Positions 1 through 64,000 of a DNA stretch of 64,000 nucleotides are shown one piece after another. The stretch is taken from IMG/VR virus record IMGVR_UViG_3300003691_000004, positions 1 to 64,000 of that record; one strand, 5' to 3'. Within the stretch, counting starts at the first letter, position 1; each line of letters begins with the position of its first letter. Position numbers and translations under genes: made by a program. The notes below the pieces were generated by a model. It had not been told where the DNA came from. It made no database searches and saw nothing but the letters and a program-made list of their open reading frames with translations. Origin of the DNA: a virus.

Positions 1-60
1 CGCTACTGGTTCAACCGCTACTGGTTCAACCGCCACTGGTTCAACCGCCACTGGTTCAAC
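1..60. repeat. 15-bp tandem repeat, four copies
   Basis: Four perfect or near-perfect copies of a 15-bp unit (CGCYACTGGTTCAAC) lie head to tail. On the minus strand they encode VEPVA repeats in the tail of the DUF6744-like protein. The array may continue beyond the window. In-frame short repeats like this change length easily by slippage. Confidence 0.9.
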
Positions 61-965
61 CGCCGCATCGCGAATTGCTACGACTTCACTTTCTAGCTCT
101 GCGATGCCATCCTGGATTTCATCCATCGCGTCACCTAGCAAAATCTCATAGCTAAGCGCTTGCGACCTCAGCCCCGCCAACGCTTCAATTCGCGCTGAAT
201 AGGCCTTGCCATCCTTCTTACCGTCGCTATCACGCCACGCGGCAAGCTTGATTCTAAACTCGTTCAAGTCTTGTTTCGCCGCATCCTTGTATCCCGATGT
301 CATTCCAGCACGCGCGGCGTCGCAGTCGGGAATAGGTATCATCATCAGCTCTGATTTGGGGTGAACATATTCACGTACTTCATCAAGGCTTTTGAGCAAT
401 AGCTCAACCGATGGCGGCGCGAAGTAAACGCCGCCCGATGGTCTAATCGGGAAGCAACCGAAAACATCCATCGCCTTCTTGAACATCTTACGAACATCGA
501 TGGAACCCAAATAGGCCTTCTCTTTTTGGTAGATGTCGGAAAAGCGCATCGCGTATGAGTGGTAAACATCGCCGCCCTTGAATATGAAGCCGCCCGATGC
601 CTTTTCAAGCTTGACCCAAAATTCATTTTCTAGGGTCAGTTCACTTGTCAACGAATTGCTCATCTCGCGAACAAACGACATTACGACAAACGCATCCGAT
701 TCGATGACTTTACGCATCTCAATCCCATCGACGCCGCCGCCGTGGTTCCAAGAACGACAAGCCGCCGAAAATGCTGTTTTCGTGGTTCGCGGCTTGCCGA
801 CGATGCCTTTAGGCAAAAGGCAATTATCGGCGAAATTCTGCGCCGCCTCGGCATCATAATTCGCGCCCTCTGGAACGGTCCAATAAACAATTGAACCCAA
901 CATCGAAACGCCCGCGACATCCGCGCCTACTACAATCCTATCCTTCAAGTCGTTAGCACTATTCA
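1..965 (-). CDS. DUF6744-like protein, C-terminus cut by window edge
   Basis: The frame is open from ATG at 965 to the left edge (at least 321 codons). It begins MNSANDLKDRIVVGADVAGV and contains a middle region with RKMFKKAMDVFGCFPIRPSG followed by GVYFAPPSVELLL. This '(R/P)xGGVYF' region resembles phage and megaplasmid proteins annotated DUF6744, which are often neighbours of MoxR ATPases and VWA proteins; that link is from memory and needs a search. The visible C-terminal part is a proline/valine/glutamate repeat, VEPVA x4, likely a flexible tail. ATG overlaps the TAG stop of the upstream gene (GATGAATAG), so it is the last visible gene of a leftward operon. Function unknown. Confidence 0.7.
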
Positions 966-1309
966 TCGCCTTTTCCCTTCTCTGAAATTCTAATCAACAT
1001 CTCAATTAAGCTTAAAAGCGCGGCGTCGTCATCGGCGGCGGCCGCTTCATCTATATCCTCAAAAAGCAACCATCCATCATCGCGGCGTCGCGTCACGGTG
1101 AAGCCATGTTCAAACATCGCTATCTGGAACGCATCAAGTGAAACGCCCGCGATGTTGAAATTGAAGTCTTCACCCGCATCGTTGGCGTCGATAGATGTGT
1201 CGCCTAGTCGATCCGTCGCGACTACCATCGCGCGCGGCGCGATCGGTTGAACATCTACGCGTACGCTTCGAACGCCATCGATGTCGGCCGCTAAGTAGAT
1301 CCGTTTCAT
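959..1309 (-). CDS. hypothetical acidic protein, 116 aa
   Basis: A complete leftward gene, ATG at 1309, rich in Asp and Ala. Its start overlaps the end of the preceding 77-aa gene (…EKGKE stop) and its TAG overlaps the start of the DUF6744-like gene, so the three are translationally coupled. AAGGGCAAGGA just before the ATG is a good ribosome binding site. No family is recognised; it looks like a small alpha/beta protein with an acidic helical tail. Codon use is the GAT/ATC/GCG-rich style of the flank and unlike the phage core. Confidence 0.75.
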   Translation of the reverse strand: MKRIYLAADIDGVRSVRVDVQPIAPRAMVVATDRLGDTSIDANDAGEDFNFNIAGVSLDAFQIAMFEHGFTVTRRRDDGWLLFEDIDEAAAADDDAALLSLIEMLIRISEKGKGDE

Positions 1310-1539
1310 TCCTTGCCCTTCTCAATTATTGTTATTTGACCCGGCTTTAATCGCGACGCGCCATCGGGCGCGTCGGTCGTTTTTTGTTCACTAGCAACGT
1401 CGGCATGATACTTAATCGACGCCGTAAAGAAGCCGCCTATGCTCAGACAAGCTTCCCAACATCGCCGCGATGCTGACACGTCACGCGCCGCCTTTTTGAC
1501 TATCGGCATCGCGGCCTTGCCGCTTATTTTTTTGCCCAT
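1306..1539 (-). CDS. hypothetical basic protein, 77 aa
   Basis: Begins MGKKISGKAAMPIVKKAARD; the N-terminus is lysine rich. Its ATG lies inside the last codons of the 425-aa gene (RWAKK stop region) and its stop overlaps the next ATG, which supports a real gene in a compact operon. AAGGGA precedes the ATG at short spacing. No domain recognised. Confidence 0.6.
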   Translation of the reverse strand: MGKKISGKAAMPIVKKAARDVSASRRCWEACLSIGGFFTASIKYHADVASEQKTTDAPDGASRLKPGQITIIEKGKE

Positions 1540-2801
1540 CTTAATCCCTTCATCTGTATCCGGTTGAAATACCCAACATCGAACAACCCATCCATCTCGA
1601 TGGCGTCGGCGTGATGTTGAGCTTCAAAATCCATCGCGCGGTCGATGTTGCTGAACTGATGCGTAAAGCTTCCGACGTGCGTTTTCGTTGTTAAGCAAAA
1701 TTCGCGGCGATCGGCGATGCCGATGATGAAGTGAAGCCGCGCGCCCGTCGCGCGGCGGACGTACCCCGCGTCGCCATCCAAAGACCATCCTTTGGTACTG
1801 TATAAGCATCGCCCCTCGGCGGCCGCTTCATCGGCGTCATCAGCTTCGAGCGACATCTCAACATCGCGGGCGATGTCAATATCGATGCCGATCGGATGTG
1901 CGGCGTCGCGGGCGGCCGTCGCTAGTGTTGGCAACATCGTACGCGCCGCGATATAGGCGACATCGGCATCGCGGGCGGCCGCCGCGCGCGCGGCGTTTTC
2001 TGCGATCATAGTGCTAACATCAAAGCCGCGATGCTTGGAGACTGAAACGGTTACAGCGTCTCGGGCGGCGGTCACATCGGGCGCGTCGCGGGAGTCGCCA
2101 ACGGCGGCCGCGTACTGCCCATAGGCGGCGTCATCGGCGCGATGTGTTGTGATATCACCTGCGATGGGCGCGGCGGCTTTGATGGCGGCGTCGGCGGCCT
2201 TGGCGGCCGCAACATCGCCCGCGTCGGCTATTCCATCATCGTTGATGGCGACGTACCCGATTGAGGTTAAAAACGACCGCGCGGTTTTTTTGGCGGCGGC
2301 GCGGCGGGCGTCAAAATCAGTATCGACCGCGACATCGAGCGCGGCCTGATGGTTTTCCCGGTGACCACGAAAACAGTTTTCGCCGATCGCCTCAACATGA
2401 TCCTCGGCCATCATCTCGGCGGCGCAAGCGGCGCGATATTCGATATGGTCATTGTCGGCGATGGCCTCAACATGATCCTCGGCCATCATCTCGGCGGCGG
2501 CCTCGGCGGCGTGACGCGCCTCCACTTCGCCGCGCGTTTTTTCAAACGCCGCATCAAGCTTAAGAACTAGCAACGCCGCGCAAGCCTTGCGTGTTGTGCA
2601 ATAATCGATGGTTTCGACGCCTTCACTGGACAACACGATGCGATCGACATCGCCCGTCTTTATTGCTGGGATATCGCGATAGTAAACACGCGCGGTCAAT
2701 TGCCATTGACCGCCATCGACCTTGATGAAGTCGGCTTTAGTTCTCGGGTCAAAATAATGGCCCGCCTCAACCTTCACGAATTCAATTTCTAGGCTAGTCA
2801 T
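1524..2801 (-). CDS. alanine/aspartate-rich protein, 425 aa, first visible operon gene left of the border
   Basis: I place the start at ATG 2801 (MTSLEIEFVKVEAGHYFDPR), preceded by the purine-rich GAGAAGAGAAAACG; an upstream in-frame start at 2924 lacks such a site. The N-terminal ~110 residues look folded and contain a CTTRKACAAL segment. The middle ~200 residues are low-complexity Ala/Asp with a duplicated block AEMMAEDHVEAI. The last ~80 residues (from about YSTKGWSLDGD) again look globular and end FNRIQMKGLRWAKK. The central part may be an extended or coiled linker. No family recognised. It heads the leftward operon 425 aa - 77 aa - 116 aa - DUF6744-like. Confidence 0.7.
   Translation of the reverse strand: MTSLEIEFVKVEAGHYFDPRTKADFIKVDGGQWQLTARVYYRDIPAIKTGDVDRIVLSSEGVETIDYCTTRKACAALLVLKLDAAFEKTRGEVEARHAAEAAAEMMAEDHVEAIADNDHIEYRAACAAEMMAEDHVEAIGENCFRGHRENHQAALDVAVDTDFDARRAAAKKTARSFLTSIGYVAINDDGIADAGDVAAAKAADAAIKAAAPIAGDITTHRADDAAYGQYAAAVGDSRDAPDVTAARDAVTVSVSKHRGFDVSTMIAENAARAAAARDADVAYIAARTMLPTLATAARDAAHPIGIDIDIARDVEMSLEADDADEAAAEGRCLYSTKGWSLDGDAGYVRRATGARLHFIIGIADRREFCLTTKTHVGSFTHQFSNIDRAMDFEAQHHADAIEMDGLFDVGYFNRIQMKGLRWAKK
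2389..2498. repeat. perfect 35-bp direct repeat inside the 425-aa gene
   Basis: Positions 2389-2423 and 2464-2498 are identical over 35 bp and 75 bp apart, encoding the duplicated AEMMAEDHVEAI block. Identity at the DNA level, including third positions, suggests a recent duplication or gene conversion. Confidence 0.9.
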
Positions 2802-3678
2802 CGTTTTCTCTTCTCTTCTCAATCCCTCAAAAACGCCCATCGGCGGGCGGCGAAACAAACAAACAACAAAAACTACAGCCCTTCTTGTACCGTTGTCGGT
2901 AGCGATAGCAATCAATGATAACATCTCATCTCATACGCGGTCGACGCCGAGAAGCCGCGATGCGGCCTAAGGTGAGATGTCAATTAAGCTTGAAGCGGCG
3001 CGGATTTTTTATTTATTTATTTTTATTTTTATCAATTGAGCGATCAAAAAGACCCCGTCGCGGCGGCGCGGATGTCAATCGAGACGATGATGGCGGCAAG
3101 GCGGCGATAGGGAGAAGCGGCGATGCGGCTTCTTGGGTGATATCTCAATTCATTGCACTTAGGACGAAAAACGCACATCGACGCGCCGCCTATACAGTGA
3201 TAAGGGGGAAGGCTGAAACGCCTAGAATCGGCTTCTGTTGGTGTTGTGGGCGATCTAAGGGATACTACTTAGACGGGATTAAGGGTTATTACTTAGCGGC
3301 GATGCGGCGTCGCGAGATGGGCGCGACTGCTCGATGTTTTTAGTGTTATAAGTTTCGCTTATGCCTTGCCGCGATGCCATAACGTCAGCTTATAGCTTCA
3401 TAATAGGGCAAGCTTAGTATTCTCGGCGGAGATGTCGCATTGCCGCGATGCGGCGGCTCGGCGTCGATTGAGATGTCGATTTACTGAAAAGCCGATTGTC
3501 ACAGTATTGTCATCGCGGCGTTGTTGATTGAGATGTTGATTGTGGCACGGTATTTGAGAACTAGGTTAAAAATTAACCGCGTAATATCTGCATGGTAGGA
3601 AATCGACCGCGTAAAAAAGATGTACGGCTAGAAATTGGCCGCTTCGCAGATTTGGGAATTCATACGGTGGCCAGAATT
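2802..3678. other. repeat-rich intergenic region of left flank
   Basis: No convincing gene. It contains many copies of a TCAATTAAG / TCGATTGAG-type box, often followed by ATGT and a second box (for example 2970-2985, 3058-3085, 3468-3485, 3525-3545), plus short AT tracts and a CAAACAAACAA run near 2860. The same boxes and runs occur in the right flank (61.5-62.25 and 63.63 kb). Near the border it degenerates into copies of GACCGCGT and TGGCCGC motifs related to the 30-bp repeats outside the right border. Candidate promoter/operator region for the leftward operon. Confidence 0.5.
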
Positions 3679-3702
3679 TGGCCGCCTTGTTTTGAGGCGT
3701 AC
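3679..3702 (+). repeat. left copy of 24-bp border inverted repeat
   Basis: TGGCCGCCTTG followed by TTTTGAGGCGTAC. The reverse complement recurs at 61311-61334 with only two mismatches, in the middle (TG versus CA). Both copies are adjacent to the sequence change between flank and phage core, and both have GTACGAAAAGTG within a few bases. Confidence 0.85.
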
Positions 3703-3714
3703 GAAAAGTGGACA

Positions 3715-3770
3715 TAGGTAGATCTACCTACGTAGAATCACGTAGGCAAAACTACGTAGGTAGAACCCCC
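3715..3770 (+). repeat. left border array of 14-bp units (TAsGTAG type)
   Basis: Four consecutive 14-bp units: TAGGTAGATCTACC, TACGTAGAATCACG, TAGGCAAAACTACG, TAGGTAGAACCCCC. The first is part of a 16-bp perfect palindrome (3715-3730) and CTACGTAG (3728-3735) is also palindromic. A matching four-unit 14-bp array lies at the other border (61242-61297). Looks like an ordered protein-binding array (iteron-like or end-binding). Confidence 0.8.
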
Positions 3771-3856
3771 CATACCCATGTTTTGTGGGATGGATGCCGT
3801 GGGAGGCCTAGCGATTTTTTTGGTATTTTTAGGATCAAAAAGGTCTAATTACCGAA

Positions 3857-3958
3857 CTAGGTACTAGTAATAGAGGCGATAGCCGCCAGGACGATCACGA
3901 TAAGGACTAGCGAGGTGAATAATAGATCTCGCTCGAACTCTTTGCCTGGATCTTTCAT
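3857..3958 (-). CDS. small single-pass membrane peptide, 33 aa
   Basis: Begins MKDPGKEFERD, then one hydrophobic helix (about residues 12-32, LLFTSLVLIVIVLAAIAS). Its ATG overlaps the TGA of the upstream 67-aa gene (ATGA), the coupling style seen throughout the core. It is the last gene of the leftward cluster next to the left border. Function unknown; predicted N-in charge distribution (charged N-terminus). Confidence 0.55.
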   Translation of the reverse strand: MKDPGKEFERDLLFTSLVLIVIVLAAIASITST

Positions 3959-4158
3959 TTAACCGACCCGTCTGACTCGACGACGTATATAGCCCCGTTT
4001 CCGTACTGCCCAGGCTTCTGAATGCCAAAGCCCTTAGCGAATAAGCGAGTCCCGTCTATCTTGAACTCTACCCTCGCTTGATCCTCGTATTTCCCAGGCC
4101 AGCGAAACACTTGGAAGTCTTGGTAGACGAGGGTTCCGGTTTTGATTCGAATCTTCAT
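3955..4158 (-). CDS. hypothetical protein, 67 aa
   Basis: Starts MKIRIKTGTLVYQDFQVFRW; mostly beta-type sequence with many aromatic residues and no membrane segment. ATG overlaps the stop of the 76-aa gene; its own stop overlaps the start of the membrane peptide. No family recognised. Confidence 0.6.
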   Translation of the reverse strand: MKIRIKTGTLVYQDFQVFRWPGKYEDQARVEFKIDGTRLFAKGFGIQKPGQYGNGAIYVVESDGSVK

Positions 4159-4385
4159 AACTCACAATCCCTCAAGGCCTTTTGGGCCATTAACTTCGTG
4201 TATTCTGCGTCATTGGGCCTGTAAGGCGGGTAAAGCTTTGTTGAGTAAGCGATTTCTAGCTGATCTTTGCTATAGATCGATATGGCAGCCTTGACGTAGC
4301 CCACGTGATAGGTGCATTTGAATCCGCGCTGCTCTAGAGCTTTGCAGAGTTCCTTGTAACTGTAACTGGGGTCAAGGTCGCTCAC
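4155..4385 (-). CDS. hypothetical protein, 76 aa
   Basis: MSDLDPSYSYKELCKALEQR…, predicted mixed alpha/beta. Overlaps the stop of the HTH gene by 4 nt and the start of the 67-aa gene by 4 nt, so it is an internal member of the four-gene leftward cluster. No recognised domain. Confidence 0.6.
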   Translation of the reverse strand: MSDLDPSYSYKELCKALEQRGFKCTYHVGYVKAAISIYSKDQLEIAYSTKLYPPYRPNDAEYTKLMAQKALRDCEL

Positions 4386-4603
4386 CTAGCCCCTTTGTCT
4401 ATCGATTTGCCAAGCTTAATCCTACGCTTCTCCTGCTCCCTGAGAATCTCAGTCAGGCGAATGATCCAGACCTTCCCACCTATTTGCTCGCCTATTTGGC
4501 CCCTAGTACACATCTGGCGAATGCGACGCTCTGATACGCCTAAGGCCTCCGCTGTCTCTGAAGTGGAGAAGAGTGTTTTGACGCGAGGTTTCGTTATCTG
4601 CAT
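4382..4603 (-). CDS. excisionase/MerR-type helix-turn-helix protein, 73 aa
   Basis: Start at ATG 4603 is chosen because AAAGGAG lies just upstream. Residues ~11-50 match the HTH_17 pattern: LFSTSETAEALGVSERRIR then a turn and a GGKVWIIRL wing, as in Xis-like and small MerR DNA-binding proteins. It is transcribed divergently from the terminase, with about 85 bp between them, so it may autoregulate or control the terminase/late side. No integrase accompanies it here, so a role in excision is not supported by context; regulation or DNA packaging recognition are alternatives. Confidence 0.75.
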   Translation of the reverse strand: MQITKPRVKTLFSTSETAEALGVSERRIRQMCTRGQIGEQIGGKVWIIRLTEILREQEKRRIKLGKSIDKGAR

Positions 4604-4688
4604 TGCGGCTCCTTTTAGTATAGGATACCCCACTACCCGTAAAGGAAGCGAGGAATCTTTGAGTAGTTTCGTAATCGATCCAGAAACC

Positions 4689-6080
4689 ATGACAGGCCCG
4701 ACAGGGCTAGCGATTAAGTTCACTCCGCTACAAAAGCAGTTCATAACTTCACTTGTGCCGAGGATCGCCCTGTTTGGGGGCTTTGGGTCGGGGAAGACTT
4801 TTCCGTTCTGCATGAAGGCTGTAGTTTTGGCTATGGTTCACGGGAGAGGGTATCGAGGGCAGTTGATCTCGCCGACCTACGATATGTTCCAGAAGGTTTT
4901 GCTCCCCACAATACGCGACGACATTTTAATGAAGCTCTGCAACACACAGGGCGAAACGCTGTGGGACTTCTGCGATTATTCACCGAGTAAGCGATCAATC
5001 ACATTCCCTAATGGATTTGTCCTGCTCTTCGGCTCTGCGGACAACCCTAACGCGACACGAGGGACGAACCTCGCCTTTATCGGGATAGACGAGGCGACAC
5101 TTGTGGATAAATTTGAAGCTCTCTACATATCAGCTGGATCTCGCCTGCGTCGAGCTAGGCCGCACCCGGTTACTGGTGAGCCTATGGCGCAAATGTTCTT
5201 GTGTGGAACTCCTGAGCCTGAGGATCGAGTTCACCAGAAGTTTGTGATTGGTCCCGAGAAGGGCCGGAAGCGTTGGCGTGAAACTCACCAAGTGATCCGA
5301 ATGTCCACTCTCATGAATCCGGGAATCGACGCTGACTTCATTCGACAGCTTCACCTGGGAATTCCAGCCCCGCTTCTGCCTGCTTATTTGCACGGGCAGT
5401 CAATCGAGATTTCGACGGGCAGGTGTTATTACAACTTCGACCGATCGGTGAATATTAAGCCGGAGGCTGTCTATAATCCCGGCCTCGATTTACATCTTAG
5501 TTGGGATTTCAACGTCGACCCAATGAGTGTAAGTGCTTGGCAGGTATGGGGTTACGGAAAACACAGCATAGCAATGTGCATAAAAGAAGTCTATCTTAGA
5601 AACTCAAATACTCCAGCTACCGCTAGAGAAATTGTCCGTGTCTTTGGTGGGCAGGGGTTAAAACACCAGCGAAATATCTTCATTTACGGTGACGCTTCAG
5701 CGGATAAGACTACTTCAGCCTACGACGAAATCGAGGAGTACATTGGAACGCATTTCCCCGGAACGATAACTAGGCGTGTTCCGAAGTCGAATCCTCGTCA
5801 CTTACGTCGACTCAAGTCGGTCAACGCTCTATGTAGGAACGCTAACGGGGACGTGAGGCTTGGAATTCACCCAGACTGCCGTTTCACTATCCGCGATTTA
5901 ACGGAGCAGCGTATGGAGCCTACAGGGCGATCCAAAGCGAAGAACCAAGAGGGCGACGACGGGACGACCCTTGGTCACTGTTCAGACAATGTCGACTACT
6001 TTATCGACACGCTGTTCAGATACACCCGGCCAGATACTCAGCGTCGACGAAGTAAAATGACTTCGCACATTCACCGTTGA
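4689..6080 (+). CDS. terL: terminase large subunit
   Basis: 463 aa from ATG 4689. N-terminal ATPase: Walker A-like GGFGSGKT at about residues 30-37 and Walker B-like FIGIDEAT near 125. C-terminal RNase H-like nuclease: acidic residues in LSWDFNVDP, FIYGDASAD and HCSDNVDYFID. The family cuts concatemeric DNA and drives packaging through the portal. Start is uncertain: TTG at 4659 with GAGGA 5 nt upstream is possible. The reading frame is open to 4395, but that part overlaps the HTH gene on the other strand. A small terminase candidate lies far away at 58.1-58.8 kb. A strong terminator follows. Confidence 0.93.
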   Translation: MTGPTGLAIKFTPLQKQFITSLVPRIALFGGFGSGKTFPFCMKAVVLAMVHGRGYRGQLISPTYDMFQKVLLPTIRDDILMKLCNTQGETLWDFCDYSPSKRSITFPNGFVLLFGSADNPNATRGTNLAFIGIDEATLVDKFEALYISAGSRLRRARPHPVTGEPMAQMFLCGTPEPEDRVHQKFVIGPEKGRKRWRETHQVIRMSTLMNPGIDADFIRQLHLGIPAPLLPAYLHGQSIEISTGRCYYNFDRSVNIKPEAVYNPGLDLHLSWDFNVDPMSVSAWQVWGYGKHSIAMCIKEVYLRNSNTPATAREIVRVFGGQGLKHQRNIFIYGDASADKTTSAYDEIEEYIGTHFPGTITRRVPKSNPRHLRRLKSVNALCRNANGDVRLGIHPDCRFTIRDLTEQRMEPTGRSKAKNQEGDDGTTLGHCSDNVDYFIDTLFRYTRPDTQRRRSKMTSHIHR

Positions 6081-6112
6081 TTTTCGCTTAAGCGTTAATA
6101 TTAACTGATTCC

Positions 6113-6148
6113 GGCCAAATGCCTAGTGTATTTGGTCGTTTTCTTTTT
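6113..6148 (+). terminator. intrinsic terminator after terL
   Basis: GGCCAAAT (6113-6120) pairs with ATTTGGTC (6130-6137) with one G-T pair and a 9-nt loop, followed by GTTTTCTTTTTG. Confidence 0.8.
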
Positions 6149-6769
6149 GCACTTATGACTTTTCGGGCATACCGCCTGCGGTACAGGCCGATTTTCTGTC
6201 TACGCAACACAAGGGCAGTACAGCTTTTTTATTTCGACATGTCCGCCGAGAATTGATTGTATCGAAATTGTATCAAGTCATAAACCCTTGTGGGGTATGC
6301 GAATGCGCCGATTGCAAAAAGCTCGATTCGTAGCAAATGCATACCAATGCTCAACTTACAAAAATTGTTCACATTTGCTCGTTTTCGAGCACTTTTTAAG
6401 TCGTTACCATTGGCCAACTTACAGAAATTATTCACATTTCGTAAACGCAATTCTGTCATAAGTGCTTTAACTGTATTCTTTTCCAAAAATTGTTCACAAG
6501 ATTATAAATAATAGACACCCCCCCCCTCCAGAGCACTACCCTAGAAAAAAAATATGACCCTCTAAAAGTCATAAGTCTTATTTACTAACTACTAAAACCT
6601 CAAAAATGTGTTGCTACCACTTATTTTTCACATCCCTATTAATAAAATACCCAAAATTCTGTTGCTACCGATGTTTTTTCGCACTAGAGATTTTCTATTT
6701 CCAATAACAATCACACCTTAGTAAGATCGAAATTGCACCTTAGGTCGTAACACATTTACGGCACTCGTA
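6149..6769. promoter_or_regulatory. AT-rich non-coding region with repeated boxes
   Basis: No credible gene. Direct repeats: a 25-bp element beginning CAACTTACA and ending TTCACATTT at 6352-6376 and 6415-6439, with a shorter AATTGTTCACA near 6487; TGTTGCTACC at 6609 and 6660. GTCATAAGT boxes at 6455 and 6568, the inverse ACTTATGAC at 6151, a partial at 6277. A run of nine C is at 6518-6526. The same boxes, inverted, lie on the other side of the two-gene module (8.07-8.35 kb). Could be operators, a replication origin or the edge of an inserted module. Confidence 0.5.
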
Positions 6770-6893
6770 GGCAGAACCCAACACTGTCTCTGAGCACTAC
6801 AGGAGAGAGTTGGTTACTCACTCCGCATCTGTCATGGGGCATACTCTGTGCCTCGTCTTGAACCTCTAATCCTTGCGATTAGGGGTTCTTTTG
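6770..6893 (+). ncRNA. structured leader RNA ending in terminator
   Basis: Hairpin CCAAC…TCTCT with AGAGA…GTTGG (6778-6813), a short GGCA/TGCC hairpin (6838-6852), then the terminator AACCTCTAATC/GATTAGGGGTT (6861-6887) followed by CTTTTGTG. It lies about 45 nt before the 6940 gene. It may be an attenuating leader or a small RNA; this is inference from foldability alone. Confidence 0.4.
6861..6893 (+). terminator. intrinsic terminator upstream of module genes
   Basis: Eleven-base stem AACCTCTAATC (6861-6871) with GATTAGGGGTT (6877-6887), one mismatch-tolerant G-T position, 5-nt loop CTTGC, then TCTTTTG. Confidence 0.8.
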
Positions 6894-6939
6894 TGTCTAC
6901 TCATACGTAGAGGTACTAACCCACTTGAAAGGTTTAATA

Positions 6940-7560
6940 ATGGAACACGATCAGAGAGCCGATAAGGCCCTAGATTCATACGCTAAGACTTTAGGCCTGT
7001 CTAAGTTCTCCAAAGCAGACAAACAGCACCTAGACTCCCTGTCGGCCTCCCTACACCAGCAACACCGCGATGCTGCATCGCAGCCTAATAAACCTAACAC
7101 GATAGTAAATCATGGTTCAACCATGAAGAAGTCTGAGAGTAGAGACGGTTGGGTATCTAGAGGAAGAGCGGTAGCTGGATCAAAGGAGCATCAGTTCTTA
7201 ATGCTCCTACGCACAACAAGCTCCCTAAGCGTCGCTGCGTGGTTAGGACTAGCAGACTTGTATAAGTCTAAGCAAGACTTCGCTAGGGCTGAGGTGGCCT
7301 ATGTGGGGGCTAGGTACTGTGATTTGAATTCAAAAGACGTGATGAGGAAGTGGTTAGCTGTTTATACGATTAATCGTGGTACGAGTATGTCTAAGAGTCA
7401 GATTCTTTACGAAGCGAATATTATTAACCAAGCTATGGGAGATGTCATTTCTGCACCTGTGGATAGACTTCTACATGAGTTACAGATGTTAATCTTTTTC
7501 TTAGAGAGGGAGGAAGTGATAGATGCTACAGATGAGTCGATCACACTAATGAGCCAGTGA
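6940..7560 (+). CDS. hypothetical protein, 206 aa, module between terL and portal
   Basis: Start at ATG 6940 with GAAAGG seven bases upstream; a TTG at 6925 is the alternative. N-terminal third is hydrophilic and helical (MEHDQRADKALDSYAKTLGL…). The rest is helical with alternating Ala/Tyr-rich stretches (WLGLADLYKSKQDFARAEVAY) that look like one or two TPR-like helical hairpins. No catalytic motif. First gene of a two-gene module flanked by non-coding DNA; probably expressed from its own promoter since terminators lie on its 5' side. Confidence 0.65.
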   Translation: MEHDQRADKALDSYAKTLGLSKFSKADKQHLDSLSASLHQQHRDAASQPNKPNTIVNHGSTMKKSESRDGWVSRGRAVAGSKEHQFLMLLRTTSSLSVAAWLGLADLYKSKQDFARAEVAYVGARYCDLNSKDVMRKWLAVYTINRGTSMSKSQILYEANIINQAMGDVISAPVDRLLHELQMLIFFLEREEVIDATDESITLMSQ

Positions 7561-7656
7561 CGGTTTTTACTCCCCTACTTTGAAGTCCCAAAATTCTCGG
7601 GGGAGAGCTACTTTCAAGTTAACAGCTTTTTGCACTTAGTAAGGATGGAGCACATT

Positions 7657-7929
7657 ATGTTAGAGGTAGGATCAACAGCAATAACACAGGAGTTAAATTC
7701 TGAGGGTGAGGAAATAGAGTTAGAGTGGGAAGTGATAGCTGTCACACCTAACGCTCGCCAAACTGTGTACACAGTTACGTTTGCGAGATCTGATCTCCCC
7801 TTAGAGATGTTAATAGATCCACTAAAGACAGACTTTACGGAGGGTGATTTACCAGTGGGAATCCCTACAAATGAGAGCGCTCCTGACTTTCCACTCTTCA
7901 CAACTGATTGTCGTAAGTACGTAAAATGA
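7657..7929 (+). CDS. hypothetical protein, 90 aa
   Basis: ATG 7657 is preceded by GGATGGAG; in-frame starts at 7630 and 7645 are possible. Acidic, beta-rich (LEVGSTAITQELNSEGEEIE…), no cysteines, no membrane segment. Second gene of the module. AAAATC/GATTTT with a T8 run at about 7937-7960 may be a weak terminator after it. No family recognised. Confidence 0.55.
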   Translation: MLEVGSTAITQELNSEGEEIELEWEVIAVTPNARQTVYTVTFARSDLPLEMLIDPLKTDFTEGDLPVGIPTNESAPDFPLFTTDCRKYVK

Positions 7930-8562
7930 CAGAAATAAAATCGGCTAGGATTTTTTTTCTCTCCTGGCGTCTGGGGGGGGGTACCTACCAAAAAAAGAAC
8001 ATCGATGTGAGCGGAAATCATAACCGCAGCGCCGCGTTGCCGTTACGACTTATTCTCCAGCACCCCCCTGTGAATAATTTACATAACCTCGCTGACCATC
8101 CCTGTTTGCGAAAGCGAGATTTAAAGCTAAATGTGAACAATAGTCATAAGTATACCCCCCAGAAGGCTGCACTTAGGTTAACACGAATTCACACTCGTCG
8201 GGAAACATTGAAGTCCCAAAAATCCGTTTGGAGATGTCATTTACGAGATTTTCAACTTAAAGCCCAATTCAGGCACTCTTGCTGGGACAAAACTCTGATA
8301 CATCTTCCGAAAAGTCCTAACACACGGCCCCTGGGACATGTACTTATGACTTTTTTCAACCCCTCCGCTAGGCCAATTGTATCAAAATGTACATTTACCC
8401 AGATCGCACACGAGCCCAGACGCCGAGCACCTAGAATTTCGTCCCCAATACATACCAACTCGTCACTTACGAAACACGAATTTGACGTAAAGCTATACCC
8501 CAAAGCAACGACTTACAACAACTCCATTCTACGCAACCTCACCACAAAACGATAGGAACCCC
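7930..8562. promoter_or_regulatory. non-coding region upstream of portal with inverted boxes
   Basis: A long open frame (7926-8555) exists but its product is an R/H/T/N-rich string without structure, so I treat the region as non-coding. It holds a run of nine G (7973-7981), TGTGAATAATTT (8069-8080) and TGTGAACAAT (8132-8141), which are reverse complements of the boxes at 6.35-6.50 kb, a GTCATAAGT box (8143), and ACTTATGACTTTT (8342-8354) identical to 6151-6163. ATTGTATC elements near 6255, 6266 and 8378 are also shared. Confidence 0.45.
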
Positions 8563-10233
8563 ATGGACCCGAGTGAAATCATAGCAGCAGTCAACGAGGC
8601 GCTGCGAAGCGGCGAAGCCGCAACCCCGATCAATCTGCCAGCTGAGTTCGCTCAGGTGTTGGAGCAAGAACACCCGACGTATAAGTTGAATTTGAAGAAA
8701 TGGCTGGATATCGACGCGATGGTAAACGATCAGGTCACAGGATCGGTCCTCGCTTCGTTTCTGCCTCGCGGCACTGACGAGCACCCGTCGGATTACGCTC
8801 GGCGAACATCTCTAGCGAATTTCAAAGGTGAGCTGTCGCCTGTGCTGACTCGCCTAGTTGGAGCGGTTCGCACGAAGCCGCCGACTCGCGACGAGAAGAC
8901 ACTGACTGACTATGGTGACTTCATGAAAAACGTGGACGGTCGCCACACGACGCTTTCGAGGTTTATGGAGGACCGGGCGAAGCAGATCCTAGCCCTGGGC
9001 GTCGCGCCGTTCATTGTGGATCGCCCGATGGTGGGAGACACTGGGTTCGCCAGTGAGGAGACGTCGATGGGTTTCACCAGCGCTGAGCAGACTCGCAAGG
9101 TCGACGACAAAGAGATTCGACTAACGCCCTACAAGATTCACCAGGTGATTAACTGGGACCACGGGACGACCGGGGAGCTACATTGGGTCCGTATTCGAGA
9201 AGTCACCCAGAACTCAACGCCTTACGGAGCGCCGCAGACGGTGACGATCTATCGAGACTGGGATCGCCAGAGCTGGCGAGTGTTCGAGGTCAAAGAGGTC
9301 GTGGTTAACGGTCAGCTTAAAAAAGTTGTGCAATTAGTAGGTCAGGGCGACCACTGGCTGGGAATGGTGCCAATGGTCATGCCGTTCCTAGAGTCGGACG
9401 AGCCGATGTCTTTCTTCTCGCCGATGTTCTACGCCGCGAAGCACGACATCGACAGATTCAGATCCGACGCGGACTACCAGTACTCGCTTTGGGCGCACGG
9501 GAACCCGACCATAAAAAACATCACAAACGACACGCCGAAGCGGCTGGCTCTGGGGCCGAACGCGCAGATCGAGCGCAACCCTGAGTACGGTGAGGACGTG
9601 GAGTACCTCAAGATCCCGATGGACGCCTTCAAGGCGCAACTCCAAAACAAAGAGGATTCACTGACGGGGCTCCGCCGCGTCGCAGGCGTGGACACACTCT
9701 CGGGGCAGGACGACAGTGGGTCACAGAATGCTGTGTCGGGTCGCAGCCGCGCAGTCTCGTTCTCGATCTCGGAGAGTCGAATCTTGGGGCTTTTGAGTGA
9801 GGCGCTGTCAGCTGGCGAGAAACGATTGTTTGAGATCGGTGAGCGCTGGCGGAGTCCTCGAACGAATTTGACGCCGGACGACACGTTATTTACTGGCGAG
9901 ACGGTGTACCCGAGGGCTTTTGGTTTGTCGGACGCGGAGCAATCGATCGCTCAGTGGTTGGAAACTAGAGATTCCATCAACTCGGAGCGCTTCGATCGTG
10001 AGCACCAGTATAAACTCATAGATATGACGCTTGGCGACATTTCGAAGAAAACCCGCGATCTGATCGTGAAAGAGATCAACGCGAACCCGATCCTAGGAGG
10101 ATCGGCTGCACCAGACCCCTTCGAGGAAGAACTGAGCCTGGACGCGGACGACCGCGACCCTAGCGACGCTGCTGACGCAATGGCCGAAGCCGACGCGAAA
10201 TCATTGGAAACGAAGCAGACAGAGAAAATGTAA
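8563..10233 (+). CDS. portal protein (DUF4055-like)
   Basis: 556 aa. The N-terminal region (LTRLVGAVRTKPPTRDEKTL, then FMEDRAKQILALGVAPFIVD) is like DUF4055-type portal proteins, the dodecameric ring at the capsid vertex through which DNA is packaged. The central part holds a long-helix segment (AKHDIDRFRSDADYQYSLWA) and an ELIG-like region (SLTGLRRVAGVDTLSGQDDS). The acidic C-terminal tail (DADDRDPSDAADAMAEADAK) is typical of portals. ATG 8563 follows AGGAACC. Its TAA overlaps the ATG of the lipoprotein gene (TAATGATG), so the two are coupled. Confidence 0.75.
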   Translation: MDPSEIIAAVNEALRSGEAATPINLPAEFAQVLEQEHPTYKLNLKKWLDIDAMVNDQVTGSVLASFLPRGTDEHPSDYARRTSLANFKGELSPVLTRLVGAVRTKPPTRDEKTLTDYGDFMKNVDGRHTTLSRFMEDRAKQILALGVAPFIVDRPMVGDTGFASEETSMGFTSAEQTRKVDDKEIRLTPYKIHQVINWDHGTTGELHWVRIREVTQNSTPYGAPQTVTIYRDWDRQSWRVFEVKEVVVNGQLKKVVQLVGQGDHWLGMVPMVMPFLESDEPMSFFSPMFYAAKHDIDRFRSDADYQYSLWAHGNPTIKNITNDTPKRLALGPNAQIERNPEYGEDVEYLKIPMDAFKAQLQNKEDSLTGLRRVAGVDTLSGQDDSGSQNAVSGRSRAVSFSISESRILGLLSEALSAGEKRLFEIGERWRSPRTNLTPDDTLFTGETVYPRAFGLSDAEQSIAQWLETRDSINSERFDREHQYKLIDMTLGDISKKTRDLIVKEINANPILGGSAAPDPFEEELSLDADDRDPSDAADAMAEADAKSLETKQTEKM

Positions 10234-10853
10234 TGATGAGAACATTAATGATCGCACTGGCAGCAATTTTACTAATGTCGGGATGTCATCTCCATAGAGT
10301 GCCACGCGAGCTGACATTAAATGAGCGACTTGGCCGAGAATGGAGCGACCCAACCCTCGACAGTGACCCTCCGAGGGAAGGGTACGTCGCCTCGGTCAAC
10401 GTCGGCTACCTGGGTAACGACTATGAGGCCTACGGTGAGGAAGCGTCGGCTGACGGCGTCGTGTTTGGAGGTGAGGTGGTCGCATCGGAGTGGTTTCGGC
10501 TCGGCGCGGACGTGTCATACGCGAAGGGAGACATCTACGGGGTCGACCTTAGGCACGCGATCTACACACTCAATGCGAAGGCGTATCCGTTTGGAGCGAC
10601 TGAGAGCCCGGTACAACCTTACGCCCTACTCGGGTACGCGATGTCGTGGGGGTCGTTGGAATACTGGGGACAGACGGAATCATTCACGGCGAACGGGGGG
10701 GCGATAGGTGTCGGAGTGGATTTCCTATTCCCTGGAACTGACATCTTTTCAAGAGCGGAGTATCGAGTGTATGATTGGAGCAGTTCGTCAGACCTCGGTT
10801 TAGACGAAGTGGATCAAGACTCGATCTCGCTAAGTATTGGAGTTCAGTTTTGA
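10233..10853 (+). CDS. outer-membrane beta-barrel lipoprotein
   Basis: 206 aa. Signal peptide with lipobox: MMRTLMIALAAILLMSGC, Cys18 the predicted lipidated residue, followed by HLHR (not Asp at +2, so outer-membrane sorting is expected). From about residue 50 there are alternating beta strands separated by acidic turns (VNVGYLGNDY, WFRLGADVSYAKGD, AIYTLNAKAYPFG, PYALLGYAMSWG, GGAIGVGVDFLFP, FSRAEYRVYDW) and a terminal strand ISLSIGVQF ending in Phe, the outer-membrane insertion signal. This fits an eight-strand OmpA/OMP_b-brl-like barrel. Coupled to portal. A role in superinfection exclusion or host surface change is inference; its position in a virion operon is odd. Confidence 0.75.
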   Translation: MMRTLMIALAAILLMSGCHLHRVPRELTLNERLGREWSDPTLDSDPPREGYVASVNVGYLGNDYEAYGEEASADGVVFGGEVVASEWFRLGADVSYAKGDIYGVDLRHAIYTLNAKAYPFGATESPVQPYALLGYAMSWGSLEYWGQTESFTANGGAIGVGVDFLFPGTDIFSRAEYRVYDWSSSSDLGLDEVDQDSISLSIGVQF

Positions 10854-11149
10854 GTGCGTTTATTTTGGCAACGTCTGATCGGATGCGAATCATCAAAGAC
10901 AGAATCCAGCATCGCCGCGACGCGATACATGACGCCTTGGTGCTTACAGATGACTTGTTTAGTCGCGAGGTGATCGCGGCGCGTAAAATATTGCTTGGGG
11001 CAACGCACGGTGAATTGGGTTTGATCTCCGCGATGCAGTCGGCTGCTTTCCTCTTGTCGCTGATGCCAATTCACTCCAAGCCTAACGAGGTAATTTTGTT
11101 GCTGAAGAGTGCGATCGATTACCAGCCAGGTGACCCTGAAAGGTTATAA
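10850..11149 (+). CDS. hypothetical helical protein, 99 aa
   Basis: I choose TTG 10850, which overlaps the TGA of the barrel gene (TTGA); the open frame upstream lies inside the barrel gene. Predicted all-helical (IKDRIQHRRDAIHDALVLTD…), no cysteine. Stop overlaps the next ATG (TAATG). Unknown function. Confidence 0.55.
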   Translation: MSAFILATSDRMRIIKDRIQHRRDAIHDALVLTDDLFSREVIAARKILLGATHGELGLISAMQSAAFLLSLMPIHSKPNEVILLLKSAIDYQPGDPERL

Positions 11150-11427
11150 TGGTTGCGGTTAACAAAGAGTGGATTCCCTCCGGGGGATTGATGATGATTA
11201 CATGGCGTGAAGATCTACCACCTAAAAAATACATCTTAGTTACAGCCATAGATCGCGCCTACATCGCCAGGACTACAACAGGTGAGCTGGTCTTTCGTGA
11301 CGGCAAACCTGCGTTGTTAATGCTTGAGGAGGGCGCTGTGCACATCGACGACATCTACGATATGACTGGCGCGTTCCGGGTCAGCCGAGCAACTAAACAA
11401 AAATGGCCTGGAGCTGCGACGCTGTAA
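11149..11427 (+). CDS. hypothetical protein, 92 aa
   Basis: ATG in TAATG overlap with the preceding gene. Beta-type sequence with LPPKKYILVTAIDRAYIAR; ends in basic KQKWPGAATL. No domain recognised. Member of the small-gene operon. Confidence 0.6.
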   Translation: MVAVNKEWIPSGGLMMITWREDLPPKKYILVTAIDRAYIARTTTGELVFRDGKPALLMLEEGAVHIDDIYDMTGAFRVSRATKQKWPGAATL

Positions 11428-11651
11428 TGGAGAACTCAATTGAGCTATCGAGATTTGACAACTGCGGTAGCTTTCGCGTCTCAGTGGATGACATCTCAAT
11501 AATACAGCAAGCGGGACCGAGTACGTTAATCATAACAAACAAACAGACATCTCTCTTGGTGAAGGAGAGTGTCGCTCAAGTGGAACTTAAAGTAATGGAG
11601 GCCAAGAGATCGTGGACGCAGCTAAGAGATGGAATCATAAGAAAGCGGTAG
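11427..11651 (+). CDS. hypothetical protein, 74 aa
   Basis: Start at ATG 11427 (TAATG overlap), not at 11403. Two-part: beta N-terminus (ELSRFDNCGSFRVSVDDISI) and a helical, basic C-terminus. Overlaps the next gene by about 40 nt in another frame. Confidence 0.5.
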   Translation: MENSIELSRFDNCGSFRVSVDDISIIQQAGPSTLIITNKQTSLLVKESVAQVELKVMEAKRSWTQLRDGIIRKR

Positions 11652-11992
11652 AAGCTCAACCGACAGCGAACAGGTCTGGGTTTTACGTAGGCGCTATGTA
11701 TGGGCAGCCGGGGATCATGGCTGGACTGAACGCCATAGACGTTAGTGTTTACGACGTTTGGTGCTTCATTGTCAACGGCCAAGAGATCAATATGGCCCCA
11801 CCCCCTGATTGCTACCCTTACGAAACGCCACCGTCCCCGCTGCGAGCCGAGTTAGATTCCGCACTAAAAAGCGCTCTGATCGACAAGCAGGATCTAGAAT
11901 TAATGAACGTCAGCAGCATCGGTAAGCTTGAAGACGTGATTGACACTTTGAGACTAATGATCCAACTAGACGACCAGGGGCTTTTGTCATGA
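11612..11992 (+). CDS. hypothetical protein, 126 aa
   Basis: GTG start at 11612 with GAGATC upstream. N-terminal half is proline/tyrosine-rich (YGQPGIMAGLNAIDVSVYDV), C-terminal half helical and acidic (SALKSALIDKQDLELMNVSS). Stop overlaps the methyltransferase start (ATGA). Unknown. Confidence 0.55.
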   Translation: MDAAKRWNHKKAVEAQPTANRSGFYVGAMYGQPGIMAGLNAIDVSVYDVWCFIVNGQEINMAPPPDCYPYETPPSPLRAELDSALKSALIDKQDLELMNVSSIGKLEDVIDTLRLMIQLDDQGLLS

Positions 11993-12513
11993 CAGAGAGT
12001 GAAGACTACACCAAGCAGGACTTGAAGAAGTACTACGGCAAGGACAACGCCTTTGACTTCGAGTACTTGCTCGACGACGCTTATCTGAACGTCGCGATGC
12101 TGCATGTTGGTTGTGGTAGCGGCGAGATAATGACAAAGTCTCGCGAGCATTGGGACGGCGTAGATTTCAATGAGAACTTGCATTACCTCTGGGACGAGCT
12201 AGACGTCTCCGCCCGCACTGGCGACGTCCGTGATATGCACTGGATTAGTCCAGAGCAGTACGACTACACGTTCTCAGTCGATTTCTTCGAGCACCTCAAA
12301 CCTGAAGACGTGCCGAAGGTGGTAGCTGAGCTGACGCGCGTTGCACCGCACGGAATCCACGTCATCGACCGTGCACCGCTGTCATACTTCAGGGGGACAG
12401 GGAACAAGAATTTGCACCCCTCAGGCGGCCTGTGTGGGGACGAGTGGTTAGCTCACTTCCCAACGCACGCGACCATGACTCAAACGAAACGTCACGTAAC
12501 AATTAAGTGGTAA
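11989..12513 (+). CDS. class I SAM-dependent methyltransferase-like protein
   Basis: 174 aa. Motif I-like MLHVGCGSGEIM near residue 37, an acidic position after strand 2 (WDGVDFNENL), DVRDMHW for motif II/III and YDYTFSVDFFEHLKPEDVP for motif IV with the DFFEHL element typical of methyltransf_11/25 proteins. It is shorter than most (about 200-250 aa), ending near HVTIKW. The substrate cannot be read from sequence; in a phage it may be a glycan, small molecule or protein. Coupled by ATGA to the gene before. Confidence 0.75.
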   Translation: MTESEDYTKQDLKKYYGKDNAFDFEYLLDDAYLNVAMLHVGCGSGEIMTKSREHWDGVDFNENLHYLWDELDVSARTGDVRDMHWISPEQYDYTFSVDFFEHLKPEDVPKVVAELTRVAPHGIHVIDRAPLSYFRGTGNKNLHPSGGLCGDEWLAHFPTHATMTQTKRHVTIKW

Positions 12514-12523
12514 GGATCGATTA

Positions 12524-12787
12524 ATGCATCGAACAATTAAAAGAGCGATTTTCTTCACAGCGCTAGCAACTCTAATCGGCGTCCCTCTCTTTATGGGTGT
12601 TGTCACTCACCAAAAAGAGAAGGCTCAATCGACAGCGATCTATGAGTTAGTTCAGCCGCGAATGAAGAGTCAATTTGTAACGGGAGTCTGGTTTGACGAT
12701 TTTGGTAGGCCGATCGCTGGCGTAGATCTCACAACAGGATATGAAGTATTTTTCAGTGGAACTTTCAGATTAAGGGGTCAGCAATGA
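12524..12787 (+). CDS. small membrane protein, 87 aa
   Basis: One N-terminal membrane segment (about residues 9-27, IFFTALATLIGVPLFMGVV) after a basic N-terminus, then a 60-residue, probably periplasmic, tail. GGATCG precedes ATG. Stop overlaps next ATG (ATGAGTG). Unknown. Confidence 0.6.
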   Translation: MHRTIKRAIFFTALATLIGVPLFMGVVTHQKEKAQSTAIYELVQPRMKSQFVTGVWFDDFGRPIAGVDLTTGYEVFFSGTFRLRGQQ

Positions 12788-13131
12788 GTGCAATGCAATG
12801 GATCGATTCGAAGCGCGACGGTTATCCGCAAATGGATTGCGAAACCGAGATGTGGTTTACGTGTAACGACTTCAAAGAACAGGGTGTTTACGTATCCGTG
12901 CCATTCGAAAGTTTGCGCCGATACAGATACTACTGCCCAGTATCAACATTGAGTTTACCTGAGATCCCAGAGACGCCGATTTACAGGTATCTAAAGCAGC
13001 AAGTGAAAGAACTCAACGAGAGCAGGCCATGCTTAAGCACACTGTACTATGACGGGCGACTAGACTCGCTTAACCATGCAATTAGCCAAGAAAGAGCAGG
13101 TAATTTCGATGAGAAACTTCAAGTGGAATAA
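12784..13131 (+). CDS. hypothetical protein, 115 aa, paralogue of the 15712 gene
   Basis: MSAMQWIDSKRDGYPQMDCE… then SLRRYRYYCPVSTLSLPEIP. The block ELRKWEYYCPYPV in the gene at 15712 matches RRYRYYCPV here, and both have a short W(Y/F)xT segment about 25 residues upstream, so the two look like diverged copies. No known function. Confidence 0.6.
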   Translation: MSAMQWIDSKRDGYPQMDCETEMWFTCNDFKEQGVYVSVPFESLRRYRYYCPVSTLSLPEIPETPIYRYLKQQVKELNESRPCLSTLYYDGRLDSLNHAISQERAGNFDEKLQVE

Positions 13132-13432
13132 GCAATCTGAAACGCCAGCACCAGCCGACCCACCAGAAGAACACTACTTCATTGGCGCAAACTCCAAACA
13201 GGAGATGATGTGCCCAGACGACGTGATAGCAACCAGCGTCCCTGGTTATTACAATTACTGGGCTGGCCCGTTCATTATCGATGACTACAAAGAGTCCCCT
13301 GAGTATTTGAAGTCGTTAGTTAAGTCGATCGAGTACTTCGAAGAAAGTGGAATCCACGAAAAGGACCAATACAAAAAAGGCGTCCTAGCTGGATACCGCG
13401 ACGCTGTAGCGCAAATAATGAAAGAGCTATAG
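13109..13432 (+). CDS. hypothetical protein, 107 aa
   Basis: ATG 13109 is preceded by AGCAGGTAA, better than the in-frame 13076 start. Proline-rich N-terminus (NKQSETPAPADPPEEHYFIG), acidic helical C-terminus. Overlaps the previous gene by 23 nt. Unknown. Confidence 0.55.
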   Translation: MRNFKWNKQSETPAPADPPEEHYFIGANSKQEMMCPDDVIATSVPGYYNYWAGPFIIDDYKESPEYLKSLVKSIEYFEESGIHEKDQYKKGVLAGYRDAVAQIMKEL

Positions 13433-13489
13433 CGCTCTGATCTGAGAATCGACGTTAGTATTAATTCAACCAATGAAAGCAGGTGAACG

Positions 13490-13690
13490 ATGAGTAGTGA
13501 ATGGACAGCGGATGTAAGCGCAAGTGTTGGAGGTCTATCCTCGACGCTGTTGATTGTTTTTGTAGTACTAAAACTAACAGGTGTCATCGATTGGTCGTGG
13601 TGGTGGGTGATGTCTCCATTGTGGATCTCGATGTTGATTGTTGTGGTTTCCATCGTTGTTTTAGTTTGCATGGCTAGGAGTATGCGATGA
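13490..13690 (+). CDS. two-helix membrane protein, 66 aa
   Basis: Two hydrophobic segments: about residues 18-33 and 43-60 (WISMLIVVVSIVVLVCMA), separated by a WSWWW turn, with a basic C-terminus. AGCAGGTGAACG precedes ATG. The length and topology would fit a small holin, but it is far from the lysis-like cluster at 49 kb, so I leave function open. A 57-bp gap precedes it. Confidence 0.55.
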   Translation: MSSEWTADVSASVGGLSSTLLIVFVVLKLTGVIDWSWWWVMSPLWISMLIVVVSIVVLVCMARSMR

Positions 13691-14001
13691 GTAAGATCCG
13701 AGTGACGTTCAATGACGGTTCCACCCTGATATTGGAGGACATTTCCAAGCTTCAAGATAGCGGAAACTGGGTAAACATCGAGCGCATCATGCCTTTGCTG
13801 GGCGAGCCTGATACGAGTAATAGCAGAGTAGTGAAGTACAACTTCAAGGACGACGCTAAAGATCCTTGCTCGATCCGTGTTTGGGATTCATCAATAAGAA
13901 TGTCTTGCATAAACGACGACAATAGTTGTGTGAGCTTCTCAAAAGCAATGGCAGCGGAGCTATGGCCTATCGTGAAGAAGTTCGCAGAGGGTGAAGCATG
14001 A
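13687..14001 (+). CDS. hypothetical protein, 104 aa
   Basis: MSKIRVTFNDGSTLILEDIS…; beta-rich with a helical end (SKAMAAELWPIVKKFAEGEA). ATGA overlaps on both sides. Unknown. Confidence 0.55.
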   Translation: MSKIRVTFNDGSTLILEDISKLQDSGNWVNIERIMPLLGEPDTSNSRVVKYNFKDDAKDPCSIRVWDSSIRMSCINDDNSCVSFSKAMAAELWPIVKKFAEGEA

Positions 14002-14366
14002 GCGACATCCCAAATTGCCCCTGCTGCGGCGGTGAGGCTACAGAGATCGATGACCCCTACGCCCTCGGTGTGCTTTGGTCCGTACGTTGTGTTGACTGTG
14101 GGCTAGAGACAGCGCAGTTCAGGGCTAAAGCCGGAGCCATAGCCGCCTGGAGCAAACGCGCTGACGGTTGGGTGAGTGTTGAGGATCGATTGCCAGAGAA
14201 TACAAAATATTGGTGCTATGAGGTCTGGCACGATAAGGCCGAATACTTATGGGAAAAGCGCGAGATCAATTGCCGTTGGGATGGTGAGACCTTCCGTTGT
14301 GATGACGATCTACCGATTGAAAAAGTGACTCATTGGCGGCTACAAACGGAAGGCCCGAGCGCATGA
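13998..14366 (+). CDS. Lar-like zinc ribbon fused to DUF551
   Basis: 122 aa. Residues 1-55 are a zinc ribbon (CPCCGGEA … VRCVDCGLET, then A…AAWSKRA) as in Lar-type restriction-alleviation proteins. Residues ~55-122 match DUF551: W(V/I)SVEDRLPE at the start and VTHWRL near the end. Both modules are common in phage early genes, often as separate genes; the fusion is also seen. Lar-type proteins counter host type I restriction in some phages; here the function is inferred only. The last 19 bases are part of a thrice-repeated junction sequence. Confidence 0.75.
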   Translation: MSDIPNCPCCGGEATEIDDPYALGVLWSVRCVDCGLETAQFRAKAGAIAAWSKRADGWVSVEDRLPENTKYWCYEVWHDKAEYLWEKREINCRWDGETFRCDDDLPIEKVTHWRLQTEGPSA

Positions 14367-14590
14367 CTGACAACTACTTCGACCCAAACGAAACGGTGAC
14401 ACTTGGGGAACTAAGAAAGCTCCTGCTCGACAAGGTGAAGATCTTAGATGCTCTAGCGCACCATCACACAGAGAACCACCCAAGCGAAAAGGATTTAATC
14501 TTAAGGTTGCGTGAGGGTGGGGCTGTTTGTTTGGAGATTTGGTCCGAGATTGCAACTATGGACAAACTACCGGAAGGCCCGAGCACATGA
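14363..14590 (+). CDS. hypothetical helical protein, 75 aa
   Basis: MTDNYFDPNETVTLGELRKL…, predicted helical, ends KLPEGPST. Start chosen at the ATGA overlap (14363). One of three adjacent genes with the same C-terminal EGPS ending. Confidence 0.6.
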   Translation: MTDNYFDPNETVTLGELRKLLLDKVKILDALAHHHTENHPSEKDLILRLREGGAVCLEIWSEIATMDKLPEGPST

Positions 14591-14793
14591 AGTCATGTAA
14601 AAATTGTGGGGTTGGATCAGACTGGAGTGGTGGTCATATCGATGATCTCTGCGATCGGTGCCGAGGAAATCTCATACCTTACGTGCCCATCGATGTAAAT
14701 CAGGAGGTAGTGAGCCGAATCGTGCCAAAGGCACTGCAAGAAAAAGTCAGGAAACTAATAGCTAATTGGAAAGAGGAAGGTCCGAGCGCATGA
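14587..14793 (+). CDS. zinc-ribbon protein, 68 aa
   Basis: MKSCKNCGVGSDWSGGHIDD followed by LCDRCRGNLIPY: two CxxC pairs (CKNC, CDRC) 17 residues apart form a zinc ribbon, then a helical tail ending KEEGPSA. ATGA overlaps at both ends. Confidence 0.65.
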   Translation: MKSCKNCGVGSDWSGGHIDDLCDRCRGNLIPYVPIDVNQEVVSRIVPKALQEKVRKLIANWKEEGPSA

Positions 14794-15038
14794 GCAGATT
14801 TCAATGCATCGTGTGCGGCACAGAATATGACTACATGCCTGACCCCTGCCCCTTGTGCTGACCCAAACCCAAATCAATCGAAGACCACGCGAGCGACCTG
14901 AAGGCTTGGCTTGTTGAGCGGGAGTTGACGATTGACATCGAAGCGGGGCAAGTCGATTTGAATTTGCGCGAGACTCATTTCGTGAACCTGCTGGGCTCAC
15001 TCATTGACGTTGACGAGATCGGATATGGCTGTGAGTAG
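14790..15038 (+). CDS. zinc-ribbon protein interrupted by one in-frame UGA
   Basis: From ATG 14790 the frame reads MSRFQCIVCGTEYDYMPDPC PLC and then TGA (14859-14861). The same frame stays open for 58 further codons (PKPKSIEDHASDLKAWLVER…) to TAG at 15036-15038, ending inside the start of the next gene as is normal here. The two CxxC pairs end directly at the UGA, where such ribbons usually have Gly (a GGA to TGA change would do it). Either a nonsense mutation/pseudogene or sequencing error, or read-through/recoding. The 23-residue ribbon may also be functional alone. Confidence 0.5.
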
Positions 15039-15255
15039 TGCTGACGAAACTGTGAAGGCTTTAGTCGCACTTACCGCCTTCTTTACGTGCTTGTTCTGCC
15101 TGGCAACATGCAGATTAACCTACAACGTAACCATTAAAAACTACAGCCAGATCACCTTCCCCACGCACAACGAATCCGCCACCTACACGCTCACCGAAGA
15201 CGAGTTGGACAAGGTGCGGGAGTTTAAGATTACGCTTGTTAAGGAGCGGGAATGA
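15025..15255 (+). CDS. small membrane protein, 76 aa
   Basis: Start ATG 15025 overlaps the end of the previous frame. One membrane segment (about residues 13-30, ALVALTAFFTCLFCLATC) followed by a soluble part ending KITLVKERE. Stop overlaps next ATG (ATGACAAATC). Confidence 0.55.
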   Translation: MAVSSADETVKALVALTAFFTCLFCLATCRLTYNVTIKNYSQITFPTHNESATYTLTEDELDKVREFKITLVKERE

Positions 15256-15521
15256 CAAATCCCATCAAAGGTGCAGTTAGAGTACGTAAAAAGTCTCCAG
15301 AAGGATGGGCCATACAGTACACGGGAGACAACATTAAAGACGTTGCCCGGTTGTTAGACAGGAGAGGGTACGCTTCTAAAGTTTGGGTAGAGACTATCGA
15401 AAAGCATATACCTATCGGTAACTGGGTTATGAAGTACGACCGCAAAGGTGAGATAATAGCCAACGACCAAGAGGAATGGTTTTTTAGGATACACGAACTC
15501 GTTAAGGAGCGCACAGAATGA
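15252..15521 (+). CDS. hypothetical protein, 89 aa
   Basis: VRVRKKSPEGWAIQYTGDNI… then IPIGNWVMKYDRKGEI, WFFRIHEL. This layout (a 'G(D/N)W(V/L)' strand followed by an aromatic end) resembles the widespread small phage proteins with PGDYGLRIGDWL motifs; the role is unknown. ATGA overlap on both sides; the GTTAAGGAGCG block before the next gene repeats that before its own start. Confidence 0.6.
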   Translation: MTNPIKGAVRVRKKSPEGWAIQYTGDNIKDVARLLDRRGYASKVWVETIEKHIPIGNWVMKYDRKGEIIANDQEEWFFRIHELVKERTE

Positions 15522-15715
15522 CTGATAAGATTGAAGACGAAGACACCATCGAAGTGACCTTTGAGGGGTGTAGTGGAGAAAAGTTGACATCCGAGGAAGT
15601 CACAGAGCATTCGGATTTAGTTAAGGTCGTTGTAGCTCTTTGGGAAGATGCTGGTGAAGAGATAGGTTCGAGTAAGTACGATGTGACTATCAGGCTGAAG
15701 AGGTGTACAGGATGA
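15518..15715 (+). CDS. hypothetical acidic protein, 65 aa
   Basis: MTDKIEDEDTIEVTFEGCSG…, very acidic N-terminus and basic end (YDVTIRLKRCTG). GGAGCG upstream. Unknown. Confidence 0.55.
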   Translation: MTDKIEDEDTIEVTFEGCSGEKLTSEEVTEHSDLVKVVVALWEDAGEEIGSSKYDVTIRLKRCTG

Positions 15716-16020
15716 CTGACAAACTCCAGTGGCGACGAACTAGCGATGGTCTGCCCAGTGAGCACTGTGAGAGTGGTAAGTGGTATGTAACGGATTCCTA
15801 CAAGGGCGGCATAGTAAACGTAACAAACGACAGGAGGGAACTTAGAAAGTGGGAATACTATTGCCCCTATCCAGTCATCGCGCCACCAGCAAAGCCGGAT
15901 AGCAAGTTGGTGAAGTGGTTGATGCCGCTGTTCTCTAAGCCTGAACATCATAGAAGCACAATCTCAGGGATCTTGCTTCAAACCATATTTGACAAAGCCA
16001 CGAACGGGGATTTCGATTAG
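15712..16020 (+). CDS. hypothetical protein, 102 aa, paralogue of the 12784 gene
   Basis: Start at ATG 15712 (ATGA overlap, after AGG). Shares a W(Y)VT…ELRKWEYYCPYPV layout with the 12784 gene. Begins MTDKLQW, like its neighbours starting MTDN and MTDK, which suggests duplicated modules. Unknown function. Confidence 0.6.
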   Translation: MTDKLQWRRTSDGLPSEHCESGKWYVTDSYKGGIVNVTNDRRELRKWEYYCPYPVIAPPAKPDSKLVKWLMPLFSKPEHHRSTISGILLQTIFDKATNGDFD

Positions 16021-16171
16021 GCGTGAAGGTAATTTCATCGATGGTTTTCTTGACGTAGTAACCAGCGCAGAGCTTGGGATGTTTGTCGCTGTATTCATGT
16101 TGGTTTCATTCATTCCGCTTTCCATAATGGCCTGTGCGTTCTTCAGCGAGAGAAGTAAGTTGAGAAGGTGA
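15989..16171 (+). CDS. single-pass membrane protein, 60 aa
   Basis: Likely starts at TTG 15989 inside the previous gene. One strong membrane segment (about residues 31-53, MFVAVFMLVSFIPLSIMACAFF) and a basic C-terminus (SERSKLRR). Stop overlaps the GTG of the next gene (GTGA). Confidence 0.5.
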   Translation: MTKPRTGISIRREGNFIDGFLDVVTSAELGMFVAVFMLVSFIPLSIMACAFFSERSKLRR

Positions 16172-16422
16172 AGATAGTCCCCTACGACTGGAACATGAAC
16201 ACGAACCGAGTCTCGATAAGCGAGTACTTGAAAGCGAAGGAAGCCGTGAATAACACCCACTTCAGAAACCCACACGAGGAACCATCACCCGAAGACATCG
16301 ATCACAATCTTGGTGGATGGATGGCCGACTACACGGTCGAGGAATTGGAAATGATTCACAGCGACGAGAAACTTCACGAGGCCAAGGACCATCGGGCCAT
16401 GGAGGAGAATGACAATGAGTGA
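16168..16422 (+). CDS. hypothetical acidic protein, 84 aa
   Basis: GTG start overlapping TGA. Rich in Asp, Glu and His (HNLGGWMADYTVEELEMIHS); predicted helical C-terminus. Unknown. Confidence 0.5.
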   Translation: MKIVPYDWNMNTNRVSISEYLKAKEAVNNTHFRNPHEEPSPEDIDHNLGGWMADYTVEELEMIHSDEKLHEAKDHRAMEENDNE

Positions 16423-16648
16423 GACATCGAATAACAAAAGTCGCTACACCTTTTACGCAACGATCGCAGCCAGCCAGCCGGACGGCCCAGGTTGTTACCA
16501 TATCGAAGTCTCAGCAAGCGACCGCTTCGAGGCCGAGAACGAGGCTCGGAGGCGAGTCCATGAGCGAACCGAGGGTCGTTGGGCCTTCATGTATGACAGG
16601 CTCCTAGACGTCCATAGGCTCGACCGCCGTGTGATTGGATCGTTGTAA
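16415..16648 (+). CDS. hypothetical protein, 77 aa
   Basis: ATG 16415 (ATGAGTGA overlap). RYTFYATIAASQPDGPGCYH … ASDRFEAENEARRRVHER: the pattern of a short beta sheet plus a helix 'A…A…E', common in phage early proteins that handle periodic 'SVxAxxxxEAxxxA' motifs. Function unknown. Confidence 0.55.
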   Translation: MSETSNNKSRYTFYATIAASQPDGPGCYHIEVSASDRFEAENEARRRVHERTEGRWAFMYDRLLDVHRLDRRVIGSL

Positions 16649-16974
16649 TGGACAATGGGGACTGGTCAACACCTGAAGCCGACGAGAACATTCAATTCAT
16701 CCTAGGGTTTCGCGAGTGTTTACTGAGATCAACGAAGAGTAGCGCCGAGGTAGACGAGGAGATCTCTGAACTCTGCGAAGAGCTTGGTATCCCTAAAAAA
16801 GAACTCGTTTACGGCGAAAGATCTTTAGAGAGCCGCCGCAAAGTAGAACACGTCGCGTATGAGGATCTACCCAAAGGAAAACCCTGTGCACCTGAGGTTT
16901 GGGCGGATGAAGCCCTAGCTGAATTGCAGTCTAGTCAGGCTAAATACATAGCCAAGAACTTCTTCAAGGATTAG
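16648..16974 (+). CDS. hypothetical acidic protein, 108 aa
   Basis: TAATGG overlap with previous gene. Helical, with two acidic segments (SSAEVDEEISELCEELGIPK). No domain recognised. Confidence 0.55.
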   Translation: MDNGDWSTPEADENIQFILGFRECLLRSTKSSAEVDEEISELCEELGIPKKELVYGERSLESRRKVEHVAYEDLPKGKPCAPEVWADEALAELQSSQAKYIAKNFFKD

Positions 16975-16976
16975 AA

Positions 16977-17249
16977 ATGAAGTACAACCACCTCACATGT
17001 TGCTTTGAGCACAAAAGGGAAGACGGTACGGTTTTGAGGATACACGACAAAGACATCCCCAAGGAAGGCGTTCCCGACCTGATTAACTGGATCGATCCAG
17101 CCCAAACCCCTGGAAGTATGGAGTGGATCAAAAAGCACTCACCGCTAAGTGACAAGCAAGCTGAGCTTGTGCACATGTTATGGGACTCAGGATGGATGGG
17201 TATCTGCACAGATGAAATAATGCAAAAGTTGAGGGAAACAACAGAATAA
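16977..17249 (+). CDS. hypothetical protein, 90 aa
   Basis: MKYNHLTCCFEHKREDGTVL…, ends MQKLRETTE. After its TAA the same frame stays open for 37 codons to a TAG at 17361 that overlaps the next start, so a longer ancestral protein or a separate small gene is possible. Confidence 0.55.
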   Translation: MKYNHLTCCFEHKREDGTVLRIHDKDIPKEGVPDLINWIDPAQTPGSMEWIKKHSPLSDKQAELVHMLWDSGWMGICTDEIMQKLRETTE

Positions 17250-17261
17250 AAGTGCTCGGAA

Positions 17262-17363
17262 TTGAAAGCAGAGTGCATAGCAGAAGAGATCACTAAGAGT
17301 AACATCGATGTAGTTGAGCTAACTTTTAATCCACCAACTAACATTAAGGAAATCAATGAGTAG
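17262..17363 (+). CDS. possible 33-aa peptide
   Basis: TTG 17262 opens MKAECIAEEITKSNIDVVEL…FNPPTNIKEINE, ending in a TAG that overlaps the ATG of the 17356 gene (ATGAGTAG), as other junctions in this operon do. No good ribosome binding site. It fills the only gap in this stretch, in the frame of the gene before. Confidence 0.3.
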   Translation: MKAECIAEEITKSNIDVVELTFNPPTNIKEINE

Positions 17364-17643
17364 CGACGAGGCTCCCGCAAACCACAAACGCCTACCAGGT
17401 GAAAGTCGTCAGGTCTACCGCAAGCGAATTAACGCCGAGTTCAAGTTGTACATGAACCAGTCAAAAGCTTATGATAAGCGGTCGATGTTGCACGATAGGC
17501 ACCAAGCAAACCTCGCTGAATTTGAACGCAATCGAAAGCGAAAGAAAGGCGTAATCAACATTGATAAGTGCGAAACGGACAGAGAACAGGTTCGGCTTGA
17601 CTCTGAAGTACTACCGACTGAAGAACAAACTGACGCTACGTGA
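17356..17643 (+). CDS. hypothetical basic helical protein, 95 aa
   Basis: MSSDEAPANHKRLPGESRQV…, highly charged and helical (coiled-coil-like DRHQANLAEFERNRKRKKG). AAGGAAAT precedes ATG. The last 83 nt overlap the start of the HTH gene in another frame. Unknown. Confidence 0.55.
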   Translation: MSSDEAPANHKRLPGESRQVYRKRINAEFKLYMNQSKAYDKRSMLHDRHQANLAEFERNRKRKKGVINIDKCETDREQVRLDSEVLPTEEQTDAT

Positions 17644-18046
17644 GGCTTGCGTTTTCTTAGGTATGCCAACAACAACTCTCTCCGGGGTAGAGAACGGAAG
17701 GGCGGACCCGTTAACCATTGAGCAGATGCGATTGGCTGCTAATGGTTATTCAAAGGGAATGTCCGAGAGCCGCGAGGTGTTGTTTGACAGGCTTCGCGTC
17801 TTAGCTGTCAAGCAGAGGCGTCAGTCATACGGCGGAGTGATGCTGTACAGCGACGGCGCGAAAGACGAATCGCTAGCAGACATGCTCGGTGTGTTGTGGC
17901 CATTAAATGAAGAGCAATTTAACGCGGTGTCAAACGCTCTGATCGCAGCAACTGACGTAGAGTACAAAGACGACAATGGGGCATGGAAGCTCGCCGAAGG
18001 TAGACCATCAAATGAAATGGACAAACGCTTTGAAGATAAGAACTAA
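17561..18046 (+). CDS. XRE-family (Cro/CI-type) helix-turn-helix regulator, 161 aa
   Basis: N-terminal HTH: NRFGLTLKYYRLKNKLTLRE then ACVFLGMPTTTLSGVENGRA, the classic 'L(R/K)…LTLREA…LG…T(T/I)S(G/R)(V/I)E(N/R)GR' pattern. The rest (residues 70-161) is helical and may be a dimer or effector domain. TTG 17561 is the only start before the HTH; it lies inside the previous gene, an 83-nt dual-coding overlap. Probably a phage transcription regulator. Confidence 0.8.
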   Translation: MISAKRTENRFGLTLKYYRLKNKLTLREACVFLGMPTTTLSGVENGRADPLTIEQMRLAANGYSKGMSESREVLFDRLRVLAVKQRRQSYGGVMLYSDGAKDESLADMLGVLWPLNEEQFNAVSNALIAATDVEYKDDNGAWKLAEGRPSNEMDKRFEDKN

Positions 18047-18494
18047 AGAGAGCATCTTAAAGACTATGAGACTTGGCGACTGGATGTTCCTGGATCAAAT
18101 TAGTCTGAGGTCTGGGGTTTCGAAGGCTGTAGCAACTGCACATCTCAAGCAAATGGAAGACGACGAGTCGTATAGGCTTATCGGTGAGTTTGGTCGTTTC
18201 GATACAAGTTGTAGGCGGGTGGTGAAGAGGTGGAGGTTGCTCGCAAAGGGGGAGCGGCGACCATCTGGCGAGAGTAAGCCGACGAAGATCAAAGAGATCG
18301 AGTCCGTGTTGGTTAACAATAAGGGGGAGTGGTTATTCACAGCACAGGTGGCGGAATTAACGAAGTCGACAGTTGAGCATACTCGAAAAACCTTAAAGAA
18401 GCTCCAGATCGAAAACCCTCCGAAAGTGGAGAGTGAGATGGGTTTCTTTGGCAATCAACAGCGCAAGACGTTAAAGTGGAGATCTGTTAATTGA
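18012..18494 (+). CDS. tandem winged-helix DNA-binding-like protein, 160 aa
   Basis: Start ATG 18012 (alternative 17976). Two similar halves: LGDWMFLDQISLRSGVSKAV and NNKGEWLFTAQVAELTKSTV, each a G-(D/E)-W-(M/L)-F start of a helix followed by a recognition-helix-like segment (ATAHLKQMED; EHTRKTLKKLQ). This looks like two wHTH units with basic linker. Likely regulator; overlaps the XRE gene by 35 nt. Confidence 0.6.
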   Translation: MKWTNALKIRTKESILKTMRLGDWMFLDQISLRSGVSKAVATAHLKQMEDDESYRLIGEFGRFDTSCRRVVKRWRLLAKGERRPSGESKPTKIKEIESVLVNNKGEWLFTAQVAELTKSTVEHTRKTLKKLQIENPPKVESEMGFFGNQQRKTLKWRSVN

Positions 18495-18793
18495 CTACTA
18501 ACTTTGACAGGGTGCATTGCCACTTCGACGAGTGCGCCCTTTACACAAAGTGCTCAAGAGCTGTAGATTTCAACGATTTCGGACTAAACCTCGTAGGAAT
18601 GTATTTGTTCTCCAATGAGCCGAAGTGTTTCAAGGAAAAGGACGCGGATGCCAACTCCAGAACAGCTAATGTCTCTAATGGACTACCCATTATGGGTGAA
18701 CGAGTCCGCGATTACTTCGCAGATACCGGAGGACCGGGACTCTGTGAGGTCGGCGATAGTGAAGCTGTCGAACATAGAGAACTCACCAATTGA
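18491..18793 (+). CDS. hypothetical Cys-rich protein, up to 100 aa
   Basis: TTG start overlapping TGA. The N-terminal 50 residues (VHCHFDECALYTKCSRAVDF … EPKCFKEKD) contain four Cys/His in a metal-binding arrangement. The C-terminal ~48 residues lie over the next gene in another frame and may be out-of-frame tail. Unknown. Confidence 0.45.
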   Translation: MTTNFDRVHCHFDECALYTKCSRAVDFNDFGLNLVGMYLFSNEPKCFKEKDADANSRTANVSNGLPIMGERVRDYFADTGGPGLCEVGDSEAVEHRELTN

Positions 18794-19349
18794 AGGTCTT
18801 TACGTAGAGGGCGAGTACCAAGTATGGCGTCTGACAGAAGAGTCGAAACGAGCCTTGAGCGTGAAATCCGCGAAAGCAAAGAGCAAGAGCCCTGCATGTT
18901 TTGCGACGGAGAAGACGGAGACGAAAACGCCGGAATGCGATGTGGATCTTGCGGACGAAGGATTACGGAAGGTTAGTATCTACCGTTCGATGCGTTGGTT
19001 TGTAAAGTCTGAACATTTTATCAACACAGAGAACACCTTGATCGAATTGATATCTAGAGTTTGCCCACACTTCACAGAGAACAATGGTGGGATAATCAAC
19101 CACGAGGGCGGGTCTTTAGTATCAGCGTTTGACAGCGGACGCTTCCTAAGCGCCCATTCAGTAAGAGGTTCCGACGGAGAAACTGAGCAGTACGTCATAG
19201 TTTCTGTCACGGTCGTAGAGGTCTGGCATGAAGGTGAGTATGACGGGGAGATGGAACTCCGGTTCGCCAGGTACGGAGAGTGGATCAAATTAAACTACTC
19301 CGCTAAAGAGATAATTAGAGATGACGATAATTTCAATTTGACTCTGTGA
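18648..19349 (+). CDS. winged-helix-like N-domain protein, 233 aa, possibly two joined genes
   Basis: ATG 18648 follows GGAAAAGGACGCGG. Residues 1-60 look like a winged helix (MSLMDYPLWVNESAITSQIP … VEGEYQVWRLTEESKRAL). Residues ~62-105 are low-complexity Lys/Thr and lie exactly over a zinc-ribbon frame (18824-18976), so they may be a shadow. Residues ~108-233 form a separate beta-rich domain (ISRVCPHFTENNGGIINHEG … YGEWIKLNYSAKEIIRD). The frame is intact, so it can be one protein; a history of fusion is possible. Confidence 0.5.
   Translation: MPTPEQLMSLMDYPLWVNESAITSQIPEDRDSVRSAIVKLSNIENSPIEGLYVEGEYQVWRLTEESKRALSVKSAKAKSKSPACFATEKTETKTPECDVDLADEGLRKVSIYRSMRWFVKSEHFINTENTLIELISRVCPHFTENNGGIINHEGGSLVSAFDSGRFLSAHSVRGSDGETEQYVIVSVTVVEVWHEGEYDGEMELRFARYGEWIKLNYSAKEIIRDDDNFNLTL
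18824..18976 (+). CDS. zinc-ribbon mini-protein, 50 aa, overlapping another gene
   Basis: ATG 18824, frame different from the 18648 gene. MASDRRVETSLEREIRESKE followed by QEPCMFCDGEDGDENAGMRC GSCGRRITEG: CxxC and CxxC 13 residues apart make a proper zinc ribbon, unlikely by chance. It belongs to the same class as the small ribbons at 14.6, 14.8 and 25.1 kb. One of the two overlapping frames could be non-expressed. Confidence 0.5.
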   Translation: MASDRRVETSLEREIRESKEQEPCMFCDGEDGDENAGMRCGSCGRRITEG

Positions 19350-19506
19350 GGGTCAAGTGGTAATCATCTAGTTCTGGGACTTGCTCTAAATCGGGAGATT
19401 TGTGCACGTTACAGACACCAGGGTTGGCGAGGCACCGACCCTGTCACCGAATCGAGCGGAACCTCGACACCATCTGAGTGGACTCTCAGCCGTACACGGA
19501 GGCCCC
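19350..19506. promoter_or_regulatory. leader region before scaffold gene
   Basis: A 157-bp gap with no stable gene (an upstream extension to GTG 19402 is possible in frame with the scaffold). CAGGGTTGG…CC.ACCCTG (about 19422-19447) can form a hairpin. GGAGG at 19498-19502 sets the GTG start at 19507. Likely transcription or translation control of the head genes. Confidence 0.35.
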
Positions 19507-20283
19507 GTGCAAAATAAGCAAATATTCAGACTACCTTTCAACGCAGAAATCGTCGCAGCTGAGCCTGAAGAAGGATCAGACGAGCAGAAGCCGAGCTACA
19601 TGACCGCTTCTGACTTCAATAAAGCGATGTCTTCGAGAGAAGCCAAGATGTTATCAAGGATTGAGACCTTGATTAGCGCATCGACCCCGGAAGCGGCTTC
19701 GGACGCTTTCGACATGGACAAACTCGACGTCATGATTGAGAAGCTCGTTGACTCTGGCCCCCAGACTCAACAAATGAGCGACGACGACAGCGAAGCACCG
19801 AGCCACAAGGGCGACCGAGCAGAGGTCGACCAAATTCGACGCCAGATGAAAAAGCTCCAAGATCGACTAGACGTGTCCGTTCAGGACTCAGAGGACAAAG
19901 ACAAGAAGATGGTCGCGCAACGCCGCCGCCATACCTTGCTCGACAACCTCAACAAAGCGTCGGCGATCAATTCGGAGCAAGTTTCGAAGCTTCTTTTTGA
20001 CCAGATCGTAAATGACGACGAGCTTGGCGATGCAATTTCTGTCACAACGGAGACAGGCGAGGATCTTGTATCAGTCGAGAAGTACATTCCGATCTTCAAA
20101 GAGGACAATCCGCACCTATTCCAAGGTGATGGACCGAACAAGTCTGGAAGCGGATCAGGTGGCGGAGGTGCTGCGAAGGGTCAGGCTGTAGTTACGTCAG
20201 AGTCCTTAGCCAATATGTCTCAAGCGGATTACGAGTCCCAACGGGCCAAAATCCACGATAGTTTAGAGGCAAACCGAGGCTAA
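19507..20283 (+). CDS. capsid scaffold-like protein
   Basis: 258 aa, directly before the coat gene. GTG 19507 is chosen for its GGAGG at 4-nt spacing. Acidic N-terminal part, a central predicted coiled coil (about residues 130-185, IRRQMKKLQDRLDVSVQDSE DKDKK), a helical middle (QVSKLLFDQIVNDDELGD) and a Gly/Ser linker (GSGSGGGGAAKG) before a helical C-terminus (MSQADYESQRAKIHDSLE), which in scaffolds often binds coat. This order and composition suit a P22-type scaffold; no sequence-level homologue is claimed. Confidence 0.65.
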   Translation: MQNKQIFRLPFNAEIVAAEPEEGSDEQKPSYMTASDFNKAMSSREAKMLSRIETLISASTPEAASDAFDMDKLDVMIEKLVDSGPQTQQMSDDDSEAPSHKGDRAEVDQIRRQMKKLQDRLDVSVQDSEDKDKKMVAQRRRHTLLDNLNKASAINSEQVSKLLFDQIVNDDELGDAISVTTETGEDLVSVEKYIPIFKEDNPHLFQGDGPNKSGSGSGGGGAAKGQAVVTSESLANMSQADYESQRAKIHDSLEANRG

Positions 20284-20310
20284 CTCCGACGACAAGTCAG
20301 GAGTCTTTAG

Positions 20311-21231
20311 ATGCCAGCACTGAATACCGTATACCCGCCCGAGATTTGGGCACGCGAGTCATTGATGCTTACAAAGCAGTCAATGGTCGCTGCAAATCTA
20401 GTCCACACAGATTTCAAAAACGAGGTCGCTCAACACGGTGACGTCGTAACGACTCGAAAGCGCGACAAGTTCTCGATCGGGACGTTAGCCAACACAATCA
20501 CGGCTTCGATGAATGTCGTAGCAGCGACCGCTACAAACGTATCGGTCACTCTAGACACTCACAACGTGGTCGCCTTTGCGATTACTGGACGTGACCAAGA
20601 CACCTCAATCAAGAACTTGGTTGAGGAGTTCATGGAGCCTGCGATCATCCCGTTGGCCGAGGCTGTAGATAACGACCTATTGGATAAAGCCAATGGTGGA
20701 CTCTGTTCTACGGCTCATGTTGTTACCGCGAATGCTACCTTAGACCTCAGCGATTTCGCTGGAGTTCGGCAGCAATTGCGAACAAACCAAGTGCCGCTAA
20801 CCTCACCGGGTGGAACCCCGAGGGTGAACCTCGTCCTTGGTGTTGAGCACGAAGCGTCCGCTCTAGTCATCCCTGAGTTGATTACAGCGAACCAGTCAGG
20901 TGTAAGCACCCCAGCGACCGCCACTGGTTACATCAACACGATTTACGGCATGGGTGTTTACGCTGACCAAGGTGTACCCACCGGGACAACAGCTGGGCAC
21001 GGTCAAAGTGTAGCGTTCCACCGCGACGCGATGACTTTGATTACTCGTCCACTGGAGCAAGTTGGATCTGACTTTGGAATCCGCTCCAGCGTAGTTAGTG
21101 CTGACGGCGTATCCTTGCGGGTCATGCAAAGCTTCCAACACGTCAATGCGCGTTGGTTGGTTTCGCTCGACATGCTTTACGGCAAGAAGATGCTCAATGG
21201 AGATCTTGCTGTCCTCCTGTCCGATGGCTAA
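20311..21231 (+). CDS. major capsid protein (P22 coat-like, HK97 fold)
   Basis: 306 aa. N-terminal NTVYPPEIWARESLMLTKQS then LVHTDFKNEVAQHGDVVTTR is the typical start of P22_coatprotein-family coats: a helix followed by the E-loop strand. The 'LDTHNVVAFAITGRDQ' and 'MEPAIIPLAEAVDNDLLDKA' segments fit the spine helix region, and the protein ends with beta strands. CAGGAG lies 7 nt before ATG. Smaller than P22 coat (430 aa), so no large I-domain is expected. Confidence 0.85.
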   Translation: MPALNTVYPPEIWARESLMLTKQSMVAANLVHTDFKNEVAQHGDVVTTRKRDKFSIGTLANTITASMNVVAATATNVSVTLDTHNVVAFAITGRDQDTSIKNLVEEFMEPAIIPLAEAVDNDLLDKANGGLCSTAHVVTANATLDLSDFAGVRQQLRTNQVPLTSPGGTPRVNLVLGVEHEASALVIPELITANQSGVSTPATATGYINTIYGMGVYADQGVPTGTTAGHGQSVAFHRDAMTLITRPLEQVGSDFGIRSSVVSADGVSLRVMQSFQHVNARWLVSLDMLYGKKMLNGDLAVLLSDG

Positions 21232-21275
21232 TAGGGCATAGGTTGATCCTTTGCCTACATGGAAAGGCTCAACCA

Positions 21276-22058
21276 TTGTCAGCAAAAAACATTGAAGAAC
21301 TATTCAGACCCTACGACAGCCGCTTAGCGGTAATCGTGGGGTCTGGTACATCTCTGAGATCGTTCGACTTCAAACAGCTCGCCAAGAATGACATCTTCAC
21401 CTTCGCAATCAACCACGAGCCATGGCGTGGCGCTGAACACTACAGGGCTAACGCACTTATATATTGCGACGCTGCCCTTTCTGCGATGCACATAGACACC
21501 CCGTGTCCAACTTGCGGGGGGACTTTCTCTAATTTAGAAGTCGACCACATATTCACATCTAGGGAAGAAGTAAAACGACTTGAGCTTAGAGGTGTAGAAG
21601 CTGAGTGTGTGCTATCTAAAGCTTATAAATTTGAAGTGACAAGAGGATCATGGTCCCCTGGATGTGGGAAAGCCTTCATGGATAGGACGACAGCCACAGC
21701 TGCGTTATCGATGGCCATAGAGATGGGGTTCAAGGATATCGCGATGATCGGCGTAGACCTCTACTCGGAGGATGAGCAGTATTACTACACAGGTGGAAAA
21801 CCGAGCCCATTCAAAAGAGCTGGATCAACGAAGCTGTCCGACGGTCGCTACATGGAGGACAGGCACAGCGGAATGTTGGCTGCATTCTTACAGGTGGGAA
21901 ACAAATTGAAAGTTTCCAATTGGGACGGAAACATCTACCAGTGCTCAAAGTGGTCTCCACTAGAGATCTTTAATAAAGTGTCGTTTAGCGAGGTCATTAG
22001 GCGTAGAAGCTCACCTGAGTCAGTCATGGCTAGATTGGAAATGAAGAATGGCGAATAG
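21276..22058 (+). CDS. DUF115/MptE-like protein, first copy
   Basis: 260 aa from TTG 21276 (GGAAAGG upstream; frame open to 21153 inside the coat gene). RLAVIVGSGTSLRSFDFKQL and FTFAINHEPWR are the Rossmann-like start, and KDIAMIGVDLYSEDEQYYYT the second half, typical of DUF115 (MptE-like) proteins. In bacteria relatives act in flagellin or surface glycosylation; in phages they sit with glycan genes. Contains CPTCGG near residue 79, a possible metal site. First gene of the modification cassette. Confidence 0.65.
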   Translation: MSAKNIEELFRPYDSRLAVIVGSGTSLRSFDFKQLAKNDIFTFAINHEPWRGAEHYRANALIYCDAALSAMHIDTPCPTCGGTFSNLEVDHIFTSREEVKRLELRGVEAECVLSKAYKFEVTRGSWSPGCGKAFMDRTTATAALSMAIEMGFKDIAMIGVDLYSEDEQYYYTGGKPSPFKRAGSTKLSDGRYMEDRHSGMLAAFLQVGNKLKVSNWDGNIYQCSKWSPLEIFNKVSFSEVIRRRSSPESVMARLEMKNGE

Positions 22059-22671
22059 GAAAGACGGCGGACGAAAAACCGGCTGCGGCCTAACTGTCCC
22101 CAGGACTGATTCGATCTTAGATTTCGACATGGACCGTAGAACTCGCTGGGACCACTGCAAGCCGTTGTACTGCCATGGCATAGCTGAGGTCAAAGGCCCA
22201 GTGAAGGGCTACAGATCGTTCTACAGTAGAACCCTAGAGGAGATGCGAATGTCTCTAGGTTGGTTGGAGATTGACAGCAAAGAAATATTTATATCCATCG
22301 AGGACTGGCCGCCATTTGAGTCGTTATTCTTCGTAGAGGCTCCAATTGCCTACTCCAGGACTTGCGACAAGTACGTTTTCGACTCTTGCAGGTTTTACCC
22401 TGCCACGATCACGACAGACACCATGGACCACACTATCAGGTGCGCAGTGTTCGACTTCAGGAGGGAGAATAAGTTAAGGGCAAGGTCGCACACTAAGGGC
22501 GCAGCGCAACTAGACTCTGGTCGCGGAAACATGGGATTTCAAATAATAGTTGAAGAAGTAGAGCAGGAGTTTTTCGATGGTGAGGAATCGCACGAGGTTG
22601 AGATCGAATTCGTACAGAGAGTCTCTAGTGTCAAACGGAATCGAAAGCCTAAGGGGGCGACACCAGGGTAA
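22048..22671 (+). CDS. hypothetical protein, 207 aa
   Basis: MANRKDGGRKTGCGLTVPRT…, mixed alpha/beta with many aromatic residues (FISIEDWPPFESLFFVEAP). It overlaps the first DUF115 gene by 11 nt and the second by 95 nt. No domain recognised; its placement between two DUF115-like genes suggests a partner. Confidence 0.55.
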   Translation: MANRKDGGRKTGCGLTVPRTDSILDFDMDRRTRWDHCKPLYCHGIAEVKGPVKGYRSFYSRTLEEMRMSLGWLEIDSKEIFISIEDWPPFESLFFVEAPIAYSRTCDKYVFDSCRFYPATITTDTMDHTIRCAVFDFRRENKLRARSHTKGAAQLDSGRGNMGFQIIVEEVEQEFFDGEESHEVEIEFVQRVSSVKRNRKPKGATPG

Positions 22672-23365
22672 AGTTGGCGCAATAATAGGTACTGGAGTAT
22701 CTCTAGACCTAACCAGTGTCAGCGGGCTTTTATCTAAGATGCATCGCCGCGTAGTCACAATCGGCATGAACATGAGCTGCATAGTCCACAAGTCCGACTA
22801 CCATGTAATCATGGACGAAGTCGCTATGTATAAAAGTTGGCAATTCTGGGGCAAGGGAACGTCCCTAGTAATGTCCGAGTCGGCTGCGAGGGTCGCGGTA
22901 GAGTCTCCGCCATTTGACGTCCTCGACAGGAAACAGTTCGACGAAACGTTGAAGAGTAGGAAATGCTACACTGCACAAATGAGCGTAGACCACGAGAGGG
23001 GGAAAGTCGGGCATTTGTACGCTAACGCGAGTGTCGTAACCGCAGCGCTGTCTCTAGCTAAACACCTCGGACTTGAGCGGGTTTACCTACTCGGGGTAGA
23101 TCTATATCGACACGAAGACAGGGCGTACACTACGGGAACTGGCGGAACCAAGATTGAGGAACTGATACCGATAAGGCACGACCCTCAAACCGAGCAGAGG
23201 TTTACGACTGCCGCTTTTATAGAGATGTCAAAATGGATAGAGAAGGGGAGGTCCGCCGAGATATGGCCTAACGTAGTTATCAATCTATCTAGGTACTCCG
23301 AGCTGAAAGCGTTCCCGATCGATGAGTATTATTCGCTCCCAACACTCAAACCCTGGTATAACTAA
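22577..23365 (+). CDS. DUF115/MptE-like protein, second copy
   Basis: Up to 262 aa. GKVGAIIGTGVSLDLTSVSG, VVTIGMNMSCIVHKSDYHVI and ERVYLLGVDLYRHEDRAYTT parallel the first copy (VIVGSGTSLRSF; FAINHEP; AMIGVDLYSEDEQYYYT), so the two are diverged paralogues. Start is uncertain: ATG 22577 gives a 95-nt overlap; GTG near 22629 is also possible. A terminator follows. Confidence 0.65.
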   Translation: MVRNRTRLRSNSYRESLVSNGIESLRGRHQGKVGAIIGTGVSLDLTSVSGLLSKMHRRVVTIGMNMSCIVHKSDYHVIMDEVAMYKSWQFWGKGTSLVMSESAARVAVESPPFDVLDRKQFDETLKSRKCYTAQMSVDHERGKVGHLYANASVVTAALSLAKHLGLERVYLLGVDLYRHEDRAYTTGTGGTKIEELIPIRHDPQTEQRFTTAAFIEMSKWIEKGRSAEIWPNVVINLSRYSELKAFPIDEYYSLPTLKPWYN

Positions 23366-23370
23366 CAAAG

Positions 23371-23458
23371 CCCAAGCGACAGTCTCTAGCTTCGTGGGCA
23401 CTTAGCTGAGCAGCTTGGGACAGGCTGGGGGTTTCGGGTATTCCCCCAGTCGCTTTTT
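23371..23458 (+). promoter_or_regulatory. RNA switch-like element with terminator
   Basis: CCCAAGC (23371-23377) can pair with GCTTGGG (23413-23419); the overlapping AAGCGAC (23374-23380) can instead pair with GTCGCTT (23449-23455). CTGGGGG (23425-23431) pairs with CCCCCAG (23443-23449) and is followed by CGCTTTTT, an intrinsic terminator. The two long-range pairings share AAGC and exclude each other, and the second one would occupy the terminator base, so this may be an attenuator controlling the 23476 operon. Confidence 0.45.
23424..23458 (+). terminator. intrinsic terminator after DUF115 copies
   Basis: Seven-bp GC stem CTGGGGG/CCCCCAG with an 11-nt loop and CGCTTTTT. Confidence 0.8.
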
Positions 23459-23475
23459 AACCAAAGGAGAGAATT

Positions 23476-23691
23476 TTGAAACTAAGGGACTTCCTCGGTG
23501 TGCTGTCGGTGCACGGTGTGTGCGACGAGGGATCAAAGGTAATAATTTCAGGAAAGCACGCAGTTGAGTTGCGCGATCAACTACAGGAGTTATTCGACCT
23601 CTCTAAATCAACAATCAGTTGGAACGACATTGGTCCCCTGTTCCTAGACATACTCACACCGATTGAGTTGCCAAAAAAGAAGGGCAAGTGA
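23476..23691 (+). CDS. hypothetical protein, 71 aa
   Basis: TTG start with AGGAGAG nine bases upstream. MKLRDFLGVLSVHGVCDEGS…, ends in a basic LPKKKGK tail. Unknown. First gene after the attenuator-like element. Confidence 0.6.
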   Translation: MKLRDFLGVLSVHGVCDEGSKVIISGKHAVELRDQLQELFDLSKSTISWNDIGPLFLDILTPIELPKKKGK

Positions 23692-24248
23692 TGAAACCGT
23701 GGATGGGTTCGTACCACATAGAGTTGATCCTAGACGCTGTCAAGAGTCGGCAAATATGCCAAGTGCTTGAGTGGGGGTCTGGTGGCTCAACGATCGCGTT
23801 AACTGAAGCTGTAAACTCAGTGAATGGCAGGTTGGTCAGCGTAGAGCACAGTCGCGAGTGGTACGAGAAAACAAAGGTGGGTCTCCTTGGGTCTGAGATA
23901 GACACCACATGCACGTCGCTTTATTTGATAGAAGACTCAGAGCACTACGTAAGCACACCACTTCTACACAAAGGGTTTTACGACGTAGTTGTGATAGACG
24001 GCTGGTTTGGCAGGCGCATTGCTTGCTTGGAGGCTGTAGCTCCATACGTAACCCCTGGCGGAGTTGTATTTGTACATGACTCGCAAAACCCAAGGTACGA
24101 TTGCACAATAAGCGACCTGTACGACACGGTGATCTCGTCTCACCCAGATGATACATTTGAGAATAAGAAGACAGAACTTTGGTGCGGAACACCAAAGCGA
24201 ACCAGGGTTCCAACGCCTGACTTAGATTGGATAAACGATGAATCTTAA
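23688..24248 (+). CDS. class I methyltransferase (FkbM/O-MT-like)
   Basis: 186 aa. Motif I VLEWGSGGSTIALTEAV; acidic motif II RLVSVEHSREWYEKT; motif IV/V YDVVVIDGWFGRRIACLEAV and TPGGVVFVHDSQNPRYD. This is the layout of small Rossmann methyltransferases of the MTase_24/O-methyltransferase type, which often modify sugars or lipids. GTGATG start overlaps the previous stop. Sits in the modification cassette between DUF115-like and glycosyltransferase genes. Confidence 0.75.
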   Translation: MMKPWMGSYHIELILDAVKSRQICQVLEWGSGGSTIALTEAVNSVNGRLVSVEHSREWYEKTKVGLLGSEIDTTCTSLYLIEDSEHYVSTPLLHKGFYDVVVIDGWFGRRIACLEAVAPYVTPGGVVFVHDSQNPRYDCTISDLYDTVISSHPDDTFENKKTELWCGTPKRTRVPTPDLDWINDES

Positions 24249-24594
24249 CGGAGAGCCAGGGAAACCACTAAGCGCTGACAAGCAGAGCGCCTACGATTCA
24301 CTAATGGAGGATCTAGACAAAGACGTGCGGGAGTCCTACCTGCGAATTAGGAATAAGGCAGAGGCTTTAAACGATGCTGAGTTCTTAACAATGCTTCTAG
24401 GGCGAGGGCTACTCGCAATGGACTCCCAGCTAGAGAAGGCGAGAAAGGCTAGGGCTGGAGCACCTGCGGCACGAGCATCTAGAGCTAGGAACCAACAAAA
24501 CGTCCTCAGTGGACAAGAGGCACTAGAACAAATCCACGGCGGCGGTGGTGGAATTCAACAAGGGTTCGTTTCAAATAAGATCAAGGGTAACTGA
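24238..24594 (+). CDS. hypothetical helical protein, 118 aa
   Basis: All-helical with an Ala/Arg-rich stretch (KARKARAGAPAARASRARNQ) and a Gly-rich tail (GGGGGIQQGF). Overlaps the methyltransferase by 11 nt. No known family. Confidence 0.55.
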   Translation: MNLNGEPGKPLSADKQSAYDSLMEDLDKDVRESYLRIRNKAEALNDAEFLTMLLGRGLLAMDSQLEKARKARAGAPAARASRARNQQNVLSGQEALEQIHGGGGGIQQGFVSNKIKGN

Positions 24595-24920
24595 TGAAAA
24601 CAGAAGACGAGATAGCAATAGAGTTGTCCGATCGAGTGGTCGAAGTTTCCAGGTCTGCGATCGAGACGTTCGGCGTAGAGTGCCAATTAATGAAATCGAT
24701 AGAGGAGTTAGCGGAGCTTGGCGCTTCTTTGTGTAGGTACTTAGTTGATCCAGATAGTTTATCGAATCTAGCTAGCGTCCATGAGGAACTAGCAGACGTC
24801 ACAATCATGACAACTCAACTAAACATGATAATGGACGACGAGTCGGTTTGTGAAGTCATCCGGGAGAAGTTAGACAGGTTGGAATCCAAGATCGCCGAAG
24901 AAAAGAAAGGGGATGGGTAA
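24594..24920 (+). CDS. MazG-like nucleotide pyrophosphohydrolase
   Basis: 108 aa. QLMKSIEELAELGASLCRYL gives the ExxE motif and VHEELADVTIMTTQLNMIM the ExxD motif of all-alpha NTP pyrophosphatases, which bind Mg2+ and hydrolyse (d)NTPs; phage MazG proteins are thought to adjust nucleotide pools. TGATGA junction before, TAATG after. Confidence 0.75.
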   Translation: MKTEDEIAIELSDRVVEVSRSAIETFGVECQLMKSIEELAELGASLCRYLVDPDSLSNLASVHEELADVTIMTTQLNMIMDDESVCEVIREKLDRLESKIAEEKKGDG

Positions 24921-25123
24921 TGTCAGACGACGAAACGCTGTATCTTCCAGAGGGTTTCGGCGAGGAGTTCCTAGGGACGATCACTCGCGTCGAGGTGAAG
25001 TTAGACGGTTGGAATGAGGATCTTGAGGAACTAGATATGACCGTCGCTATCACGATGTCCACTGGTAGCGTGAAGGTCAAGAAGGTTAGCGTTGAGCTTG
25101 GGGACGTGATTAGGGTCGACTAA
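24920..25123 (+). CDS. hypothetical acidic beta protein, 67 aa
   Basis: MSDDETLYLPEGFGEEFLGT…; small beta-barrel-like sequence (TRVEVKLDGWNEDLEELDMT). TAATG overlaps on both sides. Unknown. Confidence 0.55.
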   Translation: MSDDETLYLPEGFGEEFLGTITRVEVKLDGWNEDLEELDMTVAITMSTGSVKVKKVSVELGDVIRVD

Positions 25124-25296
25124 TGGTAACCTACACCTGCGACCTTTGTGGCAGCAGTAAAGAGTTTAACTCAGTAAAACAAATTGGATCGCCGCCACAA
25201 CGATGGCAGGTGGTCGGCATCAAATTAATTTGCCCATCGTGCGTGACTTGGATCGAGAAGGAATCGATTAGGCGCAAAGAAATAAGGGACGGCTAA
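25123..25296 (+). CDS. zinc-ribbon protein, 57 aa
   Basis: ATG in TAATGG overlap. MVTYTCDLCGSSKEFNSVKQ … IKLICPSCVTWIEKES: CDLC and CPSC make a complete zinc ribbon; the tail is basic. It is coupled to the next gene (TAAGATGG). Confidence 0.65.
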   Translation: MVTYTCDLCGSSKEFNSVKQIGSPPQRWQVVGIKLICPSCVTWIEKESIRRKEIRDG

Positions 25297-25297
25297 G

Positions 25298-25528
25298 ATG
25301 GTTCGAGTTGTAAAAATAAACTGCGACTTCTGTGAGGCTGGATGCCTAGAGCAGAACTCAGTCAACAGGCATGGTCTAGATTGCTGCGACGACTGTTTGC
25401 TGGTTGCCTTCCAAAGAATGAAGGAAAGCCCAGTCAAACCACACGTCGTTGTCAACGACGAGGGGACTGGAGACATCTCCGCCACGAACTCTAAAGTCGA
25501 CGAACTAATGGCAAAGGCTGGATTTTGA
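25298..25528 (+). CDS. Cys-rich (zinc finger-like) protein, 76 aa
   Basis: CDFCEAGCLEQNSVNRHGLD CCDDCLL: CxxC and CxxC about 18 residues apart with a His between, then a helical acidic tail. Overlaps the glycosyltransferase start. Confidence 0.6.
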   Translation: MVRVVKINCDFCEAGCLEQNSVNRHGLDCCDDCLLVAFQRMKESPVKPHVVVNDEGTGDISATNSKVDELMAKAGF

Positions 25529-26484
25529 TAGATAACCCAGACATAAAAATTCTCTTCAGGACGACGACCCCGCTATCTGGAATGCCCTACAGAACAGCTT
25601 TGGTTTGCGACAAAGCTCTAGAGAAATCGGGCGGTTCCGGCTGGTTCCATCATATCGCCACAGAGGGGTATGGAGAGGGTGCGGCCAGTTTCCCTGTCAA
25701 CTATGGGAACCCACCCTGCGACCCCGACTTGCTGATAGTTCCGTCCTACGGCTGCCCTGAGGCCCGTGAGTACGACGCTCCAGTGGTTACACACTACTCA
25801 ACCGAGCATTCGATGTGGAGCGACAAGAACCCTCAAAGCGGATCGGGGACAGTGGTTGCGCAATATCAAGCTAGATTTGCGCCGAAGTTAGAGGTTATGC
25901 CGAACTGTGTGCCGATAGACAATGAGATGTTTAAGCCTGGGGAGAAGCCGACCGACCGAGTGGTGATCCTGTATACGCCGTCAAATCGCGTGGAGTCAGG
26001 ATGGAAAACGAAGGGGTTTCGAGAAACATGTAAAATATTGAGCGGAATCGTCGCAGACTCCAGGGCTGGAAAACTCCCAGCGGTGGAGGTGATAATGTTA
26101 GAAAACCAGAAATACGAAGACGTCCTAGCTGTGCGGAGAATCGCCCACATATCGATAGACGAGTGCGTCACAGGGTCGTATCATTCGGTGTCAGTAGAGT
26201 CTATGTCCGCTGGTTGTGCGACTTTCGCGAATATAGATGGACTAACTAACGACGCCCTAGTTAGACTAGTCGGACAAGAAGCTACAGACGAGATGCCACT
26301 AAATAGATCTACGATGACGTCTCTGTCTAGCCGACTTCGAACCTTAATCCAGTCCCCTATGCTGTTGGACTGCATTTGTTCAGACAGTAGAAAATGGATG
26401 GAAAAATGGTATTCGGAGACTTTCCAGGCGGAGACATGGCTAAACTGGCACAACAACTTCCTGAAGACGTCAGGAAGAGGTTAG
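25525..26484 (+). CDS. glycosyltransferase (GT4/GT1-like)
   Basis: 319 aa from TTG 25525. N-domain start IKILFRTTTPLSGMPYRTAL. The linker and C-domain have ILYTPSNRVESGWKTKGFRE (nucleotide-sugar domain strand with K-G) and the acceptor-loop motif ISIDECVTGSYHSVSVESMS AGC, matching the 'gsy…s.lEamaaG' signature with the conserved Glu in GT-B glycosyltransferases. Probably transfers a sugar to a phage or host surface component. Last large gene of the 21.3-26.5 kb cassette. Confidence 0.75.
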   Translation: MIDNPDIKILFRTTTPLSGMPYRTALVCDKALEKSGGSGWFHHIATEGYGEGAASFPVNYGNPPCDPDLLIVPSYGCPEAREYDAPVVTHYSTEHSMWSDKNPQSGSGTVVAQYQARFAPKLEVMPNCVPIDNEMFKPGEKPTDRVVILYTPSNRVESGWKTKGFRETCKILSGIVADSRAGKLPAVEVIMLENQKYEDVLAVRRIAHISIDECVTGSYHSVSVESMSAGCATFANIDGLTNDALVRLVGQEATDEMPLNRSTMTSLSSRLRTLIQSPMLLDCICSDSRKWMEKWYSETFQAETWLNWHNNFLKTSGRG

Positions 26485-26627
26485 AATCGATCCTGTCGAA
26501 AGCCGAGCTTCTTAAGCAAGATTGCGACATAGACGTAGCCATCGACATGGTGAAGGAATTGGTCGCAGAAATAGAAATTTTGAAAGGCGAAAGCGATGGG
26601 AATCAACGAGAACGGTCACAATCCTAA
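26406..26627 (+). CDS. hypothetical helical protein, 73 aa
   Basis: Starts at ATG 26394 or 26406 within the end of the glycosyltransferase gene. Helical and acidic (AQQLPEDVRKRLESILSKAE). Overlaps the next gene by 32 nt. Unknown. Confidence 0.5.
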   Translation: MVFGDFPGGDMAKLAQQLPEDVRKRLESILSKAELLKQDCDIDVAIDMVKELVAEIEILKGESDGNQRERSQS

Positions 26628-27264
26628 CACCATGCAACTACCTGTAAAACAACGAGTTACGGTTGCACTCTTCGATGGTGAGGCGAAATACAAGACGACC
26701 CTTGGTGAAATGAGCGCCAAAGGTATTCAAGAGTACATCTCTAACGGTGGGATGAAACACGACCTCGGCCCAGTAGCGTTGAGCGGAAAGTCACAAATCC
26801 ATTGCGAGTCTCAGGGATTTCACGAGGCCGTGGCGAACTTGTATCTTGAGCCAGTGAACCTGAAATACGTCGAGCGAACTCACAACGTGATTACGCAGCT
26901 AGGCTTAAACGCCATGGCTGACAAGATCATTGGTGGCACAGCGACTACGTTGCCTCTAGGCATGGAGCTAGGGTCGAGCACTCAAGCGGCTTCGCTGGGC
27001 GACACAGGTAGGGTTTCAACCATCATTGCCGCTGGATTCCAGACGTGGGCTTTAACATTTCCGTCAGTCTCTACTAGCACTGCGAGCTGGAAAGCTGAGT
27101 GGGGTGCTGGCGAGGCACAGGTGCCGTCGATAACCGAGGTAGTCATGGTCACAGCCGCTTCTGCGGCGAACGCGATATCTCGAATCGTCTTCACGGCGAT
27201 CGACAAGTCCGGCGCGAACGATACGCTCGCAATCACCATCAATTGGGCGATGAGCGAAGCGTAA
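26596..27264 (+). CDS. virion structural protein candidate, 222 aa
   Basis: Beta-rich, Thr/Ser/Ala-rich sequence with LPVKQRVTVALFDGEAKYKT at the start and ITINWAMSEA at the end; the composition is that of a decoration or tail-associated protein. LNAMADKIIGGTATTLPLGM plus a beta C-half resembles the layout of many phage proteins of unknown role placed near fibre genes. Followed by a strong terminator, so it closes the head/modification operon. Confidence 0.5.
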   Translation: MGINENGHNPNTMQLPVKQRVTVALFDGEAKYKTTLGEMSAKGIQEYISNGGMKHDLGPVALSGKSQIHCESQGFHEAVANLYLEPVNLKYVERTHNVITQLGLNAMADKIIGGTATTLPLGMELGSSTQAASLGDTGRVSTIIAAGFQTWALTFPSVSTSTASWKAEWGAGEAQVPSITEVVMVTAASAANAISRIVFTAIDKSGANDTLAITINWAMSEA

Positions 27265-27281
27265 ACAAGAAGTATATTGCA

Positions 27282-27320
27282 GGGCAAATGGTCTTGAGAA
27301 CGCCATTTGCCCTTTTTTTT
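27282..27320 (+). terminator. strong intrinsic terminator
   Basis: Perfect 10-bp stem GGGCAAATGG (27282-27291) / CCATTTGCCC (27303-27312), 11-nt loop, T8. Confidence 0.95.
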
Positions 27321-27350
27321 CTATGTGACGAGGCATAGGAAGAAAAAAAG

Positions 27351-27803
27351 ATGTCAAAAATCGTGTCAATGGTGTTGGTATTTATCTGTGGGTGCTACGG
27401 CACCTCTGTAACTTTAGATGTAAATCGATCATTCCCCAGCGAATTCTCTGGTTCAGGTAGCACCTCGGACCCATACAACCCGGATCTTGGATATATTAAT
27501 TCTTACGGGATATCTATAACTACATGGATCGACAAGCCGAGCGTTAGGGTAGAATTACCAAAAGTCGAATTAGACATCCCCCACGAAGTCCTAGACATCC
27601 CCTACCGGATCGTAGATAGTCTAAAAGCTAGGCCAGTCGTAGCTAAGCAGACTGAGAAGTCGGAAAAGCCAGGCTACGTTGGAGCACTCGATTCTCTAGG
27701 TTCTTGGGACACAGGTAAAATAATAGCCCTGACCCTGCCGATCTTAGCCATTTCGTTCGGGATGTACCTGCTTTACAGACATAGAAAGTCAAACGATGCC
27801 TGA
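27351..27803 (+). CDS. lipobox protein with C-terminal membrane helix, unimolecular spanin candidate
   Basis: 150 aa. Start MSKIVSMVLVFICGC: a short signal with lipobox ICGC (Cys15 as lipidated residue; Cys13 also possible). The middle (residues ~20-120) is beta and Pro-rich. The C-terminus has one membrane helix (about 123-142, KIIALTLPILAISFGMYLLY) and basic RHRKSNDA. An N-terminal lipoprotein anchor plus a C-terminal inner-membrane helix in about 130-150 aa is the architecture of u-spanins such as T1 gp11, which fuse inner and outer membranes during lysis. It is not near the holin-like genes, so the assignment stays tentative. Begins a new operon after the terminator. Confidence 0.45.
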   Translation: MSKIVSMVLVFICGCYGTSVTLDVNRSFPSEFSGSGSTSDPYNPDLGYINSYGISITTWIDKPSVRVELPKVELDIPHEVLDIPYRIVDSLKARPVVAKQTEKSEKPGYVGALDSLGSWDTGKIIALTLPILAISFGMYLLYRHRKSNDA

Positions 27804-28095
27804 CTTAGTAGACCGCCTAATGGGTGTCAACTTGGAACATGGAGTGCCAAGTGGAACCAGGATTCCCATCCATGGGTTCTGTTCTGTTTTAGCAGAATAC
27901 ATCCGTGGAGGATTAACAGGTGCTGAAGCTACAGCACTTTGGGACATGACAGCTGCGCAAATAAGCCAGGCGCAAGCGTTAATCGTGAAGATGCAAGCGG
28001 GCGACATTGATCGCAAGCACCTAAAGGATGTTTTGTACCTTGCAGAGCTTGGTGAATACGATAGATCTAAAGTTCTAGCTAGGTTGGGATTCTAA
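27796..28095 (+). CDS. hypothetical phage protein, 99 aa
   Basis: MPDLVDRLMGVNLEHGVPSG … LTGAEATALWDMTAAQISQA … ELGEYDRSKVLARLGF. All-helical, similar in style to small phage proteins found before fibre genes; no function known. Overlaps the preceding gene by 8 nt. Confidence 0.55.
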   Translation: MPDLVDRLMGVNLEHGVPSGTRIPIHGFCSVLAEYIRGGLTGAEATALWDMTAAQISQAQALIVKMQAGDIDRKHLKDVLYLAELGEYDRSKVLARLGF

Positions 28096-28098
28096 GTA

Positions 28099-29355
28099 AT
28101 GTATTACCGCCAAGCTTTCGCCACTAGGTTGAATTCGGAAGGCACTGGACCTCAAACGATCCAAGTGGATAACGGTGCAGGGCAAAGGCTTGGATTCGCC
28201 CCATCAGCTATGATTATCACTGTAACTGAACAAGCTACAGACACAGGTGGTTCCAACTGCCTAAATCACAGCACAGGTGTAACTGACGGTACGCTTAGTA
28301 GGGTGATTAGCCATCGCAGTGAAAATGGAATAACCACAGTAACGAATGCGGCGCTATATACAGATGATGGATTCGTTGTTTACGTAAAAACCAATGGTAC
28401 AAATGTAACAGGATCATCTGGCGATGCTACATTGACATCCTTCAATGCAACAGACTCAGTCACTATAAACTGGGGAACAACTGTAGCTTTAGATTGCCGT
28501 ATAAAAGTTGAATTTTTCTACCTTGAAGCTGGCGAAGAAGTTTCAGCAGATTTCAATCTTTACACAGCTACAGTATTCACAACAGGGTTTAGGCCTAGCT
28601 TCACTCTCCACTGGGAATGCTATGCAGGATCTCCGACCTCTGCATCTAATCGTCCAGATACGAAAATGAACGTAGGGATGTCAGCAGAGGATGAGTTCTC
28701 TACGATAGACCAATTCTCTCATAAATTGTTCTCAAACGATGGGGATTCAACATCTAATGTTAGAGAATGCTTAACAACTTCTGATATCCAGTGTGGGGAG
28801 GCTTACAACCAAAGGCGCAACGTAACCTACCAAGCAGATGATACAGGTTACACACTAAATCAAGTTGCAGGTGGTGTGATATCGTCTATGACTCTAGCAG
28901 TGAAATGCACAAACAAAGTTAAGCTTGTACGGGGATCATACAACACAGCGAACCAGACGATAACAGGTGCTGGGTTCACACCAGGCGCTGTCATCATGAA
29001 TATGTCTACAACAACAACGACAAATGCAGGTGTCTTGTCAGGTGGAGGGTCAATAACAAGGGGTTGTTACGATGGCTACGAGAGTATCTTAGATTACGCA
29101 TTTGAGAGTGACAGCGTAGCAACAACAGTAACAGATGCATTCATAAACACAGGGAAGCTGTTCCGTGCTGAAGAACCAAGTGGGACGAAGTGGGCTGGTG
29201 GTTTCAATGCGTTCACTGCCGACGGGATGACAACCACAACAACAACCACAGCAGCAAAGGGTTCAGGTTACATAGCGTTGTTCATTGAAGAGCTAGCAGC
29301 CCCCGCTGGGATCTCGATACCCGTAGTTTACCACCACAGACAAAGGAACGTATAA
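28099..29355 (+). CDS. virion/appendage protein, 418 aa
   Basis: Beta-rich, Thr/Asn/Gly-rich. Two related halves are visible: the N-half contains FAPSAMIITVTEQATDTGGS and the C-half ITGAGFTPGAVIMNMSTTTT, each 'G(F)xPxAxI(I/M)xxx' followed by a long beta run, suggesting an internal duplication of a sandwich domain. Likely part of the adsorption or decoration apparatus. TAATG-type coupling to the next gene (ATAATGTCTC). Confidence 0.55.
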   Translation: MYYRQAFATRLNSEGTGPQTIQVDNGAGQRLGFAPSAMIITVTEQATDTGGSNCLNHSTGVTDGTLSRVISHRSENGITTVTNAALYTDDGFVVYVKTNGTNVTGSSGDATLTSFNATDSVTINWGTTVALDCRIKVEFFYLEAGEEVSADFNLYTATVFTTGFRPSFTLHWECYAGSPTSASNRPDTKMNVGMSAEDEFSTIDQFSHKLFSNDGDSTSNVRECLTTSDIQCGEAYNQRRNVTYQADDTGYTLNQVAGGVISSMTLAVKCTNKVKLVRGSYNTANQTITGAGFTPGAVIMNMSTTTTTNAGVLSGGGSITRGCYDGYESILDYAFESDSVATTVTDAFINTGKLFRAEEPSGTKWAGGFNAFTADGMTTTTTTTAAKGSGYIALFIEELAAPAGISIPVVYHHRQRNV

Positions 29356-32021
29356 TGTCTCAAATCATAAGATTTGACTCTACGCAAGAGATAACGATAG
29401 GGCCAGTCGTAGACTCAACTGATGGCAACACCCCATACACGACAAATGACATCCTATACACAGAAGTCATGGTCAATGTAAGTGGTGTTACGTTCGCAGC
29501 GAAGATCGATACAGTCGACCCTGTACATTTAGGCGGTGGTTTCTTCAGGGTTCGGTTGGGCACAGCTGACACGTTTATTGGTCAGATGCAAGTGTATATA
29601 CATAAAGCCAACACCCTGTGCGCCGTCAGCAGATTCCAATGCATAACCAACGATGCTTACACTGCTCAGTACACAACTACGTCTGTTGGGTACGCGGGAG
29701 AGAGGGAGCTATACGACGCAATAAACTACTTGAGTGAGTTTGCGGGCGCTACGTCCACTAGGTATGTCCCGGCCACGGTTGCCGTTGGCGTGGGGTCAGG
29801 AGTGAACACAGGGTCGCTTGCAGATATACATGTATTAGACGGGAACTTCATGGAGGTGTTCTCTCTCACAACGAGTGAGTCGTCTATAACAATAGATTTC
29901 CAGTCTGGAAATGAGGTGCCGACAGCCGTAGTACTGTCTTCTATTTGGTCCGGCCCACAAGACGTGCACCTACCTATACAAGGTTGGGATTGGGATCTTA
30001 ATGCAGGCGTTGGCGACTGGGTGAATATTGGGGAGATATCAGTGTCTAGGTCAACGGGCTTAGCTACAGAACCAGTAAAACCAGCGACTAGGCAGATACT
30101 GATAACGCCAGGTATGGGCAATGGGGTAGCAGGTAACGCCGGGGTCGTTAGGATTAGGTGTTACGCAGCAGAAGGTCAGTCTTACGACTTCAAGCTACAC
30201 AGGGCACTGCTATCGGTGGAACATGACTGGTCGTTATTAGCGACCAGTATAGAGGCTGGCGATATCCAAGGACGCCTACCTGCTACGCTGTCTGCAAACA
30301 GCTTAATGCGAAGCGACGTTCAAGAAATCTCAGAGGACGCAGTGGCTGCGGACAACTTAGAGGCTATGTACGACGGGACCGGGTACACAACATCCGACAC
30401 GGCTCCAGCTAGTAGGTCACAAGTAGACAGCATTGGCGCTTCCTCCGGAGGCTCGGTTAACATTGAAGCCACGGAAGACAATACTGCTGGTTCTATTACT
30501 CCATTAGCCACAGTTAAAGCTTGGGCCACCGCTACTGGAACCCTTGTCAATACTGAGTCTGAAGATGGAGTAACCCACGACTTCACTAAGGCTGGCTTTG
30601 ACATTGACCACGTCTACGGTTACAGCATTGGGGGCGCAAGGACATCCACCGCTGTTTCTATATTGGTATCCGTCGGAGCCAAGAACGACACGGTGAAGGT
30701 GAAAGCGTTCAACCATCCGGGTAACTCCTGGGATACGATTGGTACGATTGTTGGTGGCGGCGCTACTGTTTACCAAAACCTTGAGTTCGCGCTACTTGGC
30801 AAACACACTGGTTCTGGAACGGAAATTGGCAAGACGTACATTCGCTTCGACTCTGAGGCCACAGACACAAATACAATTAGCATTGATAAGTGCTTAATAT
30901 CCGCTGTCAACATTGGTCAATCAGTGGGGTACGCGCTAGGTCGTGTTTGGATTGATACGAACAGTACGGTTACTGAAACGGAAGCGTTCGTTAATGGAGT
31001 TGCTGATAATCCATGCGACACCATTGGCCATGCTATAACAGTGGCTGACAATGTTGGGTTGAAGGAGTTGAACGTATCACCAGACTCGACAATTACACTT
31101 GTTGCGAATTTGCAGAATAAGAACGTCTACGGTGTTGGTTACACATTGGCTTTTGGTGGGCAAGATTGTTCAGGAACGCACTTCTACCATGCGAAATGCT
31201 CAGGCACTGTACTTAGCACAGCTGGTGACCACGTAGACATCCTCGACAGCATTGTCGGGAACGTGACTGTCAACGATTCACATTTCACGAACTGTACATT
31301 TACAGGCACAGTAACACTCGACGCGGTGGCTGGTGACGTGAAGGTCGTAAATAGTAGGTCAGGTATCGCAGGTGGATCGACACCTATATTTGACTTCGGG
31401 GTAAGCGTAGCCACTAACCACAATGCAACTTTTGCTAACTGGCAAAATGGAATAGAGATTCGCAACTTCAACGCAACCACTGGTGGTGGAACAGACCTAC
31501 TCTCCCTGTCGGGAACAGGTCAAATTATAATTGACTCCACTTGCGACGGCGGAACTATCCACCTGCGCGGGCAGTGGAGAGTGACGAACAACAGTGGCGA
31601 CGTAGGGAACCCGGTAACGGTCATTTACGACGACGTCCACTCAGACGTTATCACAATCATGGAGGACACGAGCACCACGATCCCAGGACTACTACCACTT
31701 TCATTAGTCGGTGGTCGTATGGACTCGAACGTGAGTGCGATCAACAATGACAATGCGTCCGCGATCGCATTAGCGTTATCAACTGGCCAAATCGTTGTGG
31801 GAGTGGTAGCAGCAGGAACCCACTCGGCGACAGTGTTCGGAACAGACCTCACCCAGGCGGTGCCAGACCACTTCAACGGGAGGATCGTGATTTTCACCTC
31901 AGGGACACTAGAGGGCCAAGCGACAGATATCACAGACTACGCAGCTGGGGCGACTGGTGAAATAACAGTAACCGCCCTAACATCTGCTCCACTGGCTGGT
32001 GTTGCGTTTGTGATTGTGTAA
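29355..32021 (+). CDS. large tail-fibre/adhesin-like protein, 888 aa
   Basis: N-terminal ~220 residues begin with an FDSTQEITIGPVVDSTDGNT segment typical of phage 'Ig-like plus fibre' proteins. The middle is jelly-roll-like. Residues ~530-700 read as a right-handed parallel beta-helix (DNVGLKELNVSPDSTITLVA, DILDSIVGNVTVNDSHFTNC). The end (IVIFTSGTLEGQATDITDYA) is a bacterial/phage surface 'ITDY' motif domain. Most likely receptor-binding. No catalytic residues seen. Confidence 0.65.
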   Translation: MSQIIRFDSTQEITIGPVVDSTDGNTPYTTNDILYTEVMVNVSGVTFAAKIDTVDPVHLGGGFFRVRLGTADTFIGQMQVYIHKANTLCAVSRFQCITNDAYTAQYTTTSVGYAGERELYDAINYLSEFAGATSTRYVPATVAVGVGSGVNTGSLADIHVLDGNFMEVFSLTTSESSITIDFQSGNEVPTAVVLSSIWSGPQDVHLPIQGWDWDLNAGVGDWVNIGEISVSRSTGLATEPVKPATRQILITPGMGNGVAGNAGVVRIRCYAAEGQSYDFKLHRALLSVEHDWSLLATSIEAGDIQGRLPATLSANSLMRSDVQEISEDAVAADNLEAMYDGTGYTTSDTAPASRSQVDSIGASSGGSVNIEATEDNTAGSITPLATVKAWATATGTLVNTESEDGVTHDFTKAGFDIDHVYGYSIGGARTSTAVSILVSVGAKNDTVKVKAFNHPGNSWDTIGTIVGGGATVYQNLEFALLGKHTGSGTEIGKTYIRFDSEATDTNTISIDKCLISAVNIGQSVGYALGRVWIDTNSTVTETEAFVNGVADNPCDTIGHAITVADNVGLKELNVSPDSTITLVANLQNKNVYGVGYTLAFGGQDCSGTHFYHAKCSGTVLSTAGDHVDILDSIVGNVTVNDSHFTNCTFTGTVTLDAVAGDVKVVNSRSGIAGGSTPIFDFGVSVATNHNATFANWQNGIEIRNFNATTGGGTDLLSLSGTGQIIIDSTCDGGTIHLRGQWRVTNNSGDVGNPVTVIYDDVHSDVITIMEDTSTTIPGLLPLSLVGGRMDSNVSAINNDNASAIALALSTGQIVVGVVAAGTHSATVFGTDLTQAVPDHFNGRIVIFTSGTLEGQATDITDYAAGATGEITVTALTSAPLAGVAFVIV

Positions 32022-32024
32022 CCC

Positions 32025-33137
32025 ATGGCTCAAATTACGTCACTCTCACCACTAGGATCACCGGGACGTAAGTACACCTTCGTCGCAAAGGGCGTAGCTG
32101 TAGGCATACCGTACAACCGCGTGTTTAACGAGTCGGTTAACGCGACTGAGTCCCATGCGTTCCTACGGGCGATCGATTTCTCAGAATCATTTAACGCAAC
32201 CGAAAGCCACAGGCTTTTGCGGGAGATCGACTTCTCGGAATCGGTTAACGCAACCGAGGGTCTACAGCTATCGAGGGCAGTAGAGTTCACCGAAAACTTG
32301 AACTCTACTGAAAACCTTCTAGCTGACCGTGTAATCCTCAGGTCTTTCTCGGAGTCAGTCTCGATATCTGAGTCTTCGGCTTACGACCGGGCGATATTCA
32401 TATCGTTCCTGGAGTCGTTGTTGGCTGGGGAATCATCTGTAACCTCGTCCTCTTCTGGGAACGACGTGGTGCTCTCGTTCTTAGAGTCGCTATCGGCGAA
32501 CGAATCAATAACCGTCGACTCTGGATTCGTGAGGTCTTTCTCTGAGACTTTGGCTGCAACTGAGTCATCGTCTACTGCGAGTGAGATCGTTAGATCCTTC
32601 TCAGAGACATTGCAGGCGAATGAGTCTGTATTCCGAGAAAAAGGGCTCATATTCAACGAGGCACTCAATGTATCTGAGTCGCTATCAAAAGACGTTGGAG
32701 TCCAATTTGACGAGTCAGTTACCGTTGGCGAGGGCGTCCTCTTTGATAGAGTTGTAAATTTAACATTCACAGCAACGGTCAACGCAACAGAGTCGGCGAA
32801 CATTGGTGGAGTCTCCGCTGACAACCTGACCATAAATGAGACGATCGGCGCGTCTCAATCGATATCTATATCGAGAGAAGTTGTGTTCAACGAGAGCGTT
32901 GGGATCTCAGAGGCTATCTACAAAGACATGGCGATTGAGCTTTCGGAGGCAGTCAGCGCAGTAGAGTCTCAACTGAGAACTCCGTTAGTATTCACAACGA
33001 TAGTTCAAGTCTCAGAAAGTACAGCTATCATAGCTGTCACGCAGGATCAGATTCCATTACAGATCAAGGGGCGCAGCGCCTCAATGCAGGTTTCGGGGCG
33101 AAGCGCTTCGATCAGTTTGATTGGTAGGAGCGCATGA
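32025..33137 (+). CDS. repeat protein with about 16 'ES(V/L)xATES' units
   Basis: 370 aa. After ~45 residues the protein is built from ~18-24-residue repeats: FNESVNATESHAFLRAIDFS, FSESFNATESHRLLREIDF, FSETLAATESSSTASEIVRS, FNESVGISEAIYKDMAIEL and so on. Consensus E-(S/T)-(V/L)-x-(A/V)-(T/S)-E-S … hydrophobic-x-F-(S/T/N). It ends with three GRSAS repeats. Probably an elongated beta-structured fibre or stalk that can lose or gain units. Coupled by TAACCCATGG to the fibre gene and by ATGA to the next. Confidence 0.65.
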   Translation: MAQITSLSPLGSPGRKYTFVAKGVAVGIPYNRVFNESVNATESHAFLRAIDFSESFNATESHRLLREIDFSESVNATEGLQLSRAVEFTENLNSTENLLADRVILRSFSESVSISESSAYDRAIFISFLESLLAGESSVTSSSSGNDVVLSFLESLSANESITVDSGFVRSFSETLAATESSSTASEIVRSFSETLQANESVFREKGLIFNEALNVSESLSKDVGVQFDESVTVGEGVLFDRVVNLTFTATVNATESANIGGVSADNLTINETIGASQSISISREVVFNESVGISEAIYKDMAIELSEAVSAVESQLRTPLVFTTIVQVSESTAIIAVTQDQIPLQIKGRSASMQVSGRSASISLIGRSA

Positions 33138-33478
33138 GTCGCCCAGACGCAATAATCGAAGACAGTCAACAGATAGCAGTCGGCACAAGCATGTTGCTCG
33201 CAGTGGATTTCCGGGAGATCGACGGGCAGTCGTTCACGATCTCGTCTGCTACTGTGACGATCCATGACGCTAACAAAGCAGAGGTTGACCCAAACCTAAC
33301 AAACCTTGCAGCTGGCGTGACGACGGGTGATTTCTCTGGCGAGGTTAGAGTTCAGAGAATCTTAGCGGCTGCGGATATGAATATTGCCGTAGGTATCTAC
33401 TCGGCGTTGTGGTCTCTTGTCTTCTTGGACGGTCAAACTAGACTTGTAAGGCAAGCCTTAGAGATGAGAGCGGTATGA
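33134..33478 (+). CDS. structural protein candidate, 114 aa
   Basis: Small beta protein: SMLLAVDFREIDGQSFTISS, ATVTIHDANKAEVDPNLTNL. The sequence resembles one immunoglobulin-like unit of phage virion proteins. ATGA overlaps on both sides. Unknown role. Confidence 0.5.
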   Translation: MSRPDAIIEDSQQIAVGTSMLLAVDFREIDGQSFTISSATVTIHDANKAEVDPNLTNLAAGVTTGDFSGEVRVQRILAAADMNIAVGIYSALWSLVFLDGQTRLVRQALEMRAV

Positions 33479-33906
33479 GTGACCACGAGGGAGTTCTATT
33501 GGGCACACTAGGGTCGTCGGACTTTAGGGGCTTTACGGCTTACGAGCCTTTGACGCCTGAGGAATTTCGATCGCTTAGCGAAGCTGACATAGTAAAAAAC
33601 ATGCCAGACGCCAAAATGACTAGGCTTTGGTTGGTTCCAATCCAGCGCATGTTGCAGCAGTCGTTCCAGATCGACCAACGTAGCTACAGCACGGGCACAG
33701 TACCGACACTGGCGGAGTTGGACGAAGACTTCAAAGTAGCAACGGTCATTTGCATTGATAAATTCTCACTTAATGAGTCTGAGCTGTCTGGTAACGAGTC
33801 CGTCTCTGGATCAGGTTCAATGACTTGGGACAATAAGGTTCCGCCTAGGGCTGAGCAGCTTCTTGCTCGGTACAAAAACAGGGGCGGAAGAATAGGCAGG
33901 GCTTAG
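33475..33906 (+). CDS. hypothetical phage head/neck-region protein, 143 aa
   Basis: PLTPEEFRSLSEADIVKNMP … RLWLVPIQRMLQQSFQIDQR, helical, with an ELSGNESVSGSG segment recalling the neighbouring repeat protein. Directly before the minor head protein, with which it is coupled (TAGTTGG). Function unknown. Confidence 0.5.
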   Translation: MSDHEGVLLGTLGSSDFRGFTAYEPLTPEEFRSLSEADIVKNMPDAKMTRLWLVPIQRMLQQSFQIDQRSYSTGTVPTLAELDEDFKVATVICIDKFSLNESELSGNESVSGSGSMTWDNKVPPRAEQLLARYKNRGGRIGRA

Positions 33907-35061
33907 TTGGCTGGTCCAAGAAAAGACACATCTATCAGCAAGCGAGAACGAGAGCGGCTCGTGAAGTTCTACAAAGAGGCTATGGAGAGTATAGCTGAGT
34001 CTATTGTGCTCAACGTACTAGACTCCGATCGCCCTCGATTCGTAGCCTTACTACAGGAGACGGAGGCGACCCTCTTTTTACTGGACAAGAAAGCTGCGAA
34101 GTGGGCGAGGCGGAACATCACAAAGCTCTACCGTGGAAACCTCAAATTCGTCGACCGTAAGATCAAGGTTGACGGCAAGAAGTTAAATCGAGTGGGCTCA
34201 GCTTCAGCGAACGCAGGCGTGCATGACGCTATAATTCGAGATCTAATTTTAAATCCTGAAAATGGTCTAGGACCCAGGCTCAAAGCTGCTAGTGACGGCG
34301 TCAGGAAATCAATAAAAGGTTACGTGAAAAGCCATAGAGCTTTACTTCGGCAGATAGAGACAACAAATAGATCGCTAGCGTCGAGCATACTCAAGGGTGA
34401 GACCGCGCCAGTGACCGCAGACGCCGTCCTTTCAGCTTTCTCTGGTGAGAGTAGCTCTACGTTCATGGGGCTGCCAACGACCCGCGTGACAAACCTGGCG
34501 AAGGGGTTGATCGACGCACCGTTTGTGACCTACGCTAATGGCAAAAAGGTTTCGCTCGATCACTACGTCCGAATGCTTAGTGTGACAAAGGAGTCTGAAG
34601 TTAGAACTCGTTCGAGAAACGCAAGGCTACAGGAGCGTGGGTTAGACCTCGTACAGGTCACTCCAAACCCACCGATCACGCCGGACGCTTGCTCGCTATA
34701 CGCTGGGAGAGTATTCGCTTTGACCCGTGAAGCTTCTGCGAGAACTGGCTATCCGATGCTGTCACAGACCCCGAATGGGGGGCCTCCATTCCACCCATTT
34801 TGCACACACTCAACGCTGCCATGGATAGAAGAGTTGCAAACTAAAAGTGAGGTAGACGACGCTGAGGGTAGCAATATCAAAGGGTTAAGTACGACGAAGG
34901 GGGTTCCTAATGCGATCCTCGACGTAGATTTCAAACAAGCGAACGCCTACTTCAAGAAAAAGGGTGGAATGAAGTTCGCCGCCAAGCAAAATCCGCAACT
35001 GAAGAAGGCGCAAGTTTCTTCAGTCGCAAATAAAGAAGTCAGGGACGCTCTGGAGCCCTAA
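33907..35061 (+). CDS. minor head protein (SPP1 gp7/Mu F-like)
   Basis: 384 aa from TTG 33907 right after the TAG. The C-terminal region carries the conserved layout VRTRSRNARLQERGLDLVQV, then ITPDACSLYAGRVFALT, TPNGGPPFHPFCTHST and LPWIEEL: an arginine/glutamine turn, 'CxxYxGxxF', and 'GGPPFHPxCxH' metal-like motif as in the phage head morphogenesis (SPP1 gp7) and minor-capsid families. These proteins attach to portal and assist head assembly or DNA entry. In most phages this gene follows portal directly; here it is 24 kb away. Confidence 0.8.
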   Translation: MAGPRKDTSISKRERERLVKFYKEAMESIAESIVLNVLDSDRPRFVALLQETEATLFLLDKKAAKWARRNITKLYRGNLKFVDRKIKVDGKKLNRVGSASANAGVHDAIIRDLILNPENGLGPRLKAASDGVRKSIKGYVKSHRALLRQIETTNRSLASSILKGETAPVTADAVLSAFSGESSSTFMGLPTTRVTNLAKGLIDAPFVTYANGKKVSLDHYVRMLSVTKESEVRTRSRNARLQERGLDLVQVTPNPPITPDACSLYAGRVFALTREASARTGYPMLSQTPNGGPPFHPFCTHSTLPWIEELQTKSEVDDAEGSNIKGLSTTKGVPNAILDVDFKQANAYFKKKGGMKFAAKQNPQLKKAQVSSVANKEVRDALEP

Positions 35062-35561
35062 CCGCCCTCTGCTTCAATGGAGTCAGCCATAGACTGGATG
35101 GCCGCTGGTTTTAGGGTGACTCTTGAAGAGTTCGTTTCAGGGCCATCCATGCCGAGCGCTACGATCTCTTCGAAGAACCTGCGGGCGCGAAACTCGCTCC
35201 CCAACAAAACAGACATCACGTATTTAGTAACCCCCTTATCCCTGGAAAGCCTCGATAACACAGCCTCCCTCTCCGCCACGGTCATATCACCTAGGTTCCA
35301 ATCCTCCTGAGCTTTGTCCCCCTTGGGCGCGATATTTCGAGAGATCCTGACCCGCGCAGCGTGCACGCTTTTCTTGGACTGTTTTATTAGGTCAGCGTCA
35401 CCGCACAAGTCCGCCAGCGGGCAACGGTCACAAATCTTTTGATAATCAACTCCGTTCTTAGCCATCGTCCGTTTGATTTTATTTAATTCACAGACGGGAT
35501 CTCGTCTGCCTAAGAGTTTGCAAAACAACGTCTTAACACCAAGTTCCTTAGCGGATATCAA
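35058..35561 (-). CDS. lone leftward gene with Cys cluster, 167 aa
   Basis: The only minus-strand gene inside the late region. TTG 35561 follows GGTGAGA. Contains KICDRCPLADLCG (CxxCPLAxxC plus C further upstream at CELNK and LFCKLL), a possible zinc or iron-sulphur site; the second half is helical and basic (EREAVLSRLSRDKGVTKYVM). The C-P-L-A element is also in the primase (CAYCPLALG). Its 3' end overlaps the end of the minor head gene by 4 nt. Possibly a regulator; not recognised. Confidence 0.6.
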   Translation of the reverse strand: MISAKELGVKTLFCKLLGRRDPVCELNKIKRTMAKNGVDYQKICDRCPLADLCGDADLIKQSKKSVHAARVRISRNIAPKGDKAQEDWNLGDMTVAEREAVLSRLSRDKGVTKYVMSVLLGSEFRARRFFEEIVALGMDGPETNSSRVTLKPAAIQSMADSIEAEGG

Positions 35562-35740
35562 ATCTCACCAGTCTTTGCGATTAGGGTTTAGCGCCACCCA
35601 AACCTAGCCGAATAGGTATCTTATGGGTTTTGCGCACATTTTTAGTGGTAGTACATACACTAACACGGATAAAAAGCAGCAGAGCGTATTTCTCTTGAAG
35701 TTTCTGCAAGATACAATCTAGGTTAGAGATAGGAGACGCC
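35562..35740. promoter_or_regulatory. divergent intergenic region
   Basis: A 179-bp gap between the leftward 167-aa gene and the rightward tail operon. It must hold promoters for both directions. AT-rich, no hairpin or clear -35/-10 pair that I trust. AGATAGGAGACGCC gives a clear ribosome binding site for the 35741 gene. Confidence 0.45.
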
Positions 35741-36070
35741 ATGCGAACCAACAGGGTCGTAAACATAAAGAGGCAAGCCGCGAGGTCTGGACTTGAGGCT
35801 GGTCGGTCGTTGCAGATGTACAAGCCTGCGGTCAGAGCGTGGATACACATCTCCGCTGGGGTTTTAGAGACAAATCTAGGGGAGCAGTTAGACACCAATG
35901 GCACAATAAAAATGCCAGGAAACGTCCTGAGGTCAGGTGACGTGATCGAGGTGATCCCTGAGGTGAATAATAAGTACCGAGTTGAAGGCGTTGAGCAGAT
36001 CCTCTCCCCAGCTGGGCGAGTTGTCGCTATGCGAGGAGTCCTAATCAGAGACTCTAGTTTGGAGGGTTAG
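35741..36070 (+). CDS. head-tail joining protein candidate, 109 aa
   Basis: Basic N-terminus (MRTNRVVNIKRQAARSGLEA), then a beta domain (DVIEVIPEVNNKYRVEGVEQ … VVAMRGVLIRDSS). The position directly before the HK97 gp10-like gene and this short beta fold match small head-closure/stopper proteins; the match is positional. Confidence 0.5.
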   Translation: MRTNRVVNIKRQAARSGLEAGRSLQMYKPAVRAWIHISAGVLETNLGEQLDTNGTIKMPGNVLRSGDVIEVIPEVNNKYRVEGVEQILSPAGRVVAMRGVLIRDSSLEG

Positions 36071-36072
36071 TC

Positions 36073-36693
36073 ATGGCTAAGGGTCCATTGAAGTCAGCTG
36101 GGTTCAAGGTTTCCACAAAGAACCTCGATGCCAAAATAAAGGAACTTCAAAAGCGGTTTGGAAAAAAGAAAACCAGGCAGGTTCTAGAGATATTGGCGGA
36201 GCGCGTCTTAGCTAGATCGAAGAAGCGAGCGCCGTTAATGTTTGGGGGCCTCCGCGACGCCGAGTACATCAAGAAAGCCAAGAGGGGTGGTGTTAGGTTT
36301 GGGTTCAACAAGAAGTATGCATCGGTTATGGACCTTGGATTCAAGAAGTCCGTAATCAGGCCGATCAGGGGTCAGTTCCTTAAGATCCCTATCTCGGATC
36401 GCGCGAAGCGTGGTTTAGTTAAATCTAAAAAAAGAAGTATATTCAGCCGTCTGTCGAGGAAACCAAAAGGTATACCTAGCGGCAAGGGTCGTGGGGCGCG
36501 TACAATAAAGGGCAGGCAGAACCCTGATTTCATCTACGTGAAGCAAGTGCGCACGCCAAAAGCTGTTAAGTTTCAAAAATCAGGTCCAAATATGTTCTTT
36601 TCTGGTACTCTGAAAGGGCAAGCAAGAAATGGTACTCTGTTAAAGTCACTAGCGAAGATAGCAGAAGCTAGGCTTTTCAAAGGCAAGAAATGA
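36073..36693 (+). CDS. HK97 gp10-like tail completion protein
   Basis: 206 aa. TKNLDAKIKELQKRFGKKKT … RVLARSKKRAPLMFGGLRDA … VRFGFNKKYASVMDLGFKK: the pattern 'Lxx(R)A KxxAP xxxGGLR … Y A xxxxFG' is that of HK97 gp10-family proteins, which complete the tail's head-proximal end. This copy is unusually long and basic, with an inserted Lys/Arg-rich segment (SRLSRKPKGIPSGKGRGART). Coupled by ATGA to the next gene. Confidence 0.7.
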   Translation: MAKGPLKSAGFKVSTKNLDAKIKELQKRFGKKKTRQVLEILAERVLARSKKRAPLMFGGLRDAEYIKKAKRGGVRFGFNKKYASVMDLGFKKSVIRPIRGQFLKIPISDRAKRGLVKSKKRSIFSRLSRKPKGIPSGKGRGARTIKGRQNPDFIYVKQVRTPKAVKFQKSGPNMFFSGTLKGQARNGTLLKSLAKIAEARLFKGKK

Positions 36694-37115
36694 CAAGTAC
36701 AACAGGATTCATATCTGCTTTGGCGAACCACCTCGCAAGTTTGCCAGAACTCAGCCTAACGGTGGGGACTAACCTCTTCGCCGAGAGTTTGCTAGATGAT
36801 CCTGCTGTAGGTGAAGGATCTGTAATCCTTTACGACCGAGGGTCGGAGTTGTTGCCTAACTACTACCACCCTCAAATGTTCTGGACTATCAGTATTTCTA
36901 TGGTTGGGAAAACGAGACTTACAGTAATGGAGTCCGTTCGATCAATCATGGATACGGTGGTCGGCACGAAGTTTCGTTCAGAGTCAGACTCAAACGAGAG
37001 CTTCAAAATTTTAGCTGTGACTCCGGTTGAACCCGGCGTTTCACTAATCGAAAAACTGGACTCAGGCCGCTTCCTCGCTGAGGCTCTAATCCAGGTCCAC
37101 GTCATACCCACTTAG
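36690..37115 (+). CDS. tail terminator-like protein, 141 aa
   Basis: MTSTTGFISALANHLASLPE … SVILYDRGSELLPNYYHPQM FWTISIS … LAEALIQVHVI. The order of an N-terminal helix, RGS…Y strand region and a final beta strand matches the minor tail/terminator family between gp10-like and major tail genes. Ends in 'T*' two codons before the MTP ribosome binding site AGAAAGG. Confidence 0.6.
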   Translation: MTSTTGFISALANHLASLPELSLTVGTNLFAESLLDDPAVGEGSVILYDRGSELLPNYYHPQMFWTISISMVGKTRLTVMESVRSIMDTVVGTKFRSESDSNESFKILAVTPVEPGVSLIEKLDSGRFLAEALIQVHVIPT

Positions 37116-37128
37116 AAAGGACTGACTA

Positions 37129-37890
37129 ATGGTCGGTTACTTAGGCGGGAATGTCGACAGGAACGTAGAGATCGCTGGAGGCATTCGGATCTTCTTCCGA
37201 AAGTCTGGCACTGCAAATTTCGAGAACTTCGGTGACGTTTCCGATGTTTCCTCGAACCCTCTCGTTGAATATGTCGACTTCCTGAGTGCACAAGATGGAA
37301 CAGAGGCTTTAGCCAAGAAGCTGACCAAGACAAAAGGTCTAGCTATTGAGATTACAGCCAACGAGGTCACCCCAACGACCCTTCAGTACGCTTACGGGGC
37401 TAGCGCTCCAGTGAGTGGATCGATCAATGCGCCCGCCTCAGATACTCCAAAGAGGGTTGGTACTACAGGTGGAACCTACACACTAAAGGATGCCACGATC
37501 GTAGCCGCCATCTCCGTCCGCAGTGAAGACGGCGCGACTGTTTTCACAGAAGGAACGCACTACTCCATAGCCGGGAACGTCCTGACTGACCTGGAGAGCA
37601 CAGGCGGGTCAATGGGTGCCGCTACTGGAGACAAAATTCACGTGCTGTACGACGTCGCTTACGGCGCTGCGCAGGTAATGGAGATCTTGGACGACGACAA
37701 CATCGAGGGTGCTATGCAGTTCCAAATCATCAATCAAGATGGTGGAATGACACAGATCCTTGAGATTGACTCCGTCAAAGTCGAAGTCACTGACACAATC
37801 GACTTCTCAACTGACTCTAACCAATCCCTTTCCATGAAACTGACAGCGCAGGTTGTCGGCGGACAGATCGGGCGACTCTACATCAAGTAA
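37129..37890 (+). CDS. major tail protein
   Basis: 253 aa. MVGYLGGNVDRNVEIAGGIR … KSGTANFENFGDVSDVSSNP … KLTKTKGLAIEITANEVTP: the early 'G…G…GD' beta arrangement and the conserved 'DGTEALAKK…K' segment resemble tail tube proteins of siphophages (lambda gpV/phi13-type). The C-terminal half repeats strands (AAQVMEILDDDNIEGAMQFQ) as in a decorated tube domain. It lies right before the frameshifted chaperone pair, as in most siphophages. Confidence 0.75.
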   Translation: MVGYLGGNVDRNVEIAGGIRIFFRKSGTANFENFGDVSDVSSNPLVEYVDFLSAQDGTEALAKKLTKTKGLAIEITANEVTPTTLQYAYGASAPVSGSINAPASDTPKRVGTTGGTYTLKDATIVAAISVRSEDGATVFTEGTHYSIAGNVLTDLESTGGSMGAATGDKIHVLYDVAYGAAQVMEILDDDNIEGAMQFQIINQDGGMTQILEIDSVKVEVTDTIDFSTDSNQSLSMKLTAQVVGGQIGRLYIK

Positions 37891-37915
37891 GTAGCAAGAC
37901 GACGAGGTACAGAAA

Positions 37916-38461
37916 ATGGCCCATGACAATGTAACGCCCGTCCGCCGTGCGTTTGGTATCGAGGCAGATATCAAGCTGGACAGCGGTCGGGAATTGCGTC
38001 TCCAGAAATGGAGCGTATCGAAGACGATAAAGCTAGGCATGACGGTTTCAAGGATCTTCGCAGAAGGTCTTTCGATCCTGAAAAGACAATCACAACTCTC
38101 ATTCGACAAAGCCTGCAAAGAAGCGAAAGCTGAAGGCTACGAAGAAGGGGATGACGGTTGGCCTATTGAGTCTGAGTTGGACATCTTGAGAACGTCCGAC
38201 ATCGTAGCGACACTGCCCGAGCTAATCCTCAAATCAACAGAGGATATCGCCGAGTTCATTGAGTCCTCACTAACACTCAAGGGCGGAGTCAAGCAGTTAA
38301 CTAAGGAGCAAATCCTTGGTGAGTCCGAAGACGACGAGAAGAATCTAGACCTGGACGAATTCCCAGATCTACTTCGCTTAATCATCGAGCGGAACTTGAC
38401 TGCTAAAACTGTAAAAAAGTGGAAAGCTCTGTTCGCGAGCGGGGCGAGTCTACTGAGGTAG
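37916..38461 (+). CDS. tail assembly chaperone (gpG-like), frame 0 product
   Basis: 181 aa. MAHDNVTPVRRAFGIEADIK … helical and acidic C-terminus ending VKKWKALFASGASLLR. It lies between the major tail gene and the tape measure, the position of lambda G/T. Near its end the heptamer A AAA AAG (38413-38419) allows -1 slipping into the 38419 frame. The acidic residue pattern (EDDEKNLDLDEFPDLLRLII) is typical of chaperones that coat the tape measure. Confidence 0.75.
   Translation: MAHDNVTPVRRAFGIEADIKLDSGRELRLQKWSVSKTIKLGMTVSRIFAEGLSILKRQSQLSFDKACKEAKAEGYEEGDDGWPIESELDILRTSDIVATLPELILKSTEDIAEFIESSLTLKGGVKQLTKEQILGESEDDEKNLDLDEFPDLLRLIIERNLTAKTVKKWKALFASGASLLR
38413..38419 (+). promoter_or_regulatory. 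programmed -1 frameshift site, A AAA AAG
   Basis: In frame 0 the codons are GTA AAA AAG TGG. A -1 slip at A AAA AAG continues GTG GAA AGC TCT in the second frame, giving a G-T fusion. A AAA AAG is among the most efficient -1 slippery sequences in bacteria. The zero frame stops 42 nt later, just as the -1 frame continues, and the second frame has no independent ribosome binding site. Confidence 0.8.
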
Positions 38462-38865
38462 ATGAAGACCTAGCAGACATGCTCCAAGAGCAATCGCTTG
38501 AAGACATGCTGCTTTTTCTGATCGAAAATGGATTGCCCTATGACGCTGTTTACGGATTCCACGACGGATGGGATTTCGAACGGCTTTACAGGGCTTTCCT
38601 ATACTTCAAAACTCGCGAGACTGAAAACCTGAGAAGCGCAGCACACGCAGCGGTCATCGGTGCTTCTGTTATGGGGTCCACCAAAGGGTGGGAGTCATTC
38701 ATGAAGAAGACTGGCGAGGTGTTGTCAGGGATCAAAGGTGAACGCTTCGACGGAGATGAGCGTTGGACGCGTCATGAGAAGCAAAAGAAAGCCGCAGATT
38801 TGACACGTCAATTCCAGAAGCTTGCAGGCTTGGTCGTTGGAAAGCAGAAAGGTAAACAACTGTGA
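38419..38865 (+). CDS. tail assembly chaperone T part, reached by -1 frameshift
   Basis: About 148 aa, translated as the C-terminal extension of the 37916 protein. VRERGESTEVDEDLADMLQE … ENGLPYDAVYGFHDGWDFER is helical, followed by a basic tail (RHEKQKKAADLTRQFQKLAG). GTG 38419 is a formal start only. Its stop TGA overlaps the GTG of the tape measure gene (GTGA). Confidence 0.75.
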   Translation: MESSVRERGESTEVDEDLADMLQEQSLEDMLLFLIENGLPYDAVYGFHDGWDFERLYRAFLYFKTRETENLRSAAHAAVIGASVMGSTKGWESFMKKTGEVLSGIKGERFDGDERWTRHEKQKKAADLTRQFQKLAGLVVGKQKGKQL

Positions 38866-41684
38866 CAGCGATATCAGTAGGCTCACTAGAGGCGGAGTTC
38901 ACGCTCGATATTACGGAGCTGAAGGAGTCTTTGCGTGAGACTAAATCCAAGCTAAAGGAATTCGCCGATGACGTAGATAAGCAAATGAAAAAGTCCACTA
39001 GGGCGACCAAGAAGTTTGTTAGGGCTGCAAATAGGATAGCTCCGTCTATAGCCAGGGGGGCTAGAGCTTTAAGCTTAATGGCTAGGACGGTGTCAGTTCT
39101 AAAGGGGGCGCTAGTAGCGGCAGTTGCAGGGTTCGGTGCTCTAAAGTTAGCTGGGCTGGCGGCTGAAGTTAGTAACGCCGAGCAGTCGTTTGGCACGCTA
39201 ACTAGGAGTATCGGAGGTGACGCCACAGAGGCGATGGCCTTGTTGAGAAAAGCCACCAAAGGAACGGTGGACGACCTAACGATCATGCAGCAGACAAACC
39301 AGGCGATAATCCTGGGTGTTGGTAAAAACGTCCAAGAGATCGCTAAGTTAGCAGAGGCTGCACGTAGGCTAGGTAAAGCGACAGGTCGAACAGCGGCTCA
39401 GGGCATGGCTGACCTCGCCGTGGGAATCGGACGTCAATCACGTCTCATCCTAGACAACTTGGGTATCATAGTTCGAGTGGAAGCTGCGAACAAGAAGTAC
39501 GCCGACTCTATAAATAAGACAGTAACAGAACTAACAGCTCAAGAGCTACAAGCGTCCTTTAACCTCGCAGTAATGGACGCTATCGACGTGAAGCTCAACA
39601 AGCTTGGCGAGGACACGTTAACATTCGCAGACGTGTTCGCTAGGGCTAACGCCTCGATGACTAACTTTTTCACGAACTTAGCAAGGAATGTAACTCCAGC
39701 GCTAACAAACCTTGGCAACACCTTACAGGCGATTGACGGAAGTGGCGCGTCTTCGCGACTCGGTACGGCGCTAAGTGACGTATTTGATAGCATGGCTGTT
39801 TTCGTTGGGGCGAATTCAAATCGCATAACGAACTTCATTAATACGTTAGCTGTTGGTTTTGGCGTACTCCTAAAGGTGATAAAAGACTTCTCACTAAACA
39901 CCTTCAATGACTTAATGTTGATACTTAGCGGTGATACGACAAAAGCTGGGGAGGGACTCGGAGGAGTGGTTGGAAGGATTCTGGCTATACCTTTCAAGAT
40001 AGGCGTCGAGCTTGCTCACGGAATTTTCGCTGCTTTTCAAAGCCCAGAAGCAGCGGCTGCGATAAAAGCTTTCGCTAACGCCATGAAGTCTGAGTTCTTA
40101 GGCATAGGCCCTAGTAAGGGTGAAATTGGAGTACTACAGAGCGCACTAGACGGCGCTACTAATTTGTTTGTATCGAGTTTCTTCTCAGGGAGGGCTAGCT
40201 TTGGAGGGGGAGCGCAAAGAGAAAGAGCAGCCCAGGCAGCGATCGAACGATCCAGGGCCAGGAAGTTTGGCGCTAAAGCTGTCGTTGGCAAATTGGTTGC
40301 TGGTACAACTGAGTCAATCGACAGCTTTATAGATAGAGTTAAGAAAGCAGTCAATCTTAAGCCAACATTCGACAAAAGCTTAGTTAGTAGATCTGAAGCC
40401 TTAAAGAAGGCTACTGAAGAGTTGGCGAGGTTGTCAAATGAAACACCTGAGTCACTAGCGAAGTCTACGGACAAGTTTGAGGATCTAAAGAATGCTGTAA
40501 ATGAAGTCTCCGCAGCTATCGGTTTGTCAGGCTCAAGGGGTGCTAAAGAATTAGTAAACAAGACTCAGTCCGAGATAGATCGACTAGAGCAGGCGAGGGA
40601 AGCTGCGAAGTTCATTGGCGGTAGTCCGAACGCTGGAGCCGCACAAATCTTTGACGCTATATCAGCAAACCAAGACGCTAGGAATAGACTCGCCTCTATA
40701 GAGGCTGCGGCAGAAGCTGAGGGGAAGCTTACAGCCGCAAGGGCGATACAGGAAAAGCAGGGCCTAGCTCGTCAAGCTAGGTTGAAAGAGGAGAAGATCG
40801 AACTGCGCAACGCTGCGGATTTCCAAGCGCGAGCGGCGTTAGCTGACAACCAGAACAAGAAGCGATTAAAGTCGTTGATCGGAGATGTTACCGAAGGTGA
40901 GTTTTTACGGCAGTCGATCGCTATTGGAAACATAAAGCTCAGTGAGCGAGAAAACGACTTAGTTGAGAAGTCACTAGGTTTCATTGAGGCTAGGCTAGAT
41001 AAGACTGGGATCGTTGGCGATGCCAGGGAGTTAGAGCTAGCGAACTACAAAGAGCTTCTAGAACTAGCTGCTAAGATCACAGCAGAGATCAAACGCCGCG
41101 AAGCCGCGACCCGTGACGGAATAAAAACCGCGAAAGAGCTAGCAGACGCTGAGGGGAAGATACTCAAGGAACAGCAGGACGCCTTAGTCGAGACTTCCAG
41201 GGCTCTAGCTAAAGACGTTGGATTTGGACTGTTAGACGCTTTCAGGGAAGGTTCCTCAGCGGTCACAGCGCTAGCGGACGCGTTCACTAACGCACTAGAG
41301 CGACAACTAGGTCAACTGTTAGACAACATGGCGAAAGACTTAGCCCTCCTATTGGAGGAGAGTATCTCAACGTCTATGGGGAAAGCGATCAGCGGAACAC
41401 TCGGCGTCGCTGCTTTGATCGGGCTAGCCGCATTAGATAGATCAAAGAACAAAGGGTCCGAAGAGCGAGAGCTAGCGTTCGACGAGATCGCAACGGACTC
41501 AGCTACAGCTGTTCGTGGCGTAGTTGCGGGGCCAGAGAACATAGCGATCGGCCAAGCCGGGAACGCGATACGTGAAGCGAATCGGGGAGTCGAAAGTCTC
41601 CTGTCTGATATTTTGAACCAACTACAAGCGATGTCTGGATTCGGCCTTGAGCCGGGCGGCGTCGGGTCGACAGGAGCAGTGTAA
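38862..41684 (+). CDS. tail tape measure protein
   Basis: 940 aa. The longest gene of the core, right after G/T. Long helical and coiled-coil N-terminus (TELKESLRETKSKLKEFADD), one hydrophobic segment near residues 80-105 (VSVLKGALVAAVAGFGALKL), and a TMP-type domain (GRTAAQGMADLAVGIGRQSR, LTAQELQASFNLAVMDAIDV) as in the phage tail length tape measure family. C-terminal half is coiled-coil with a second hydrophobic part (ISGTLGVAALIGLAAL) near 885. No lysozyme or peptidase motif noticed. Length predicts a tail of roughly 1.5 Å per residue, about 140 nm (family rule, inference). Confidence 0.9.
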   Translation: MTAISVGSLEAEFTLDITELKESLRETKSKLKEFADDVDKQMKKSTRATKKFVRAANRIAPSIARGARALSLMARTVSVLKGALVAAVAGFGALKLAGLAAEVSNAEQSFGTLTRSIGGDATEAMALLRKATKGTVDDLTIMQQTNQAIILGVGKNVQEIAKLAEAARRLGKATGRTAAQGMADLAVGIGRQSRLILDNLGIIVRVEAANKKYADSINKTVTELTAQELQASFNLAVMDAIDVKLNKLGEDTLTFADVFARANASMTNFFTNLARNVTPALTNLGNTLQAIDGSGASSRLGTALSDVFDSMAVFVGANSNRITNFINTLAVGFGVLLKVIKDFSLNTFNDLMLILSGDTTKAGEGLGGVVGRILAIPFKIGVELAHGIFAAFQSPEAAAAIKAFANAMKSEFLGIGPSKGEIGVLQSALDGATNLFVSSFFSGRASFGGGAQRERAAQAAIERSRARKFGAKAVVGKLVAGTTESIDSFIDRVKKAVNLKPTFDKSLVSRSEALKKATEELARLSNETPESLAKSTDKFEDLKNAVNEVSAAIGLSGSRGAKELVNKTQSEIDRLEQAREAAKFIGGSPNAGAAQIFDAISANQDARNRLASIEAAAEAEGKLTAARAIQEKQGLARQARLKEEKIELRNAADFQARAALADNQNKKRLKSLIGDVTEGEFLRQSIAIGNIKLSERENDLVEKSLGFIEARLDKTGIVGDARELELANYKELLELAAKITAEIKRREAATRDGIKTAKELADAEGKILKEQQDALVETSRALAKDVGFGLLDAFREGSSAVTALADAFTNALERQLGQLLDNMAKDLALLLEESISTSMGKAISGTLGVAALIGLAALDRSKNKGSEERELAFDEIATDSATAVRGVVAGPENIAIGQAGNAIREANRGVESLLSDILNQLQAMSGFGLEPGGVGSTGAV

Positions 41685-42476
41685 ATGACAATCGGACAAT
41701 TCATTGGAAATTTCCAACTAGACGACGTTTTGACGTTTGCATTCTTGCGTCGAGGTGAAGATGGAACGCAAGGCTGGGCGACTGAAGCTCCAGCTTTCTA
41801 CGACGTAATGGAGCTAAGCTTAACAGGGGCAGCTCCAGCTGTGATTTTCAACAACGGAGCAATGACACACAGGAGCGTGCAGGTCAGCGAGCTTTACTGC
41901 CCCAGCGGTACATTAGAGACATTGAGCACCGCGAACGGCTACGAAGAAGGTCGGACCTACGTGGTGGTTGTGAAGTCTGATAACGACGCGATCCCGACAC
42001 TTGCATCTATGATGCACTTCAGAATAGACGTCCAGAAGTCAATTGTCGATGACACTCAACTACTGTTCGACGTTGAGACCACAGATAGCGCAGCGGAAAC
42101 GAAAGCTAATTCAACCATAGGTCGCTTGCAGACCCTCGAAAGGAATCATGAAGATGTCATCTTCCCAAGAACTAAACGACTACTTGGATTACTTGGAGAG
42201 CACCAGCTCGTCGATGGATATCTCTATGACGACGACGGTAACCCCACTACTTTGCGAATTAGAATCTTCGACACTCTCGCAAATAAGGACGCAGCTTCAA
42301 TCTGGCGCGACCGTCAAAACGACGCCGACCCCACGGCGGGCTCACTTGAAACCGGAGAAATTGCAAGATATAGCTCAGTCATTACAAGCCTTCTGCCCAG
42401 GAATCTAAGAACAACCTACCAACAAACAATCGACTCTGAGCAGATCGACAACAACCACACAGGATCGGTGATTTAA
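41685..42476 (+). CDS. tail tip protein, 263 aa
   Basis: MTIGQFIGNFQLDDVLTFAF… beta-rich start, later YEEGRTYVVVVKSDNDAIPT. Directly follows the tape measure, so it is probably a distal tail/tip component. Ends in TAATG with the next gene. No specific family recognised. Confidence 0.55.
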   Translation: MTIGQFIGNFQLDDVLTFAFLRRGEDGTQGWATEAPAFYDVMELSLTGAAPAVIFNNGAMTHRSVQVSELYCPSGTLETLSTANGYEEGRTYVVVVKSDNDAIPTLASMMHFRIDVQKSIVDDTQLLFDVETTDSAAETKANSTIGRLQTLERNHEDVIFPRTKRLLGLLGEHQLVDGYLYDDDGNPTTLRIRIFDTLANKDAASIWRDRQNDADPTAGSLETGEIARYSSVITSLLPRNLRTTYQQTIDSEQIDNNHTGSVI

Positions 42477-43423
42477 TGCACGCTCAGCGCTTTTGCGACA
42501 ACAACACTGCGACGTTGGCGTCCGTAAACGCGCTGACTCATTGCCCGCAGCCACCACACTGTATCCCAAGGCGGTCTGGTGAACCTCTCAGTTACGTCGC
42601 TGTCGAGAATGACGACTTAGCCACCAGGACATTCACTCAGTCAGGATTAGTCTACGTCGCCTACGTAGGGGCTAATCCGTGGCTTGAGGATGTCAAAAGG
42701 TTGTGGGTGGACACGAACGACGGTAACGGGCTGCAACTATTCTACAGGTCAACAGATGCAGCAGTCGCGAGCGCGACGGCAGTGGATGGGGAGTGGTCGT
42801 TCCAGGTCGCAAGCAGCTTCTTGTTGATACACTCAAAACTAGGGAACCCAACTAGCCAAGGGTGGACGATAATCCGCGATGCCGACGTGGCTGTGCACGC
42901 AGACCACCACAGCACAAGGAACCTGCAACGACACAGATGGATATCTCACCCAGCTCTAGGTGAGTTCGAGTACCCGTCGCCGCCAAATAGGACTGTGAAC
43001 TATTGGAGGTCTGCGATCCGTGGGTATGACGTCCAGGCTTCGAAGACCCTCCGGGGCTCTGTGACAACTAGGGACATCCAGCAGTGGGAGGACATTGTAA
43101 TCACTGAGGTCTGGGAGGGTGGTGGTGACCGTGTGTCGATGCTTGCGGAGTTCTTCGATGCCCTGCATCTGGTTATGATTACAGAGCCAGCAATCGGTAG
43201 ATATGTCGGTTGGGCTCCGCAAGACCTGAGTTACCAACGCCACATGATACTACCGCTCGCAATAACTGTCGGTAGCTCAAAGGGTGGGGTAGATATCAAA
43301 GAATGGCGAGCTAGGCAGAACACAGCCGTCGATTCCTACATAGACAACCAGGTGAACTTTAGCTTTCGACTGATAAGGCCAGCCAGGCTAGTCGACTCAT
43401 TCCTTATCGCTGGAGGTTGGTGA
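42476..43423 (+). CDS. tail tip/distal tail protein, 315 aa
   Basis: Cys-containing N-terminus (QRFCDNNTATLASVNALTHC) and a beta C-domain (MLAEFFDALHLVMITEPAIG, VNFSFRLIRPARLVDSFLIA). Located between tape measure and hub genes; distal tail protein is the expected role here. Stop overlaps next start (TGATG). Confidence 0.5.
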   Translation: MHAQRFCDNNTATLASVNALTHCPQPPHCIPRRSGEPLSYVAVENDDLATRTFTQSGLVYVAYVGANPWLEDVKRLWVDTNDGNGLQLFYRSTDAAVASATAVDGEWSFQVASSFLLIHSKLGNPTSQGWTIIRDADVAVHADHHSTRNLQRHRWISHPALGEFEYPSPPNRTVNYWRSAIRGYDVQASKTLRGSVTTRDIQQWEDIVITEVWEGGGDRVSMLAEFFDALHLVMITEPAIGRYVGWAPQDLSYQRHMILPLAITVGSSKGGVDIKEWRARQNTAVDSYIDNQVNFSFRLIRPARLVDSFLIAGGW

Positions 43424-45342
43424 TGTCGAGTTTGATACCATTAGAGCCTGTACAGAACGCTGTCTCATTCCGTGACCGAGTCTCAATAAAGCTGAATAGA
43501 TCTGGGACGGAACTCCTCAACCCCATCGCTGGTAGTGACCGAAATGGTAACGGCGGCGTCGGTGGTCACGGAGTCCAGTTAAAAGGTCACCTGCAAGACG
43601 CTGCCGAAACAGTCGACTCCGCGACGGCGCGAATCGTCGACGACGACGGTGTGTCCATCTCAACTTACAATTTCAAATCTGAACTATCTCTAGATATATC
43701 GAACTTGTTATTTTCTGCGAATTTGATCGCTGGCGTGCACTTGCCAGTAGGCCGAAACGAAGTGACGATCTCGTTCAACACGGGTCGGATCATCAAGCAG
43801 CGAATCTACGTCGCCGAAAACCTGCACGCTGTAGCAATCAACGGTGAGACGACAACTGAAACGGTTCCGGTCACGATCTTCATGGAGGCGATCGACGGTA
43901 ATATAGAGGTTAGCTGGGGTGTTAGTTTTTACCCGAGCTGGAACGACGAGATCGGTCGTCAGCACGGCGCGAATGTAGAGGCGCTAGGTGGCGCGATCGT
44001 GAAGCCTTACGGCGGCGCGAAAACGGTAGAGATCTATCGCGTGGGGGCGGTGCATTTATCTGAGCGTAACTGTGAAACCTTGAACAGGATGTCATGGACC
44101 CCAACAGGGTCTGGAGAGATCCAAACATTCGAGTGCCGATTTAGAAGTCTAACAGGGTCTGCGAATTGGGTTTGGGCTCAATTCAAGGTTAAGTTCGTCG
44201 CTTGTCCAGAAGAAGGCGCTCCAGTAACAACGGTAACTGAGACCTACGACAATAACCCGAAGATCAACCTCCCCACAACTCCGCCGGACACCCCGAGAAT
44301 CCCACCAGAGGACGGATACGTCCACCCTGGACCAGGCGATGAGGTTAGGGTCCACGTTGCAGATATCGGCCACAGGCTTGGCGAACTCACAGACGCGGCG
44401 ACGGGTCGAATTCGACTGAGAGGTTACAAAGGCGGAATTTCAGACGACGGATCAACGATGCTGTCAGGTGTCTACACTGGTGAGCAAATTGTTGCGATCG
44501 CCACAGTAGACGTTGGAACAGACGTGACAATCACTTTAGCTTCTGGGGACATTGGTTCCCCAACCATGGTGGTTGCTGAGATACAAGTCGACGATGGAGC
44601 GGGAGGATGGATAAGTGGTAACTCGATCATCCACTACCTCGACGAAAGTGACGTGGGTAGTCTTCCAGACGCTCCAACAGTTTCGTCTGTCAGTTTCAGC
44701 TACGGTACAGACACGTTATCGTATACGTTAGACGATTACGGTTGGATTAACGAAGACGTCACCCTACACATCAAACCACTCTCCTCAGTCATTGCGAACA
44801 AGTCTGGCTTAGTCCAAGTCGTGGCTGACATGGGGATTGAAACAGGAGGAGCTGAAACGACGAGTACAGTCCTTTACTCTTCCGGCACTGGAGCTAAGAC
44901 GTTCGCCTACAACACGACGAACAACGAGGCGATTTGTGTGTGGTTTACGAATTCATACGGAGCCTCTTCGACGATCTCGTTCTTCGACAAGAGTGTTTCG
45001 AATGGGAACGTAATCAAACAAGGGCCGACGATTTCAGCAGCTTCCCTACAGGGCGCTCTTACGCCGAGGAGCCGAGTAGACTTCACACTTGACGCCGACG
45101 GCGGACACTTATCAAACCTCACTCCGGTCTTAATAATCGTGGACTCCGCGCAAGATCAAGTGCAGGTTACGATGTCTGCGATCACAACAGGCTCAGGTTC
45201 GAGATCGTTCAACCTCAATACTGGGCACGTAGACATCGACGGTCACTACTACTTAGGTCTGGTTGGTGCGCAAGGTGGCATGGCTTCGAACATGTTACAT
45301 ATCGACAACACAGTTCTAGGAACTAACACACTTCTAGCTTAG
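43423..45342 (+). CDS. large tail tip/fibre protein with beta domains, 639 aa
   Basis: ATG 43423 in TGATG. Several Ig-like repeats (FNTGRIIKQRIYVAENLHAV, SLSYTLDDYGWINEDVTLHI) and a Pro-rich hinge at about residue 285 (KINLPTTPPDTPRIPPEDGY). C-terminal part similar in style to fibronectin-type/BACON domains. Likely a tip-attached fibre or side component. Confidence 0.6.
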   Translation: MSSLIPLEPVQNAVSFRDRVSIKLNRSGTELLNPIAGSDRNGNGGVGGHGVQLKGHLQDAAETVDSATARIVDDDGVSISTYNFKSELSLDISNLLFSANLIAGVHLPVGRNEVTISFNTGRIIKQRIYVAENLHAVAINGETTTETVPVTIFMEAIDGNIEVSWGVSFYPSWNDEIGRQHGANVEALGGAIVKPYGGAKTVEIYRVGAVHLSERNCETLNRMSWTPTGSGEIQTFECRFRSLTGSANWVWAQFKVKFVACPEEGAPVTTVTETYDNNPKINLPTTPPDTPRIPPEDGYVHPGPGDEVRVHVADIGHRLGELTDAATGRIRLRGYKGGISDDGSTMLSGVYTGEQIVAIATVDVGTDVTITLASGDIGSPTMVVAEIQVDDGAGGWISGNSIIHYLDESDVGSLPDAPTVSSVSFSYGTDTLSYTLDDYGWINEDVTLHIKPLSSVIANKSGLVQVVADMGIETGGAETTSTVLYSSGTGAKTFAYNTTNNEAICVWFTNSYGASSTISFFDKSVSNGNVIKQGPTISAASLQGALTPRSRVDFTLDADGGHLSNLTPVLIIVDSAQDQVQVTMSAITTGSGSRSFNLNTGHVDIDGHYYLGLVGAQGGMASNMLHIDNTVLGTNTLLA

Positions 45343-45350
45343 GGGTAGCA

Positions 45351-47015
45351 ATGGGCGTCGACGCTCTGCGAGGCACACAACTAGATGCGTTATGGTCTAG
45401 CGACCAAGAGCGTCGCCCAGCCTTCGCTGTGTATATATGGAACCCCAGACAGGTCACGATCCAAGACGTCGTTAAGGGTGAGTGGCTCGGTGCTCGATTA
45501 GACATTTCCGATTTCGTAAAATCTCTACAGGTTTCACAAAATCAGGTGTTCGAGAACTCTGAGGACGCTGTCTCTTCGAGGTGTTCCCTAGTAATCGAGC
45601 ACTCGACTGAGGGGATGGTTGTAGGTAATGGCCGAAGGATCAGTATCGATCAAGATCTATTCCGAGACGGCACTGCGATCCAAATCGTAGAGGGTGACCG
45701 AAGGATTCACCGAGACGGTTGGCCTCCAATATTTACAGGTGTTATCAAGGGGTTCCCATCCGCGAACACTGCGCTTAGAGGTGAGTCGAGGAAGATTAGA
45801 ATTCAGTGTTTCGGTAGGGCAGCTGTCTACCAGAAGCAAATAATCGTAGGCCAGTCATGGCCGTTCGACACAGACCTTGGTGACATGGCTGTCTCGGTAG
45901 CTATGGAAGAGTTAGCTCTCGATCGTGAAGAGATCCGATTTGGTGAGTTTAACTTCAAGACTCAACACAAAGCGAATCAGCTCACGCAGATCGGTAAAAT
46001 GCAGGGGCTGTACGAGATCATGAAGCACGTCGACCGGAAGCCATACTTCGACGCTTCAGGGTTCTTGGTGTCACACGACACAGACTTCGATAAACCGCCA
46101 ACGTACATCTACAACAAGTCTGTGTTAGTGAAGTCGATCAAGAGGTCGCAGCAACTGAAATCGATCGTGAACTCGGTTGAGGTTACAGGCCTTAACTCAA
46201 CGATGGATAAGATCACTCAGCCGGTTAGGGATATCAAAGAGGTCACAGTAACTACTGGTTACTTCGACCATTCGTACCGTGAGAACTTCTACTACTCAGA
46301 CGATCGCACTCGGCGAGTTCAAAACACTTCAGTCCACCGCAAGCACGGCGGAGGGCTCGGGCAAGATGTTGAATGGCTTGAGATCGATGAGTTCCATGGC
46401 CGACTAACGATAGACACGGGTTACGCCCCGTGGATAGTCCCGTTGATCGTAGCTGTTTGGGTTCTCATAGCGATTGCAGAGTACGTCTTAGATGAGTTGA
46501 TCTCACTGCTGACGTCCGCGTCGCAAGCTGAGGCTGTTATACCATTGACGGTCATGAGGTTGACGTTACAGATGTCAAAAGCCGCCACAATGGTAACGCT
46601 ACTAACGACACTGACGAAGCTAGGTCGTTACAGGATCACCATCCAAGGCGAGCCGTTCGAATACGTTTACCAAGAGAACCGTGCGATCGCGGCGCTCAAG
46701 GGTGTGCACGTCGCTGACATGAACGAGCTAAAGCTGACAATGCCTTGGCTCAACACACCTGAACTCTCAAAAGAGAAAGCTAAAAAAGCTCTACGGCGAG
46801 AGCTTGTAAAAGGGCAGCAGTACACGATCGCGCTGTTCAGTAACGGGCTCTTAGAGGTGGACGACATTGTCGTAATCCGCGACCCTAAACACCTACCAAA
46901 CGATAAGTACTGGCACTTCTATATCAACACGATCCAGAAGTCATTCACCAGGGGAAGCGGCGACGCCGAGATGCAGATAACGGCGTGGCACTGCAAGTCA
47001 ACGGACTCGGTATGA
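45351..47015 (+). CDS. tail hub protein with two membrane-like helices, 554 aa
   Basis: N-terminal part with DISDFVKSLQVSQNQVFENS (the start of hub/gp27-like proteins is beta and contains 'S.S…FN.S'), a central beta-barrel region, and a helical pair at about residues 360-395 (PWIVPLIVAVWVLIAIAEYV then LDELISLLTSASQAEAVIPL) that is strongly hydrophobic. C-terminal part has beta strands (YRITIQGEPFEYVYQEN). Hubs with membrane-insertable helices may help DNA entry through the host membrane; that is inference. ATGA overlap with next gene. Confidence 0.6.
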   Translation: MGVDALRGTQLDALWSSDQERRPAFAVYIWNPRQVTIQDVVKGEWLGARLDISDFVKSLQVSQNQVFENSEDAVSSRCSLVIEHSTEGMVVGNGRRISIDQDLFRDGTAIQIVEGDRRIHRDGWPPIFTGVIKGFPSANTALRGESRKIRIQCFGRAAVYQKQIIVGQSWPFDTDLGDMAVSVAMEELALDREEIRFGEFNFKTQHKANQLTQIGKMQGLYEIMKHVDRKPYFDASGFLVSHDTDFDKPPTYIYNKSVLVKSIKRSQQLKSIVNSVEVTGLNSTMDKITQPVRDIKEVTVTTGYFDHSYRENFYYSDDRTRRVQNTSVHRKHGGGLGQDVEWLEIDEFHGRLTIDTGYAPWIVPLIVAVWVLIAIAEYVLDELISLLTSASQAEAVIPLTVMRLTLQMSKAATMVTLLTTLTKLGRYRITIQGEPFEYVYQENRAIAALKGVHVADMNELKLTMPWLNTPELSKEKAKKALRRELVKGQQYTIALFSNGLLEVDDIVVIRDPKHLPNDKYWHFYINTIQKSFTRGSGDAEMQITAWHCKSTDSV

Positions 47016-47359
47016 TAGAGGGCGACTTCGTAAATATCGTCTACAAGGTGGATAAGTTCTACAGGAGAAATTGGTCCGTTGAGATCTTGAAAGTTCCAGG
47101 TCGCATAAGAGCGATTGAGGGTGAATCTGCTTGGGTTTACTTCTACGGCGAGGCAACTCACTTTGGTAGGCTACCAGGGGGGATTTCGCTTTACTGTGAA
47201 AAGCGGAACCTCGTAGATCTTGAGATTCGCCAAGAGGAGATGGACGACCCTATGGAATTCTATTGGGCTGGAGAGTCGGCTGGTTTAGCGTCTGCGGTCA
47301 GAGACACACCTCTGTCGAAAAAAGAAAGCCTAGTTTCACGGCTGAAGAGGGAGGATTAA
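47012..47359 (+). CDS. small beta protein, 115 aa
   Basis: Start ATG 47012 (ATGA overlap). MIEGDFVNIVYKVDKFYRRN … GRIRAIEGESAWVYFYGEAT: SH3/OB-like barrel signature, as in small tail-tip accessory proteins. No catalytic motif. Confidence 0.5.
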   Translation: MIEGDFVNIVYKVDKFYRRNWSVEILKVPGRIRAIEGESAWVYFYGEATHFGRLPGGISLYCEKRNLVDLEIRQEEMDDPMEFYWAGESAGLASAVRDTPLSKKESLVSRLKRED

Positions 47360-47362
47360 CAA

Positions 47363-48037
47363 GTGTCCCAACTAGCGACGATCAGCGACATCAAACAGCT
47401 CGCTGCGATCGAGGCTTTGTCCGCCAATAGAAAGATCCTCGGAGTCACGTTAACTCAGGCGAGGTACGAATCATTCCCAGATGCCAGCGACCCCACGTCG
47501 GTCAAAGAGTTCGTAACGGACATCTTCGTTTTGAACTCGCCGACGCAAGCGGTAGTCCTAGGTCTTGCAGGTGGATACCGCAGAATCAACAATGTTTTGA
47601 TCGGTACGACCGCGCAAGGTGATTTGATTAGCGACTTTAACGTCCCTGTTGAAGTTGTGAAAAACTCCACGGGGCAGTTAATGATCATCGGGCGGGCAAA
47701 AGTCTCGCTCCCGACGCTTCGTGTGGACGAGTATGGATATCGTGATCTACAGGTCGGCCACATATCTGAGCTTAAATACGTGGACGGGAGATGGATCGAT
47801 CCATTTGGTTACCCAGTTCTGCCTTCACACACTTCCAGCGACTTCGGAGCTGTTGTAAGCTTGGAGACGTCAGCAGCTGGCAGACTGTCTCGGTTTGACG
47901 AGTTGGACAAAGACGACGACGGGAACGTCATCGGACTAGATATCAATCCATTCCAAAGGACGATCGTAGAATCGCCCAGGATTTGGACAGTCAACGCCAC
48001 TGAGACGGTTGGCGTAACCGAAACGGAGACAACCTAA
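47363..48037 (+). CDS. tail tip protein, 224 aa
   Basis: GTG start. Mixed alpha/beta with a repeated motif reminiscent of the 32-kb protein near the end (VNATETVGVTETET). ARYESFPDASDPTSVKEFVT… not recognised. Ends in TAATGG with the next gene, so the group 45.4-49 kb is one operon. Confidence 0.5.
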   Translation: MSQLATISDIKQLAAIEALSANRKILGVTLTQARYESFPDASDPTSVKEFVTDIFVLNSPTQAVVLGLAGGYRRINNVLIGTTAQGDLISDFNVPVEVVKNSTGQLMIIGRAKVSLPTLRVDEYGYRDLQVGHISELKYVDGRWIDPFGYPVLPSHTSSDFGAVVSLETSAAGRLSRFDELDKDDDGNVIGLDINPFQRTIVESPRIWTVNATETVGVTETETT

Positions 48038-48963
48038 TGGCATTTAACGCGCCGAGTTTAAACCAAGTGGCAGCAGCAGACACTGATTACCGCACCAAAA
48101 TAAACAACAACACCACCTCAATTGAGGATGCGTTCAACTCAATTGAGACCACATTTGCGGCATCGCAGGATGGCACGGCGGAGCAGATCTCAACGGATCA
48201 CTACAGGCGCACAGCTGGTAGCGATCCGATCGGAGGGGTGATCGGTACGCTGTCGTGCGTGTTCGACGGATCGGTCGCTGATGTCGTGACGTTAAAGGCC
48301 TCTAACTTGGACTTGTCTAGCAACGCCGTCATGAGTGGGACGCGCAGGTCGAAGATTGGTGACATATCAATTGATTTGACAGCACTAGGCCTCGCAAACG
48401 TCAACGACCAGACGATATTCGTAGGGCTCAACACACTATCCTCAGCGAGCTTCGACGGCGTGGCCGCGTCGCTAGCCTCAGGTATGGCCCTTGCCCTATA
48501 TGAGGTCGTGGTGGACGTTGCAGCTGGTGTCTACACTGTGACGAAGGTGAAGCGCGTCCCGAGGACATTGATCTGGGACAACACGGTGCAGCAGGAGATG
48601 CTAGAGCGCCCACAGACGTTGACCTATTCGATCTCAGCTATGGCGGCGTCAGAAGACTTCCTCTTCCCGTTGCCGTTTGACTGCTCGATTAAAAAAATGT
48701 CGTGGTTTAATAAAACGGCCTACGTAGCGACGCTATCGGCGATAGAGATAAAAGATTCCGCTGGCGCAACGAGCTACCTGACAATCACGCAGGCAAACCC
48801 AGTAGCAAACACGGTATACTCGGCGAACGTGTTGGCGATCTGGGACGGAGTTGTTTTCGCGGAGGGCACCGTGCTAGAAATCAGTAGAAGCGCAGAAGGC
48901 GTATCCTCGGACGCGATCTTCACAATTGAACTCTTACCCGCTTACAATATGCCTACTCAATAG
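48037..48963 (+). CDS. fibre-like protein, 308 aa
   Basis: N-terminal helical segment (NQVAAADTDYRTKINNNTTS), then beta-rich, Ala/Ser-rich C-half (CSIKKMSWFNKTAYVATLSA). Position at the end of the tail genes fits a receptor-binding or baseplate protein. No recognised domain. Confidence 0.5.
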   Translation: MAFNAPSLNQVAAADTDYRTKINNNTTSIEDAFNSIETTFAASQDGTAEQISTDHYRRTAGSDPIGGVIGTLSCVFDGSVADVVTLKASNLDLSSNAVMSGTRRSKIGDISIDLTALGLANVNDQTIFVGLNTLSSASFDGVAASLASGMALALYEVVVDVAAGVYTVTKVKRVPRTLIWDNTVQQEMLERPQTLTYSISAMAASEDFLFPLPFDCSIKKMSWFNKTAYVATLSAIEIKDSAGATSYLTITQANPVANTVYSANVLAIWDGVVFAEGTVLEISRSAEGVSSDAIFTIELLPAYNMPTQ

Positions 48964-48980
48964 TAGGAGAATCGTAATCC

Positions 48981-49658
48981 ATGGACAGTAACGAGGAGAA
49001 TTTTGAGTTGGCCAACAATTCTAACAAAGGCAGCTCGGAGCGCATCGCCGCCTTGGAGGTCTCCCATGAGATGCTCACAAACGACGTCCGAAGCCTCGCC
49101 AAGTCCGTCAGGGACGTAGCTAGACAAAACCAAGAGTCCATGAACGCCCTCAGCAAGGAGCTATCACACTCCATCGAGGCCGTGACAGATAGGATATCAA
49201 GCACAACGAAAACACCGTGGGCGAACCTTCTCGCAGGTGTGGGAATAATCCTCGTTGTCGCTGGAGCTTTCTGTTCTGGTTACTTGCGCGACCAAGGTCG
49301 TATTGAACGTACCGTTTACGACATACAAAAAAGCTTGGGCGATCACCTGAGCAGTAAGGGTCATTTCAGGACTGAGGCAAACGAGAAAGCTATCCGTGAA
49401 TTAGATGTCGTTCTACAGCGGGAAATGCGACTTTTAGACGCACGGGCAGACACAGAGATCAAAGCGATCAGTGAACGCCTACACAGGGAGATGGAGTTGC
49501 AGGGCAGGGCCTTGAAAATCCAAGCAGATCTTTCGCAAGCGCAGATCTCTAAAAATCTGAGGTGGCAAGAAGAGCACGACCAACGCGTGGTCGGTTTGAA
49601 CGCCTCACAAAACGAGCGCCTCAAAGCACTTGAGCGCGAAACTTACATTAAGGACTAA
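48981..49658 (+). CDS. membrane-anchored coiled-coil protein, 225 aa, i-spanin-like
   Basis: Soluble helical N-terminus with coiled coil (residues 1-70: AALEVSHEMLTNDVRSLAKS), one membrane segment (about 76-95, WANLLAGVGIILVVAGAFCSG), then a ~125-residue coiled coil (IRELDVVLQREMRLLDARAD … QAQISKNLRWQEEHDQ). The second half resembles periplasmic coiled-coil spanin parts, but the long N-terminal soluble region is unusual for an i-spanin. AAGGACTAATC and TAAGGACTAATCATGG couple it to the following holin-like gene. Confidence 0.45.
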   Translation: MDSNEENFELANNSNKGSSERIAALEVSHEMLTNDVRSLAKSVRDVARQNQESMNALSKELSHSIEAVTDRISSTTKTPWANLLAGVGIILVVAGAFCSGYLRDQGRIERTVYDIQKSLGDHLSSKGHFRTEANEKAIRELDVVLQREMRLLDARADTEIKAISERLHREMELQGRALKIQADLSQAQISKNLRWQEEHDQRVVGLNASQNERLKALERETYIKD

Positions 49659-49660
49659 TC

Positions 49661-49858
49661 ATGGCAAGTTGGAAAAGTACAGCACTTGGAATCATCGGAG
49701 GCATTGGAATCTTGGCTACTCAATTAACGGCACTACTGGACTCTGATCCAGCAACGGTATTCGACATCTCCGTCGCGATCGGTGCCCTTGGAGTATTCGG
49801 CCTCGGTGTTGTGGCGCGAGACAATGGCGTTTCTTCGGAAGACGTTGGCGCTAAGTAA
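49661..49858 (+). CDS. small holin-like membrane protein, 65 aa
   Basis: Two hydrophobic segments: residues ~8-25 (LGIIGGIGILATQLTALL) and ~36-52 (ISVAIGALGVFGLGVVA), short loop, small polar C-terminus. This two-segment, ~65-residue form matches small phage holins (class II) as judged by topology only. TAATG overlap with the next gene. Confidence 0.5.
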   Translation: MASWKSTALGIIGGIGILATQLTALLDSDPATVFDISVAIGALGVFGLGVVARDNGVSSEDVGAK

Positions 49859-50061
49859 TGGGTTGGATCGTTGAGGTTTTAGCAGGTCTTGGCGCTTTCC
49901 TTCGTGAGTTACTGCCAGCACTCAGAGAAAGACGAGGCGTAGACTATGCAGGTGACCAGAAAACTTTTGATGTGCTCAATGATGACATTGATGCTGCTAT
50001 CGAGCGGCTGCGGGTTGATTCAGATGTTCGATCCGACGACGATAGTGAAAGCACCGGATAG
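49858..50061 (+). CDS. hypothetical protein, 67 aa, lysis cluster
   Basis: Amphipathic or membrane-associated N-terminus (GWIVEVLAGLGAFLRELLPA) and an acidic helical C-terminus. The nested lipoprotein gene starts at 49946 within it in another frame, so the arrangement resembles the i-spanin/o-spanin (Rz/Rz1) layout, though this protein lacks a long coiled coil. Confidence 0.5.
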   Translation: MGWIVEVLAGLGAFLRELLPALRERRGVDYAGDQKTFDVLNDDIDAAIERLRVDSDVRSDDDSESTG

Positions 50062-50209
50062 TCCGATGCTTGTGATTCAAGTAGGATGGACAAAGGCCAA
50101 AGTCGCCGTGTTTGATCCCAAAACGAATGCACTCACTACATACGGGTGGATTGAACTGGAGTCGATCAAAGGCCTTACATTGCACAAGTACGATTGGAAC
50201 AAGCGCTAG
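49946..50209 (+). CDS. lipoprotein, o-spanin-like, partly nested
   Basis: 87 aa. Signal and lipobox: MQVTRKLLMCSMMTLMLLSS then GCGLIQ (Cys22 lipidated). The remaining 65 residues are beta-rich (SPMLVIQVGWTKAKVAVFDP). The start lies out of frame in the 49858 gene, a 116-nt overlap. Lipoproteins embedded in a small upstream gene next to a holin-like gene recall Rz1-type outer-membrane spanins; they are usually shorter and Pro-rich, so this is tentative. Confidence 0.5.
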   Translation: MQVTRKLLMCSMMTLMLLSSGCGLIQMFDPTTIVKAPDSPMLVIQVGWTKAKVAVFDPKTNALTTYGWIELESIKGLTLHKYDWNKR

Positions 50210-50221
50210 AGGGCTCCTCTT

Positions 50222-50370
50222 GTGCGAATCGGTTTTTCGATTTCGGAAAATGCTGTAGCGGTTCGCACTAGACCGGGAAAGCGAGGTGTGAAATCTGAGT
50301 CAAGTCTAACTACCGTAGACTATGCACACCTAGCCGATCTGGCTTGAGCCCCCAGATCGGTTATTTCTTT
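50222..50370 (+). ncRNA. structured RNA ending in intrinsic terminator
   Basis: Four helices in order: GTGCGAA (50222-50228)/TTCGCAC (50262-50268); AGGTGTG (50284-50290)/CACACCT (50325-50331) enclosing AGTCTA (50303-50308)/TAGACT (50316-50321); terminator CCGATCTGG (50334-50342)/CCAGATCGG (50352-50360) followed by TTATTTCTTTT. No open frame. Nothing in the region matches a known RNA family that I recognise. A candidate small RNA or leader made after the lysis genes. Confidence 0.55.
50334..50370 (+). terminator. intrinsic terminator after lysis cluster
   Basis: Perfect 9-bp stem with 9-nt loop and T-rich tail (see structured RNA entry). Confidence 0.9.
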
Positions 50371-50400
50371 TGACGGTTGCGCTCCGATTGAAAATGATCG
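50369..50400 (+). promoter_or_regulatory. possible promoter for the replication operon
   Basis: TTGACG (50370-50375) with an AT-rich AAAATGAT about 16-17 nt downstream, between two terminators. The -10 is poor; low confidence. Confidence 0.3.
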
Positions 50401-50453
50401 TGTAAGCTACAAAAAGATGAGTCAACTCCTCTTCCCCTGACTCTACACTTGCG

Positions 50454-50487
50454 CCCGAACCCTTGCCCCAGGGTTCGGGTTCTTTAC
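50454..50487 (+). terminator. terminator/attenuator upstream of helicase gene
   Basis: CCCGAACCCT (50454-50463) pairs with AGGGTTCGGG (50470-50479), 6-nt loop, followed by TTCTTTACTC. It lies 14 nt before the RBS AGGAGA of the helicase gene, so a short leader of about 90 nt from the nearby promoter would end here unless readthrough occurs. Confidence 0.8.
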
Positions 50488-50500
50488 TCTCAGGAGACAG

Positions 50501-51979
50501 ATGCACCAAGAACCATTCAAGGTGAAAACCACACCTTACTCTCACCAAGTCGACAGCTACTACCGGGTGAAGTCACTACTGAAACAACGTGGTGGAATGG
50601 CGATACTCTCTGAGCAGGGCACAGGGAAGAGTAAAGTCTTAATCGACTACTTAGATTCACTGGCAGACGAAACAGGATACCTAGGGATGCATCTTATCGT
50701 TGCCCCTAACGTAGTAGTCGAAAACTGGCGCGACGAAATCGCGATTCACTCTAGGTACTACGGCGAGCACGTTCATATACTTAGGCAAGTTCGCAAGAAG
50801 AGAATAGAGCTAGCAACTAGCGGCAAGCCTGGCATTTACGTTATCAACTACGAAGGTATCAGGACGCTTAAGTATAAAGGTGGCGGCAAAAAGGTCATCG
50901 CAAATCACCACTTAGCTAAGCAGCCATGGGACACAGTGGCCTGTGACGAGATCACTCGAATAAATAGTAGATCGTCGCAACAGAGTCGCGGTATGCACGA
51001 CTTCACAAAATGGTGCCCTAAGGCCAAACGCATAGGTATGACAGGGACGCCGATCACAGACGAGCCTATGAATATCTTCTCAATATTCAGGTTTATTGAC
51101 CCAACTGTATTCGGCACAGACTACTACGCGTTCGAGCACAGGTACGCCGAAACGCAAAAGGAGATTATCTATATCGGCGGCAAGCCTCGCGAAGTGAAAA
51201 ACATTTGCGGGTACAAGAACGAGGACGAGCTTTCAAAGAAGATGTACGAAAGCTCAGTTCGTTGGATGAAAAAAGACTGCCTAGACCTACCTGAGCGCAC
51301 ATGGCAGACGCGGCTCATCCCATGGGATAAAGACCAGAAGCGTATTTACGAGGACATGCAAAAAGACATGTTATCCGAGATAGGTAACGATCAGTGGATC
51401 AGTAGCGCGAATGCCATAGCTAACTTAATCAAGTTACGACAGATCACCCAAGGTTGGGTTTACACAGACCGCGAAGGCTCGTACAAGATGGTCTGCAAGA
51501 ATCCGCCGAAGCTGAAAGCCCTCAAGGAAGCAATAGAGGACTCAGCGGGACAGGTGCTAGTCTTCTTCACGTTCAAAGCGGACTTGAAGATCATAAAAGA
51601 GTTCTTCGACAAAAATAAAATCACCTACGCTGTCATCGCTGGCGAGGTCTCTATGGAGGGTCGCAGCGATGCAGCGAAGCAGATACAAAACGGCTCAGTT
51701 CGCGTTGGCCTATGTCAAACGAAAGTCACTCAGTTCGGCTTAACTTTGACGGCGGCAAGCACGGCGATTTACTACTCTAACGGCTTTGGCATGGAAGAGC
51801 GGTTGCAGTCGCAGGATAGAATTCACAGGATCGGACAGAAGTGCAAGGTCACCTACATCGACTTGTGCATGGAAGATTCGATCGACGTGTCTATCTGTAA
51901 GATGCACCGAAAGAAGGTCAAGATAGCCGAACGAATTACTATGACCCAGTTTAGACAACTGGCGAAGGGGTTTGCATGA
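50501..51979 (+). CDS. SNF2-family helicase/ATPase
   Basis: 492 aa. Motif I ILSEQGTGKSKVLIDY (Walker A at about 40-45), DEXD-like VACDEITRINSRSSQQSRG, motif III RIGMTGTPITDEPMNIF, and the C-domain signature LTAASTAIYYSNGFGMEERL QSQDRIHRIGQKCKVTYIDL. This is the SNF2/DEAD-like superfamily 2 architecture common in phages for DNA translocation or repair. AGGAGA precedes ATG. It is first in the replication operon. Confidence 0.88.
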   Translation: MHQEPFKVKTTPYSHQVDSYYRVKSLLKQRGGMAILSEQGTGKSKVLIDYLDSLADETGYLGMHLIVAPNVVVENWRDEIAIHSRYYGEHVHILRQVRKKRIELATSGKPGIYVINYEGIRTLKYKGGGKKVIANHHLAKQPWDTVACDEITRINSRSSQQSRGMHDFTKWCPKAKRIGMTGTPITDEPMNIFSIFRFIDPTVFGTDYYAFEHRYAETQKEIIYIGGKPREVKNICGYKNEDELSKKMYESSVRWMKKDCLDLPERTWQTRLIPWDKDQKRIYEDMQKDMLSEIGNDQWISSANAIANLIKLRQITQGWVYTDREGSYKMVCKNPPKLKALKEAIEDSAGQVLVFFTFKADLKIIKEFFDKNKITYAVIAGEVSMEGRSDAAKQIQNGSVRVGLCQTKVTQFGLTLTAASTAIYYSNGFGMEERLQSQDRIHRIGQKCKVTYIDLCMEDSIDVSICKMHRKKVKIAERITMTQFRQLAKGFA

Positions 51980-52608
51980 AAACATACAATAAGGGCGATC
52001 GCGTTGCTGGTAAGTGCGACGGCCAGACCTATGTGGGCACAGTGATGGCCTTCAAGAACGAGGACGGCCTTCCGACTTACGCTATCGAAACAGACAGCGG
52101 CGAGATGTTGGTGCTCGTAGTCACTAAGGAGAACTGCACTATTCGCAAGAGCCGCAAAAAAAAACTAACACAGGAAGAGCAAGATTTAGCCTCGGCAACT
52201 CACGTCGAAGATGAGATCTTGGTCGACGTGTTACTTCGCTACGATGCGGCGTTGTTGGAAGCGGCGGAGTTGAAGAAGCAGCACGCAGCGAAGATCGAAG
52301 AGTCTAAGGAAATCCTTTGGAAAGCAAAGGAGATCATGGACGAGCAGAAATTGAAGAACTGCAAATACACAAAAGAAGATGGCTCCGATCGCCTTTGTTA
52401 CCGTATGGTGAAAAAGAGCCCGACAGTAGCGGAAAAAGATCAATTCGAAGCATGGTGCGAAGGTGCGGGTGTTGACCGTGCTCAGTTCACAATGCCTAGC
52501 CCTGGAAAATTCAAGGCTTGGTATAACGAGCGCGAGAAAACGGAAATGGGCTTGCCACTTGGTGTAGAAGTTTTTGAAGAGGAAAAGTTAAGCTTTCGAA
52601 ACGCTTAA
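51976..52608 (+). CDS. hypothetical protein, 210 aa, barrel plus coiled coil
   Basis: N-terminal KGDRVAGKCDGQTYVGTVMA is SH3/Tudor-like, the middle (residues ~75-120) coiled coil (LLEAAELKKQHAAKIEESKE), and the C-terminal part (CKYTKEDGSDRLCYRMVKKS … EAWCEGAGV) resembles the type found in phage Gp157/ssDNA-binding-linked proteins. ATGA coupled to the helicase. A nuclease-less recombination/replication accessory is inferred by place. Confidence 0.5.
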   Translation: MKTYNKGDRVAGKCDGQTYVGTVMAFKNEDGLPTYAIETDSGEMLVLVVTKENCTIRKSRKKKLTQEEQDLASATHVEDEILVDVLLRYDAALLEAAELKKQHAAKIEESKEILWKAKEIMDEQKLKNCKYTKEDGSDRLCYRMVKKSPTVAEKDQFEAWCEGAGVDRAQFTMPSPGKFKAWYNEREKTEMGLPLGVEVFEEEKLSFRNA

Positions 52609-52625
52609 CATGAAAGGTAATTAAA

Positions 52626-53627
52626 ATGTCAAACGAGCTAATGATTAAACGCTCAGCAGAACTTGCGGCGCTTGATCCTGAACTAGCAGCAATGATGGAA
52701 AGCCAAGCGTCAGAGTACCTTGGCAACATGCCAACTGACGAGGTGAAGATCCCTCGCATCGTTCTCATGCAAGGGTTGAGTGGGTTTGTCGGTGACGGCA
52801 TCGCCCGCGTTGGGCAGTTCGCTCACTCCGTGTCAGCGCACATCTACCTTGAGAACCCATCGGATTCACTCACGATTATTCCGCTCTACTACTGGCGGTC
52901 GCGAGTGTGGTCGCGCCCGATCAACGAGGAGGGTGGCGCTTTTTGCAGAAGTGACAACGCTCTAACCTCTATCGGGCCTGAATTCGTTGGCCGAGACTGT
53001 AGCGGGTGCCCTATGAAGGAATGGTCTGAAGGCGAAGAGCAAAAAGACCGTGCTCCGAAGTGCAGTATTAATCACAACTGGGCAGTCATGCTACCAGATG
53101 AAGAGAACGAGGAGCACAAGGTCGCAGTGTTGCAGATGTCAAAAACATCCTACACGGCTGGCAAGGAGTTCAACAACAGGCTCCGACCCATGAAGGGTGC
53201 TCCATTCTTTCACCAGTTCCAAATGGGTTCTAAGCAGGACGAGAGTGGTCCATTCAAGTATTGGGTTCCTGAGTTCCGCAAGTTCTCTGACACGAACAAG
53301 TACGACAAGGACACGATCTCACGCGACGATTGGCAAACGGTTCTGCCAGAAGCGAAGAAGTACGCCGAGCACTTCAAATTGTTGTTTGAGTCCAGCTTGA
53401 AAGATCCGACGTTTGACGAGAGTTCAGCCAACGCTCCAGACGCGCCGGAGTTCGGTTGGAACAGCGGGGACGACCCCTTGGGTGAGCCCAAGAAGGCCAA
53501 AGAGGTTGTTGTTCAAGCGAAGGCGAAAGCCGTTGAGAAACATGTTCCTGAAAAAGCTGTAGCCATTGAGGCTCCGAAAAAAGATGTGCTACCTAGCGAT
53601 GAAGACTTTGACTTCGACGACATGTAA
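52626..53627 (+). CDS. candidate ssDNA-binding protein
   Basis: 333 aa. Residues ~40-200 are beta-rich (PRIVLMQGLSGFVGDGIARV … IPLYYWRSRVWSRPINEEGG) with a Cys cluster CSGCPMKEWSEGEEQKDRAPKC, a zinc-binding insert found in some phage ssDNA-binding proteins. C-terminal tail is acidic and ends DEDFDFDDM, the signature acidic tip of SSB/gp2.5-like proteins that recruits replication partners. Between helicase and primase. I infer ssDNA binding from these features; no direct homologue is claimed. Confidence 0.6.
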   Translation: MSNELMIKRSAELAALDPELAAMMESQASEYLGNMPTDEVKIPRIVLMQGLSGFVGDGIARVGQFAHSVSAHIYLENPSDSLTIIPLYYWRSRVWSRPINEEGGAFCRSDNALTSIGPEFVGRDCSGCPMKEWSEGEEQKDRAPKCSINHNWAVMLPDEENEEHKVAVLQMSKTSYTAGKEFNNRLRPMKGAPFFHQFQMGSKQDESGPFKYWVPEFRKFSDTNKYDKDTISRDDWQTVLPEAKKYAEHFKLLFESSLKDPTFDESSANAPDAPEFGWNSGDDPLGEPKKAKEVVVQAKAKAVEKHVPEKAVAIEAPKKDVLPSDEDFDFDDM

Positions 53628-53638
53628 AGGGCTGCGAA

Positions 53639-55378
53639 ATGGCTGGGGATTTTCATTCTCTCTACCACGACGTAGTCAGGAAGTCTAAGAAGGCTGGCGG
53701 CGATTGGTGGAACGGGTTCTGCCCGTTCCACGAGGGTCCAAATTCTAAGTCTCCTAGCTTCGGGTGGAACGAGAGCACAGGCGGTTTCAACTGCCAGGGG
53801 TGTAATCGAACAGGCTCAGCGGTTGAGTTCTATGGACTAATAAACATCTCGACCTACTCAGGGACCGATCAAGATAAAAAAGATGCATTCAAAGAGTTAG
53901 TGAAATTAATCCCGGCTATCGGTACGCCAGGGTTCAAAGCGAATCAGAAAAGGGATTCTGGGAATGCTGTAGCGAAATCCAGTCTCCCAACTAAAGAAGA
54001 AATCGAGAAGTGGCATAGCGATCTACTCGCCAGCCCAGAGAAGTTAGACGTTCTCCTAAACAAACGTCACTGGTCACTCGAAGAGATAAAGAAGCGGCAA
54101 GTCGGCATTGCCAGCTTCAAAGAGAAGGACGGGGAAGCGTTCGTAGATCGCGAACGGTACTCGATCCCTATCTACTACGGCAGACGTCTCAAGAATGTGC
54201 GGAAGTACATCCCGGGCGCGAAGAAGCCGATAGTGAAAATTAAAGGTATTTTTGGACGCAATGAAAATCAGTGCTTCCCGGTAGAGGCGTTCGATTCAAA
54301 AACCGTTTTTTTGGTCGAAGGTGAACCGGATTGTTTAGCTGCTCGCTCGTGCGGTCTAAACGCCATGACCTTTACCGGGGGCGCTGGTAAAATACCTGTA
54401 GATTCAGAGTCGCTCTTTAAGGATCACAAGGTGGTCATTATTTACGACTACGACTACGGGATTGACGCTAACGGAGCTGTCAAAACCAAAGGTCAAGTCG
54501 GAGCGATCCAGGTCGCTGAGAAATTAAAGGGACATGCCGAGAGCGTTCGGATCATGGACATCGGCCCGCTAGTCGACGTCACTCTGCACGAGAAAGATAT
54601 CACCGACGTCATCGCTAAAATCGGTGGCATAGGCCTCAAGCGATGGATTAAAAAAGAGCTTCCCAACGTACCAGTGTTCCAGGCGAAAGCTTCGGACACT
54701 AGCGACGCCAGGGAGGTGTCTTTCTCCAGCGCGACATCTGCGGAAAATGTCAGCGCGTCGCATAAGATATCATTCTCAGCCATCGTTATGGGTGCAGCTC
54801 AACAGCCATACGATGCGATCTCTAAGTTGTCGGCGACGTGCGAGCAGGCTGGATCAAAGGACAAGTGCGCTTACTGCCCACTAGCTCTAGGTAAGGCGGT
54901 CGCTGATCTAGACTTGCTTAGCGATGACATGCTCGCCCAGATTCGAACAACCAAAGGGATTAAGAATAAAACCCTACAGCGCGGCGCAGGGTTCGGTTGC
55001 GAGGCTTGGCGTATCGACCCACAGGCGACAGAGCGAACGTCGATTCACGAGGTTATCATCGGCCCGGAAATAGACAGGTCAATCGTAGATGACGACGCGC
55101 TAGGTGACGGCGAAATGGGGATCAATCAGAGGACTGTATTCGTGCACATCAACGGGCAAGGTCCACTCCAACTAAATAACTCATACAGATTCGAAGGTGT
55201 GTCTGTACCGCAGCCATGGAATCAGGCTGTGACACACATCTTTGACGTGGCGAAGAAGGTCGATAGCGACGTCGAGACTTTTGATCTTTCAGAAGAAGAG
55301 CAAGAATCACTAAGGCATTGGGTCGAGGCCATTGGTGGTGTGAACGCAGAACCAACAACAGAGAGGCTTGAATACTAA
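53639..55378 (+). CDS. primase with CHC2 finger, TOPRIM and MCM N-terminal-like domain
   Basis: 579 aa. CHC2 zinc finger: CPFHEGPNSKSPSFGWNESTG then FNCQGCN (Cys28, His31, Cys52, Cys55). TOPRIM: VFLVEGEPDCLAARSCGLNA (EGEPD near 227), YDYDYG near 270, DVTLHEKDITDVI. So it makes RNA primers. Residues ~395-579 are not DnaG-like: a Cys cluster (CEQAGSKDKCAYCPLA; Cys401, 410, 413, 454), beta strands (TSIHEVIIGPEID, RTVFVHINGQGPLQLNN, YRFEGVSVP) and the final FDLSEEEQESLRHWVEAI, resembling the OB-fold/zinc N-domain and A-domain linker of MCM helicases. Its TAATG overlaps the MCM-like ATPase gene. No DnaB-interacting domain. Confidence 0.8.
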   Translation: MAGDFHSLYHDVVRKSKKAGGDWWNGFCPFHEGPNSKSPSFGWNESTGGFNCQGCNRTGSAVEFYGLINISTYSGTDQDKKDAFKELVKLIPAIGTPGFKANQKRDSGNAVAKSSLPTKEEIEKWHSDLLASPEKLDVLLNKRHWSLEEIKKRQVGIASFKEKDGEAFVDRERYSIPIYYGRRLKNVRKYIPGAKKPIVKIKGIFGRNENQCFPVEAFDSKTVFLVEGEPDCLAARSCGLNAMTFTGGAGKIPVDSESLFKDHKVVIIYDYDYGIDANGAVKTKGQVGAIQVAEKLKGHAESVRIMDIGPLVDVTLHEKDITDVIAKIGGIGLKRWIKKELPNVPVFQAKASDTSDAREVSFSSATSAENVSASHKISFSAIVMGAAQQPYDAISKLSATCEQAGSKDKCAYCPLALGKAVADLDLLSDDMLAQIRTTKGIKNKTLQRGAGFGCEAWRIDPQATERTSIHEVIIGPEIDRSIVDDDALGDGEMGINQRTVFVHINGQGPLQLNNSYRFEGVSVPQPWNQAVTHIFDVAKKVDSDVETFDLSEEEQESLRHWVEAIGGVNAEPTTERLEY

Positions 55379-56712
55379 TGAATCCAGTCGTCGAACAGTT
55401 AGATAAGATCTATGAGGATCTAGAGTCTAACGTAATCGGGATCAAGAACAGGCGTGAGTTGATGTTCGCGGTAGACATCTGCTACCACTCAGTCTTACGC
55501 TTCCCATTCCAGGGGAGAGTACTAGAAAAGGGGATTTGTGAAGCGCTCGTCGTCGGAGACACCAGGACCGGAAAGTCGCACACTGTCAGAGCGCTACTTA
55601 AACACTACGGACTCGGAGATTTCATCCACGGGGAAAGCTGTACGCTCGCCGGTCTGCTTGGAGGGATTGATGAAGGAGCAAATGGCAATCGATTTGTACG
55701 ATGCGGAAGATTGCCTATGTCACATCGAGGTCTTGTCGTCATTGATGAAGCTAATGAACTCGACCCTGAGACAGTCGGAAAAATGTCAGGAATTAGATCT
55801 TCGGGGGTTGTTGACATCGTTAAAATCATCAATCAAAAAATTCCATGCAGAACTCGGCTCATATGGATCGCAAACCCCAGGGCAATGAAATCTATGGCGC
55901 AGTTCAGTTACGGCGTGGAGTCGATCGTCGACGTGATTGGAAAGCCAGAGGATATCGCTCGCTTTGACATAGCTGTGACAGTAGCGCATGGAGATGTCGA
56001 TCGAAACGCGCTCTACAAGACAAGCGTGAAGTCTAGCGTCCCACACCTCGCGACGTCGCAGCGCTGCAACGCCCTAATCAAATGGGTGTGGTCTAGGCGT
56101 CCGTCCCAGGTTGTTTTGTCAGACGGTGTCGAACGTCGGATTCTAGACGTCTGCAAGGAACTGTCGGAGATCTACTCCGAAACGATCCCATTGGTCGTCG
56201 AGACTGAACAGCGCAACAAGGTCGCGAAGATGGCGGTAGCGGTGGCAGCCAGAACTATGAGCCACTCGAACTGGGAGAAAATAGTAGTCACCCCGGACCA
56301 TGTAGACGCAGCGATCTACTACCTGCGGCGATGCTACGACGCTACGAGCATGGACTACCGGAACTACACAGTGTTTAAGAAGTCGCAGCGGATCGACGAA
56401 AAGAAAATGGATAACGTACTGCACGCGATCGGTCGAAATGGTGCGCTCTTAGTGCTGAACAATGGTCCGTCAAAAGAGATGTTGCGCAACGTGTTCGGAG
56501 ATAACGATGCAGTGGTGAAGGCTTGCTGGCAAGAATTGGTTTCCTGCAATGCTCTAGAGTATGACAGAATCCGCAGGATGTGGAATCTTACGGGGGCTGG
56601 TGTTCAAGCTCTCAAACAATCGCAGTCGCTAGGTAGCGGCATCGCAGAGTTGCCCGATCCATTGAGGATGGTTGCTCTCTCGCCCTACGAAGAGATGAAT
56701 GTCTGGAACTGA
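55378..56712 (+). CDS. MCM-like AAA+ replicative helicase ATPase domain
   Basis: 444 aa. N-term IYEDLESNVIGIKNRRELM parallels 'PSIYGHEDVKEAI' of MCMs. Walker A ALVVGDTRTGKSHTVRALLK (Gly60-Ser67), Walker B GLVVIDEANELD (Asp123, Glu124), h2-insert-like SSGVVDIVKIINQKIPCR, sensor-1 RLIWIANPRAM (Asn166) and arginine-finger region PEDIARFDIAVTV (Arg195) all fall in MCM order. It lacks the N-terminal OB/zinc domain of full MCMs, which appears to be on the primase. C-terminal ~120 residues are winged-helix-like (LNNGPSKEMLRNVFGDNDAV). Predicted 3'-5' helicase or clamp-like translocase of the fork. Confidence 0.72.
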   Translation: MNPVVEQLDKIYEDLESNVIGIKNRRELMFAVDICYHSVLRFPFQGRVLEKGICEALVVGDTRTGKSHTVRALLKHYGLGDFIHGESCTLAGLLGGIDEGANGNRFVRCGRLPMSHRGLVVIDEANELDPETVGKMSGIRSSGVVDIVKIINQKIPCRTRLIWIANPRAMKSMAQFSYGVESIVDVIGKPEDIARFDIAVTVAHGDVDRNALYKTSVKSSVPHLATSQRCNALIKWVWSRRPSQVVLSDGVERRILDVCKELSEIYSETIPLVVETEQRNKVAKMAVAVAARTMSHSNWEKIVVTPDHVDAAIYYLRRCYDATSMDYRNYTVFKKSQRIDEKKMDNVLHAIGRNGALLVLNNGPSKEMLRNVFGDNDAVVKACWQELVSCNALEYDRIRRMWNLTGAGVQALKQSQSLGSGIAELPDPLRMVALSPYEEMNVWN

Positions 56713-56909
56713 TGAAAAAGGAACACGCGCTAAGGATACTTGATTGGTGTAGTATCAAAAGGAACACCCCGTTTTACGCGCTAGGTGAGTACGCACAATC
56801 TGAGGTCTTGGCTTGGGCTATCTCGTGTAATTACCATGTTAAAAAAGACAGCCCTTACGGTAGGGATCAGGCTTTTTTCAATAAGCTAAAGAAGGTAGCA
56901 TTTCACTAA
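56712..56909 (+). CDS. hypothetical protein, 65 aa
   Basis: ATGA overlap with the helicase gene. MKKEHALRILDWCSIKRNTP…, basic (KKDSPYGRDQAFFNKLKKVA) and helical. Unknown. Confidence 0.5.
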   Translation: MKKEHALRILDWCSIKRNTPFYALGEYAQSEVLAWAISCNYHVKKDSPYGRDQAFFNKLKKVAFH

Positions 56910-56965
56910 AAACAACGCTCGGATCTCAGTCGGTCGTCTAAAATGAACTTAGAAAGAGGGACATC

Positions 56966-57586
56966 ATGAAAATCGAAGACCTGGTAGGCAAACGTAAACA
57001 GCTTCGCGAGGACTCACCCTTGAAGGGTTGCGGCTATGCGTCAATGGAGTTCTGCACTGACGAATTTAAGATCATTAAGTTGGCAGACGAGAAGCACCTC
57101 GTTGGACTACTTGGTAAGGTTGCGCCAGACCTAGTCCCAGTACTCGAAACGATCGAGGGCATAGGACCAAAGCGTTCTTATGTGGCGTGGGTTTCCGCGA
57201 CAATGCGGGCGCTCACGCTACGTGGCGTTGAACTCGATTGGTTCTTAGAGTACACGCTCGCAGGTAAGGACGATCTTGGTGGCATGAAGGTTGATGGTGA
57301 CGATCCAGACGCTGCGGCAGAACGCAAACGTCAAAAAGCGATCGCTCCGATCATCATGGTGATGACTAAGAAGAACGTCCCCGTCGAGCAAGTGGTTAAG
57401 ATGCTCGTCGTCGGCCTTGGTGAGAAGAAGGACAAGGACGAGTGGAAGGATGAAAAAGTCGTTACTGCAAAAGTTGTAGGTTTTATCGCTTCATGCGACG
57501 AAGGTCGGAGTGATTGGACTGTCGTCCGTGACGGAAGCAAAGTGACCCTGGTTGAGAAAACACAGTTCGGGGGATTAGATGAGTAA
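56966..57586 (+). CDS. hypothetical protein, 206 aa
   Basis: ATG follows GAGGGAC. Contains a GIGPKR HhH-like element (ETIEGIGPKRSYVAWVSATM), suggesting non-specific DNA binding, then acidic/basic helical parts (AAERKRQKAIAPIIMVMTKK). Overlaps the next gene by 8 nt. Function not recognised. Confidence 0.55.
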   Translation: MKIEDLVGKRKQLREDSPLKGCGYASMEFCTDEFKIIKLADEKHLVGLLGKVAPDLVPVLETIEGIGPKRSYVAWVSATMRALTLRGVELDWFLEYTLAGKDDLGGMKVDGDDPDAAAERKRQKAIAPIIMVMTKKNVPVEQVVKMLVVGLGEKKDKDEWKDEKVVTAKVVGFIASCDEGRSDWTVVRDGSKVTLVEKTQFGGLDE

Positions 57587-57950
57587 TCTATCAGACGCCA
57601 TCGATAGTTTGCGCGAGGCGATCCAAATACTAGGTGACACCTGCAATCCAGACCTCCGCCTGCGAGTCACGAACCTCTGCGAAGCTTCCAAGATCCAGCT
57701 GGAGAAATCTGGTGTCGAGCACCAGCGCAGTACCGGGAGCGGTGGCGGCACTTCGAGCGGACCGAAGAAGAAGGCGGTATCCGAAGAGGAGATCGAACTC
57801 ACAAATAAGATGTTAGATAAGCTGTCCAGTATGGACATCCAGGCTAGCGAGTTCATAGACTCGTTGGCTACCGGGTTTGATAAGTACGGATCGTTGACGA
57901 TTGGCCAATACAACGCCTTGAAAAAGGTGTACGCTAAGGAAGTCGGGTAG
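57579..57950 (+). CDS. hypothetical helical protein, 123 aa
   Basis: MSNLSDAIDSLREAIQILGD … a Gly/Ser-rich hinge (GSGGGTSSGPKKK) and a second helical part (IELTNKMLDKLSSMDIQASE). Last rightward gene of the replication operon; a terminator follows. Unknown. Confidence 0.55.
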   Translation: MSNLSDAIDSLREAIQILGDTCNPDLRLRVTNLCEASKIQLEKSGVEHQRSTGSGGGTSSGPKKKAVSEEEIELTNKMLDKLSSMDIQASEFIDSLATGFDKYGSLTIGQYNALKKVYAKEVG

Positions 57951-58073
57951 GCAACCCCCGACAAGGTTGATCCGAACACCCGTCCGGCGTTTGATGCGCG
58001 TCGGGCGGTTTAGACAATCTTTGGCATGATTGACCCTTCGGCCCACTCTTCGTTAGCGCGTTGAGTGGGTTTT
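57951..58073. other. intergenic with convergent terminator
   Basis: No gene. GACGCG/CGCCGG-type partial stems near 57990-58015 precede a clear terminator. The two operons converge here. Confidence 0.5.
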
Positions 58074-58076
58074 TTA
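58042..58076 (+). terminator. intrinsic terminator between convergent operons
   Basis: CCCACTC (58042-58048)/GAGTGGG (58063-58069), followed by T6. On the minus strand the run is weaker, so it mainly stops rightward transcription. Confidence 0.8.
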
Positions 58077-58817
58077 TTTATTGAAGTCAGCCGCGTCGTC
58101 CGCTTCAAACTCCTCATTGTCCTTGTCGTCGTCCCCACCCTCATCGTCCTCGGCCATGATCTTGTCCATGAGCACTTTCGCGTCTGGGATGTCGACCTCT
58201 GGCGCGTCAGCCGGATCAGTGTAGGCCTCCTTGAAGAACCCACTGAGATTGATATCGATCACGTCGACGTCTTCAGCCTCGTCGATGACCATTAGGCCGC
58301 TCAACGTCGCCTCATATTTGTCCCAGTCGAGTATCTGTCGGATCAGAGGTGAGACCTCACCCAGAACACTCTCGTATTTAACCTCGGTGGTCGTGCTCTC
58401 CAACCCGTCGTTGCGTTTGTACTTGCTAATCTTGAGACGCTTGACACCTTTCCCTCCACTGTCCGCGTCCTCCTGCATCGCCTTCTGTACTAACCCCAAG
58501 AGGATCTGCTTCGCATTGTTCGCGGCGTCGGTGTGTTTGCGAAGTCCGTCAGCACGGCTCAGCTTCGGGGCCATGTATTTCCCGTACAGGTCCATTCCGT
58601 GACGAACCTGCCTGGGCGAGATGTTCTTTCTGTTTGGGTACTTCTCGTTGTACTCGTTAGCGATCTGCTCGATCGTCTTCGAACCAACGGTGCTCTCCTG
58701 CCACCAACCACGATAAATAGCTCTGCGCTCCGGCGTGATCGACACACTTGCGGTCTTGCTGGTGGCAGACTTCAGGAGTGATCTCGGTTTAGGTGGCTTC
58801 GGTGGCTTACCTGTCAT
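58074..58817 (-). CDS. candidate terminase small subunit
   Basis: 247 aa. Basic, proline-rich N-terminus (MTGKPPKPPKPRSLLKSATS), then a helix-turn-helix-like region (KTIEQIANEYNEKYPNRKNI SPRQVRHGMDLYGKYMAPKL), a helical middle, and an acidic tail (EDDEGGDDDKDNEEFEADDA). Small terminases recognise packaging sites through an N-terminal HTH and bind the large subunit through their C-terminus. It is 52 kb from terL in the window, unusual but possible if the molecule is circular or permuted. A structural regulator is the alternative. Confidence 0.5.
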   Translation of the reverse strand: MTGKPPKPPKPRSLLKSATSKTASVSITPERRAIYRGWWQESTVGSKTIEQIANEYNEKYPNRKNISPRQVRHGMDLYGKYMAPKLSRADGLRKHTDAANNAKQILLGLVQKAMQEDADSGGKGVKRLKISKYKRNDGLESTTTEVKYESVLGEVSPLIRQILDWDKYEATLSGLMVIDEAEDVDVIDINLSGFFKEAYTDPADAPEVDIPDAKVLMDKIMAEDDEGGDDDKDNEEFEADDAADFNK

Positions 58818-58945
58818 TTCTTAGCGTTCGCTTTCTCCTTGAGCTGAACCAAAGCCTTCGCCATAAACGCACGCTTAGCGAGGTCTTTGTCGCCAGTCTT
58901 CCGAGCTTCAGCCAACATCGAATCGATCTTCTTTGAAACGTCCAT
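58814..58945 (-). CDS. 43-aa helical protein
   Basis: MDVSKKIDSMLAEARKTGDK then DLAKRAFMAKALVQLKEKAN AKK. Fully helical, basic end. ATGA overlap with the candidate small terminase; its ATG overlaps the TAA of the gene before (TAATG). Missed by length cut-offs but the coupling supports it. Confidence 0.6.
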   Translation of the reverse strand: MDVSKKIDSMLAEARKTGDKDLAKRAFMAKALVQLKEKANAKK

Positions 58946-59202
58946 TACACAGTCCCGTCGTAGACACGCCACTTGCCGTTGATCGCATCTTCTCCAACGA
59001 TGGAGTAGAGCTTTGCGAATCGGGCGAGATGTTCGCCAGTAATCCTAACATCCTTGAGCAAACCGTCGTCGTCCATGACTAAGATCTGCACCTGACCGAC
59101 CCCGTGGATGTGGTAGATCATACCAGCCGCGTCGCCGTCGTGCTCTTGGCACCTGGGGTGCACGCCTCGGTAGCCTCTTATCTGCTGAATTGAGTTGTCC
59201 AT
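58945..59202 (-). CDS. hypothetical protein, 85 aa
   Basis: MDNSIQQIRGYRGVHPRCQEHDGDAAGMIYHIHG split here as MDNSIQQIRGYRGVHPRC and EHDGDAAGMIYHIHG. CxxH-type residues near residue 18 could bind metal; beta-rich second half (VQILVMDDDGLLKDVRITGE). ATG overlaps stop of the ParB-like gene. Unknown. Confidence 0.55.
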   Translation of the reverse strand: MDNSIQQIRGYRGVHPRCQEHDGDAAGMIYHIHGVGQVQILVMDDDGLLKDVRITGEHLARFAKLYSIVGEDAINGKWRVYDGTV

Positions 59203-59957
59203 TATTTCCTCGCGTCTAAGTACTCAGCGCAGATCATCGCGATCGCCGTAGCGACCGTTGATCCACCAGCGTTATTAACCTGCATCCACTCCGTCGCAGC
59301 TGCCTGGACGGTTTCGTAGTGGTCTTCTTGAATGGCGACCTTGTAGAATTGTATTGGTGCGTCAGGAATCCTCGGCGGCTCAGCGGCGCGGCGTCGCTCA
59401 GTCTCACCACGCTCAATCTCGTCGTCGTCCACACCACCCATGGCGTCAAAGCTACTGGCGTCCGGTTCAACCTCTATCGCCACAGGATTCTCTCTCGCTG
59501 GGGTAGGTGAAGCCAAGTTGTCGCTCAGGTCAAAAGCCTCCTGAATGAAACTTGCGCTCTCGTACTCATCAAAACCGGTGACGTCAAGGTTAAACGAGTC
59601 GTCGTTCAAGGCGCACATGAGATCGCTCAGGACGTCGTCGTCCCATTCGGCTAGTTCACCACACCGATTGTCTGCGATGCCGCGAGCGGTGGCTGAGGTG
59701 TCGTCCTCGTCCACGATAACAGCAGCGATTTGATCCCAACCAAGCAGCTTCGCGGCTTCGCAGGTTCCGTTCCCAGCTCGGATAACCATTCCGTCACGCT
59801 GAACAACGATCGGTCGGTGCTGGCCGAACTCTTCGAGCGAGAGTTTTATCGCAGCGATGTTTTTGGTGCTGTGTTTGCGGGCGTTGGTCGGGTCGTAAGT
59901 TAATTCTGAGATGTTAATCAACAGAGGCTTAAGGCCCTCTACTACGTTAGACGTCAT
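59202..59957 (-). CDS. ParB-like nuclease-domain protein
   Basis: 251 aa. N-terminal ParB/Srx fold: LLINISELTYDPTNARKHST, KNIAAIKLSLEEFGQHRPIV, VQRDGMVIRAGNGTCEAAKL. The usual 'N..R.H' and 'R.G.GxxR/C..A' elements are present; the site 'AGNGTCEAA' replaces the 'GExRxxA' of true ParB. Mid and C-terminal parts are acidic and Pro-rich. Such phage proteins occur with terminases and DNA-modification genes; here it precedes the small terminase candidate. Confidence 0.75.
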   Translation of the reverse strand: MTSNVVEGLKPLLINISELTYDPTNARKHSTKNIAAIKLSLEEFGQHRPIVVQRDGMVIRAGNGTCEAAKLLGWDQIAAVIVDEDDTSATARGIADNRCGELAEWDDDVLSDLMCALNDDSFNLDVTGFDEYESASFIQEAFDLSDNLASPTPARENPVAIEVEPDASSFDAMGGVDDDEIERGETERRRAAEPPRIPDAPIQFYKVAIQEDHYETVQAAATEWMQVNNAGGSTVATAIAMICAEYLDARK

Positions 59958-60462
59958 TAGTCTTTGGACCTTCCGTTATCAATGAAACAGCCCGCTCGTC
60001 TCCACGGACAAATAGGGCGTTAGGGCAAAATAGCCCAGCGTCAAGCTCTCGGAGATACACGACCTCGCAGCCATCACCAGCGACGTAAATAGCATGGTCA
60101 ACAAGCTCTAGATTTAACCTATTCGCCACGAAGGCCGCCACCATGGTCATGTCTTTGTCCTCTTTGCTGAACTCCGCGACTCCGCTTGGGTGGTTGTGGA
60201 AGAGCGCGAACTTAGTCCACTCGTCAAACTCCAGCAGTCGCCTAAGATCAACGCTGACACACTTGGGTCCTTTCCTAACAGAGATGTCTATCACCTTCCC
60301 GCCACCCACCGCTAGACATTTCTCTATCTGTGCTTCGTTTGCCGCTTCAAGGGTTCTAAATACAGTGGGCAACAGGGGTCCGACACCGCTAAAGAAGTTA
60401 CTTCCCTTCCCTCGGTTGCCAAACGCAGCAATAGCCGGATATCTTTCCTCGTTCTCGCACAT
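59947..60462 (-). CDS. RadC-type JAMM/JAB protein
   Basis: 171 aa. ATG 60462 has an excellent ribosome binding site (AGGAGGGATTTC). JAMM signature: FALFHNHPSGVAEFSKEDKD, i.e. HxHPSG…S…D, with the metal-binding Glu likely upstream (LLEFDEW). RadC-family proteins are linked to DNA repair or antirestriction in mobile elements. Overlaps the VRR-NUC gene by 139 nt in another frame and the ParB-like gene by 11 nt. Confidence 0.8.
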   Translation of the reverse strand: MCENEERYPAIAAFGNRGKGSNFFSGVGPLLPTVFRTLEAANEAQIEKCLAVGGGKVIDISVRKGPKCVSVDLRRLLEFDEWTKFALFHNHPSGVAEFSKEDKDMTMVAAFVANRLNLELVDHAIYVAGDGCEVVYLRELDAGLFCPNALFVRGDERAVSLITEGPKTNDV

Positions 60463-60686
60463 ACTGAAATCCCTCCTGATTGAGTTATCTGTTGAGACCT
60501 AAATCGCTGCAACTTCGACAGCGTACCGATCTTTGTCTTAAGCTCTATGCCTACGAAAAAACCCCCAGGTAGACAGCACAAAATGTCAGGTGTGCCGGAC
60601 TCTACAGGGGGGCAGGTTTTAACCGCGTAACAGCCGTTAGAACGCAAGTGGTTGAGCGTCCAACTCGCGAATCCGCTTTCCTTCAT
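60324..60686 (-). CDS. VRR-NUC domain nuclease
   Basis: 120 aa. N-terminal KESGFASWTLNHLRSNGCYA, then SGTPDILCCLPGGFFVGIEL KTKIGTLSKLQRFRSQQITQ SGGISVCARTRKDIRLLL: the G-(T/V)-PD…(I/V)ELK(T)…L…Q…GG pattern of VRR-NUC nucleases (PD-(D/E)xK), which process branched DNA. The catalytic-like D, E and K are present (PD, E-L-K). The 3' end (~46 codons) overlaps the RadC-like gene start, so both frames are used. Confidence 0.8.
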   Translation of the reverse strand: MKESGFASWTLNHLRSNGCYAVKTCPPVESGTPDILCCLPGGFFVGIELKTKIGTLSKLQRFRSQQITQSGGISVCARTRKDIRLLLRLATEGREVTSLAVSDPCCPLYLEPLKRQTKHR

Positions 60687-61044
60687 TCGTCGACAACCTA
60701 TACAGCGCAGGGTCGCAGCGTCGTTGCACTTCTATTTCGCCGCGTAGTTCTGTCTCTAGGTTAGAGACCTTTATTTCTTCGCGGCCATGCGGGCGAGTTT
60801 GAGCGGTTACTTTCTTACCCTCTGATCGTAGACCTTGCGCCAAGACACGAGCAGTCTCAATAGCTTGCACTCTATCGGGGGCTCTGTAAACAGAATAGTC
60901 TCCGTCGATATCGATCTCACTTGTCCCGTCTTCAGCTTCGCAGGCAGGCCAGATCTCAATGCGCCAATCGTAAGACGTGTTCTCTTCTGAAGATTCGTTG
61001 CGGTCGACGTTCGGGAATACTTGGATGAAGATATCGTTTAACAT
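60637..61044 (-). CDS. hypothetical acidic protein, 135 aa
   Basis: Start chosen at ATG 61044; TTG 61053 is possible. MLNDIFIQVFPNVDRNESSE then a beta region with YDWRIEIWPACEAEDGTSEI and a helical C-half (QAIETARVLAQGLRSEGKKV). It overlaps the VRR-NUC gene by 50 nt. First gene of the leftward operon at the right border. Unknown. Confidence 0.55.
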   Translation of the reverse strand: MLNDIFIQVFPNVDRNESSEENTSYDWRIEIWPACEAEDGTSEIDIDGDYSVYRAPDRVQAIETARVLAQGLRSEGKKVTAQTRPHGREEIKVSNLETELRGEIEVQRRCDPALYRLSTNEGKRIRELDAQPLAF

Positions 61045-61053
61045 TGTGTCCAA

Positions 61054-61241
61054 CTTTCATTTGCTAAAATTAATGGTCATTTTGAAAAGGGCATCGCAGA
61101 TCATATCCCCTCACAGGGTGACTTTTGATCTCAAAACCAAAAAATGGTTTTCAAAAATGCTCTAGAGCCAGGGATGATGTAAAAAAAAAGGGGGTATGGC
61201 GCACCTCCGGGCGCTTCGCGCGGCTGTCCAGGATTTGGACA
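61054..61241. promoter_or_regulatory. AT-rich promoter region for the leftward operon
   Basis: No gene. AAAACCA (61133-61139)/TGGTTTT (61145-61151) forms a small hairpin; a run AAAAAAAAAGGGGGTATGG (about 61182-61200) precedes GCGCTTCGCGC (61210-61220). The GGGGGTATGG (reverse CCATACCCCC) has a counterpart CCCCCCATACCC at the left border. Must hold the promoter for the operon reading left. Confidence 0.45.
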
Positions 61242-61297
61242 TACGTAGTTTTACGTACGTAGTTTTACGTACGTAGAAATACCTACGTAGTTCTACG
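61242..61297 (+). repeat. right border array of 14-bp units (TACGTAG type)
   Basis: Four consecutive units: TACGTAGTTTTACG, TACGTAGTTTTACG, TACGTAGAAATACC, TACGTAGTTCTACG, then TAGTACG. The counterpart array at 3715-3770 has the same unit length and core. Palindromic TACGTA cores suggest dimeric protein binding on one DNA face (14 bp is not an integral helix turn, so faces rotate). Confidence 0.85.
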
Positions 61298-61310
61298 TAG
61301 TACGAAAAGT

Positions 61311-61334
61311 GTACGCCTCAAAATGAGGCGGCCA
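61311..61334 (-). repeat. right copy of 24-bp border inverted repeat
   Basis: GTACGCCTCAAAATGAGGCG then GCCA; reverse complement of 3679-3702 with two mismatches. It contains its own dyad GCCTCAAAATGAGGC. Confidence 0.85.
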
Positions 61335-61404
61335 GATTTTGACCGCGTCAAAACGAGGCGGGCGTTTTTTGACCGCGTCAAAATAAGGCGGGCGTTTTTT
61401 GACC
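61325..61404 (+). repeat. 30-bp direct repeats outside right border
   Basis: Units at 61325, 61355 and (partial) 61385: GAGGCGG(C/G)C then (A)GATTTT or GTTTTTT, then GACCGCGTCAAAAY. The first unit overlaps the border inverted repeat. Relatives of GACCGCGT and TGGCCGC are scattered at 3.57-3.69 kb in reverse order. Confidence 0.8.
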
Positions 61405-61647
61405 GTCCACTTTCTGGCCATGCAAAAATTGCATGGTTAAAAAATAGCCGATTCTCATAATTGGGATTTTTTTACGTCGGCAAATTGTCAATGAACAAGT
61501 TTTTTTTGAGATTGTCAAAATCAATTGACATCTCAACCGCCGCCGCCGCTTAATCGACTACTCAATTAAGTCACAACCGCGCGCCGCCGCTATACTTGCG
61601 ACATCTGGAGAGTACCATAATCGGTATACGCACGCAAGCGCTTAAGC
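61405..61647. other. repeat-rich intergenic region of right flank
   Basis: No gene. TTGAGATTGTCAAAATCAAT then TGACATCTCAACCGCC forms an imperfect dyad around 61508-61537. The 29-bp intergenic repeat is at 61542-61570. A palindromic GCGCGCCGCCGC tract follows. Confidence 0.5.
61542..61570 (-). repeat. 29-bp intergenic repeat, copy 1
   Basis: Reverse strand reads CTTAATTGAGTAGTCGATT then AAGCGGCGGC. Matches 63634-63662 (forward strand) with one difference (A/G). Two ATTRAG half-sites 12 bp apart suggest an operator or promoter element. Confidence 0.8.
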
Positions 61648-61679
61648 AAAAAAAAACGCCCGCCCTTGCAAGGCGGGCG
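61648..61679 (-). terminator. terminator for the 66-aa gene
   Basis: CGCCCGCC (61657-61664)/GGCGGGCG (61672-61679) with A9 on the plus strand, i.e. U-tract in leftward transcripts. Self-complementary CTTGCAAG loop. Confidence 0.8.
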
Positions 61680-61699
61680 CGTCGCGGGCGGCAAGCCGC

Positions 61700-61900
61700 C
61701 TATTCGCCCGCCTTGCCGCCATCATCGGTATCAACAGCGGCGGCGGGCGTGACCGCCTTGCCGCGCCGCTTGCCGCCTTGCAGCACATCGGCGGCAAGCC
61801 GGATGACGATGTCGCATCCGTCGGCGCGAACCTCGACCGCGCCGTCGCGTTTCATAGTCCGCATCATCTCGGCGTTTAGTTCAATTTCTGCACGTCGCAT
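61700..61900 (-). CDS. hypothetical small protein, 66 aa, right flank
   Basis: ATG 61900 with AGGATGA before it. MRRAEIELNAEMMRTMKRDG then AVEVRADGCDIVIRLAADVL: a basic helix and a short beta pair, then an Ala/Lys/Asp tail. Complete with its own terminator. Not recognised; composition is that of the flank. Confidence 0.55.
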   Translation of the reverse strand: MRRAEIELNAEMMRTMKRDGAVEVRADGCDIVIRLAADVLQGGKRRGKAVTPAAAVDTDDGGKAGE

Positions 61901-62203
61901 CTAATTCATCCTATCGCAAGAGAAGCCGCCCGCGTCGCGCCCCTGAATAGGGCAAAAACGCCGCATCGCGGCGTCGCTATGGTATCCATCGAATATCGGG
62001 CGGCAAGGCGGCGGCGCGGTTGAGGCGGCTTCTTTTTTGTTTGTTAAAACACAAACAAACAAACACGCCCGATGCTGTTGACGCGTGCAGTTCATTTTTT
62101 GGCGGCGTCGCGGCGGCGCGGCTTGTTTGTCAATATGTAAACAAACATCGCGATGAAAGTATCGACCATCGACTCGGGCCTAGGCCGATCGGCCTAAGAT
62201 GAC
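61901..62203. other. intergenic region with palindromes and TTTG repeats
   Basis: No gene. TTTGTTTG/CAAACAAAC inverted pairs at about 62037-62065 and 62122-62146; perfect 16-bp palindrome TAGGCCGATCGGCCTA at 62181-62196. A CAAACAAAC run also occurs at 2857 in the left flank. Confidence 0.55.
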
Positions 62204-62239
62204 AAAAAGCCGCGCCGCTCAATTAAGGGCGGCGCGGCT
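62204..62239 (-). terminator. strong terminator after VWA gene
   Basis: AGCCGCGCCGC (62208-62218)/GCGGCGCGGCT (62229-62239), 11-bp perfect stem, loop TCAATTAAGG containing the flank box, A5 on the plus strand (U-tract leftward). Confidence 0.9.
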
Positions 62240-62260
62240 CTGATTTTGTTTGTTTGTCGA

Positions 62261-63622
62261 TTAAGTTTTCGGCCGCCCTCGCAATGCCGCGAACAACGCC
62301 GACATCTCAATATCGCCGATGGCCTCGGCGTTGTCTATTTGCAAGCCGCCGCTGTTTTCGGCGATGGATCGCAAGCCGGGAGCATCGGCATCTGGTGATA
62401 TGGCGAATATGAAAAGCCGGGTCCCTATCTTTTCAAACGCCGCCGATGCGCGCTCAACCGCGACATCATCTATCTCATGATCCCAACCATCGGCCGCATC
62501 GCCGTTATATCTCAATCGATCGTCACCATCGGTTATGAGGACGATATCAGCATCGTCGGCGATGCCGTTAACGGCCGCCGATAGTGCTGGTTTGAATTTA
62601 GTTCCGCCGCGCGCGCGCGTTGACAATATATCGTCGATCGCGCCAACGCTAGCGATGCCGCCTTTGATGTCGACGATGTGATGTTCCATTACGGTGTTAT
62701 TGTAGGGGATTAATTTAAAGTCGCGCCCGCCGTCGCGGCATATTCGCAACAATGCAAGCGCAAATGCCGATGCGAAGTCATCGCGCGTCGCGCCATCCAT
62801 CGCGGGTTCTAACATCGACGATGACTTGTCAATTAAGACCACCATCGGGCCTGCGCCTTGATGCTTGTTCTCTGCTATCTTAAATTGCATCAAGGATCGA
62901 TCTAAGAATTTACGATCGAACATCGAATCGGGCATCGCGAATTGAGATGCCAGGACGCGCGACGGCGTCGCGCCTAGTTCAACGCCGACAATCTGCGACG
63001 CGGTAAGCGTTGCGCATCGTTTCTTACCCATCGCATCGACAATCTTAAAGCGTCCGATTAGATCGGCGATGGTTTTGAATTGCCCATCGCGCATCATGTT
63101 CGCAAGCTGCAACCGCGCCGCGATAGATGCGCCATCGGTCGTATCGTCATCGCTATCGCCCGCGAAGCCGCCGCCCATCGTTTGTTCGATGAAGTCGTTT
63201 AACGTGTCTGATGCATCCGTCGCGGCGTCGGCGGCGCGCGCGGTCGATTGTCGCGCGGTCGACTCTTTCATCTCATCGTCGGCGGCGTCGACCGCCATCA
63301 TCGCATCTGTTAGCGCATCCGTCGCCAACACGGATTCTACAGCATCACCCATAGTAGATTCTCGCATTGCCTCAAAGGCGGGCGTTGCCATAACAGATGC
63401 AAGCGCATCGCTATGCTCAAGGGTCGCATCGATGTTTTCGTCGATGTCGTTTTTGTACAGCGCAAAAAACGCATCGCGCGTCGCGTCGACGCCCGCCTTG
63501 TTTGTCGCTACTGTTAGCGCGGTTGACATCGTCTTGAATCCATCATAAAGGTCGCGCGCGGTATCTGTGATGTTAAGCGCACTAGCGCCGCCGTATGAAT
63601 CAGAGCCAAAGTGACCCATCAT
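62261..63622 (-). CDS. VWA-domain protein (ViaA/CoxE-type)
   Basis: 453 aa. Helical, Ala/Asp-rich N-terminal 240 residues with FKTIADLIGRFKIVDAMGKK (the LxxLxGR lead-in to ViaA-like VWA proteins), then the VWA domain: MIDAS DxSxS in MVVLIDKSSSMLEPAM (about 265-269), second threonine GGTKFKPALSA, and aspartate DIVLITDGDD. Such proteins work with MoxR-family AAA+ ATPases as a chaperone pair for metal-cofactor or complex insertion. No MoxR gene is in the window; it may lie just right of it. RBS GGAAACA before ATG is fair. Same composition as the left-flank genes. Confidence 0.8.
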   Translation of the reverse strand: MMGHFGSDSYGGASALNITDTARDLYDGFKTMSTALTVATNKAGVDATRDAFFALYKNDIDENIDATLEHSDALASVMATPAFEAMRESTMGDAVESVLATDALTDAMMAVDAADDEMKESTARQSTARAADAATDASDTLNDFIEQTMGGGFAGDSDDDTTDGASIAARLQLANMMRDGQFKTIADLIGRFKIVDAMGKKRCATLTASQIVGVELGATPSRVLASQFAMPDSMFDRKFLDRSLMQFKIAENKHQGAGPMVVLIDKSSSMLEPAMDGATRDDFASAFALALLRICRDGGRDFKLIPYNNTVMEHHIVDIKGGIASVGAIDDILSTRARGGTKFKPALSAAVNGIADDADIVLITDGDDRLRYNGDAADGWDHEIDDVAVERASAAFEKIGTRLFIFAISPDADAPGLRSIAENSGGLQIDNAEAIGDIEMSALFAALRGRPKT

Positions 63623-63633
63623 TGTTTCCTATT

Positions 63634-63662
63634 CTTAATTGAGTAGTCGATTGAGCGGCGGC
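63634..63662 (+). repeat. 29-bp intergenic repeat, copy 2
   Basis: CTTAATTGAGTAGTCGATT then GAGCGGCGGC. Lies 12 bp upstream of the VWA gene's start and downstream of the 63691 gene. One difference from the 61542 copy. Confidence 0.8.
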
Positions 63663-63690
63663 AAGGGAGCCGCCGCCCGCGATGTTTGCT

Positions 63691-64000
63691 TTAGCTTGCT
63701 ATGCTGATGCCGCCCGTCAACGACGCGGCTAAGCGCCGCTTGAGCGGCTTAATCGAGGCGACCAAGTCGCCAACATCGCCCGCGATGCCGCCGCTGATAT
63801 TAAACTCGGGACCCTTGACCATCATCTCGATGTCGCGCGCCCGCGCCAACAATTCGCCCGCCTTCCCAGAGTCGCCCCCATCGGCCGCCTTGAACAATCC
63901 AAAATCCTCAATCAAAGCATCACACATCGAGCGCAAGCGCTCAATTTGAGGGATACAGAAGGCGTTGACGATGCGCTTGATCCCTCGCAATTGTTGCGGC
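63691..64000 (-). CDS. hypothetical protein, N-terminus beyond window
   Basis: The frame is open to the right edge, so the true start is outside; TTG 63990 is only a fallback. Visible part: IVNAFCIPQIERLRSMCDAL … LLARARDIEMMVKGPEFNIS, helical then basic PLKRRLAASLTGGISIAS. Precedes the VWA gene in the same direction with a 68-bp gap that carries the 29-bp repeat. Unknown. Confidence 0.5.
   Translation of the reverse strand, partial: PQQLRGIKRIVNAFCIPQIERLRSMCDALIEDFGLFKAADGGDSGKAGELLARARDIEMMVKGPEFNISGGIAGDVGDLVASIKPLKRRLAASLTGGISIAS

What the first reader, a model, noticed from the sequence alone, without database searches (positions are those of the whole stretch)
50222..50370. Structured 150-nt RNA with terminator after the lysis genes
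Three perfect 6-7-bp helices (one nested) are followed by a 9-bp terminator with no open frame. It may be a phage small RNA or leader, and a second terminator (50454-50487) lies before the helicase gene.
Basis: partly seen in the sequence, partly recalled or inferred. Interest (0 to 1): 0.6.

Follow-up and report, generated by a model that had tools for sequence, protein, structure and literature searches.

The report
Phage gene-block boundary with two terminators
The hairpins are really there, but they look like an ordinary transcription stop region between two gene blocks of an environmental phage, and nothing found shows a separate small RNA.

Summary
The hairpins at 50222-50370 exist as described, and a second terminator lies at 50453-50480. 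Folding is moderately better than shuffled sequence (z -2.6 to -2.9), but this is not rare here: about 11% of random windows of this phage reach the same z, and the best-placed window ranks 243 of 5110. The claim 'no open frame' is wrong: a 45-codon frame runs from 50210 to the terminator loop, in frame with the preceding lipoprotein gene; its codon score is ambiguous. No Rfam family matches. No homologue of sequence or fold was found in published phages, plasmids, or about 2.5 Mb of related viral loci. All relatives found are distant (best 59% in capsid, 48% in an ATPase), so covariation could not be tested. Best reading: the 3' end of the late transcript, closed by an intrinsic terminator with two upstream hairpins. 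A second terminator directly before the helicase ribosome-binding site probably limits read-through into the replication genes. A regulatory RNA is possible but unsupported. Ordinary; low interest.

The parts
49946..50209 (+). 87-aa lipoprotein-like ORF (signal peptide with LSSGC lipobox by eye), last gene of the late block; overlaps 49858-50061 in another frame, as Rz/Rz1 spanin pairs do
   Evidence: no family; reading by eye
50222..50268 (+). Hairpin H1: 10-bp stem GTGCGAATCG/CGGTTCGCAC with an inner 8-bp stem
50210..50347 (+). Open frame of 45 codons in frame with the preceding gene; GTG start at 50222 (41 aa); stop in the terminator loop; coding status undecided
50284..50331 (+). Hairpin H2: 7-bp stem AGGTGTG/CACACCT with nested 6-bp stem AGTCTA/TAGACT
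50331..50370 (+). Intrinsic terminator T1: stem 50331-50363, loop 9, tail TTTCTTTT
50370..50398 (+). Weak sigma-70-like site TTGACG-17-AATGAT (9 of 12) between the two terminators
   Evidence: 1 found against 0.2 expected in the gap
50453..50487 (+). Intrinsic terminator T2: 11-bp stem, loop 6, tail TTCTTTACT; ends about 5-10 nt before the helicase ribosome-binding site AGGAG (about 50492-50496)
50501..51979 (+). SNF2-type helicase, first gene of the replication block
   Evidence: Pfam SNF2-rel_dom 1.1e-20, phrog_62 6.9e-95

Best explanation
This is the boundary between two transcription units of the phage. The late block (tail and probable lysis genes) ends at 50209; its mRNA carries a short structured 3' tail (H1, H2) and stops at intrinsic terminator T1. 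A second terminator, T2, lies just before the helicase's ribosome-binding site with no room for an ordinary promoter after it, so the replication block is probably transcribed from a start upstream of T2 (perhaps the weak site at 50370-50398) and part of that transcription is stopped at T2. H1 and H2 most likely act only as 3'-end structure (stability, keeping the terminator arm free of competing pairs). Shown: the sequence elements and their order. Inferred: that they terminate, where transcription starts, and the role of H1 and H2.
For: Two canonical stem-plus-T-run sites on the coding strand in a 291-nt gap between gene blocks. Only a few comparably strong + strand terminators occur in the main + strand gene region (6112, 6860, 27281), also in gaps. 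The fold of the whole gap is better than all 200 shuffles (z -3.8), and this includes both terminators. The reverse strand folds less well (z -1.1). No homologue of H1/H2.
Against: No transcript data. H1 plus H2 alone still beat 199 of 200 shuffles, more than a bare terminator needs. Helicase genes of distant relatives are mostly not preceded by terminators (2 of about 50 within 200 nt upstream), so the arrangement is not a conserved property of this module.
Confidence: 0.62

Rival explanations
1. A discrete phage small RNA, either processed from the 3' end of the late mRNA or made from its own promoter, that acts on phage or host mRNAs.
For: Stable hairpins ending in a terminator are the usual form of 3'-UTR-derived sRNAs; z -2.9 without the terminator. 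Phage-derived sRNAs are established as a class (review PMC12197685).
Against: No promoter-like site before it in 48900-50370 other than one 1.3 kb upstream; no Rfam match; no homologue; 11% of random windows fold as well.
Confidence: 0.13
2. A cis-acting control of read-through: H1/H2 or the leader 50400-50487 decides, through an antiterminator fold, a leader peptide (ATG 50418, MSQLLFP) or an RNA that modifies polymerase, whether transcription passes T1 and T2 into the helicase operon.
For: T2 sits directly upstream of the helicase ribosome-binding site. TGAGTCA occurs at 50296 and 50418, and TGACTC (about 50438) can pair with either, giving alternative folds.
Against: TGAGTCAA copies are not above chance in the window. 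The only competing pair seen for the T1 arm is about 5 bp. H1 and H2 are 15 nt apart and not just after a promoter, unlike putRNA (PMC9378689). No homologue.
Confidence: 0.15
3. The stretch is protein coding: a 41-aa ORF from GTG 50222, or an extension of the lipoprotein by reading through its TAG stop; the hairpins are incidental.
For: Open for 45 codons in the lipoprotein's frame up to the T1 loop; AGAGG before GTG 50222; codon score at the 7th percentile of real gene segments and above 96% of shifted frames.
Against: An open frame this long is expected about 11% of the time; score close to neutral; no protein match in phages, Pfam or PHROGs; H1 would cover the start codon.
Confidence: 0.1

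Closest known systems
Tandem intrinsic terminators at operon boundaries of tailed phages
   Same: G+C-rich stem plus T-run, on the coding strand, in the gap between late and replication genes
   Different: Two extra hairpins upstream of the first terminator; activity untested
3'-UTR-derived bacterial and phage sRNAs (review PMC12197685)
   Same: Hairpins ending in an intrinsic terminator after a coding gene
   Different: No transcript, target, Hfq motif or conservation shown
HK022 putRNA (PMC9378689)
   Same: Two hairpins upstream of terminators
   Different: putRNA is about 70 nt with abutting stems, downstream of early promoters; here the hairpins span 110 nt, are 15 nt apart and follow the late genes

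Membership tests
Intrinsic (Rho-independent) terminator | G+C-rich stem of 7+ bp followed directly by a T-rich tract | tested here: met
   T1 50331-50370, T2 50453-50487
Intrinsic (Rho-independent) terminator | RNA 3' ends map to the T tract | not testable with these tools
   no transcript data
Structured noncoding RNA under selection | Compensatory base changes in homologues | not tested
   no homologue found, so no alignment to test
Known Rfam RNA family | Covariance-model match at the gathering score | tested here: not met
Independent phage sRNA gene | Own promoter just upstream | tested here: not met
   no sigma-70-like site upstream of 50222 within 1.2 kb; other promoter types not covered
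HK022 putRNA | About 70 nt, two stem-loops meeting at one bifurcation base | tested here: not met
   H1 and H2 span 50222-50331 with 15 nt between them against the description in PMC9378689
HK022 putRNA | Suppresses termination downstream without a protein factor | not testable with these tools
   needs in vitro transcription

The most novel reading that the evidence does not exclude
The 291-nt gap is an RNA switch between late and replication transcription: H1/H2 and the leader before T2 act together as a cis-acting read-through control of the helicase operon, of a type not described before.
Probability: 0.06. Interest if true: 0.55.

Novelty: new member of a known kind. Interest (0 to 1): 0.13.

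Why it matters
As found, it helps only to mark a transcription-unit border in an otherwise isolated environmental phage. If a discrete RNA or read-through control were shown, it would be a new phage regulatory RNA in a lineage for which no close published relative was found.

Tried and rejected
Relatives by helicase, coiled-coil membrane protein, tail protein and primase (single-protein scans): none. By major capsid protein: 14 loci, best 59%. By alignments of the ATPase and helicase: 80 loci each, all distant. One bacterial MAG contig by capsid. The only long relative, G007, has unrelated genes and no similar RNA before its helicase. A pattern for the nested helix in IMG/VR gave two hits in what looks like the same unrelated stretch, taken as chance. 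A covariance model built from the single sequence found only the window itself in about 2.5 Mb. tRNA or tmRNA: none. Weak Rfam hits (human lncRNA, worm snoRNA, far below their thresholds, minus strand) are chance. Antiterminator fold against T1: only about 5 bp.

Full report
Setting. The window is most of a 65,044-base virus record. Genes run mostly on the + strand from the portal (8563) through head, tail and small membrane-protein genes to 50209, then, after a 291-nt gap, a replication block: SNF2-type helicase 50501-51979, a Pam3 gp34-like protein, primase and ATPase. The finding lies in the gap.

Observation. The second terminator is also present. The statement that there is no open frame is wrong: the frame of the preceding lipoprotein continues open after its TAG for 45 codons and ends inside the loop of the first terminator, with a GTG and a possible ribosome-binding site near 50222. 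The codon score of that frame lies between real genes and shifted frames, so it is undecided; no protein relative was found.

Is the structure unusual? Against shuffled copies of itself the 166-nt stretch has z -2.6, the part without the terminator z -2.9 and the entire gap z -3.8. But this genome folds better than its shuffles in general: of 110 random windows of 160 nt, 11% had z at or below -2.6 and the lowest were near -4.6 (the same script gave -2.7 and -4.1 for two placings of the target). In a scan of 5110 windows on both strands the best-placed window here ranked 243. Three perfect helices of 7 bp or more in 161 nt are found in 1.6% of windows. The structure is therefore real and mildly unusual, and part of the signal is the terminators themselves.

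Relatives. No nucleotide relative was found in 50,697 phage records or 72,556 plasmids. In IMG/VR the capsid protein has relatives at up to 59% identity, the ATPase up to 48%, the helicase up to 38%. The tools warn that records very near the window may be left out. The 65-kb relative G007 has the same order of helicase, gp34-like protein, primase and ATPase but different genes in front of the helicase. A covariance model from the single sequence and its fold found no second copy; with one sequence this is a weak negative. Covariation therefore remains untested, not refuted. Upstream of some 50 distant helicase genes, only two had a terminator-like site within 200 nt, so the tandem terminators are particular to this genome's layout.

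Mechanism. The most economical reading is a border between transcription units: late mRNA ends at T1 after two hairpins; T2 lies so near the helicase start that helicase transcription must begin upstream of it, which makes T2 either a back-up stop for late transcription or a partial stop in the helicase leader. A weak promoter-like site lies between T1 and T2. An RNA-based control of read-through or a processed small RNA is possible; neither has positive evidence here. Comparison with HK022 putRNA (PMC9378689) fails on size, spacing and position. Phage-derived small RNAs are a known class (PMC12197685).

Verdict. Correct sighting of hairpins and terminators, over-read as a small RNA; ordinary unless transcripts or close relatives show otherwise.

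Noticed in passing
L024 and L197-L216 (record G007, IMGVR_UViG_3300023210_000001): The 65-kb relative carries 22 near-identical copies, all on one strand, of a promoter-plus-leader cassette: TTGACC, about 17-18 nt, TATACT, then TGTTTTTATGAGAGGGAGGAAAGGTTCTTCCCTC (a hairpin GAGGGA...TCCCTC), then A-rich sequence and a start codon, before different small genes; in 20 aligned copies the hairpin is nearly invariant. It was not found in seven other related records, most of them fragments.
   Followed up: partly
window 3669-3766 and 61248-61344: Imperfect inverted repeats (72% over 98 nt, E 1e-11) with arrays of TACGTAG palindromes and nearby 30-nt repeats (61314-61403). The 61226 window is the strongest fold of the whole window.
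   Followed up: partly
window 1-3600 and 61400-64000 (L194 to record end): Record start and end share the 15-nt tandem repeat CGCTACTGGTTCAAC, so the record is probably circular, and a G+C-richer block of about 7 kb with a vWA-like protein (62261-63622, by eye) and a probable MoxR-like ATPase past the window end is bounded by the inverted repeats above.
   Followed up: partly
window 27281-27313: Strong 12-bp terminator with eight T inside the late block (z -3.5 for 27265-27424), a cleaner terminator than either one in the finding.
   Followed up: no
window 50418-50441: Seven-codon frame ATG AGT CAA CTC CTC TTC CCC TGA overlapping a GAGTCA/TGACTC pair just before T2; possible leader peptide, possibly chance.
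   Followed up: no
L111 (JAJCYF010000062.1): The only bacterial-genome contig with a related capsid gene (52%) is a 31-kb contig of an Actinomycetes MAG; it may be a co-binned virus or hint at an actinobacterial host.
   Followed up: no
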